From positions 1-34,679 of the forward strand of contig JAFZPZ010000055.1 in NCBI GenBank assembly GCA_017552435.1: 34,679 bases of DNA, in the 5' to 3' direction. This DNA is from Bacteroidaceae bacterium. GTDB taxonomy: Bacteria > Bacteroidota > Bacteroidia > Bacteroidales > Bacteroidaceae. Shown one piece after another: positions 1 through 34,679 of this stretch (positions are counted from its first letter, which is position 1; every line of letters begins with the position of its first letter). The notes below the pieces were generated by a model. It searched no databases, was not told where the DNA came from, and worked only from the letters and a program-made list of their open reading frames with translations. Both the position numbers and the translations under genes were made by a program.

Positions 1-6
1 AAATAT

Positions 7-79
7 TTTCCTCTCGCTGTAAATACAGCCAGAGGAAAGAAAAAATACAGCCAGAGGAAAAAAATACAGCCAGAGGAAA
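7..79. repeat. Hairpin followed by two further 18-bp direct repeats
   Basis: Bases 7-21 pair with 24-38 around a two-base loop, with one mismatch (15/30), giving a stem of about 15 bp. The right arm, AAATACAGCCAGAGGAAA (21-38), is repeated exactly at 43-60 and 62-79 without its left partner. The block lies beyond the 3' end of the LytTR gene, next to the window edge, so more copies may exist outside. Function is unknown; it could be a 3' end structure or a small repetitive extragenic element. Confidence 0.7.
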
Positions 80-92
80 AAAAATCGGCATG

Positions 93-117
93 AAAATTTC
101 GGTAAAGACCGAATTTT
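93..117 (-). terminator. Second possible terminator hairpin
   Basis: AAAAT (93-97) pairs with ATTTT (113-117) and TCGGT (99-103) pairs with ACCGA (108-112) around an AAAG loop, with T98 bulged out. Read on the minus strand, the stem is followed within about 10 nt by a run of eight U residues. It would back up the stronger terminator at 121-160. The separation between stem and U-run makes the call weak. Confidence 0.4.
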
Positions 118-120
118 GGC

Positions 121-160
121 ATAAAATAAAAGCCAGGCCCGTATCATTGCAACACGAGCC
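121..160 (-). terminator. Probable intrinsic terminator of the LytTR gene
   Basis: On the + strand GGCCCGT (136-142) pairs with ACGAGCC (154-160), with one wobble and an 11-base loop. Read on the minus strand, the stem is followed by a U-rich stretch (complement of 121-131). It lies about 10 bp beyond the stop codon of the minus-strand regulator, which is the expected place. Confidence 0.55.
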
Positions 161-169
161 AAGCCCTTT

Positions 170-973
170 TCATTTTTCACTTTTAATTATCTGTTGTACC
201 ATTTCCTTGTATTTTCGGGAAACAGGAAGGCGGACTTCGCCAACAGCAACTGTATCATGATCCAGCCCGGTACAGGCGGAGAGGCGTACCAGGTAGGAAC
301 GATGGATGCGGAGATACTCCGGCCCAAGCAGACGGCCCCAGGAAGATATGGCGGTCTTGTTGCGGAAGCGGCGACCACCGGTGGCATGAATCCAGACCTC
401 CGTGTCGCAACTCTCCACATACAGTATATCCTGCCTTGCCAGCGTCACGCTCTGACGATTGCTGACAAAGGTGATCGGTTCATTGCTCTCTGCTGGAGGA
501 TTCTCCCGCCCCACGGAAGTCGTTCCTTCCAAATCGCTGGCAAAGGTAATCGTCTCTTTGGCTTCGGGCAAGCGTCTGCCAAGTATCCGACCCAGTCCAT
601 AGTCGCCAATTATCATCAGGGTGAGCACCGCAAGCAAGAATATGGGATTGAGAAGCATCGGTGGTACAGAGAAGCCGGTGGTATCTGACACCTGGCGGTA
701 GTCATAAAGTATGGTGGCCTGTGCAATGTGGACTGCCAGGAAAGCCATCGTCAGCACAAAAAGCAGGATAAAGATGAGCGACCTGACAACCTCCACACGT
801 TTGGCTTTAAAATTGGTATGGGCAATCATCTGGCGGAAGATGATGGCAACGGGTAGTAGCGAGGTGCTGAGCATCAAGGCTTCGGGAAACCGATAACCCA
901 TATTGCAAAGGATGGTCGCTAGCAACAACAGGGCTGCTGTCCAATAGAGGGAAAAGAGTGTGAATCGTTTCAT
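170..973 (-). CDS. Membrane-anchored LytTR-family transcription regulator
   Basis: The protein has about four hydrophobic segments in its N-terminal half, a loose linker, and a LytTR DNA-binding domain over roughly the last 100 residues. Typical LytTR features are visible: ITFVSNRQSVTLARQDILYVES near the domain start, then FLRIHRSYLV-like (YLRIHRSYLV) and LPVSRKYKEMV near the end. Proteins of this form bind DNA from the membrane; no receiver domain is present, so it is not a classical two-component regulator. The longest frame starts at a GTG at 1036, but the ATG at 973 (MKRFTLFSLYW) begins directly at the first membrane segment and gives 267 residues. The start is therefore uncertain. A TAACTTTG box at 989-982 on the minus strand lies just upstream of the ATG. 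The divergent neighbour is a small membrane protein, which may be its target. Family call is confident; its signal is unknown. Confidence 0.85.
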   Translation of the reverse strand: MKRFTLFSLYWTAALLLLATILCNMGYRFPEALMLSTSLLPVAIIFRQMIAHTNFKAKRVEVVRSLIFILLFVLTMAFLAVHIAQATILYDYRQVSDTTGFSVPPMLLNPIFLLAVLTLMIIGDYGLGRILGRRLPEAKETITFASDLEGTTSVGRENPPAESNEPITFVSNRQSVTLARQDILYVESCDTEVWIHATGGRRFRNKTAISSWGRLLGPEYLRIHRSYLVRLSACTGLDHDTVAVGEVRLPVSRKYKEMVQQIIKSEK

Positions 974-981
974 TTCGGAGG

Positions 982-989
982 CAAAGTTA
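982..989 (-). promoter_or_regulatory. Possible -7 box for the LytTR gene
   Basis: The minus strand reads TAACTTTG, matching the Bacteroidota TAnnTTTG box. The nearest upstream TTTG is only about 16 bases away, shorter than the usual 19-21. If used, transcription would start within a few bases of the ATG at 973, giving a leaderless or nearly leaderless mRNA. Confidence 0.35.
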
Positions 990-1084
990 AGCATTTCTTC
1001 GCATACAAAAGCCATTGCAGGGGGTGTAAAATCCACTTATAGGGGGATTCGACACGGTGAGAGAGGGTTTTGACGGGCAAAATA

Positions 1085-1116
1085 TTTGGTCTGTAGCCAG
1101 TATCGCCGTACCTTTG
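1085..1116 (+). promoter_or_regulatory. Bacteroidota-type promoter of the small membrane protein
   Basis: TTTG (1085-1088), a 20-base spacer and TACCTTTG (1109-1116) match the TTTG-N19-21-TAnnTTTG consensus. Transcription would begin near 1122, about 45 bases before the ATG at 1168. Confidence 0.7.
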
Positions 1117-1167
1117 CACCAGCAGCTGCAAAAAATGAATTGTTTAACCTCTAAAAAGAAAAAGATT

Positions 1168-1503
1168 ATGATTACTCAGCTTTCAGATTTTTTCATCAGT
1201 GGCAACATGATTCACATGTCCATCCTAACCCTTTTACTGGCGTTTGTCTTTCTGGCAGCATGGAAAGCTCCTGCTTGGGGCTGGAAGATAGGAATCCTCG
1301 CTCTCGTATTAGGAATTCTGTTTGGCATCCTCGGTTACTATCAGATTCAAGATACGATGCGAAGGATGATCTGTGAATCTGGCGACATTTCTCCCCAAGT
1401 CCTCATGGGCGGATACAAGTGCATGCTGGTTCCTGTCATCTATGGTTTCATCATCTTCATTGTGTCACTCGTCATTAACATCATCCAAACGCCCAGGATA
1501 TAG
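1168..1503 (+). CDS. Small membrane protein of unknown function
   Basis: This 111-residue protein has three hydrophobic segments (about residues 15-32, 38-55 and 80-105) separated by a short polar loop. The ATG at 1168 (MITQLSDFFISG) is chosen over the longer frame from 1057, because the promoter at 1085-1116 lies inside that longer frame. The last third, with a GGYKCMLVPVIYGFIIF-like stretch, faintly recalls MotA/TolQ/ExbB proton-channel proteins, but it is too short for a full member and the resemblance is not secure. It is divergent from the LytTR regulator with about 195 bp between start codons, a layout often seen for a regulator and its target. It ends at the edge of the hairpin-rich gap 1504-1823. 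Confidence 0.65.
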   Translation: MITQLSDFFISGNMIHMSILTLLLAFVFLAAWKAPAWGWKIGILALVLGILFGILGYYQIQDTMRRMICESGDISPQVLMGGYKCMLVPVIYGFIIFIVSLVINIIQTPRI

Positions 1504-1565
1504 GAGCTTCTTGCGGCACCGGGAATGGCACTGCCCTCTGAAATGCGTTGTGATTTCTGTGATTC

Positions 1566-1600
1566 TGTGATTGCACCTATATATATATGGTGCAATCACA
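1566..1600. repeat. 12-bp perfect hairpin with AT loop
   Basis: TGTGATTGCACC (1566-1577) and GGTGCAATCACA (1589-1600) are perfect inverted copies around TATATATATAT. Both flanks carry further GTGATT/AATCAC copies, so an imperfect longer stem is possible. Confidence 0.85.
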
Positions 1601-1653
1601 AATCACAAAATCCGCTTACAGACAAATGCGCCGTACACTTACACTCTTTTTCT

Positions 1654-1709
1654 GGAGTGCGGAGAAGATTTTGCTGCTCCGCGGAGAAAAAATATTTCCT
1701 CCGCGCTCC
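1654..1709. repeat. GC-rich inverted repeat with an internal palindrome
   Basis: GGAGTGCGGAG (1654-1664) pairs with CTCCGCGCTCC (1699-1709) with one wobble. Between them CTCCGCGGAG (1677-1686) is itself a perfect palindrome whose halves can also pair with the outer arms, so two alternative folds are possible. Confidence 0.75.
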
Positions 1710-1712
1710 TGT

Positions 1713-1737
1713 AAAATTTCCAGCGTATTGAAATTTT
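1713..1737. repeat. Short perfect AT-rich inverted repeat
   Basis: AAAATTTC (1713-1720) and GAAATTTT (1730-1737) are perfect inverted copies around a nine-base loop. It begins four bases after the preceding hairpin. Confidence 0.65.
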
Positions 1738-1755
1738 CGCCGCGGAAAGATGTTT

Positions 1756-1802
1756 GTTTGTTGTTGGAGCCACCTATATATATAGTGGCTCCAACAACAA
1801 AC
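1756..1802. repeat. 18-bp perfect hairpin with AT loop
   Basis: GTTTGTTGTTGGAGCCAC (1756-1773) and its exact inverse (1785-1802) surround an 11-base CTATATATATA loop. The centre resembles that of the 1566-1600 hairpin, although the outer stem sequences differ. It lies 21 bp past the stop codon of the M6 protease gene; no U-run follows on either strand. Confidence 0.85.
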
Positions 1803-1823
1803 GAGAATCCGCCAACAAAAGGA

Positions 1824-4385
1824 TTAGTTTATTATCTTTTTGCCGTTCACTATGACGATGCCGCGGAAACCTTTGCCTACCCTTTGTCCGCTCAGGTTGT
1901 AGCGGGGGCTGTTATCCTCGGTATCTGCCTGTAGGGTTGAGATGGCATCGGGGTCTTCTCCCTCTACGGGCGTGCTGAGCAGATAGAGCTCGTCGATGAC
2001 CTCGCCGTTCAGCACATCGGTGCCATAGATGGCTGTGATATCGAAGTATTTGCCATCAATGTTCGATGGTAAGGTGATCTTGGGCGTCTTGATCTGGAAC
2101 TTGTTCCAAAGACGCACGCGATGGTCGCCAATAACGGCATAGACGCCGCCATCGCGAACCAGCGTCAGTCCACGCACCAGTACCATATCGGCATAGCGGT
2201 CGGGGGTGAGCTCCGCGCCAAAGATTTCGAAGGGCTGAGCTGCATCGCCGGCGCTGATGGAGACTCCCTCTGTCGCCGCCTGGCTATTGACAGGCGTGAG
2301 CTGCGGCATGAGGTCGGCGTAGGTGAGGCGTCCGGGGATGGAGCCATTGAGGACATCACCCTTGCTGACGTTGAGACCTGTTCCGCTGAGCACCAGGCTA
2401 CCGCTGGCATCGCGCAGATAAATCTCGTCGGCATTAACATAGAGCACCTGTGCGTCGGTGAGCGTGAGGATGGCCTCTGCGCCCTCGCTCAAAGCGCGGA
2501 ACGATGCGATGTCGGGAATCACGCTGGGCAAGGTTACGGTTACGGTGCAGGTGGCCGAAATGTTGTTGTCGGAAGTGGCGGTGATGTGGGCTTCGCCTTC
2601 ACTCAGGGCTGTGACCATGCCGTAGCCATCGACGGTAACCACGTCCTCGTTGTCGCTTTGGAAGCTAAGTGTGTAGATAGCAGACTCCGGAACACACGTC
2701 CAAGAGAGCTGCAGTGTGCTTCCCGGGATGACCCTATAGTTGTCGCTGCTGAAGGCGATGGAGGTGAGCTCGTGCACATTGTAGGCCTCGAAGGTGATGA
2801 CACCCGCGCTCTCCTTGATGTTGCGCAGTCCCAGGTATGAGGGCTTGCCCGACCATGTCTTCAGGTTCGGCGTTGTCTCGTTGTTGATGGTCGTCACACG
2901 CTTCGTGCCGGGGAAAGGGTCGCTGGCTGCACCTACGGAAACATAGTATGCATCGGATTTCACACCCCCAGCACGAATCAGCTCGTAATAGGGATGGTCG
3001 GGATTGTCGTTCACGTAGTTTTGGTCCCCCCACGCCGCAGCGTTGGTGGAATCCACACGGAAGATGAGCATCCCGTGCCCCGGCAACTTACTATCCCACT
3101 TTGACCGCTGACGGTTCTCGATAAAGAAGGACTCATTCCTCACAGGCGTGTACAGACGATAGCCGGTGTTGCTGGATTGCAAAGCCTCGAGGCTGTACGA
3201 GCCCGGGGTGCCGAGAAGCTCCGGAGTGGCAAAGCCCAGTGCATAGCGCTCGAAGAGGGAGAAGCAGCATGGCGTGCGCCCGTAGTTGAAGTCGGCACCA
3301 TTTGCCATCACCGACCACGTATCGGGGTTCACACACTTGCCCTCATACACATTGTTTGTGTCGTAGAAATCGGGCAAGCCCAGCACATGGCTGAACTCAT
3401 GGCACAAGGTGCCGATACCTTCCAGCACGCTCCAATTGCTGTTTTCGAATCCGAAAAGCTCGGTGGAACAGGCATAGCGACCGAGATATACACCGTCCTT
3501 ACGTATGCTGCGGGTATATTTGACATCATACTGATGGGGCCACAGCAGGCGGCTGTCGTTGCCCTGGATGTAAGACGGCAGTCCGGCGAAGATGACGTAA
3601 ACCATATCCAGAGTACCATCTCCATCGACATCGTAGTCCTTGAAGTTCACCTGTGAGTCGGCAGCCGTACAGGCATCGATTATCAGTTGCTCACCGTTTT
3701 TCGTGCCTTTGGCATAGTATTGACTGCGGTTTACCTTCACAGGTCCCACCACATCGAATGTGGGAACAAAGATGCCGTTAGAATTGTCGCGGTAATAGTC
3801 GCGCATACTGCCTGTACAGCGATAAGTCGTCCCATTGTGACTGAAATTGGTGCGAGAGTCGCCAGTATAATTGTCAGCATTAATCATGTCCTCCATGATA
3901 TCCCTATAATCGTCGTAGCGGAACGAACAGTCGTTATACTCCGCAAGTATCACCAGACCGCGGAACTTGGAATAGTCATAGCGGTTTGCACGGTTCGGGC
4001 TGAGTGCGCGGGCACGCTGGGCATGGTTCTGGCTCTGCATCTCCTCTGCCTGCTTCGTGGGCTGCGGTTTCAGCCGCCCGACGCTTTCCACATAATTGCG
4101 CTCTTCCGCTGTGCGCTCGCCGGCATCATGAGCCAGCAGGGCGGTGGGAGCCAATTGTCCCTCAGCATCCAACCGGGCATAGACATAGGCTCCGTCGTCG
4201 CGACAGAACAGCGAATAGCCGTCGGACGTGACGGTATAGTGGAGATACTCGTCGCCAACCAGACGGATGGTTACCGAGGTGCCGTCGGGCTGAACCATTT
4301 GCCTGGTGCCCCGATAGGCCGGCCGAGAATATATAATGGCGACGCCATACAGCATCGCCATTATAATCAGTGAGAATCTTTTCAT
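1824..4385 (-). CDS. Secreted M6-family zinc metalloprotease with Ig-like domain and C-terminal tail
   Basis: A signal peptide (about residues 1-20) precedes a propeptide-like region and an M6 (immune inhibitor A type) catalytic domain. The zinc motif HEFSHVLGLPD lies at residues 329-339, with E330 as the expected catalytic base, and a Met-turn candidate SVMANG follows about 30 residues later. Residues about 538-617 look like a bacterial Ig-like group 2 domain. Residues about 628-750 look like the OB-fold-type module found in many Prevotella secreted proteins. The protein ends with YNLSGQRVGKGFRGIVIV plus a lysine-containing end, a tail also seen on two other proteins in this window. It is the last gene of the SusC/SusD operon; its ATG overlaps the stop of the preceding gene (ATGA), which suggests coupled translation. 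The likely role is extracellular protein cleavage to feed the SusC/SusD peptide importer. Confidence 0.9.
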   Translation of the reverse strand: MKRFSLIIMAMLYGVAIIYSRPAYRGTRQMVQPDGTSVTIRLVGDEYLHYTVTSDGYSLFCRDDGAYVYARLDAEGQLAPTALLAHDAGERTAEERNYVESVGRLKPQPTKQAEEMQSQNHAQRARALSPNRANRYDYSKFRGLVILAEYNDCSFRYDDYRDIMEDMINADNYTGDSRTNFSHNGTTYRCTGSMRDYYRDNSNGIFVPTFDVVGPVKVNRSQYYAKGTKNGEQLIIDACTAADSQVNFKDYDVDGDGTLDMVYVIFAGLPSYIQGNDSRLLWPHQYDVKYTRSIRKDGVYLGRYACSTELFGFENSNWSVLEGIGTLCHEFSHVLGLPDFYDTNNVYEGKCVNPDTWSVMANGADFNYGRTPCCFSLFERYALGFATPELLGTPGSYSLEALQSSNTGYRLYTPVRNESFFIENRQRSKWDSKLPGHGMLIFRVDSTNAAAWGDQNYVNDNPDHPYYELIRAGGVKSDAYYVSVGAASDPFPGTKRVTTINNETTPNLKTWSGKPSYLGLRNIKESAGVITFEAYNVHELTSIAFSSDNYRVIPGSTLQLSWTCVPESAIYTLSFQSDNEDVVTVDGYGMVTALSEGEAHITATSDNNISATCTVTVTLPSVIPDIASFRALSEGAEAILTLTDAQVLYVNADEIYLRDASGSLVLSGTGLNVSKGDVLNGSIPGRLTYADLMPQLTPVNSQAATEGVSISAGDAAQPFEIFGAELTPDRYADMVLVRGLTLVRDGGVYAVIGDHRVRLWNKFQIKTPKITLPSNIDGKYFDITAIYGTDVLNGEVIDELYLLSTPVEGEDPDAISTLQADTEDNSPRYNLSGQRVGKGFRGIVIVNGKKIIN

Positions 4386-7234
4386 TTAACAAGAATACTC
4401 TTGCCGTCCTTCACTACAATACCCTTGTAGTTCTTGCCAACAGGCTGTCCGGCCAGGTTGAAGGCACGGCCATTTTGGATAGGAGTCTTTTCTACGACGG
4501 TGCTGATACCATCGGGATCAACGTCCTGTGTTACGGTAACGGTCAACTTGGCACCGGTCTGGAAGAATACGAACCGGGCTGTACGGTTCTCCACGCCCTC
4601 GGGAAGTGGATCGACGTCAATCACCAGGTCGTAGTCAATGCCGTGGACGAAGTAGGTATATTCTTCACCATCCTCATCGACTTCGGTGGCTGTGGAATAG
4701 TCCTCGTTGGCTACAGATAAGGTTATCCATTCAGGAATATCATCCACTTCCTCGCCGTCTTCGGTGACGCTCTCTATATCGAGCAGGTAGGTGGGTTCTC
4801 CGGTCTCGTCATCATGTGTATAGTACATGGGGGTGACATGGATGGAAGAAGAACCGCCGTTATTAGCAAAAATCAGATTTGTATCGTCATCAGTGTACAG
4901 ATAACCATAGGTGGCATCAATCAGACCGATGAACAGCTGGGGGAACCAGGTATTGTAAGAATACATACTGCCCTCCTCACCGGCTTTCTCAAACCATGTG
5001 GACTTGAAGTGGCAAACGTCGATGTCCTGGCTACCGAGCACACCACTGAAGGTGCCGTTGTCCCAGCCCTCGATGATGATGATGAACTCGTCCTCGACGA
5101 AGAGGTAGTCTATTGTTTCGCTCATTCCGAACTCATCTTCTACGTAAAGCTCGTCGAACTCGACAGCTGTGAGACCAATATCGTAGTCAGCATTTATGTT
5201 TTCTGACGTAGCATCGCCCTCGGCAATAATATCACCAATCTCGAGTCTTCCGCTTAGCGAACGCGTGCACTTGCAAATCTTGATGTGCAGGTTGAAGTCA
5301 TCATTAAAGCTAGAACCTACCAAAGGCAGGGTGACACCGGTGAAATAGAGCGGTGCGGATGGTTTGCCCTGATAGGAATAAATCTTGGAAATGACAGCGC
5401 GATCATATTTGTCGGGCGTACCCCAGTTGGTGTAGAACGTCAAGTCGCCGTCGGGATTCTGGCGAGTCATAATAGCGTAGGAACCATCGGTGAACTGGAA
5501 TGAGCTTTGTCCATGACCGGCATAGGCGATGACGGTTTCGTATCTTGGACCAGTTTCGTCACTGTTCGGGCAATGACCGGCTCCCCATGTATAGGGTTCG
5601 GAGACAGCATCCTGATTGTATGCTATGAGCGAGAAATCCTCGTAGAAAGCACCGCCCTTGGTGTTCAGAGTAAAGTTCTTGTCATTGCTGGTAATGGTTG
5701 TCTCCTCGTCGTCGTATTCCGTAACCGACCATTCGAAGCCTGTAGCAATATCGAATGTGCAATTGTGGAATGTTGTGGGAGCGTATGCACCCAAAACAGC
5801 CAGGTTGTTATTGTAACTGTAACCGGACAAGCCCAAGCCAGCAAACAATACCAGTTCTTCAGGTTCGCAGAGCACATCCTCGGGCGCTTCTGCCGGATCA
5901 TCGGGCAGACGGTACTTCACGTTTTTAACGAGAAGGTAAGCACCCAGGTAGCTTTCCCAAGACTCGTCATACTTGTTTGTGCTCCATGCACCGATGCAGA
6001 TGGATTCGTCGTCGATAGTCTTCAGAGAACCGTTCTCATCCTCGGTAAGTACGATACAACCATCATCGGTGGTATAGCTGCAAAGCATGACATATTCAGT
6101 CTCGCCATTTTCATCGGTTGTGGAGGCGATAACCTGTGGCTTCACCGTAATGGTGTTGCCCTTCTGTTCGAATTCCACTTCGATGCCGTCAGGGTAAAGT
6201 TGAGAGAATAACTCTGGCGTTGGAATCATGTTCACGAAGTAGGGGAACTCATCATCGTCCATGACTGCCTTGCAACGCTGCATCGTCCAGTCGAGACCCA
6301 CCTGTGCAAAGTGATCTACGCCATGACCTAAGTACTCATTATCGACAGCAATCTCAATATGGTAATAATAGTTGACGTTGGTAATCAACTCGTCCCAGCC
6401 AAGATAGGCTTCGCCGTCGCCCATTTCCTCGTCAAACTCAACACCAGCGAATTCGCCCAAACAAATCAGGTTACCATCGGTGATTTTGAGCTTTCCGCTC
6501 TCTTCGAGTTGCATGGTGATGGTGCCGTCCTCTGCATCACTGTTGGCAGAGAAGAGGGTAATATAGACTATGTCGCCAAGTTCTTCGCTATCATAAGCTG
6601 CGATAGCTTGTGGCATGACTGTTATGACACCGTCCTCATCAATGGCATACTCTATGGGGAAGCCATCGGGATAAAGATCAGAAAGGAAGTCCGGAGTAGG
6701 TATCACGTCCACCAGAACGTCAACCTCACTCTCTTCACTTGTCTCAGAATCGATTTTAGTTGCCGTTTTCGGAGTCATGGTCCATTCTACCGTCTCCTTC
6801 AACGCATAGTCTCCACCTCTGGCGCGGTATTCCTCGGCAAATGCGGGAGCCTTGCGTGCGGCCTTTGCCTGCTTCGTAACCTGAGGGTTCAGGGTCAGCA
6901 TAGGACGAAGGTTCTTCATGTTGCGATTCTGGACCTTGCCTTCACCGAGAACTTTGGTCTGGTTCTGCATAGCGGGCTGCGTAGCAAGAAATTCGCGCTG
7001 GGCACGTGTAACGGGTTTCACCTTGGCAGGGTCAAGGGTGAGTTGATTGCAGGGAACAAAACTCCTCACAAGCCTGTCCTGTCGTGGAGCGACAGCCTGG
7101 TAAGAGCGTTGCGACTGTGGAACATTCACCACTCTTGTTGTGGTCTGGGGAATGCTCGATGACTTGGAATTGAACTGTGCACTTGCAGACAGACCGGCCA
7201 AAGCCATCACGGAAAGAAGTAACAATTTCTTCAT
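4382..7234 (-). CDS. Large secreted protein of unknown function with duplicated module and BACON-like domain
   Basis: This 950-residue acidic protein has a clear signal peptide ending near SASAQ (residue 20). A basic, low-complexity segment (about 25-135) may be a propeptide. Two related modules follow, at about 147-290 and 315-440; each starts with a WTM stretch and contains IPTPxxxSxLYPDG (178-191 and 337-350). A central part of unknown fold comes next. Residues about 817-903 (EWITLSV, then a RTARFVFF...LTVTVTQD strand pattern) resemble a BACON domain, which often anchors or spaces surface proteins. The tail FNLAGQPVGKNYKGIVV matches that of the next protein in the operon. No catalytic motif was recognised. 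Its place between the DUF4302 lipoprotein and the M6 protease suggests a surface binding or structural part of the same peptide-capture system. Confidence 0.85.
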   Translation of the reverse strand: MKKLLLLSVMALAGLSASAQFNSKSSSIPQTTTRVVNVPQSQRSYQAVAPRQDRLVRSFVPCNQLTLDPAKVKPVTRAQREFLATQPAMQNQTKVLGEGKVQNRNMKNLRPMLTLNPQVTKQAKAARKAPAFAEEYRARGGDYALKETVEWTMTPKTATKIDSETSEESEVDVLVDVIPTPDFLSDLYPDGFPIEYAIDEDGVITVMPQAIAAYDSEELGDIVYITLFSANSDAEDGTITMQLEESGKLKITDGNLICLGEFAGVEFDEEMGDGEAYLGWDELITNVNYYYHIEIAVDNEYLGHGVDHFAQVGLDWTMQRCKAVMDDDEFPYFVNMIPTPELFSQLYPDGIEVEFEQKGNTITVKPQVIASTTDENGETEYVMLCSYTTDDGCIVLTEDENGSLKTIDDESICIGAWSTNKYDESWESYLGAYLLVKNVKYRLPDDPAEAPEDVLCEPEELVLFAGLGLSGYSYNNNLAVLGAYAPTTFHNCTFDIATGFEWSVTEYDDEETTITSNDKNFTLNTKGGAFYEDFSLIAYNQDAVSEPYTWGAGHCPNSDETGPRYETVIAYAGHGQSSFQFTDGSYAIMTRQNPDGDLTFYTNWGTPDKYDRAVISKIYSYQGKPSAPLYFTGVTLPLVGSSFNDDFNLHIKICKCTRSLSGRLEIGDIIAEGDATSENINADYDIGLTAVEFDELYVEDEFGMSETIDYLFVEDEFIIIIEGWDNGTFSGVLGSQDIDVCHFKSTWFEKAGEEGSMYSYNTWFPQLFIGLIDATYGYLYTDDDTNLIFANNGGSSSIHVTPMYYTHDDETGEPTYLLDIESVTEDGEEVDDIPEWITLSVANEDYSTATEVDEDGEEYTYFVHGIDYDLVIDVDPLPEGVENRTARFVFFQTGAKLTVTVTQDVDPDGISTVVEKTPIQNGRAFNLAGQPVGKNYKGIVVKDGKSILVK

Positions 7235-7263
7235 AACTTGTATTTTATTATTGTTGATTTTGA

Positions 7264-8613
7264 TTATTTCAAAGTATAGTCAATACCACCACCCACAGCA
7301 TGCAGGTCGCACCCTGTCGGGAGGAAATAGTTGTTGGGAACAACGGTGTAGGAACCAGAAAGCGTAGCGGCAAACTGGCGCATCAATGCCTCGGTGTTAC
7401 TCTTAGCGCCAATTGTCGAGAGGTTTTTGTCTATCTCCTCGGCATCGCCGCCATACACAATCTGCATCTGTCCATAGGCCGGACGGTTAGTCGTCAGTGA
7501 GAGACCTACAGTATTGGTCTTGCTCTTGGCAGCATTGGTATAGAATGTGACCACCAAACCCTTGATTGCTCCACTGCCTGTAGAGCGGCCCAGTCCTACC
7601 TGTGCAAAAGAATAGTTCTTGTTGAAAGAATTAAGCTCCGTATTGATTTGTTCCAACAGGCCCTTCTGCTCATCTGTGAGCTTATCCTGGTCGAAGTTCC
7701 ATGTGGCGCTGCGCACACTGACGATGTAAGTGTCCCATGTGGGGATGACCTGCACGGTACCGTCCTCATTGACAAGCGCAGTACGGTCCTCATTCAGTTT
7801 GAACTCTTGGAAACGATGACCAGCCAGCGTGTCTGCTTTTTCATTGCGGAAACCGGTAGGAGTGAAGCAACAAGAGACGGAATCAATCTTCAGAGGATTA
7901 TTGACGCGATCTGCGATACGATAACGTCCGTTACGAGGTCCTACAATATACAACGTGTCATTCCCAGCCATCAGGTAATAGGAAGTGATAACATCGTTTG
8001 TAATCTGGTTCCTCATTGCCTCTGTGTCGTTGATGTAGGTCTGCCAGTCACGGTCGAGCTTCGCCATGCGGATCTCTGCATCGTAGCGCTCGCCCCGGAA
8101 AATGATTTCATTCTCTTTCATAGACTTCACAACGAGATTCTGGTCTCCCTGCATACCAGCACCGTCCTTTAAAATGGTCTTGGGGGCTGCCCAGGGTGCA
8201 ACGGGGTCAACAAAGGGGGTGAGAATGTCGCTCCAAGTGTTGAAAGCCAAAACAAGTCCATCCTCGCGAATCACCTCATAGAGACTGGAAGCCTCGGTGT
8301 ATTTGCCTGCATTGCCATCACGCAGGAAGCGATGGTTTCCGGCCATAGTCACCTTACCACCCTTTTCGAACTTGGCAAAGAGGTTGAAGCCCTCGAAGAC
8401 AGACACGCCTCTGCCCGTATAATACTGAACCACCCAGCCTTGCGGGGCATTCACAAGTATCTCCTGCAATTTTTCAGCATTATGCTCTATACGCAGGGCC
8501 GCACTCTCCGAAAAGAGGTCTTCCTCCTCGAAACGGGAGCAGCTCATAAGTGTAATGTCGGCCAATGCTACGCAGATTGCAATTAAACTTATATTTCTTT
8601 TCATCATATTCAT
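7264..8613 (-). CDS. DUF4302-family lipoprotein
   Basis: A lipoprotein signal (ITLMSCS) places the mature N-terminal cysteine near residue 25. The segment just after it, EEEDLFSESAALRIEHNAEKL, followed by APQGWVVQYYTG, is characteristic of DUF4302, a Bacteroidota family usually encoded beside SusC/SusD pairs and putative metallopeptidases. The function of the family is not established. The protein is probably displayed at the outer membrane as an accessory peptide-binding lipoprotein. Its start is 3 bp from the stop of the Peptidase_Mx1 gene and its end is 29 bp before the next gene, so it is co-transcribed. In-frame ATGs at 8613, 8607 and 8604 are all possible starts. Confidence 0.85.
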   Translation of the reverse strand: MNMMKRNISLIAICVALADITLMSCSRFEEEDLFSESAALRIEHNAEKLQEILVNAPQGWVVQYYTGRGVSVFEGFNLFAKFEKGGKVTMAGNHRFLRDGNAGKYTEASSLYEVIREDGLVLAFNTWSDILTPFVDPVAPWAAPKTILKDGAGMQGDQNLVVKSMKENEIIFRGERYDAEIRMAKLDRDWQTYINDTEAMRNQITNDVITSYYLMAGNDTLYIVGPRNGRYRIADRVNNPLKIDSVSCCFTPTGFRNEKADTLAGHRFQEFKLNEDRTALVNEDGTVQVIPTWDTYIVSVRSATWNFDQDKLTDEQKGLLEQINTELNSFNKNYSFAQVGLGRSTGSGAIKGLVVTFYTNAAKSKTNTVGLSLTTNRPAYGQMQIVYGGDAEEIDKNLSTIGAKSNTEALMRQFAATLSGSYTVVPNNYFLPTGCDLHAVGGGIDYTLK

Positions 8614-8616
8614 TCT

Positions 8617-9864
8617 TTATTTGAGCTCGTAAATGGTGATTTCATTGAGGAAGTTGTTAATGTTGTCCTGCCTTGCGTTCACTTCACTGCGAAGCTCAAA
8701 GGCATGGAGCCCCCAATTCTCTGTATACCATTTGGTGGCAATGTCTATCTTCTTCAACATAGCGTTGATGCCAGTCAATTTCTCGTCGGAAGAAATTGAT
8801 ACCCAAGGCAGGAAGTCGTCCTCGAATGAGGTGAACTTGCGGAACATCTTGTACTTATACTGAGCAACGTATGCTGTTGCCTCCTTGTTGACCACCTGAT
8901 AATCACCACCTATCAGGCGATGCTCGTCGAGCACATAGCGCTCTGTTGACTCGTATTCACCCGTCTCGTCGTTATACTCCGACTCCTCGTAGAGTGTGAA
9001 GTCGTTCCAATGGGAGTTGGGGGCATTCAAATCGATTTTGAGGGAGTCGATAAGTTCGAGGATATCCTCCTTGTCACCCTGACGTACTCCCATAGAAGCG
9101 GCATTGATGATGCGGTTCATCCAGCAATGCTTGGTATCGGTAATAATGCAGGAAAGGGTTTCCACGAAGTCCTCGTATGTGGCAGAGGAGGCATAGTGGG
9201 TTACATAGCCGTTCTGGTGTGTCCAGACAGAGTCACGGTCTTGCCAGTTGATGGGGTCATAGCTGCCGGATGTCACCTGTCCAAAGGTAACGGGATATGA
9301 CTTTGTCTGGTGCAGAATATGAGAGAACTCGTGATGCATCGTGTGGAAGTATCTATGATTGAGGGTATTTATATCCTCACCGCTATATGTGACGCCTTCG
9401 CTATAAGGTTTCATCTCGTTAACGTTGTAGAGCGTAATCTTCACGCCGCCCGATGCTGTACCCAGCACCTCGGTACCCGTAGTGGGACTATAACCCGAGG
9501 AACCGATGAAATGGAAGATGCGGGGACCGTATTTCTTCATAAAATCATCGCCGGCATACTTGGTATATACATCATAGAACAAGTAGCGGATGAAATGGGC
9601 CAAGAGCTGCGAACGATTATAATCGGCAGGGGTCAGCTGGAAGTTCATGTCGGATGATGCGAAGTCAAAATGGTACTTCACATCGACATTATAAGGCACC
9701 AAAAAGTTGTCATAGAGCCACTGGTCGAACTCATAAGTCGATTTCGTGGGATCAACAACAGGGATGTTGGTATCGAAAATCGAGTCGGTGAACTCATCCT
9801 TGCTGCAAGAGGAGATCGCAGCAACTATCGCTGCTATGCTTGCTATATATAGTATCTTTTTCAT
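8617..9864 (-). CDS. Putative zinc-binding metallopeptidase lipoprotein (Peptidase_Mx1 type)
   Basis: The signal peptide ends in AISSC with the lipidated cysteine at residue 20. The zinc motif HEFSHILH spans residues 178-185 (HExxHxxH form), preceded by RYFHTMH. This matches the Bacteroidota family of putative zinc-binding metallopeptidases found next to SusC/SusD genes; the 415-residue length is usual. The enzyme would sit on the outer membrane next to the SusD lipoprotein and shorten captured peptides before import. It is followed 3 bp later by the DUF4302 gene and preceded 36 bp upstream by susD. Whether it is catalytically active is not shown by sequence, although both histidines and the glutamate are present. 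Confidence 0.87.
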   Translation of the reverse strand: MKKILYIASIAAIVAAISSCSKDEFTDSIFDTNIPVVDPTKSTYEFDQWLYDNFLVPYNVDVKYHFDFASSDMNFQLTPADYNRSQLLAHFIRYLFYDVYTKYAGDDFMKKYGPRIFHFIGSSGYSPTTGTEVLGTASGGVKITLYNVNEMKPYSEGVTYSGEDINTLNHRYFHTMHHEFSHILHQTKSYPVTFGQVTSGSYDPINWQDRDSVWTHQNGYVTHYASSATYEDFVETLSCIITDTKHCWMNRIINAASMGVRQGDKEDILELIDSLKIDLNAPNSHWNDFTLYEESEYNDETGEYESTERYVLDEHRLIGGDYQVVNKEATAYVAQYKYKMFRKFTSFEDDFLPWVSISSDEKLTGINAMLKKIDIATKWYTENWGLHAFELRSEVNARQDNINNFLNEITIYELK

Positions 9865-9900
9865 CTTAATGACTCAAGTTTATTAGTTAGCGTCATGCTC

Positions 9901-11613
9901 TTAATCATTATTGCCGAGATTCCCTTCGTCGAGAACAGGCTTTGACTTCATGCCATCTTCATTGCTGCTGAGTTTCTGCGAACGATTATTGGATGGATAG
10001 CCTGCATCAATGACGTTCTTTGGAATCTGCAAGACACGACGGGGATCATTCCAATAGAGATAGTCATGGTGTATTTCATCCTCTTTCGGGTCGCGATAGG
10101 CATGATGCACGGTGATGCCGTAACGCTTGATGTCGAACCAGCGCAAACCCTCGAACATCGTCTCTATACGACGGAAGTGGAGGACGCAGTCTATCATGCG
10201 CTTGGCTTCGTCGGACAGAGCATCGTATTTCCATTCGGGACTCATATCCTTGGGATGCAGGTCACTGACGTAAATGTTAGACTCTGCCGTACCCTTGTAC
10301 TTCTTGTTGATACCAGCCTGCGTCAACGGTTCATCCACCATGTGGGAGGCAGTCCAGAACTCCAGGTCTGTCATCGCCTTGTCCGTCTGCCCCAGATAAA
10401 TCTCTGCCTCGGCACGACAAAGCAATGTCTCCTCGGCCGTGAAGGGCTGATAAAGGATATGTACCCAACCAATGCCTGCTATTTTGTCATCATATTCGAA
10501 ATACTCATAAACACGGAAAAGCCAAGAGCCATACTCTGAACCTGCGGCCCAACGGTAAATTTTACCGTCGAAGGCCTTGAGTCGGCTGCTCCAGTTGGGG
10601 CCGCCACCTTCGTAGAGGATATCTTTGGTGGCATCGACATTCTCTGACTTGCTACCACTGTTGATGGCAAAACGGCAAGCCGACAACATACGATCGAACA
10701 GGGAATAGGTAGCCTGTATCAGATAGTTGCATGCAGCTGTTTCGTCGTTGAAATCATTGAGCAGGGTGTTGATGGTGTTGGAACTCATCGTCGCCCACTT
10801 GCGCAAAGATGCAGCAGGATTGTTTCCCAGAGCCTCAGTAGCGTACTTCACAACCTTCTCGTAGTCACGCTTGTAAAGATAGTAGCGGGCAGCCAGGGCA
10901 TTGGCTGCATTGCGGTTAAAGTGGTAGGCCGGCACTTGATACTTGGAATCATCAATAAGGTCGACACCTTCCAAAATGTCCTGTTCAATAAGACGATAGA
11001 CTTCGGCCACACTCTTGCGGAACTTGGGATCACCGTAATCTACATTGACTGTGTTCTCAACTTCGCTGACGTATGGGATGCCCACATCATTGGCACTCAA
11101 CGTCTCGTCTTTGTATGCTTCGGCGAACACATTTACCAATACAAAATGGAGATAGGCACGCAACAGGTGCGCCTCACCCCAAGAATGCGACAGGTTTCGG
11201 TCGTGCGCTGGGTCGGCACTCATCTGGCGCATAGCCTGGATGGCATGATTCGCGACAGCTATGCCCTGATAATAAGCTTCCCATACAACATAAGGGCTGT
11301 CGTCTTCTCCAGTACTATAGTTGTCAATATCTTCCCACTTGTAAGCCTGTTCGTGGAATTTTGCATAGGCGTCATTGTGGGTAGCCGGCACTACTACATT
11401 GTTATCCACCAGGTTGTCGCCACTGAGCTCACAGATGACAGCAGGCACGGCAACGGGATAGCCGGATGTTAGTAATTTGCTAACCTTTTCCGGGTTGTCT
11501 ATTTCGGTTCGATTGTCGGGAGCCTCGTCCAATGCTGTGCAGGAGCAGATACTTATGACGCCGAGCAAGCAGAGAATGATGAGACTATATATATTTCTGT
11601 TCATACTTTTCAT
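9901..11613 (-). CDS. SusD/RagB-family nutrient-binding outer-membrane lipoprotein
   Basis: The lipoprotein signal (VISICSC) is followed by TALDEAPDNRTEI, the usual SusD start. Helical repeats, the SWGEAHLLRAYLHFVLVNVF segment and the C-terminal motif with RIETMFEGLRWFDIKRYG and FLQIPKN-like RVLQIPKNVID are all typical of the family. At 570 residues it is of normal size. It acts as the lid and substrate receptor on the SusC channel. It lies 24 bp downstream of susC and 36 bp upstream of the metallopeptidase gene. The peptidase-rich operon suggests that it binds peptides, as RagB does, rather than glycans; that is inference from context. Confidence 0.95.
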   Translation of the reverse strand: MKSMNRNIYSLIILCLLGVISICSCTALDEAPDNRTEIDNPEKVSKLLTSGYPVAVPAVICELSGDNLVDNNVVVPATHNDAYAKFHEQAYKWEDIDNYSTGEDDSPYVVWEAYYQGIAVANHAIQAMRQMSADPAHDRNLSHSWGEAHLLRAYLHFVLVNVFAEAYKDETLSANDVGIPYVSEVENTVNVDYGDPKFRKSVAEVYRLIEQDILEGVDLIDDSKYQVPAYHFNRNAANALAARYYLYKRDYEKVVKYATEALGNNPAASLRKWATMSSNTINTLLNDFNDETAACNYLIQATYSLFDRMLSACRFAINSGSKSENVDATKDILYEGGGPNWSSRLKAFDGKIYRWAAGSEYGSWLFRVYEYFEYDDKIAGIGWVHILYQPFTAEETLLCRAEAEIYLGQTDKAMTDLEFWTASHMVDEPLTQAGINKKYKGTAESNIYVSDLHPKDMSPEWKYDALSDEAKRMIDCVLHFRRIETMFEGLRWFDIKRYGITVHHAYRDPKEDEIHHDYLYWNDPRRVLQIPKNVIDAGYPSNNRSQKLSSNEDGMKSKPVLDEGNLGNND

Positions 11614-11637
11614 CTTTCAATTTACAACTTTCAACTT

Positions 11638-14600
11638 TTAAAAGCCCAAACGCACAGTTGCCGTAAACTGCTTGGATATAGGAGCAGCCACACCACCGGA
11701 GTTGATGAACTCCGGATCCTGTCCATTCAGTTTCTTGTCCGCATAGAGCAGGCAGAGGTTCGTAGCAGCCACCTTCACCGAAGCACGGTTCAGGAATCCT
11801 GTCTTCTTCATCCAATTGTCGGGCAAAGTATATGTGAGGGCAACCTCCTTCAGGCGGATGAAATCACCGTTTGCAATGCGCTCTGTAGAATAATTGTAGG
11901 ATTGGTAGGCCGTGCGCATTGTATAGGAACCGTAGCGGTCAACCTGATTGCGAGAAGCAATGGTGGGGATGTTGGTCACAGCCTCATCGCCAGACATCAT
12001 CCAACGGTTCTTAAACTCGCGAGGCAGTGCCGAAAGGTCACTATATGCATAGGAGAAGACGGGATCGAGACGCACCACATTACCACCGGCATAGGTGATG
12101 AAGAGGTCGAGCGAAAGGGAGCCCCAGTTCTTGCTCTTATAACTGAAGGTATTGTTGAACGAACCATAAAAAGTAGGATCGGAGGGACCTTCATAGACGA
12201 GGAAGTCAGCCAAATTCTCAGTCTCCTGGAAGTCCACATCACCAACGGTCTTCTTTCCTTTTTCGTTGTACACCTGTGGCAAGCCTTCATCATTGAGACC
12301 AGCAAACTGGTAGCTGAAGATTGAGCGGACAGGATAGCCCTCGATGGCATAGCCTTGACCCGTCACGAGGTCAACAGCGCGGCTTGCTACCTCGAGGGAG
12401 GTAATCTTGTTGGTTGCCTTGGAGAAAATAAAGTCGGAAGTCCATTTGAAGCCAGCTTTATCTATATTGACTGTAGAGAGACCCAGTTCCACACCATGTG
12501 ACTCCATATCAGCCACATTGGCATATTTGGCAATCTCACCGCCAGCACCCTGTGTATAGGTGCGGCCAATCAGGTCGTAGTTGTTTCGACCATAGACATC
12601 GAACGTCAAAGCGATGCGTTCTTTCAGGAAGCTCAGGTCAATACCGACGTTCCATTCATGCTTCTTCTCGTAAGTCAACTCGGAGTTACCAAGAGAGGAG
12701 ATATAAATCTGCGACTCGGCAGCAGAAGTGAAAGGACGCCAGGTGTTCTTGGTCATGAAGATAGCCTCTGCGTTGGTTACCCAAGAAGGGCCAGTATCGG
12801 CGGTCAGCGAATAACTGCCGCGGAACTTAACCTGTGAAAGCCAGGACTTGAACCTCTCCATAAACTTCTCGTTGGTAAGGTCATAGGAACCCGAGACGTT
12901 CCATGTGGGGAGCCAACGACTCTGATGGCTCTTGCCGAGACGGTTGGTGCCCTCGTAGCGGAAGGTGCCGTTCAGGGTATAGCGCTGGTCGAAATTATAG
13001 TTTACCTGAGTGTAGTATGCCAGCGTATTGGTCAAGGTATATGACTCTCCAAAATATTCGGTATTCTCCTCATTCATCTGCTTGAGCCATAGATACGGTG
13101 TGTATGTAATACCGCCATTATCGAACTGGTAGCCCCAGCCTGTCCAAGAGGTATTAGTACGGCGAACGGAGGAGTATTCGGTTCCAACCAAAGCATTGAT
13201 CGTGTGCTCTCTATCAAACTTATCCCTAAAGACATCATTGTAATTGGTTGTGAAGCGGAAGGTGTTGGAACGCATATTATCGTCGTACTGATACTTGATA
13301 CCACCCGAGGGCAGTATAGACTCTGGCTGAGCCAACTCATTATCAGGATCGGTATACAAAAGGCTGTTGCTATCGCGGATAGTGGAATTGTCATCTTGCT
13401 GATCTACACCGGCACGATAGGCATTAGCCTGGTTAGACTTATCCATCACATTATGCTGGCGACGTGTACTCGAAAGACGTGAAGAAATCAGTCCGCCCAA
13501 ACGTATAGACTTTGTGGGTTTGTACTCTAACTCGCCTCTGAACATTAGTTCCTTCACATCAATGTCGTTGTAATTGTACTCCAGTTCATCGAAAATGTTG
13601 AAGCCAGTGTAGAAACGAGTGTAATTGATGTTAGGGTCGAGACAGCGGCTTGTGTTCAATGCATAGCTGAAGGGGTTGATATCGAAATCACGCTTCACTT
13701 CACCCGTCACCACATCGGTGGTCCTGTTCAGCGAGCCCGGAGCCTCCTGCTTACGATAGCTTCCCTGAGCAGCCAGTTTTACGGTCAACAAATTACATCC
13801 TTTCTTGTCCTTCAGAATATCGTAGGAAGTATTACCGTTGAAGGTGTAACGATTCACACTGCTGCGGTTAACATACTGACCCGGGTCGGTGAGGACAGAC
13901 ATTGAAAAATAGTTCTGTGAACGGTCCGTACCGCCACTGATGCTAACTGAGTGGTTCTGCTGAATCTTATTGGTAAAAAGCAGGTCGAACCAATCCGTAT
14001 TACGGAATTCAGCTGCCTGCAGGTAGGCATTGCGGGCGGCCTCTGTGTTCTGCAAGCCGTAAGTGCCAGTCACGGGGTCGTATGCACGCAGTTGCTGGAA
14101 CATATAGCCATAGATACCGGTATTCTGGGCATTAACCATGTGGTCAAGCTGCAGCCAGCCCTTGTCGTACATTTCCTTGTAGATACCCATCACCTCCTGC
14201 GAGTTCATAATGTTGTAGTCGTTGTAGCTGGGCTTTAGGCGCGTCGTGAACTCTCCAGTGTAACCCACGTTGGCACGACCTTTCGTACCTCTCTTGGTGG
14301 TGACAACAATCACACCGCCCATAGCTCTAGCACCATAGATAGAGGTAGCAGAACCATCCTTCAAAATCGTAAACGATTCTATGTCATCAGAGTTCAAGCC
14401 TGCTACAGCAGAAGAAATCAGAGTCTTCGCATCACCGGATGCCAAATCGTCGGCACTTACATCGACATTATCTTCATAGATAACACCATCTACCACCCAA
14501 AGGGGCTTAGAGTTACCATAAATAGAGGTCGCGCCACGCACTCGAATCTTAGGCGAAGCACCAAAGGTACCAGTCACATTTGTTACCTGCACACCAGCCA

Positions 14601-15036
14601 CACGGCCTTCCAGAGAACGGCTCACATCTGCCATACCAGAGAGCTTAATCTTCTCAGCATCCACCGTAGTAGCGGCACCGGTAAACAAACGCTTGTCAAT
14701 CTGCTGCTGACCATTCACAATGACCTCCGTCATCTGCACATCTTCACTCTGCAACAGGATGCGCATACCATTCCTGGCTTTTACCTTCTCGGTGCGCATA
14801 CCTATCATTGACACAACCAAAACGGCATTTGACTTAACGTCCGACAACGTAAACTTGCCGTCTATGTCCGTAATGGCTCTCTTTTGTGTACCCTCCACCA
14901 AGATGTTTGCACCGATCAATGGTTCATTGTCATCGGCAGAGAATACTGTTCCTGATATACTTGTCTGAGCCATTGCTATTCCGACATATAAGAATAGTGC
15001 CACTAAGACAAGTATCATTCTTTTACATAAAAACAT
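11638..15036 (-). CDS. SusC/RagA-family TonB-dependent outer-membrane transporter
   Basis: The order of domains is a signal peptide, a carboxypeptidase-regulatory-like domain (ISGTVFSADDNEPLIGANI), a plug with IRVRGATSIYGNSKPLWVVDG, a DGSATSIYGARAMGGVIVVTTK motif, and a long beta-barrel ending in FTATVRLGF with the terminal phenylalanine needed for BAM insertion. The ATG at 15036 (MFLCKRMILVLVALFLY) is preferred because it gives a proper signal peptide; an upstream in-frame ATG at 15132 would add 32 charged residues in front. The protein is then 1132 residues, slightly long for the family. It is the first gene of a six-gene operon. Import needs TonB-ExbBD energy; the substrate is inferred to be peptide from the peptidase genes downstream. 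Confidence 0.93.
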   Translation of the reverse strand: MFLCKRMILVLVALFLYVGIAMAQTSISGTVFSADDNEPLIGANILVEGTQKRAITDIDGKFTLSDVKSNAVLVVSMIGMRTEKVKARNGMRILLQSEDVQMTEVIVNGQQQIDKRLFTGAATTVDAEKIKLSGMADVSRSLEGRVAGVQVTNVTGTFGASPKIRVRGATSIYGNSKPLWVVDGVIYEDNVDVSADDLASGDAKTLISSAVAGLNSDDIESFTILKDGSATSIYGARAMGGVIVVTTKRGTKGRANVGYTGEFTTRLKPSYNDYNIMNSQEVMGIYKEMYDKGWLQLDHMVNAQNTGIYGYMFQQLRAYDPVTGTYGLQNTEAARNAYLQAAEFRNTDWFDLLFTNKIQQNHSVSISGGTDRSQNYFSMSVLTDPGQYVNRSSVNRYTFNGNTSYDILKDKKGCNLLTVKLAAQGSYRKQEAPGSLNRTTDVVTGEVKRDFDINPFSYALNTSRCLDPNINYTRFYTGFNIFDELEYNYNDIDVKELMFRGELEYKPTKSIRLGGLISSRLSSTRRQHNVMDKSNQANAYRAGVDQQDDNSTIRDSNSLLYTDPDNELAQPESILPSGGIKYQYDDNMRSNTFRFTTNYNDVFRDKFDREHTINALVGTEYSSVRRTNTSWTGWGYQFDNGGITYTPYLWLKQMNEENTEYFGESYTLTNTLAYYTQVNYNFDQRYTLNGTFRYEGTNRLGKSHQSRWLPTWNVSGSYDLTNEKFMERFKSWLSQVKFRGSYSLTADTGPSWVTNAEAIFMTKNTWRPFTSAAESQIYISSLGNSELTYEKKHEWNVGIDLSFLKERIALTFDVYGRNNYDLIGRTYTQGAGGEIAKYANVADMESHGVELGLSTVNIDKAGFKWTSDFIFSKATNKITSLEVASRAVDLVTGQGYAIEGYPVRSIFSYQFAGLNDEGLPQVYNEKGKKTVGDVDFQETENLADFLVYEGPSDPTFYGSFNNTFSYKSKNWGSLSLDLFITYAGGNVVRLDPVFSYAYSDLSALPREFKNRWMMSGDEAVTNIPTIASRNQVDRYGSYTMRTAYQSYNYSTERIANGDFIRLKEVALTYTLPDNWMKKTGFLNRASVKVAATNLCLLYADKKLNGQDPEFINSGGVAAPISKQFTATVRLGF

Positions 15037-15162
15037 CTCAAATATATATTCTTTTACGTTATTCTTCTTTTTTACCAAATCTGTAATTTTTCTCCAACCA
15101 TTTCTCTCCTGCTCCTTCCTACACATACACATTATTATAAATAATATAAACGTATAAGGCGT

Positions 15163-15196
15163 GCAGGTTTAGGGCAAAACCTGCTCTTTTTTATTT
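15163..15196 (+). terminator. Orphan intrinsic terminator antisense to the susC leader
   Basis: GCAGGTTT (15163-15170) pairs perfectly with AAACCTGC (15177-15184) around a six-base loop and is followed on the + strand by TCTTTTTTATTT. This is a textbook terminator for + strand transcription, yet no + strand gene precedes it. On the minus strand the hairpin lies in the susC leader without a U-run. It may end an antisense small RNA; no clear + strand promoter was found upstream. Confidence 0.6.
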
Positions 15197-15227
15197 CCAA
15201 AAACGCTTTTTTGAGCGCATTTGGGCG

Positions 15228-15235
15228 CAAAGGTA
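15228..15235 (-). promoter_or_regulatory. Probable susC operon promoter (-7 box)
   Basis: The minus strand reads TACCTTTG, a good TAnnTTTG box. No TTTG occurs at 19-21 bases upstream, so the -33 element is weak, as often for regulated Sus-type operons. The start of transcription would be near 15221, leaving a leader of about 185 nt before the ATG at 15036. Confidence 0.5.
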
Positions 15236-15355
15236 GTTAAAATCCTTCAAAAATTACCTCTTTTTGCAAGAAAAATGTTAAAATTCGCATGATTTTAACA
15301 TTTCTTGCAACGAAATGGCAGCATAGGGAAATACTTTTTTCTCTGGATAAATATC

Positions 15356-15382
15356 AAAAACGGAGCCTTTAAAGCCCCGTTT
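15356..15382 (-). terminator. Probable terminator of the carboxyltransferase gene
   Basis: AAACGG (15358-15363) pairs with CCGTTT (15377-15382), with inner GC pairs, and on the minus strand it is followed by TTTTTGATATTT. It lies about 30 bp past the stop codon at 15412. Confidence 0.55.
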
Positions 15383-15411
15383 CATATCATATTATTGGAC
15401 AAAATTTTCAA

Positions 15412-17184
15412 TTAATTATCCCTTTCTATCCATGCAAGCGTATCGCCGCGACGAACGAATGATGCCTTCTTTGCAGCAACATCTACAAGACGGCCTCCAA
15501 TGCTAGCGGGGACTGGGATGAACTCGCCCCAAGTTGCCTGTACGTAACAGAGGATGTCGCCATCCTGATACTTCTGTCCAATAGCCGGTTCAAGACAGGG
15601 AACACACTCGCCGTCGCCCTTGAACTCATAGAACACCTGGCCATCGACAGGACTAACAACCGCATCGGCCTTAGCGTGCTTGAAGGCTGTAAGTTCCTCT
15701 GGCTTGAGCGTTGCGCCCAACTTTGTTTCCTTTGCTTTTTGTAAGTCAGAGAGGAAGTTCTTCTTGGCCTGACCGCTCTTGAAGTTGCGATACTGCTCGG
15801 GGTGCATGGCCAGTTCGAATAGTTCTTCTTCGTCCTGTCCATATTCCCATCCGTTCTCGTCCATCTCCTTGCGGAAATCGTCAAGCGCATTGGGATAGAG
15901 GGTATGCGGGTCGGTATCAGTGAATTCCTTACCTTTTTCCTTAGCTAGAGTCACCAGTTCGGAAGCTATGGGACCTGGCACCTTTCCGCTTTTACCCAGT
16001 ATCATACCCCACATAGCATCGTCCATCATAACGAACCGTCCCTTGCCCTGTGCCATTGTAAGCAGGTTCATCAGTGCAATGTTCTTAGTGTACTGGCTGA
16101 ATGGGGTAACCAATGGTGGATAACCCACCATTGGCCATACATATTCAACCTCATTGAACAGGGCCACGAGCATATCGTCGGTATTCAGTTCTGGTTCACC
16201 TTTCTGCTTGCGTAAATTGTTTATGGCACTCTGGATACCACCCAAATCGGCCATCATAGAACCCATCATGCCGCCAGGCAGACCACAGCCCAGCAGGAGA
16301 CTGGACATGTGCTTGTTGGCGGAGTTAATGAAGTAACCAAGCCAGTCATCGATGAACTCCTGCGTGAGGGAGCGAGCTTTCATATAGGCTGACATATTGA
16401 TTTCCGGTACGTCGAAGCCTTCGTTCTTCAGCATAGACTGTACGGAGATGATGTCCGGATGCACCTTTCCCCAAGAGAGAGGCTCGATAGCGGTGTCGAT
16501 GATGTCGGCACCATTGTTGCACACCTCCAGGATGCTGGCCATTGAAAGGCCCGGGCCACTATGTCCATGATACTGAATGATGATGTCGGGATGATCCTTT
16601 TTTATCATGCCAACAAGTTTGCCGAGCATAGCAGGCTGACCTATTCCAGCCATATCTTTGAGGCATATCTCAGCTGCTCCAGCCTCTATCAGCTGGTCGG
16701 CAATAGCCGAGTAGTACTCAGCTGTATGGATAGGGCTGGTAGTTATGCATAGGGTTGCTTGAGGGATCATACCTCCCTCCTTGGCCCACTTGATGCTTGG
16801 GATGATGTTGCGCACATCGTTCAGGCCGCAGAAAATACGAGTGATGTCAGTGCCTTGTTTCTTCTTCACCTTATACATCAGCTGACGCACATCATCGGGT
16901 ACTGGGTACATACGCAGGGCATTCAGTCCACGATCGAGCATGTGTGTCTTGATTCCGGCTTCGTTGAAAGGTTTGCAGAATGCACGAACTGCCTCGTTGG
17001 GGTTCTCGCCTGCCAACAAGTTCACCTGTTCAAATGCGCCACCATTGGTCTCTACGCGGTCAAAACATCCCATTTCAATGATTACAGGAGCTATGCGGGC
17101 CAACTGGTCTTTGCGTGGCTGGAACTTGCCGCTGCTCTGCCACATGTCTCTATACACGAGACTGAAACGAACTTTCTTTTTCAT
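15412..17184 (-). CDS. Pyruvate carboxylase subunit B / oxaloacetate decarboxylase alpha-type carboxyltransferase lacking the biotin lysine
   Basis: The N-terminal 300 residues form an HMGL-like carboxyltransferase barrel: RDMWQ at 12-16, catalytic lysine in ICLKDMAG (K176) and metal-binding HGH (206-208). A conserved carboxylase domain follows, and residues about 510-590 have the beta-strand pattern of a biotinyl domain. However, where EAMKM should occur the sequence reads QATWG (549-553), so a tryptophan (W552) replaces the biotinylated lysine. The enzyme would therefore need a separate biotin carrier, such as a gamma-type subunit encoded elsewhere. It moves a carboxyl group between oxaloacetate or pyruvate and biotin, in succinate/propionate fermentation or sodium-pump decarboxylation. 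It is monocistronic, with its own promoter box at 17255-17262 and a terminator downstream. A gene symbol is withheld because PycB and OadA cannot be separated here. Confidence 0.85.
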   Translation of the reverse strand: MKKKVRFSLVYRDMWQSSGKFQPRKDQLARIAPVIIEMGCFDRVETNGGAFEQVNLLAGENPNEAVRAFCKPFNEAGIKTHMLDRGLNALRMYPVPDDVRQLMYKVKKKQGTDITRIFCGLNDVRNIIPSIKWAKEGGMIPQATLCITTSPIHTAEYYSAIADQLIEAGAAEICLKDMAGIGQPAMLGKLVGMIKKDHPDIIIQYHGHSGPGLSMASILEVCNNGADIIDTAIEPLSWGKVHPDIISVQSMLKNEGFDVPEINMSAYMKARSLTQEFIDDWLGYFINSANKHMSSLLLGCGLPGGMMGSMMADLGGIQSAINNLRKQKGEPELNTDDMLVALFNEVEYVWPMVGYPPLVTPFSQYTKNIALMNLLTMAQGKGRFVMMDDAMWGMILGKSGKVPGPIASELVTLAKEKGKEFTDTDPHTLYPNALDDFRKEMDENGWEYGQDEEELFELAMHPEQYRNFKSGQAKKNFLSDLQKAKETKLGATLKPEELTAFKHAKADAVVSPVDGQVFYEFKGDGECVPCLEPAIGQKYQDGDILCYVQATWGEFIPVPASIGGRLVDVAAKKASFVRRGDTLAWIERDN

Positions 17185-17254
17185 TGTGTTAAACTATGTA
17201 CGATGAACAGACTCTATATGAGTCTTACCGCTTTTGTCTTTTTATTATTGGGCG

Positions 17255-17262
17255 CAAAGGTA
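17255..17262 (-). promoter_or_regulatory. Probable promoter (-7 box) of the carboxyltransferase gene
   Basis: The minus strand reads TACCTTTG, about 70 bases upstream of the ATG at 17184. No TTTG lies at the preferred spacing; the upstream stretch is a low-complexity run of GAAAAATGAAGAATGG-like repeats. Confidence 0.5.
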
Positions 17263-17359
17263 CAAAAAAAAATGAAAAATGAAGAATGGAAAATGAAGAA
17301 TTATTTCTAATATGACCATTCTATACTTTTATTCTTCCTTTTTTCACCCTTTTGACTCT

Positions 17360-17740
17360 CTAATCTTTATTGTGTCTTGTTTGCTCAATTTTGACACAAA
17401 TCCCTTGGCAAAGCACACCCAAAGGTGGGTTCTCTTTCTCTATTGTGACGCAAACCCTCAAAACCAAGGGGCATTCCTCTAGGACAGAAGAAGCAATCCT
17501 GGTAGCCACATGCTCTAAAAGATTTGAGGGGATGGCCATCTCCCTGCGAGTAATGCTGACAAAGCGGGAGTAATCGACAGTACCTTCCAGGCAGTCATCC
17601 TGCCAAGCAGAAGCGTCTACCTCAACTATGGCTGAGACAGTAACATAAAAATCTGCCCCAATGATGCGTTCCTGAGGCTGACAACCATGATAGGCATATA
17701 CCTTGATGCGATTGACGCTTATCTCTGCCGTTTTCTTCAC
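17360..17740 (-). CDS. folB: Dihydroneopterin aldolase
   Basis: At 126 residues this is the normal size. The motif VYAYHGCQPQERIIGADF holds the catalytic glutamate (E24), VDYS gives Y57, LLEHVATRIA follows, and the conserved lysine lies in VTIEKENPP (K102). The enzyme converts 7,8-dihydroneopterin to 6-hydroxymethyl-dihydropterin and glycolaldehyde in folate synthesis. It starts 3 bp after the end of the nitroreductase-fusion gene, so it is the third gene of the dnaA operon. Confidence 0.92.
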   Translation of the reverse strand: MKKTAEISVNRIKVYAYHGCQPQERIIGADFYVTVSAIVEVDASAWQDDCLEGTVDYSRFVSITRREMAIPSNLLEHVATRIASSVLEECPLVLRVCVTIEKENPPLGVLCQGICVKIEQTRHNKD

Positions 17741-17743
17741 TTT

Positions 17744-18985
17744 CTACTCTGCTTCTTCCTCTTCAAGCATTGGCGACGAATCCGGGAGGTATTTCTTCAG
17801 CACTCGGGCCACACCGGTAGTCCATGAATTTATAGTATCATTCTCCAACTGAAGGGATGTAATAAGGCGGATAACATGGTCGATGGGCATACGGTAACGG
17901 AGTACGCCGCTGATAAGTTTCGCATAGTTCCAATATTCGGGATTGAAGCGGTCGCTCAAGCCCTCAATAGTAGTTTTATAACCACGTTTATTAACAAACT
18001 GGAAGTCATATCGTTTTTGGCCATCGCGATCGTAGTGTTTGATGATATAGCCCTTTATCACACTCTTTGGAATAGCAATACCCTCTTCGTCGTCCTGAAG
18101 ACCAGTAAAGATCTCATAGGGAGAACCATCTAACAATCCGACGAATGCCACCCACTTCTCTTTCTTATTTTGGAAACGCACCACATCGCATTCCAATATA
18201 TCAGGACGACGTTCCACAACTGTAGGAATAAGATCCGACAGACTGTCTGCCCGCAGGAACTTTTGGCGAACAAGCGTTGTAAGGAGACCCTCGGACATTG
18301 CCTCATTGTCCTTACGCGTATAACGGATATCAGTAAATACCTGCGCCAGCGTTTCTTTCTCATTAATCTCGACAAAATGCTTGTTTTCGGACAGAGACTC
18401 GCGCTCAGCATAACAGGCATCGATGCGTTCAGGAGTAAAAGCGCCGTATGTCTCCTGATGCAAGATGGCTTCGAGTGGCAGCCTATCAGTCTGCTTAGGC
18501 TTCTCTGCCGGCCAACCTACAGTAAGGGTAGCAACAGGAAAGACAAGTTCTGGCAGCTCCAAAACTGCAATAATGGTCTGAGGCTGATAGATTGTAGTGC
18601 CCAAGAAGCAGACACCCAGGCCTTCCTCTTCGGCCAAACAGCAAAAAGTCTGAGTAAAAAGCAGGGCATCGGTCGCAGCATTCATGAAACTCAGCGCGTT
18701 CTCGTACCCAGGACTGGCCTGACGCTGCATGCACCAGTCGGTCGTACGACGAAAATCCGCGCAAATTGTCAGCACCACCGGTGCCTGTGTGACCATTGGC
18801 TGGAAGAAATGGGCAGGTGCCAAAAGTTCTTTCATTGCCGCAGACCTTGTCACCACAACACTATAAAGTTGCAGGTTACCCATTGTCTGTGTGCGCGAAG
18901 CTTCTTCTATTAACCGATTCAGCAGCTCGTCATCAACGGGCTGCTGAGTATATTTGCGGATAGTCCTTCTCTGAGTGATGTTCAT
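17744..18985 (-). CDS. Nitroreductase fused to the C-terminal domain of a ribonucleotide reductase
   Basis: Residues 1-245 are a complete NfsA-like flavin nitroreductase: the start RRTIRKYTQQPV, the FLGTTIYQP segment, and the end RYTRKDNEAMSEGLL. Residues about 255-402 are unrelated and match the C-terminal (TSCPD-type) region of Bacteroidota adenosylcobalamin-type ribonucleotide reductases: CDVVRFQNKKEKWVAFVGL, GSPYEIFTGL, YDFQFVNKRGYKTTIEGL and WNYAKLISGVLRYRMPID. The rest of the reductase, including its catalytic barrel, is absent, and the usual cysteine-rich zinc ribbon at its extreme C-terminus is replaced by an acidic end. The frame is continuous, with no sign of decay. Its ATG overlaps the dnaA stop (ATGA). 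The nitroreductase half probably uses NAD(P)H to reduce quinones or nitro compounds; the role of the second half is unknown. Confidence 0.85.
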   Translation of the reverse strand: MNITQRRTIRKYTQQPVDDELLNRLIEEASRTQTMGNLQLYSVVVTRSAAMKELLAPAHFFQPMVTQAPVVLTICADFRRTTDWCMQRQASPGYENALSFMNAATDALLFTQTFCCLAEEEGLGVCFLGTTIYQPQTIIAVLELPELVFPVATLTVGWPAEKPKQTDRLPLEAILHQETYGAFTPERIDACYAERESLSENKHFVEINEKETLAQVFTDIRYTRKDNEAMSEGLLTTLVRQKFLRADSLSDLIPTVVERRPDILECDVVRFQNKKEKWVAFVGLLDGSPYEIFTGLQDDEEGIAIPKSVIKGYIIKHYDRDGQKRYDFQFVNKRGYKTTIEGLSDRFNPEYWNYAKLISGVLRYRMPIDHVIRLITSLQLENDTINSWTTGVARVLKKYLPDSSPMLEEEEAE

Positions 18986-20394
18986 AGTGCCTTTCCCATT
19001 AGTTTCTTTTCCACTTCCTCGAGGTGCTGCTGCAAAGCCTTCTCCTGCTTCAGCCGCATATCTATCGTCTTGATTCCGTGCAATACTGTGGCATGATCGC
19101 GGTTTCCAACATAGATTCCGATTTTACTTGCAGTGAGTTTTGTGTGCTTGTGAGCTAAATACATACTCAACTGACGAACAGTAACGACATTTGCCTTACG
19201 ACTCTTACCAAATATCTCCTCTTCTTTGACATTGAACTGCTGACAGGTACAAGTGATAATCTGGTCGATGGTGACTATCTTCTTCTCCACCTTGATGCAA
19301 CCTGCCAAAATACGTTGAGCGAACTCCAAATCAACGTCTTTACCATACACGACAGAATAGGCAAGCAGACTATGGATAATGCCCTCCAATTCGCGGACGC
19401 TGTTGTTGACATTGGTCGATATATAATCCAGTACCTCATCAGGAATATTCAAACCATCATGCTTCACAATACTATGCAAGATATTGCGACGCAAACTCTC
19501 CTCCGGTTTCTCCATCTCTGCCATCAGTCCACTCTTGAAGCGTGTAATGAGGCGTTCCTCCATTCCCTGAAGCGATACCGGTGGGCGGTCGCTGGTCATG
19601 ATAATCTGCTTACCATTCTGGCGCAGATGGTTGAAAATGTGGAAGAAGGCATTCTGCGTACCTTTCAATCCCATCAGTTCTTGAATATCATCAACAATAA
19701 GCATGTCGATGCTCTGATAGAAGTGAATGAAGTCGTTAAATACATTGCGGTTGCGGGCATCGGTGAACTGCACCATAAAGAGGTGGGCGCTCAGGTAAAG
19801 AACACGCTTCTCAGGATGTAGCTCTTTCGTACGCATACCTATAGCATTCACCAGATGCGTTTTGCCCACACCGCTGGGGCCGTAAATGAAGAGAGGATTG
19901 AAAGTCTGCTGCTCAGGGTGCTCAGCAATGGCTTGACCCACACTGCGAGGCAATTTGTTACTGGAACCCTCAATGAAATTACTGAAAGTCTGATGAACGT
20001 TCAGTTGTGAATCGAGGTCTTCAGCAAGTCCTACTGCCTGAGCCAACATAGGTGATTTATTCACCTCACGGTTCGATGGCGTAGTCACAGGCACAATATT
20101 GTTGTCGCTCTCCTGGCTAACCGTCACATTGCCGGCAACCTCCACTTCATAAGAGAGATTCACATCTTCGCCAAAAACACGATTGATAGTGGTATGAATC
20201 AAACGGCGGAAGTGTTCCTCCAGATATTCGAAGAAGAACTGGGACGGTATATATACCGCCAGCTCCTTCTGCACAGCATCATACGACTTGAACCTCATCG
20301 GGGAGAACCAAGTTTCAAAGTGCTGCTCGCTCACATTGCTATGAAAAATCTCCATGCAACGCTGCCACAATATCTGTACTTCCTTATTAATCAT
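18982..20394 (-). CDS. dnaA: Chromosomal replication initiator protein DnaA
   Basis: All four DnaA domains are visible in 470 residues: the N-terminal DnaB/DiaA interaction domain (LWQRCMEIFHSNVSEQHFETWF, shown in part), a short linker, the AAA+ domain with Walker A GPSGVGKT (172-179) and Walker B VDDIQ (234-238), and the DNA-binding domain with the signature GNRDHATVLHGIKTI (430-444). It binds DnaA boxes at the origin and opens DNA in the ATP form. It is the first gene of a three-gene operon, from a strong promoter at 20492-20523, with a 4-bp overlap with the next gene. Confidence 0.98.
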   Translation of the reverse strand: MINKEVQILWQRCMEIFHSNVSEQHFETWFSPMRFKSYDAVQKELAVYIPSQFFFEYLEEHFRRLIHTTINRVFGEDVNLSYEVEVAGNVTVSQESDNNIVPVTTPSNREVNKSPMLAQAVGLAEDLDSQLNVHQTFSNFIEGSSNKLPRSVGQAIAEHPEQQTFNPLFIYGPSGVGKTHLVNAIGMRTKELHPEKRVLYLSAHLFMVQFTDARNRNVFNDFIHFYQSIDMLIVDDIQELMGLKGTQNAFFHIFNHLRQNGKQIIMTSDRPPVSLQGMEERLITRFKSGLMAEMEKPEESLRRNILHSIVKHDGLNIPDEVLDYISTNVNNSVRELEGIIHSLLAYSVVYGKDVDLEFAQRILAGCIKVEKKIVTIDQIITCTCQQFNVKEEEIFGKSRKANVVTVRQLSMYLAHKHTKLTASKIGIYVGNRDHATVLHGIKTIDMRLKQEKALQQHLEEVEKKLMGKAL

Positions 20395-20491
20395 CAGTTT
20401 TTCTCACGCACACACATATATATATAATGTGTATTCTACAGGGGCAACCAATGCCCATTTTTGCCTCTATTTTTTTTGGCGAATTCGACTG

Positions 20492-20523
20492 CAAAGTTAC
20501 TACATTTTCTTCATTCGGCCAAA
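20492..20523 (-). promoter_or_regulatory. dnaA promoter, full Bacteroidota consensus
   Basis: On the minus strand TTTG (20523-20520), a 20-base spacer and TAACTTTG (20499-20492) match the consensus exactly. Transcription would start near 20485, about 90 bases before the dnaA ATG. Confidence 0.75.
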
Positions 20524-20720
20524 CTTTTTACAACTACAAAAAAACAGTTCAATTGCATAACATTCTGTATTTCAAACATCGAAATATAAAGGTTCAAAAA
20601 AGATGCATTAAACTCTTGCAAATATCCAAAGATTTGTATTTCAGATACTTCATAAATACAGTCACAAAGAACAGACATCAAGCCAGACATTCATAACCTG
20701 CGCTATTTTATAGAGTTACT

Positions 20721-20741
20721 ATTTTGGTACCTTACCAAAAT
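20721..20741. repeat. Perfect 9-bp inverted repeat
   Basis: ATTTTGGTA (20721-20729) and TACCAAAAT (20733-20741) surround a three-base loop. It sits about 150 bp upstream of the small ORF before rpe. It may be an operator or a short hairpin; no T-run follows directly. Confidence 0.55.
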
Positions 20742-20891
20742 TTACGTCTTTACTATTTCGTCAAAATCTAAATAAAGAAAAGAAGCGGACTTTGTTAAAA
20801 AACTTGTTAATTTCCACAATAAAATCACTCTTCCTTTCGTTTTCAATATAGACGGACCTCAAAATTATAATCTTTCATATCTCCTTTGCCT

Positions 20892-21005
20892 ATGGAACAA
20901 GCTCTACCTCTTCCCTATTTTCAGCCAAGTACAGCCGTACTAGCCAAGATACGACAGTTCGCACGTACCTTCCGGCCTCAACCTTACACTATAATACTTG
21001 TCTGA
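20892..21005 (+). CDS. 37-residue small protein upstream of rpe
   Basis: An ATG at 20892 opens a frame of 37 codons ending with TGA at 21003-21005, one base before the ATG of rpe. The peptide has a basic helical core, STAVLAKIRQFARTFRP, followed by a short hydrophobic end. This resembles a class of very short Bacteroidota proteins with an IRQFAR-like core and no known role; that recollection is not verified. It is either a coupled leader peptide or a genuine small protein. No good promoter was seen directly upstream. Confidence 0.5.
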   Translation: MEQALPLPYFQPSTAVLAKIRQFARTFRPQPYTIILV

Positions 21006-21006
21006 T

Positions 21007-21648
21007 ATGATTTCCCCTTCACTGCTTTCTGCCAACTTCGCTAACCTCGAAGAAGAGATGAAATGGTTCAACCGGAGTACTGCCGATTGGCTTCACATTG
21101 ATGTTATGGACGGCGTCTTTGTGCCTAACATCTCATTCGGTTTCCCTGTATTGAAATATGTGGCACGGATCTGCCAAAAGCCACTCGATGTACATCTTAT
21201 GATTGTGCAACCCGAGAAATTCGTAAACGAGGTGAAGGCGCTAGGGGCCTATATCATGAACGTACATTACGAGGCCTGTACGCACCTACATCGCGTCGTC
21301 GGACAGATTCACGAGGCCGGAATGAAAGCAGGTGTGACGCTCAATCCCGCCACTCCTGTCTCTGTCCTCGAAGATATTGCGGCCGATGTCGAGTTGATAC
21401 TGCTGATGAGTGTCAACCCAGGTTTTGGCGGGCAGAAGTTCATTCCACACACCTTGCAAAAGGTAACAGAGTTGCGTCAACTGCTCGACAGAACTAGCAG
21501 CAAAGCCCTCATTGAAGTGGATGGTGGCGTTAATCTTGAGACAGGTCGTCAGTTGAAGGCTGCCGGAGCCGATGTGCTTGTTGCAGGCAACTATATCTTC
21601 GGTGCTCCAGACCCGGCACAAGCTTGCGAAATGCTGTCTAAATTATAA
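21007..21648 (+). CDS. rpe: Ribulose-phosphate 3-epimerase
   Basis: The 213-residue TIM barrel shows the family signatures: the start ISPSLLSANFANL, the metal-site strands LHIDVMDGVFVPN and PLDVHLMI, the loop SVNPGFGGQKFIP, and the phosphate-binding end VDGGV...AGADVLVAGNYIF. It interconverts ribulose 5-phosphate and xylulose 5-phosphate in the pentose phosphate pathway. The ATG at 21007 is preferred; an in-frame TTG at 20998 would add three residues and overlap the small upstream ORF. It is convergent with the M48 peptidase gene. Confidence 0.96.
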   Translation: MISPSLLSANFANLEEEMKWFNRSTADWLHIDVMDGVFVPNISFGFPVLKYVARICQKPLDVHLMIVQPEKFVNEVKALGAYIMNVHYEACTHLHRVVGQIHEAGMKAGVTLNPATPVSVLEDIAADVELILLMSVNPGFGGQKFIPHTLQKVTELRQLLDRTSSKALIEVDGGVNLETGRQLKAAGADVLVAGNYIFGAPDPAQACEMLSKL

Positions 21649-21668
21649 GAGACTTTCCAACTACATGG

Positions 21669-21700
21669 TATAACTCCAGAAAGTTATATCATTTCTTTTT
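21669..21700 (+). terminator. Weak terminator after rpe
   Basis: TATAACT (21669-21675) pairs with AGTTATA (21682-21688) around six bases and is followed by TCATTTCTTTTTC. The stem is AT-rich, and the T-rich part overlaps the lysine-rich end of the facing gene. Confidence 0.4.
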
Positions 21701-22555
21701 CGTCGTTTTTGTCGTTGTTGCAGGAGCAGATGTAGCAGGTGTATAGTACTTGAGTGCCTCAGGCATTCTTTTCTGCAGTTCCGCTATACGCTTCTCGTCA
21801 GAGGGGTGGTCGCTGAGCAGTTCACTTTTTGTGTTGCCACCGAGTTGGCTCATGCGTTGCCAAAATGGAATGGCCACCTGCGGATCATAGCCTGCCATAG
21901 CTGCGAAGATGAGACCAAGATGGTCGGCTTCTGTCTCGTTGTCGCGCGAATATTTAAGGTTGGCGAAATTGAAGCCTATCTGTGCCAGCATATCCACTAG
22001 GCCGGCGGTGTTGCTGCTCACGCCTTTAGCCTGTGCGACCTGGGTGACCAATGTGCCGCCTATCTGTGCAGCGTACTGCTGACGCATTTGCTTGGAGAGC
22101 TGCTCGGCGGAGTGTTTGGCAATAGTGTGGGCTATCTCATGTCCGAGCACAATGGCGAGACTCGCCTCGTCCTGAGTGACAGGAAGCATACCTTCATAGA
22201 CCACAATCTTGCCACCGGGCATACAGAAGGCGTTGACCTGATTGTTAGCTACAAGATTGAATTCCCATTGGAGATTTTGCAGTTCGTTGGCATAGCCGTT
22301 GTTCATGAGGTACGTCTCCACTGCCGTGGCAAGGCGTTGTCCCACGCGTTTCACCAGAGCCGTGTTACTCTGATTGGTGGAAACTGTGGAACTCTTCATG
22401 TACTCCTGATATTGTTGGGAGCTAAGACTAAGAATCTCTGCGTCGCTGACGAGCAGATGTGTCTTACGTCCTGTGATAGGTACGGTGTTGGTGGTGCCGC
22501 AACTGGCCGTGAGCAGGACTAAGGCAGTGATAAGTAATGTTCTAATGGTTTTCAT
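21689..22555 (-). CDS. M48-family periplasmic or outer-membrane metalloprotease lipoprotein
   Basis: The ATG at 22555 gives a clean lipoprotein signal (LLTASCG, lipid cysteine C19); the longer frame upstream to 22714 lacks a signal and crosses the promoter. The protein of 288 residues has the zinc motif HEIAH (139-143) and the third-ligand motif NETEADHLG. It belongs with the Oma1/BepA-like M48 peptidases of Gram-negative envelopes, involved in quality control of outer-membrane proteins. The C-terminal alanine, threonine and lysine tail is low complexity. It faces rpe and is divergent from the ComEC-like gene. Confidence 0.9.
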   Translation of the reverse strand: MKTIRTLLITALVLLTASCGTTNTVPITGRKTHLLVSDAEILSLSSQQYQEYMKSSTVSTNQSNTALVKRVGQRLATAVETYLMNNGYANELQNLQWEFNLVANNQVNAFCMPGGKIVVYEGMLPVTQDEASLAIVLGHEIAHTIAKHSAEQLSKQMRQQYAAQIGGTLVTQVAQAKGVSSNTAGLVDMLAQIGFNFANLKYSRDNETEADHLGLIFAAMAGYDPQVAIPFWQRMSQLGGNTKSELLSDHPSDEKRIAELQKRMPEALKYYTPATSAPATTTKTTKKK

Positions 22556-22608
22556 GTGCGTTGTTATTATATGTTTTAGGATTGTTATTATGCGATCTGA
22601 TTTTTCTG

Positions 22609-22616
22609 CAAAGATA
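22609..22616 (-). promoter_or_regulatory. Probable promoter (-7 box) of the M48 peptidase gene
   Basis: The minus strand reads TATCTTTG about 55 bases before the ATG at 22555. No TTTG is present at the ideal upstream distance. Confidence 0.45.
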
Positions 22617-22666
22617 CAAAAAAAGTGAAGAATGAAGAACGAATAACAAAGAAATTTGCTGTCGCA

Positions 22667-22698
22667 TTGACAAAATACGAACTTTTTTCTTACCTTTG
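22667..22698 (+). promoter_or_regulatory. Promoter of the ComEC-like gene
   Basis: TTG (22667-22669), 21 bases, then TACCTTTG (22691-22698) match the Bacteroidota consensus. Transcription would start near 22704, about 30 bases before the ATG at 22736. Confidence 0.7.
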
Positions 22699-22735
22699 CT
22701 TCATAATAGAACATTTTTTATCGTTTCGCAGAGTT

Positions 22736-23860
22736 ATGATTGTCCAGCACCCGATGCTTTGGTGCGCTGTGTTTATGGCAGCGGGCATTGCCATTGGGCT
22801 GATGTTTCCCCTCCCCTATTATCTGCCGCTGTTGGCTGTTACGGTAGTTGCATGCACATTGTTGCGAAACTCCAGTCATTGGCATGATGTTCTGACGCTT
22901 TTTGTGTGGCTGTTGATAGGATGCAGCAGGGCGGCCATCTGTTCTACTGGTAATACAGAGTCAGCTTGGCAAAGTACAATCAAGCAGAAAGCGAAGTCTG
23001 TACAGACCACCATGGTAATGCGACTCAAAAAAGCCGGACTCTCGCCAAGCACTCTTGCTCTATGTTCAGCTTTGACCATTGGCCAGAAAGATGATTTGAA
23101 GCGCGAAACGCGCCAGGCTTACAATAAAGTTGGCGCCAGTCATCTGCTGGCCTTGAGCGGCATGCATCTGGGCATCATCTATGCCTTACTGTATTTTCTG
23201 CTGATTCGCAGTGTGCAACACACACGTTGGCGATGGCATATGTTACCACTCATCCTGCTTTGTCTGTGGGGCTATACATTGATAGCAGGTATGCCGGTCT
23301 CATTGGTAAGAGCCGCCATCATGCTCTCCATTTTTACCATTATCAACCTGATGCAATATCAAACCGACCCCTTGCATCCTCTAGCTCTAAGTGCCATCAT
23401 CATCCTGCTGATAGCCCCCACCGATTTGCTGAGTATCAGCTTCCAGCTTTCCTTCGCAGCCGTTTTCTTTCTCCTTGCCCTATGGGCACCTCTCAGCGAG
23501 AACTTCCCGAAACTGCCCTGGGCTGCGAAAATATTGGCGGTCTCCTGTGTCGCTCAGATTGGCACGACACCTCTGACACTCTATTATTTCCACCAACTGC
23601 CTCTGCTCGCACCCCTGCTCAGCCTTTTGCTTATACCACTGACCACAGTCATCATCTACTTGACACTTGCCGCGATGGTGTTGCCTCTTGCTCCGTTAGG
23701 ATGGATACTGAATACTATCGAGGCGCTGCAGCAGCGAATCATCGATCTGGCCGGCAGCATACCAGGTGGAACGCTGACTAACATCTATCCCAGCGCGACG
23801 GTTGTAGCACTTATGTACGGAGCAATGCTCGTGGCCATCGTACGACTACGCACTATATAA
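22736..23860 (+). CDS. Short ComEC/Rec2-family membrane protein (competence channel domain only)
   Basis: The 374-residue protein is almost wholly hydrophobic, with about ten membrane segments. The competence domain signature is clear: KVGASHLLALSGMHLGIIYALL, shown in part, then SLVRAAIMLSIFTI and SFQLSFAAVFFLLAL. Full-length ComEC also has an N-terminal OB-fold region and a C-terminal metallo-beta-lactamase domain. Here the N-terminal part is cut to about 80 residues and the beta-lactamase domain is absent. The ATG at 22736 follows the promoter; the longer frame from 22625 is rejected. If active, it would be the inner-membrane pore for single-stranded DNA. The end overlaps the facing phosphatase gene by 8 bp. 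Confidence 0.85.
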   Translation: MIVQHPMLWCAVFMAAGIAIGLMFPLPYYLPLLAVTVVACTLLRNSSHWHDVLTLFVWLLIGCSRAAICSTGNTESAWQSTIKQKAKSVQTTMVMRLKKAGLSPSTLALCSALTIGQKDDLKRETRQAYNKVGASHLLALSGMHLGIIYALLYFLLIRSVQHTRWRWHMLPLILLCLWGYTLIAGMPVSLVRAAIMLSIFTIINLMQYQTDPLHPLALSAIIILLIAPTDLLSISFQLSFAAVFFLLALWAPLSENFPKLPWAAKILAVSCVAQIGTTPLTLYYFHQLPLLAPLLSLLLIPLTTVIIYLTLAAMVLPLAPLGWILNTIEALQQRIIDLAGSIPGGTLTNIYPSATVVALMYGAMLVAIVRLRTI

Positions 23861-24308
23861 AATGAGCAAGGATTCCTTGGCAGCCCTCCAGCACATCGCG
23901 CCAGGTTGCCTCGAAATCACCTGTGTACCAGGGATCGGCCACTTCGCCGCGACGCTTCGTAAAATCCATCATGAGCCGGAACTTCCCCTCGGGATCACCG
24001 CCACAGATATGTTGCATACCTCGCAGGTTCCATGAATCCATGCCCACTATCAGGTCAAAACGGTCATAATCGGCACGCGTTATCTGTCGGGCCGTTTTGC
24101 CCGCGCAACTGATACCATGCTCGGCCAGTTTCCTGCGGGCAGGCGGATAGACCGGGTTTCCTATCTCTTCTGTAGAAACCGCCGCCGATTCAATATAGAA
24201 TTCTGCCTCGCGACCAGCCTTTTCCACTAGATCCTTCATCACAAACTCCGCCATCGGACTCCGGCAGATATTTCCGTGACAGATAAACAATATCCTTATC
24301 TTACTCAT
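23853..24308 (-). CDS. Low-molecular-weight protein-tyrosine phosphatase
   Basis: At 151 residues it has the CxxxxxR active site as FICHGNICRS (C10, R16) and the general acid loop DPWYTGDFE (D125), so it should be active. It removes phosphate from tyrosine or arginine residues in the cytoplasm. Its ATG overlaps the stop of the upstream glycosidase-like gene by 4 bp, placing it in the GH115 operon, which is odd for a regulatory phosphatase. It overlaps the ComEC-like gene tail-to-tail by 8 bp. Confidence 0.93.
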   Translation of the reverse strand: MSKIRILFICHGNICRSPMAEFVMKDLVEKAGREAEFYIESAAVSTEEIGNPVYPPARRKLAEHGISCAGKTARQITRADYDRFDLIVGMDSWNLRGMQHICGGDPEGKFRLMMDFTKRRGEVADPWYTGDFEATWRDVLEGCQGILAHFI

Positions 24309-26302
24309 ACATTAAATTCTGCTACTGCTTTCCCTGCCACTTCCTTAATCACCTTGCCCTCTTTTATCAATTGCATGTGTACCTGCTGCTTGCTGTCGCG
24401 ATAGACGCGGATGTCGAAATCGCCGCCGCAGATGCGGATGTGGCGCAGGGTCATCTCGGGCCATGATTCGGGCAAGCGGGGTGAGACAGTGAAGCTTCTC
24501 AAGCCTGTGGGACGGATGCCGAACAATCCTTCTGTGATGATGCGAGCGTAGAGGGCGCTCTCGGCAGAGAGGTGTCGCTGGTTGCCCTCGGGCCAAGCTT
24601 CGATGGCATAGGGTACATGGCTGCCTAACAGGCGAGTGCGGGAGTAGTATTGCAGGAAGGGAAGGGTGCGCTCCGTGTCACCAGCCATGAGGGCTCCGCG
24701 CAGAGCATAGAGCGTCGAACGATCCCAGAAAGTCTCGCTGCCTGCCTGCGTCAGCATGCCATCCTTGGTCCACAGGCGAGGTGAATAGAGGGCATCGATG
24801 GTTCCCTTTGCACGTTCGAAGATACCCATCGTCAGCGGAATACAAATCCATGAGCGCAGGACCGTGTTGCCGTCGTAGTAGCGATAAGTGTCAAAGCCCT
24901 CGACCTCAGCGTGGAAGAAGCGGTCTATGGCTTTGCGCAGATCACGAGCCTGCTGCTCATAAGCTTTGGCCACGCTGGCAGACTTCTTCAAATCGCGAGC
25001 CAGATAGGCGGCTGATAGCAGGGCGTCATAGTAAAGCGAGGATGTGCAGAGATTGGCGTCGCCCGAAGGGAAGCGTCCTTCCAATTCATCGCGGTCGGAA
25101 TGCACAACACCGACTTCGTTCAGCTGTCGTCGGCAATATTCCAACGTCCATTGTATCAGCGGCCAAAGCTGTTCGGCTTCATTCCTGTCGCCACGTGCGA
25201 GAGCATAGCGTGAAGCTCCGTAGGCTATCATGGCTGCATCACCTCGGTCACCGGCTCCGTTCCAGTAGTCCGTGCCTTCAGCGATAATGCTGCTGGGGAT
25301 AGGCTTCCATTCATCGTTCATCCATGCGGCAAACATTTTCCACGAGTTCATGGCAGAGGCATTAGCATAGGCGTCACCGAGGAAAGGGAAGAAAGGATTG
25401 GCGTATTCGGCCTGGTCGTTGGCCCAGATGGCAGCATAGTAGCGCTCACCACCAGGACCGTGCATAGGACCGTTCTTGGTCTCGTAGATACTCTCGCAAG
25501 CACGTATCTTAGAGAAAGCGAACATACGGTTGAGCACGTTATCGGGCGTCTCTAGGATGAGGTTCTCTTGCCATTGTTCCACCAGCGCACGGCGTGCAGC
25601 AATCTCTTTCTGGACATCACACGCCAGCGACTGTTCGCTCTCCCTGCGGGCACTGAGAACAGCCGAGAAGGTCAGGCTTTGCTGCGGTTCCAGCCGGAAA
25701 GAGCCTGTGCCATAAAGCTGCTCTTCCACTAAGTAGGCACCATCGACGCCCTTCGCGGCATCGCTGGTCATGCGGTGCTCCGTAGGCTCTATGCGAACCG
25801 ATATTGCCCTGTCGCCCAAGTTGGTCAGTTCATATTCCTCTACCAATGCAGGCAACGTGGGTGAAGGGCTCAGCGTACGCTTGACGTCTATCGTTCCCCA
25901 ACGGCTTTGGACCGTCATCATCCCCTTGAGCGAGATTGTTTGCACCTGTTCCTTGCGGTCTACGAGTCGGCTCTGGCCGATGAGCACACTTTCCAACGGT
26001 TCCCAATTGACGTAGCGGATGAAGCTGGCGTGCGTGTCGTTGGGTATAGTACGCAGCATGGGGAAAACCAGATGCCGTTCGCAGGTGAAGCGACCCTCAG
26101 GCGTGATGCCGTAGTGCAGCACTACCGCCATCTGTCGGCCGGCCATCTCCACGTGGTCGGTATGCGCCCGTCCGTCGTTCGTCCAGGTGATGCCACCCTC
26201 ATTGTTCAGTGTCCAATACGCTTTCTCTTCCTGTGCACGCAGGGGAGAATAAGATAAGGTGCTTAGCAATGCTACTACACCCAAAAGATGTGTTATTTTC
26301 AT
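24305..26302 (-). CDS. Secreted six-hairpin glycosidase-like protein
   Basis: The signal peptide ends near SPLRAQ (residue 24). Residues about 25-250 look like a beta-sandwich, and about 255-620 an (alpha/alpha)6 barrel: MHGPGGERYYAAIWANDQAEY, shown in part, DYWNGAGDRGDAAM, and repeated helical pairs with YCRRQL and SSLYYDALLSAAYLA. This is the architecture of many inverting glycosidases and some lyases; the CAZy family was not recognised. Candidate acids lie in NDQAEY and DRDELEGRFP. It lies 46 bp downstream of GH115 and overlaps the phosphatase gene, so it probably acts on the same plant glycan in the periplasm. Confidence 0.7.
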   Translation of the reverse strand: MKITHLLGVVALLSTLSYSPLRAQEEKAYWTLNNEGGITWTNDGRAHTDHVEMAGRQMAVVLHYGITPEGRFTCERHLVFPMLRTIPNDTHASFIRYVNWEPLESVLIGQSRLVDRKEQVQTISLKGMMTVQSRWGTIDVKRTLSPSPTLPALVEEYELTNLGDRAISVRIEPTEHRMTSDAAKGVDGAYLVEEQLYGTGSFRLEPQQSLTFSAVLSARRESEQSLACDVQKEIAARRALVEQWQENLILETPDNVLNRMFAFSKIRACESIYETKNGPMHGPGGERYYAAIWANDQAEYANPFFPFLGDAYANASAMNSWKMFAAWMNDEWKPIPSSIIAEGTDYWNGAGDRGDAAMIAYGASRYALARGDRNEAEQLWPLIQWTLEYCRRQLNEVGVVHSDRDELEGRFPSGDANLCTSSLYYDALLSAAYLARDLKKSASVAKAYEQQARDLRKAIDRFFHAEVEGFDTYRYYDGNTVLRSWICIPLTMGIFERAKGTIDALYSPRLWTKDGMLTQAGSETFWDRSTLYALRGALMAGDTERTLPFLQYYSRTRLLGSHVPYAIEAWPEGNQRHLSAESALYARIITEGLFGIRPTGLRSFTVSPRLPESWPEMTLRHIRICGGDFDIRVYRDSKQQVHMQLIKEGKVIKEVAGKAVAEFNV

Positions 26303-26348
26303 TGTTGAAAGGTTTTTGTTCTATTTAATACAAGCAGGAGCTCTCACA

Positions 26349-28868
26349 CTATTTCAAGAGTCGTTCACTTTCCACGCCGAAGAGATATTGGGGACGATAA
26401 CCGCCGTAGTCAACCACAATCTTCTCGAACACGATGCCGGGAGAAAGAGGTCGCAGGGTCAGCTCGTGAACATTACGCTGAGAGACAGGAAGCGTCACTT
26501 TGTTCTCCACAACTCGGCGAGCCACTGTGGGGTAATAGACGGAGTGTATGTTCTCCGGAGCCTCGTTCAGACGGGCGTTGAAGTTGACGCGCTCCTTCGA
26601 GGCTTCGTCGAGGCTCACTTCATACTCGTGACCGCCCTGGTTGAGGAAATCGAGAGTAGATTTCACAATCACATGCACGCTAACCTCGCGGACGCTGTCG
26701 GGCAGCATAATGCGGTAAGTTAAGGATGCTCCGTCCACAGGTTGGGTGTAGGGAGTGAGAGCGATGGCACTACGTGTGCGGCCCATATCGGGATAATCGG
26801 TCCATGCTGTACCTTGGGGAACAATAGCTGTGGCATAGTGGTCGGCATCCATTGAGAGATAGCCCAGGCGGTTACCGTCGCGGAAGGTGTAGCCTTCGGC
26901 TGGAGCAGCTGTCACTTGCTTCAGAGTTGGAAGACGGTCAGCAGGGAAGTCGTCATTCCACGAGGTGTAGCCGATATGCTTCTGTATCATCATCCCTCGC
27001 CACTTGCCATCGGCCAAGCGGTTGTTGTACTCGTCGCAGAGAAGCGAGTCGCGACGGAAGCGTTGGCGCACGCGGTCTGCCCACAGGTTGGCTTCTGGGT
27101 CTCCGACAGCGGCAAGGGCGTGGTTCATGGCCTGTGCCCGGTACATCTCGTAGAGGTTGGCCATACCCTGAATGGGGAAGAGAATCAGTTCGTGATAGGC
27201 CGTCCGACGCTGCTCGGGCAGTTCGCGATAGAGCTGCAGAGCATCTGCCTCAAGGCGTGCAAAGTCACCGCAGACGCGGTCCCATTCGCCTGTGGAGAGA
27301 TTGTAGGTCCGGGCATCGAGCATCTCTGCCGTCACACGACTGTTGTACTTGGCACTCAGATTGAGCAGGCGAGCTGCCTCGGCGGCATATTCGCGGCCCA
27401 CGATGGTCTCGCAGAAAGGTTCGGTATGCTGCTGCACCAGTTGTCTGCCGTCTAACCGTTCGGGGTTCCAGGCCATATCCAGGAAGAACTGAATCTGATA
27501 TTCCATCGGCTTCAGGTCGCCCACGTTCAACACCCACAGGCGGTCCAGCCCGTAGTCGGCAGCCAGACGGAGCTGTTCCCACATGCCCTGGGTCTGCGTC
27601 ACATTCATCCACTTGCTGTTGCGAGGGTCGCCCACATAATCTACGTGGTAATACAGTCCCCAGCCGCCCGGATGCTTGCGCTCTTCTGCATTGGGCACAC
27701 GACGGATGTTGCCCCAGTTGTCATCGCAAAGCAGGATGGTAACATCGTCGGGCACACGCATGCCCTTGTCGTAATACTCCAATACCTCTTTATACAAGGC
27801 CCACACCTGAGGCGTTTCCTTGGCAGGACGACCCGTCACCTTTTGGATGATGCGCCGTTGGTTCTGAACGATACGTTCCAGCAAGCGTGTATCGGCTTCG
27901 GCAGACATTGCCTCGTCGCCATCACCCCGCATACCGATGGTCACCAGGTCCTCGGTTCCCTGCATACGTTCGATGCCCTCGCGGAAGAACTGGTCGAGCC
28001 GTTTCTGATTGGTCCGGTAATTCCAGGGACCGTACTTGTCGCGGTTGCGGACATATTCCTTATGGTCCCGAGCCATCGGTTCGTGGTGGCTGGTACCGAT
28101 GATGATGCCCATCTCGTCGGCCAGACGGGAGTTCTCGGGGTCATCGGCATAGAACTCCCAATCCCACATGGCGGGCCACAGGAAGTTACCCTTCAGGCGC
28201 AGAATGAGTTCATATACCCGCTCATAAAAGCGATGGTCGCCATAGTTGGTGCCGTAGGTGTTCTTCACCCATTGCATGAGGCAGGGTCCCTCATCGTTGA
28301 GGAAGATACCACGCCAACGGACACGCGGTTCGCCATCGGTATATTCACCCCGACACACATAGAGGCTGTCGTGATGCTCTACAGCCACATCGGCCCACCA
28401 AGTCCATGGAGAGACACCTGCCTGTCGCGAGAGCTCGTACAATCCATAGATAGTGCCCCTGCGGTCGCTGCCCACAACAAGCAACTGGCAGCCCACCTGC
28501 ATGACAAGGTACTGCTCGTGCTTCCCCTTCAACAGGTTCTGCTGAGCCTGAGGCAACAAGCGATCGACGGCATCGGAATGTCCTAATGTGCCTGCAACAA
28601 TCCGAGCCTCATCGGGCGAAGCGGTGAAACGGCAATCGGCTTGGCAGACAGACTTCAAATCGGCTATCACATTCACCGCAGCCCGACGCACACCACGCTC
28701 ATCGTTGGCATCCACATAAACAGGAATCTCACCACCGGCATTCAGCAGCAAAGCACCCGCCTCGGCTGCGAAAGAAACAAAACGTTGCTGGGCACTGATG
28801 TTACCGACAAGCACAAAGGCAATATAAAGCAGAAAAAATCCTCTTTTAACTCCCTCTTTTACTTCCAT
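26349..28868 (-). CDS. GH115 family alpha-1,2-glucuronidase
   Basis: The 839-residue protein has a signal peptide (hydrophobic stretch 10-26, ending SAQ) and the GH115 pattern: WRGIFLNDEGPCLMQW, LRLKGNFLWPAMWDWEFYADD, GTSHHEPMARDHKEY, TIGMRGDGDEAM, LLCDDNWGNIRRVPNAEER (each shown in part) and LWVLNVGDLKPMEYQIQFFL. The family removes glucuronic acid or its 4-O-methyl form from xylan, and in some members from arabinogalactan. It works in the periplasm or at the surface. It is the first gene of an operon with the six-hairpin protein and the phosphatase, and is divergent from the SGNH esterase; this fits the debranching of acetylated glucuronoxylan. No SusC/SusD pair for this substrate is within reach in the window. 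Confidence 0.93.
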   Translation of the reverse strand: MEVKEGVKRGFFLLYIAFVLVGNISAQQRFVSFAAEAGALLLNAGGEIPVYVDANDERGVRRAAVNVIADLKSVCQADCRFTASPDEARIVAGTLGHSDAVDRLLPQAQQNLLKGKHEQYLVMQVGCQLLVVGSDRRGTIYGLYELSRQAGVSPWTWWADVAVEHHDSLYVCRGEYTDGEPRVRWRGIFLNDEGPCLMQWVKNTYGTNYGDHRFYERVYELILRLKGNFLWPAMWDWEFYADDPENSRLADEMGIIIGTSHHEPMARDHKEYVRNRDKYGPWNYRTNQKRLDQFFREGIERMQGTEDLVTIGMRGDGDEAMSAEADTRLLERIVQNQRRIIQKVTGRPAKETPQVWALYKEVLEYYDKGMRVPDDVTILLCDDNWGNIRRVPNAEERKHPGGWGLYYHVDYVGDPRNSKWMNVTQTQGMWEQLRLAADYGLDRLWVLNVGDLKPMEYQIQFFLDMAWNPERLDGRQLVQQHTEPFCETIVGREYAAEAARLLNLSAKYNSRVTAEMLDARTYNLSTGEWDRVCGDFARLEADALQLYRELPEQRRTAYHELILFPIQGMANLYEMYRAQAMNHALAAVGDPEANLWADRVRQRFRRDSLLCDEYNNRLADGKWRGMMIQKHIGYTSWNDDFPADRLPTLKQVTAAPAEGYTFRDGNRLGYLSMDADHYATAIVPQGTAWTDYPDMGRTRSAIALTPYTQPVDGASLTYRIMLPDSVREVSVHVIVKSTLDFLNQGGHEYEVSLDEASKERVNFNARLNEAPENIHSVYYPTVARRVVENKVTLPVSQRNVHELTLRPLSPGIVFEKIVVDYGGYRPQYLFGVESERLLK

Positions 28869-28896
28869 TTTTATCTTTCATTTGAGTATTTCGACC

Positions 28897-28904
28897 CAAA
28901 TATA
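28897..28904 (-). promoter_or_regulatory. Probable GH115 promoter (-7 box)
   Basis: The minus strand reads TATATTTG about 30 bases before the ATG at 28868. The same box sequence precedes the leucine-rich-repeat gene. No clear -33 TTTG was found. Confidence 0.45.
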
Positions 28905-28989
28905 CGACAAAAAAAATGAAAAGCGAAAAATGAAAAGCGAAAAATGAAAATTCTTCTCCATTAATTCTTAATTCTTAATTATTTTTTCA

Positions 28990-28997
28990 TATTTTTG
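28990..28997 (+). promoter_or_regulatory. Probable esterase promoter (-7 box)
   Basis: TATTTTTG lies 26 bases before the ATG at 29024. The upstream sequence is low complexity (GAAAAATGAAAAGC and TTAATTCTTAA repeats) with no good -33 match. Confidence 0.45.
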
Positions 28998-29023
28998 TAA
29001 CCGAAAATCCAAAAAACTAACAG

Positions 29024-30973
29024 ATGAAGTGTCCTAACATCATACCATTCAAAGTCACTCTGGTGCTTTGTGGCTTCTTTTTCTTTGGCCCGACCTTGTG
29101 GGCTGCCATCCGCATGCACAGACTCTTCTCTGACGGACTGGTGCTGCAGCGCAATATGGAGGTTCCCGTATGGGGTTGGAGCGAACCCGGACAGACCGTC
29201 AACGTCTGTCTGCTGCCTGTAGAGGGAAAAACCAAGAAGAAACCCATCACCTATACTGCAACAGCCGATGCCGCAGGCAAGTGGCAAATGCGCCTGCCTG
29301 CGATGCGTCCTATGGGGCCGCTTACGCTTCAGGTGAGCAGCGGCGAAGTAAAGGTCGTCATCAACGATGTGTGGGTAGGCGACGTGTGGGTGTGCAGCGG
29401 ACAATCGAACATCGACACCAACATCGAACGCATCTATCCACAATACCCCGAGGAGATTGACCAGGACTCCACCACAAGGGTTCGACTCTTCAAGGTGGAG
29501 AACGAAGCCGTGCTAAGAGGTCCTAGCTCCCATTTACTTTCGTCGGGCTGGAAGACACTTTCCAAGAAGAATGCCTGGCGCTTCTCCGCTCTGGGCTATT
29601 TCCTGGGCAAGCAGATGGAGGAAAAGACGGGTGTGGTGCAGGGCATCATCCAGTGCAGCTGGGGCGGCACACCCATTGAGTCGTGGATACCACGCGACTC
29701 GGTGGCCCGTTTCGACAAAAGGATGGCAGACGAAGCCCTGTTCTACGAGGATGCCAAAGTGCGGGATGCTGCCAAAGAAGCCAATCAACTTGCCGCCGAC
29801 CGATGGAACGAGTTGCTGAACCAGCTCGACCCGGGCGTGAATGGCAACTGGACAGCCCCTGAATATGATGATAGTCAGTGGGAACGGACGCAGCAATACA
29901 AGTTGCCTGTGGGCCGGCTCAACGGCTCGTTCTGGATGCGACAGCACATCCGCATCGATGCTGCCCATGCCGGACAGGAAGCCCTCTTGTTACTGGGCAC
30001 GCTGGTAGATGCCGACTTCACCTACCTCAACGGCAAACTGGTGGGACAGACCGGCTATCAGTATCCGCCACGCCGATACAACATCCCCAAAGGATTGCTG
30101 CGCGAGGGCGACAACGTGATTACTGTCCGTTTCGTGAACCACGGAGCCGCGCCTAAGTTCGTTGAAGAAAAACCTTACCTGATTCGCTGGGCAGATGGCA
30201 CCACCCTACCCCTCAGCCCCGAATGGCGCATGCATCAAGGCGTGTCGATGCCCAACCAACCATCCATGCCCACAGGTTTCCAGAATATGGCGGCAGCGGC
30301 CTACAACGGCATGCTATTCCCGCTGACACCCTACGCCGTAGCGGGTATGGTCTGGTATCAGGGAGAATCCAATACAGGCCGGGCAAAGGTCTATGAGGCA
30401 CAGCTTCGATGCCTGATGCAGGACTGGCGGCAACAGTTCCAGCAGCCTGAACTGCCCTTCGTTATCGTCCAGTTGGCCAATTTCATGGCTCCCAGTCCCA
30501 CGCCTCAGGAAACAGGTTGGGCAGAGCTGCGCGAGAGTCAGCGCCTTGCTGCCCTCTCCGACCCCAGAGCCGAACTGGCCGTAGCCATCGATTTGGGCGA
30601 AGCCAACGATATTCATCCCTTACGCAAAAAGGAACTTGCGGAGCGTGTGGTGCTCGCCTTCGACAAATTGGTATTCGGGAAACAAGTCTCACTCTCTCCG
30701 CAGCCTCTGTCTGCGAAAGCTACCGATGACGGAACCGTTATCGTCACCTTCGACCAACCCGTGACAGCCACCCAAGGGTTTGAGATTGCTGATGCCGAGG
30801 GACCTTTCCGCAATGTCGGATGCGAGGCAAAAGGCAGCCAGGTCATCATCCACGGACGAGGCACCCGCTTGCGCTATGCTTGGAAGAATAATCCCATCGA
30901 AGCCGATTGTCGGGCGAAAGGAAGCCTTCTGCCCGCCACACCTTTCGAAATACAAATCACAAAAACGAGATAA
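29024..30973 (+). CDS. Secreted SGNH esterase of the sialate O-acetylesterase (SASA) type
   Basis: A signal peptide (about residues 1-28) is followed by an SGNH hydrolase with block I in VWVCSGQSNI (catalytic S128). A jelly-roll insertion of the GH2-N type lies at about 270-400, block V has the Asp-x-x-His pair in NDIHPLRKKELAERV, and a C-terminal beta domain follows. WYQGESN is a further family signature. Members remove acetyl groups from sialic acid or from xylan; beside GH115 an acetyl-xylan role is more likely, by inference. At 649 residues it is normal for the two-part form. A promoter box is just upstream, and the unknown membrane gene follows after 36 bp. Confidence 0.9.
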   Translation: MKCPNIIPFKVTLVLCGFFFFGPTLWAAIRMHRLFSDGLVLQRNMEVPVWGWSEPGQTVNVCLLPVEGKTKKKPITYTATADAAGKWQMRLPAMRPMGPLTLQVSSGEVKVVINDVWVGDVWVCSGQSNIDTNIERIYPQYPEEIDQDSTTRVRLFKVENEAVLRGPSSHLLSSGWKTLSKKNAWRFSALGYFLGKQMEEKTGVVQGIIQCSWGGTPIESWIPRDSVARFDKRMADEALFYEDAKVRDAAKEANQLAADRWNELLNQLDPGVNGNWTAPEYDDSQWERTQQYKLPVGRLNGSFWMRQHIRIDAAHAGQEALLLLGTLVDADFTYLNGKLVGQTGYQYPPRRYNIPKGLLREGDNVITVRFVNHGAAPKFVEEKPYLIRWADGTTLPLSPEWRMHQGVSMPNQPSMPTGFQNMAAAAYNGMLFPLTPYAVAGMVWYQGESNTGRAKVYEAQLRCLMQDWRQQFQQPELPFVIVQLANFMAPSPTPQETGWAELRESQRLAALSDPRAELAVAIDLGEANDIHPLRKKELAERVVLAFDKLVFGKQVSLSPQPLSAKATDDGTVIVTFDQPVTATQGFEIADAEGPFRNVGCEAKGSQVIIHGRGTRLRYAWKNNPIEADCRAKGSLLPATPFEIQITKTR

Positions 30974-31009
30974 ACAGAAATACACCTACTACCAAACTTA
31001 TCAAACAAG

Positions 31010-32242
31010 ATGAACATAAAATTTCGCATGCCCAAGTTCGGGCAGAACTCGAAGCTGACTGGCCTTGCCAAGGAACTACTGACAACCATTTTCGCTACCA
31101 CCATTTCCATCGTCCTCACTTTCGGTACTGCCTATTGGCTTGAGCAGCGCCAGGAAAAGAAAGCCCGCAAACTCATGGCTATGACCATCATTCAGGACAT
31201 CGATATGACCCTGGAAGCCATCCGGGGAAGAATGGAGTATGAAGAACAGGGATTTTGCATCGGGCGCTATCTGATGCAAAACATCGAAAGGCTGGATAGC
31301 ATACAGGGAGACACGCTGTCTATGTTCTTCAGCTATGTGACAGGGGATGCGGTGAACTACAAACAGGAATTCTCCAAGTCGAACGAAGAAATTTTCAACA
31401 GCAGCCAGGACTCGTGGAAGACACTCGACGACAAGCTCTTCATAAAAAACGTGCAGGAGTTCTACGAGCGGAGAGAACAGCTCGACAGGAAGACCAAGGA
31501 ACTGGTCGTATTCGATCACCCCGTCACCCGCGATGAGCTTTATCAGATGATTATGGTAACAGGCCAAACGGTATCACGCGACTCATTCATTGCCCTGTGC
31601 CGCCAACTGCTGCAGTCGGAAAAGGTGCAGAGATACATATGGGCGGCTAACGACAGATCCAACATCTACAACAGGTTCCTTACGGACTGTTCCTTCATGA
31701 ACGAGACCAACAAGAACCTGATGTTCATCTCAGAAGCGGACATGTACGCCTTTGTCCACCAAACGAGCAATAAAATACGCCGGGCGTCCGAAAAGCAGAT
31801 AATCGGCAACTGGGTGAGCCTCAAGACAAACGACCTTCAGAGCATTGAAAGAGAGTTTCGCAAGGACCACACATTCACCACACGGTGGAAGAGGCGCTTC
31901 TCCCACGACGCATTCGCTGGCCACATGTTCATAATATACTCCGTGGATGGCGATTGGGTCCTCCAGAAAGACTCGCTGATAGAGAACGCCAATCCCAATA
32001 CCCTGAAGGTTAAGCTGGACGAGAATGGCGTTATCTACAGGCCGGAAGCGGTCGGACTCATACAAGCCATGAAGGAATCCATTGAAAGAGGCGTTGACAT
32101 GAAGGGACTCTATGAAAACTTTAAAAAAGGGAATCGCGGTGCATTTGGCACTAATATCGACCCGACAGGCAGCAGGCTGGACCTGACTTATCCAGGTGGC
32201 GCCATCACAAAATGGATTCGCAAGGAAGGCCCCAAGGAATAG
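31010..32242 (+). CDS. Membrane-anchored protein of unknown function with lipocalin-like C-terminal part
   Basis: The 410-residue protein has one membrane segment (about 23-44) after a short basic start. A long helical region follows (EQRQEKKARKLMAMTIIQDI onward), and residues about 265-340 contain IIGNWVSLKTND, EFRKDHTFTTRW and HMFIIYSVDGDWVL. The GxW pattern with alternating strands resembles a small lipocalin-like domain. The N-terminal arrangement is like that of Bacteroidota helix-anchored proteins of the DUF6090 kind, but I cannot assign a family. It starts 36 bp after the esterase and may be co-transcribed. Function unknown. Confidence 0.7.
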   Translation: MNIKFRMPKFGQNSKLTGLAKELLTTIFATTISIVLTFGTAYWLEQRQEKKARKLMAMTIIQDIDMTLEAIRGRMEYEEQGFCIGRYLMQNIERLDSIQGDTLSMFFSYVTGDAVNYKQEFSKSNEEIFNSSQDSWKTLDDKLFIKNVQEFYERREQLDRKTKELVVFDHPVTRDELYQMIMVTGQTVSRDSFIALCRQLLQSEKVQRYIWAANDRSNIYNRFLTDCSFMNETNKNLMFISEADMYAFVHQTSNKIRRASEKQIIGNWVSLKTNDLQSIEREFRKDHTFTTRWKRRFSHDAFAGHMFIIYSVDGDWVLQKDSLIENANPNTLKVKLDENGVIYRPEAVGLIQAMKESIERGVDMKGLYENFKKGNRGAFGTNIDPTGSRLDLTYPGGAITKWIRKEGPKE

Positions 32243-32282
32243 CGGCACACCCGGCTACATAATCGTAGGAGAGTCCATCCGC

Positions 32283-32399
32283 ATGGAGTGGGTCAAAGGC
32301 ATGGTGACTTTCGTCATCCAGGATCTCGACGGCTACGATCCAGAAGACATGATCACCAGCGTCACCATCCGAGTCACCGTGGTAAAGAACCTCCGCTGA
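32283..32399 (+). pseudogene. Possible gene remnant or 38-residue small ORF
   Basis: An ATG at 32283 opens a 38-codon frame ending at 32399. It reads as a run of beta strands (VTFVIQDLDGYDPED, then SVTIRVTVVKN), more like the last strands of a longer protein than a free small protein. The frame is open upstream into the end of the previous gene in another frame. It may be the 3' end of a deleted gene. Evidence is thin. Confidence 0.3.
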
Positions 32400-32413
32400 A
32401 ATCAGGCGGCCAC

Positions 32414-33535
32414 TTACTTCACTTTCTTCTTCCCATCCTCAATATATATTCCTCGGGCAGGTTTGCCGGAAAGCCTGCGGCCCAGGAGGTCGTAGAGATC
32501 ATTTAACATTTTACCTTTGTCATTTAGCGTAGCGTCGGGGCTGCTAATGCCGGTCGGGTTACATCCTTCGTATTCTTGCCACATCATAACTTCTTCATCC
32601 CAATACATAGGTTTCCAACCTTTTGCCTTTGCTGCTGCTGCCTGGGTGGTAGTCATCACGCCCTGCTCGTCCTTGCTCAACACAGCACAGATATAGCTCT
32701 TGCTCACTATCGGTAGGCTCTTTATAAGTGCGTCCATAGCCTCGCCCGTGATTTGGTTATGGAAAGTTCGTAGCTCAGTCATCTTTTTGTTCTTCGATAC
32801 ATTGAGCGAGGTCAGTTGGTTGTCGTGGCACCAAAACCTTATCAGCTTTGTATTTTTCGACACATCAATCTCTGTCAACAGGTTGTTATTGCACCACAGT
32901 AGTGTCATCGAGGTACAATCCGACACGTCAAGTGAAGAGAGCTGATTATCGTAGCACCACAGCGTATCGATTGAGCAGCAACCAGATACATCCAGCGCAG
33001 TCAACTGGTTCAAATAACACGTCATCTTTGTAATTTTGCTGCACCCAGATGCATTGAGTGTCGTCAGCCGGTTACCGGCGCAGGCTAATTCTTTCAGTTT
33101 GGGACAGTACGATACATCCAGCGCAGTCAACTGGTTAGAATTACACTTCAGATATGTCAACTCCGTGTTCTTTGACAAATCAAGTTCCGTTAGATGATTG
33201 CTTCCGCATTGCAGTATTTGCAGGGCAGTATTCTTAGAGAGGTCCAGCTCCGTCAGTTCGTTCCTTTCGCAGTTAAGCTTTGTCATTGCGGTGAAGTACT
33301 CTATTCCCTTCAGGCTCTTGATGTCTCCCTTGGCAATTATATTTTGTGCTAACACATTGACAAAAGTGACACCGGCAATCTCTTCGTCTGTCAACACTCC
33401 GTCCTGTCCATAGGATTGCCTCAGCACCCAATTGCGAAAGTTCTCATCCGGGAAAGTTGTTTCGTTGATCTCCACGTCAGCACTTGCCACCAGCGGTAAT
33501 ATTGGCAGTAGGATGAATAAGAGTTGCTTCTTCAT
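32414..33535 (-). CDS. Secreted leucine-rich-repeat protein with Prevotella-type C-terminal tail
   Basis: The ATG at 33535 (MKKQLLFILLPILPLVASADV) gives a clear signal peptide; the longer frame to 33601 crosses the promoter. The first 80 mature residues lead into about nine 21-22 residue repeats of the form LTxLDxSxNTxLxxLxCxxNQ, with frequent cysteine on the concave side. After the repeats come a short linker, TGISSPDATL and the tail YDLLGRRLSGKPARGIYI, related to the tails of the two large secreted proteins at 1824-7234. Such LRR proteins usually mediate surface adhesion or binding. It has its own strong promoter (33564-33594) and is divergent from the hairpin array. Confidence 0.88.
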   Translation of the reverse strand: MKKQLLFILLPILPLVASADVEINETTFPDENFRNWVLRQSYGQDGVLTDEEIAGVTFVNVLAQNIIAKGDIKSLKGIEYFTAMTKLNCERNELTELDLSKNTALQILQCGSNHLTELDLSKNTELTYLKCNSNQLTALDVSYCPKLKELACAGNRLTTLNASGCSKITKMTCYLNQLTALDVSGCCSIDTLWCYDNQLSSLDVSDCTSMTLLWCNNNLLTEIDVSKNTKLIRFWCHDNQLTSLNVSKNKKMTELRTFHNQITGEAMDALIKSLPIVSKSYICAVLSKDEQGVMTTTQAAAAKAKGWKPMYWDEEVMMWQEYEGCNPTGISSPDATLNDKGKMLNDLYDLLGRRLSGKPARGIYIEDGKKKVK

Positions 33536-33563
33536 AATGATGTATCTTAGTAGTTTTTGGGAG

Positions 33564-33594
33564 CAAATATACGATTTCTTTCTGAAAGAACCAA
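33564..33594 (-). promoter_or_regulatory. Promoter of the leucine-rich-repeat gene
   Basis: On the minus strand TTG (33594-33592), 20 bases, then TATATTTG (33571-33564) fit the consensus. The start would be near 33557, about 22 bases before the ATG. Confidence 0.7.
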
Positions 33595-33662
33595 GAAACA
33601 TAGGGGTAATTGTGAAAAAACCTTAAAATTCGGGGGAAATCAAAAAGTTTTCTTGCTACCAA

Positions 33663-33693
33663 TTGCACCATTTGAAGAAAAGCCCTACTTTTG
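33663..33693 (+). promoter_or_regulatory. Rightward promoter into the hairpin array
   Basis: TTG (33663-33665), a 20-base spacer and TACTTTTG (33686-33693) fit the Bacteroidota consensus. Transcription would begin near 33700, about 30 bases before the first hairpin, so the whole array would be transcribed. Confidence 0.7.
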
Positions 33694-33717
33694 CACTCAG
33701 GATAAATATTGGAGGAT

Positions 33718-33821
33718 AGAAAAACACATGTTCGGCAGAAAGCCGGAATCTTTTTGGATGCTTTAGCACCAAGGCGCGCCCCTAAGGCGCGGAGCGAGTC
33801 AAGAAAAACACATGTTCGGCA
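33718..33821 (+). repeat. Pair of 20-bp direct repeats 84 bp apart
   Basis: AGAAAAACACATGTTCGGCA occurs at 33718-33737 and again exactly at 33802-33821. The 84-bp offset is twice the 42-bp period of the array that follows. Each copy contains the left arm of a hairpin. Confidence 0.9.
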
Positions 33822-34166
33822 CACTGCCGATACCCTCCCGAGAAAAGAAATATAGCATTGTAATCGTTACAAAACCTTGCCGAGAGGAAAAACAAGGTGT
33901 TGTAATCGTTGCAAAACCTTCCCGAGAAGAAAAACGGAGCTTTGTAATCGTTACAAAACCCTCCCGTGGAGAAAAACGGAGCTTTGTAATCGTTGCAAAA
34001 CCTTCCCGAGAAGAAAAACAGAGCTTTGTAATCGTTACAAAACCTTCCCGTGAAGAAAAACAGAGGTTTGTAATCGTTGCAAAACCTTCCCGTGGAGAAA
34101 AACGGAGGTTTGTAATCGTTGCAAAACCTTCCCGAAAAGAAAAGCGGGTCTTGTAACCGTTACAAA
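33731..34166 (+). repeat. Phased array of about eleven hairpins, 42-bp period
   Basis: Eight near-identical units have the palindrome TTGTAATCGTTACAA or its GTTGCAA variant, centred at 33865, 33907, 33949, 33991, 34033, 34075, 34117 and 34158 (spacing 42, last 41). They are separated by a spacer like CCTTCCCGAGAAGAAAAACG. Upstream, different palindromes keep the phase: TCGGCA-CAC-TGCCGA centred at 33823, CGCGCC/GGCGCG centred at about 33783, and TTCGGC/GCCGGA centred at 33739. Units alternate TTAC and TTGC, hinting at an 84-bp dimer. There are no spacers of unique sequence. Confidence 0.85.
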
Positions 34167-34265
34167 CATGCTATAGAGAGAGAAAAGATATGTGATAACA
34201 GCACAGTTAGGCTGGCGACCATCACTAAATTAACAATTATTATAAACATTTTAAAAGAATTTGTC

Positions 34266-34679
34266 ATGAAGAACAACGATTCTTTGAACTTATCATGGTT
34301 GGGAAGACTGACAAATCCGCACCATGACGGTACGACGCAGCAGATCGACGATTTCCTGCAGTCGTTTGCGAGTGATAACCAAGTTTTTAACCAGAAGAAG
34401 GCCGCTGTCCATCAGTGCCGCCAGAATGAAGACGAGGTCTGGATCAAGTCCCAGCGCGACCCAGCCGTGAAGAATCTGGAGAACGCTGACAAGAGACAGG
34501 ATTCCTACGAATTGGCCGGACGCTACATCCTTGCAGCTCATGCCCAGCTGCCTGACGATGAGCCGACGAAGGCCGAGGCAGATGTGTGCTTGCAGATAAT
34601 CAAGGACGCCAAGTTCCGCACGAACGAAAGCTATGATGCCGAGGCGGACAAGATTATCCAGATTCACCAGAACCTGCAG
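34266..34679 (+). CDS. Partial helical protein, possibly DUF6261 family
   Basis: The ATG at 34266 opens a frame of 138 codons that runs off the window end without a stop. The protein is polar and helical, with no signal peptide or membrane segment: LSWLGRLTNPHHDGTTQQI at the start and EDEVWIKSQRD...LENADKRQDSYELAGRYI in the middle. The layout (a short LxxLxxxxHH start, then helices with a conserved acidic-Asp-Lys-Arg-Asp pattern) recalls DUF6261, a Bacteroidota family of unknown role; this is a weak match by memory. It is the first gene after the hairpin array and is probably transcribed from the promoter at 33663-33693. The C-terminal part is missing from the window. Confidence 0.6.
   Translation, partial: MKNNDSLNLSWLGRLTNPHHDGTTQQIDDFLQSFASDNQVFNQKKAAVHQCRQNEDEVWIKSQRDPAVKNLENADKRQDSYELAGRYILAAHAQLPDDEPTKAEADVCLQIIKDAKFRTNESYDAEADKIIQIHQNLQ

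Follow-up and report, generated by a model that had tools for sequence, protein, structure and literature searches.

Tandem arrays with a 41–42 bp pitch and lineage-specific sequence lie upstream of many DUF6261 genes in Bacteroidales

The window analysed here is a 34,679 bp stretch of a Bacteroidaceae bacterium genome (contig JAFZPZ010000055.1 of assembly GCA_017552435.1, forward strand). Near its right end, a tandem array precedes the 5ʹ part of a protein-coding gene (Table 1). TRF reports this array at 33832-34143, with a 42-bp unit, 7.4 copies and a score of 440. The palindrome TTGTAATCGTTRCAA occurs at 33858-33872, 33900-33914, 33942-33956, 33984-33998, 34026-34040, 34068-34082 and 34110-34124, and a loop variant at 34151-34165 is the last palindrome of the window. 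These positions agree with a first-pass annotation of the same DNA, which had placed palindrome centres at 33865, every 42 bp from there to 34117, and then at 34158. TTAC/TTGC is, as had also been reported, the only stem variant in the main array, with each form in four of the eight units. The intervening stretch, CTTCCCGAGAAG, had been described as a spacer; it is itself a weaker dyad that was overlooked in that reading. Its variants are partly paired (CTCC-CGT-GGAG, CTTC-CCGT-GAAG), and unpaired forms occur also (e.g., CTTC-CCGA-AAAG).

Table 1. Features in and around the window array.
Feature	Position	Strand	Details
Predicted Bacteroidetes-type promoter	33663..33694	+	TTG (33663), 21 nt, TACTTTTG (33687-33694); read from sequence
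First 28-nt unit	33718..33745	+	Dyad TTCGGC-agaaa-GCCG; similar to units of the C11 array
REP-like block	33754..33792	+	Two hairpins (TTGGATGC..GCACCAA; CGCGCC..GGCGCG); flanking units still in phase, 84 bp apart
Second 28-nt unit	33802..33829	+	Dyad CGGCA-cac-TGCCG; compensated relative to C11 form CGGCG-cac-CGCCG
Open frame over array	33812..34156	+	114 aa; 14-aa repeats
Main array	33832..34165	+	Eight 41/42-bp units, each a CTTCCCGAGAAG-type stretch plus a TTGTAATCGTTRCAA-type dyad
DUF6261 gene, 5ʹ part (assigned by similarity)	34266..34679	+	138 aa; ATG at 34266; reaches past the window end

Three further palindromes, reported near 33739, 33783 and 33823, can be read in the sequence ahead of the main array. 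The outer two lie within 28-nt copies that are 89% alike. The palindrome between them is part of a block made up of TTGGATGCTTTAGCACCAAG and CGCGCC..GGCGCG, of which two further copies lie inside another array of the same genome; the first half of the block is an interspersed repeat. TTGGATGCTTTAGCACCAAG (window 33754-33773; C66:586; C105:31819 and 31987; and others) is a REP-like interspersed repeat, occurring at 35 places with at most two mismatches (13 of them exact) and at none in a reversed control. This family includes compensated stem variants (TTTGATGC..GCACAAAG, four times; TTAGATGC..GCACTAAG, twice). Other features of the window are two short tandem repeats (19 bp at 21-84 and 14 bp at 28912-28950, from TRF) and a divergent neighbouring ORF of 395 aa on the minus strand (32414-33601) that has the look of a leucine-rich repeat surface protein. 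The predicted promoter is of the Bacteroidetes type, and transcription of the array from it is plausible.

The gene fragment downstream of the array is 92% identical over 136 aa to a paralog on contig C105 that matches DUF6261 (PF19775) at 46.1 bits against a curated cut-off of 27; the fragment alone gave no reported match in the Pfam scan. Judged by this similarity, the downstream gene is a member of DUF6261. The first-pass annotation had suggested searching the genome for the spacer, and CTTCCCGAGAAG does recur in three other arrays of this genome. One is the 42-bp array of the C105 paralog, which combines the same spacer with a different palindrome. The C11 array has the spacer with yet another stem, and no DUF6261 gene was seen adjoining it. 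The C30 array has both the spacer and the stem of the window; its preceding flank is similar to the 33663..33694 region but has no TACTTTTG box. About 70 bp past the C30 array, a short frame ends in the C-terminal tag of DUF6261 and HU-HIG proteins (see below), the picture expected of a DUF6261 locus that has decayed. None of the 138 other genomes of the genus that were searched contains the exact spacer. We rejected the idea that it represents a wider family: on our reading, the matches to a degenerate pattern (55 genome-collection and 6 viral stretches, from a search in which the window's genome and those very close to it were possibly not represented) are isolated singles.

Is the association between array and gene a general one? 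PF19775 occurs in 19 of 121 genomes of the genus, with up to 18 matches per genome. Our genus sample, which covers part of these matches, some further matching rows lying outside it, comprised 79 fetched loci, less six partial or edge matches omitted from every count (L195, L198, L199, L201, L204 and L207), plus four from the window's own genome and the window itself. Of the resulting 78 upstream regions, 71 had at least 300 bp; for some genes the start codon is a guess, namely whichever ATG lay closest to a point some 200 bp ahead of the domain. An upstream array with a TRF score of at least 80 was found at 53 of these 71 genes, as compared with one of 72 control ORFs. With a score of at least 40, the corresponding numbers were 59/71 and 11/72. 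The controls were mechanical ORFs of at least 150 codons, drawn from both strands of the DUF6261 loci themselves; some are possibly spurious, and their upstream regions, possibly coding, were not matched to those of DUF6261 genes for intergenic status. Across the order, 295 genomes in 184 genera were covered, and DUF6261 was found in 32 of the genomes and 20 of the genera, with the window's own counted. We took one locus from each of 29 other genomes and removed one at a contig edge (L282); 17 of the 28 remaining loci had an upstream array (score of at least 80). Hence, 18/71 genes in the genus and 11/28 in the order are without an upstream array at this score.

It is the pitch of the arrays that is most uniform. 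The 56 genus arrays with a score of at least 80, for which short upstream regions were included and TRF periods up to 60 were allowed, have periods of 40 (3 arrays), 41 (15), 42 (37) and 43 bp (1), with no others, and yet they fall into 46 sequence clusters when grouped by shared 9-mers of one strand. The 17 order-wide arrays have periods of 41 (12 arrays), 42 (3), 40 (1) and 43 bp (1). Within 800 bp upstream of DUF6261 genes, all 71 TRF rows with a period of 15-60 and a score of at least 80 have a period of 40-43 bp. In the remainder of the same 428 kb there are 49 such rows with scattered periods; 15 of these are 40-43 bp, and among the 15 are arrays that lie at a greater distance upstream of a DUF6261 gene, or on its downstream side, as well as repeats in coding tails. 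We also measured 272 unit spacings in 73 arrays: 40 bp (8), 41 (104), 42 (144), 43 (6), 82 (1), 84 (7), 35 (1) and 36 (1). Thus 262 of the 272 are 40-43 bp, and only two deviate from helical phase by over 2.5 bp if a turn is taken as 10.5 bp. Since these 73 arrays were preselected for a consensus length of 36-48 bp, the spacings show regularity within arrays; the period independent of such selection is given by the 56 genus arrays. A length of 41-42 bp is about four turns of B-DNA at 10.3-10.5 bp per turn. By these counts, the pitch is locked at 41-42 bp across different unit sequences.

The sequence of the unit behaves differently from its length. Array pairs share at least five 7-mers in 6/9 cases where the proteins are at least 80% identical, in 6/21 at 60-80% identity, in 2/47 at 40-60%, in 5/437 at 25-40%, and in 2/761 where the proteins are below 25% or unaligned. 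This comparison shows that array similarity tracks DUF6261 protein identity; unit sequences are largely private to a gene lineage.

Dyads are less universal than the pitch. Stems in the consensus units exceed those in shuffled sequences overall (Fisher p=1.3e-7), but the longest stem beats its shuffles individually (p<0.05) in only 13 of 46 units. Within an array that has a dyad, the dyad is conserved. Among 52 arrays with a stem of at least 5, with stems called on consensus units, variable positions number 151/3486 in stems, 148/1317 in loops and 545/5481 elsewhere, which puts variation in stems at under half of that outside. Variation is lower in the stem than outside it in 41 of the 52 arrays and higher in 10 (p=1.6e-6). 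The first-pass annotation had described stems that change while structure and phase are kept. The surveys of spacing and of stem variation extend that description beyond the window locus.

The same annotation had called for a covariation test. Six related arrays, which contribute 20 of the 33 distinct units found, do covary (0.278, against 0.105 when shuffled and at most 0.057 when slid). For two named dyads, 85.5% of cells are paired, and both sides are changed in 21 cells as compared with 7.1 in shuffles; this dyad structure was named after the alignment had been inspected, which biases the result in its favour. Two other measures on these six arrays did not rise above shuffles (pairs with a double change, 81/500; further pair types, 320/500). 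Inside single arrays, only five compensated pairs were seen.

A second protein family offers a parallel. The C-terminal tag GPIGDAE-stop occurs at 30 places in the window's own genome and at none in a reversed control. We scanned nine tagged proteins outside DUF6261: HU-HIG (PF18291), an HU-like family, is matched by six, and the other three have no match. Other genomes have different tips, again common to DUF6261 and HU-HIG proteins (GGLAG/GGLEG, GDGME/DNGME, PIED/PVED), and it is long Gly/Pro/Asp-rich tails that end in the genome-specific tip. HU-HIG and DUF6261 are different Pfam domains, but 11 of the 20 HU-HIG proteins examined have the Gly-rich tail and the local tip, or a near variant of it, as in DUF6261 proteins of the same genome. 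That many proteins of both families have the same tip in one genome suggests a common partner; the acidic tip of SSB is somewhat similar.

HU-HIG genes also have upstream arrays, with half the pitch. The 20 loci were hand-picked from 105 matches in eight genomes, with preference for fuller matches away from contig edges; arrays of 19-25 bp (score of at least 60) precede 12 of them and arrays of 39-44 bp precede none. For DUF6261 genes, the corresponding numbers are 3/71 and 53/71 in the genus and 0/28 and 17/28 in the order; each class precedes 1/72 control ORFs. The HU-HIG periods are spread over 21-24 bp, about two helix turns. One of these rows (L239) looks like a 7-bp repeat, and the dyad beats shuffles in only 2 of 12 units. 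The HU-HIG genes at L217, L230, L241 and L247 have arrays of 21-22 bp that contain dyads, e.g., CATACGTATCATCGAAACAAAT. The short arrays are mostly on genes whose product has no tip (8/9, as compared with 4/11 with a tip). Most DUF6261 frames from across the order have close to 250 aa, which probably leaves no room for the long tail. The tip may be a feature separate from the array.

What do the arrays do? The first-pass annotation proposed an RNA hairpin array under selection, and gave as the alternative a DNA-binding array with all palindromes on one face of the helix. We find the RNA proposal unsupported, and weaker than that DNA alternative, which better fits a 41-42 bp pitch held across different sequences. 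As an explanation, RNA would mean that transcribed leader hairpins regulate the DUF6261 mRNA or bind its protein, in the manner of a type III toxin-antitoxin system. The compensatory stem changes and the promoter predicted upstream of the window array fit this proposal, and so do the 30 of 73 arrays that end no more than 70 bp from the ATG: a TAnnTTTG box follows the array in only one of these 30, and hence they are probably transcribed. In 9 of the 30 a box precedes the array (0.9/kb), but such boxes are no denser than elsewhere, so promoters for the near arrays are not established by them. Another 37 arrays lie farther off, with more than 95 bp separating their end from the ATG; in 15 of them a box is found in the interval between array and gene, at a density of 2.3/kb as compared with 0.7/kb before the array. 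These 15 would lie upstream of a predicted promoter and outside the gene's own transcript. The original argument for RNA was that TTAC to TTGC leaves a G.U wobble on the sense strand, but this is one variant only. Of the 73 arrays, 69 have a consensus stem of at least 4; in these, distinct non-Watson-Crick stem changes comprise 42 sense G.U and 59 A.C (p=0.11), i.e., no preference; the counts are 26 and 38 at stem 5, and 13 and 30 where the array ends within 70 bp of the ATG. The C11 stem variant, CGCC to CACC, leaves an A-C mismatch on the sense strand. RNAalifold finds no consensus pairs in the six covarying arrays, and an Rfam scan of the window gave 0 matches at the gathering score. Finally, 41-42 bp is a natural length for DNA but not for RNA, nor for protein, since 41 is not a multiple of three. 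On the sum of these observations we prefer a DNA array. Overall, we consider an RNA function unlikely.

It is more doubtful still that the arrays are neutral minisatellites, produced when cassettes of gene and array are duplicated and the units are then replaced by slippage or gene conversion, with the pitch inherited. Such a history would fit the relatedness of arrays beside close paralogs and the last codons of a tagged protein about 70 bp past the C30 array, like a decayed copy; it is at odds with a pitch that stays at 40-43 bp in 46 sequence clusters and in the 17 arrays from across the order, with stems more conserved than their flanks, and with HU-HIG upstream regions that keep a different pitch in the same genomes. 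A recombination platform, in which arrays promote exchange among paralogous loci and shuffle the heads and tails of DUF6261 proteins, seems less probable again. Paralogs do have common C-terminal tips within a genome, more than one palindrome family occurs, together with the in-phase REP-like block, in each of the C75 and C105 arrays, and some contigs end near DUF6261/array loci. However, most arrays differ between loci, so the homology for exchange is absent, and the locked pitch is left unexplained. That the array encodes a protein of 14-residue repeats we regard as barely credible, although an open frame of 114 codons crosses the window array: 104 of the 272 spacings are 41 bp and shift the frame, the C105 array has an in-frame TAG on our reading, and no family matches above the curated cut-off. 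We judge the open frame of the window to be a by-product of the 42-bp pitch, and no gene.

The preferred explanation, in which our confidence is middling, is that each array is a cis-acting DNA element of the adjacent DUF6261 gene. With a pitch locked to that of the helix, the array would nucleate an assembly of proteins by which its gene is controlled or marked. On this view, the binding protein is dimeric or oligomeric and would occupy one face of the helix, with one set per unit; a regular nucleoprotein stack would form at the gene; the stack would control expression or mark the locus; and protein and array would diverge together. Candidate binders are the DUF6261 protein, a partner of the HU type, or a complex. 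The DUF6261 domain is mildly acidic (median net charge -5, positive in 6/69), which is poorly suited to DNA binding and counts against DUF6261 as the binder; the DNA-binding partner may be another protein. The HU-HIG domains are positive in 7/8 checked, and the DUF6261 proteins that have an array are the more acidic ones (median -6, n=45, as compared with -2, n=17, without; p=1.7e-4). Further points against the preferred explanation are the DUF6261 genes with no upstream array, the many units in which no dyad stands out from shuffles, and the window and C105 genes, which, with their 92% identity, differ in the longer palindrome.

More tentatively, and with the balance of probability against it, DUF6261 and HU-HIG could together be chromosomal, self-addressed nucleoprotein elements. 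Each gene's private array would have the pitch required by its protein, which is four turns in the case of DUF6261 and two in that of HU-HIG. Joint diversification of array and protein would keep paralogs orthogonal, and many members of some lineages would report to one partner through the genome-specific C-terminal tip. If letters are indeed free while the pitch is fixed at a helical multiple and tied to gene families across the order, this would be an unrecognised mode of DNA-protein assembly. The arrays would give a first functional handle on DUF6261, and on HU-HIG, and several genomes offer many natural pairs of protein and array.

How do these arrays compare with known systems? In parC/ParR and in iterons bound by Rep, helically phased tandem repeats that bind a protein lie beside the gene for the binder, often with autoregulation. 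DUF6261 arrays are alike in being tandem, phased and beside a gene; they differ in their 41-42 bp repeats, largely private to a paralog lineage, and in numbering up to 18 family matches per genome. No partition or Rep family is among the Pfam matches of 27 ORFs downstream of DUF6261 genes, and a plasmid search with one DUF6261 protein gave no match. Type III toxin-antitoxin systems such as ToxIN have a tandem-repeat RNA directly upstream of a gene, a layout that DUF6261 loci resemble, but DUF6261 arrays have no excess of wobble on the sense strand, and the C105 protein matches only DUF6261 above the Pfam cut-off and no ToxN/CptN/TenpN-type toxin. PADLOC on 29 members gave six families, each matched weakly by one of the 29. 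REP/BIME sequences with RAYT transposases are palindromic intergenic repeats, as here, in families dispersed in high copy over a genome (PMC3733652). Most DUF6261 arrays, in contrast, are individual in sequence; their pitch is fixed, and they adjoin a single gene family. The window palindrome occurs genome-wide in two arrays only, plus one single site with one mismatch, unlike the in-phase block TTGGATGC.., which is dispersed. BrickBuilt, a MITE minisatellite of Porphyromonas gingivalis, is likewise an intergenic Bacteroidales repeat of short pitch (23 nt, at 19 places in a genome), but it is one element, which its abstract ties to no gene family (PMC4596501), whereas DUF6261 arrays adjoin one family. 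The whole 42-bp unit of the window repeats, with none of the unique spacers that separate identical repeats in a CRISPR array.

We also searched more widely for clues to DUF6261. No description of its function was found in the open-access papers searched, one of which, a Streptococcus study, names it in a table; such arrays were not found described in the open-access text searched either, although absence there is not proof. Among solved structures none is convincingly related (best E 0.022), and a single-sequence structure model of the window fragment was unusable (mean pLDDT 49.6). A mobile or viral origin was considered and rejected: viral contigs held no relative of two query proteins, plasmids and phages none of one protein searched, and PHROGs and PADLOC gave only scattered weak matches.

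The surroundings of DUF6261 genes vary. Two genes without an upstream array (L095 and L193) have a 42-bp array downstream, as do two with less than 80 bp of upstream sequence (L191 and L202); these arrays may belong to the next gene, and we give them little weight. The 27 downstream ORFs have no common Pfam family beyond three glycosyltransferases, which may be ORFs of the orthologous loci L175-L177; one of the 27 is itself a DUF6261 gene. A small ORF found by regex match in three loci is one that we take to be smalltalk-like. By eye, two leader types, GCCGCCAAGTCTGTCGAAAGGAGCAG-like and GTCGAACCATAAAGACTCGCGCCCTCCGCC-like, seem recurrent before arrays, mostly those adjacent to the ATG (L134, L139, L148, L153, L159, L203; L151, L156, L164, L172, L178, L183, L190).
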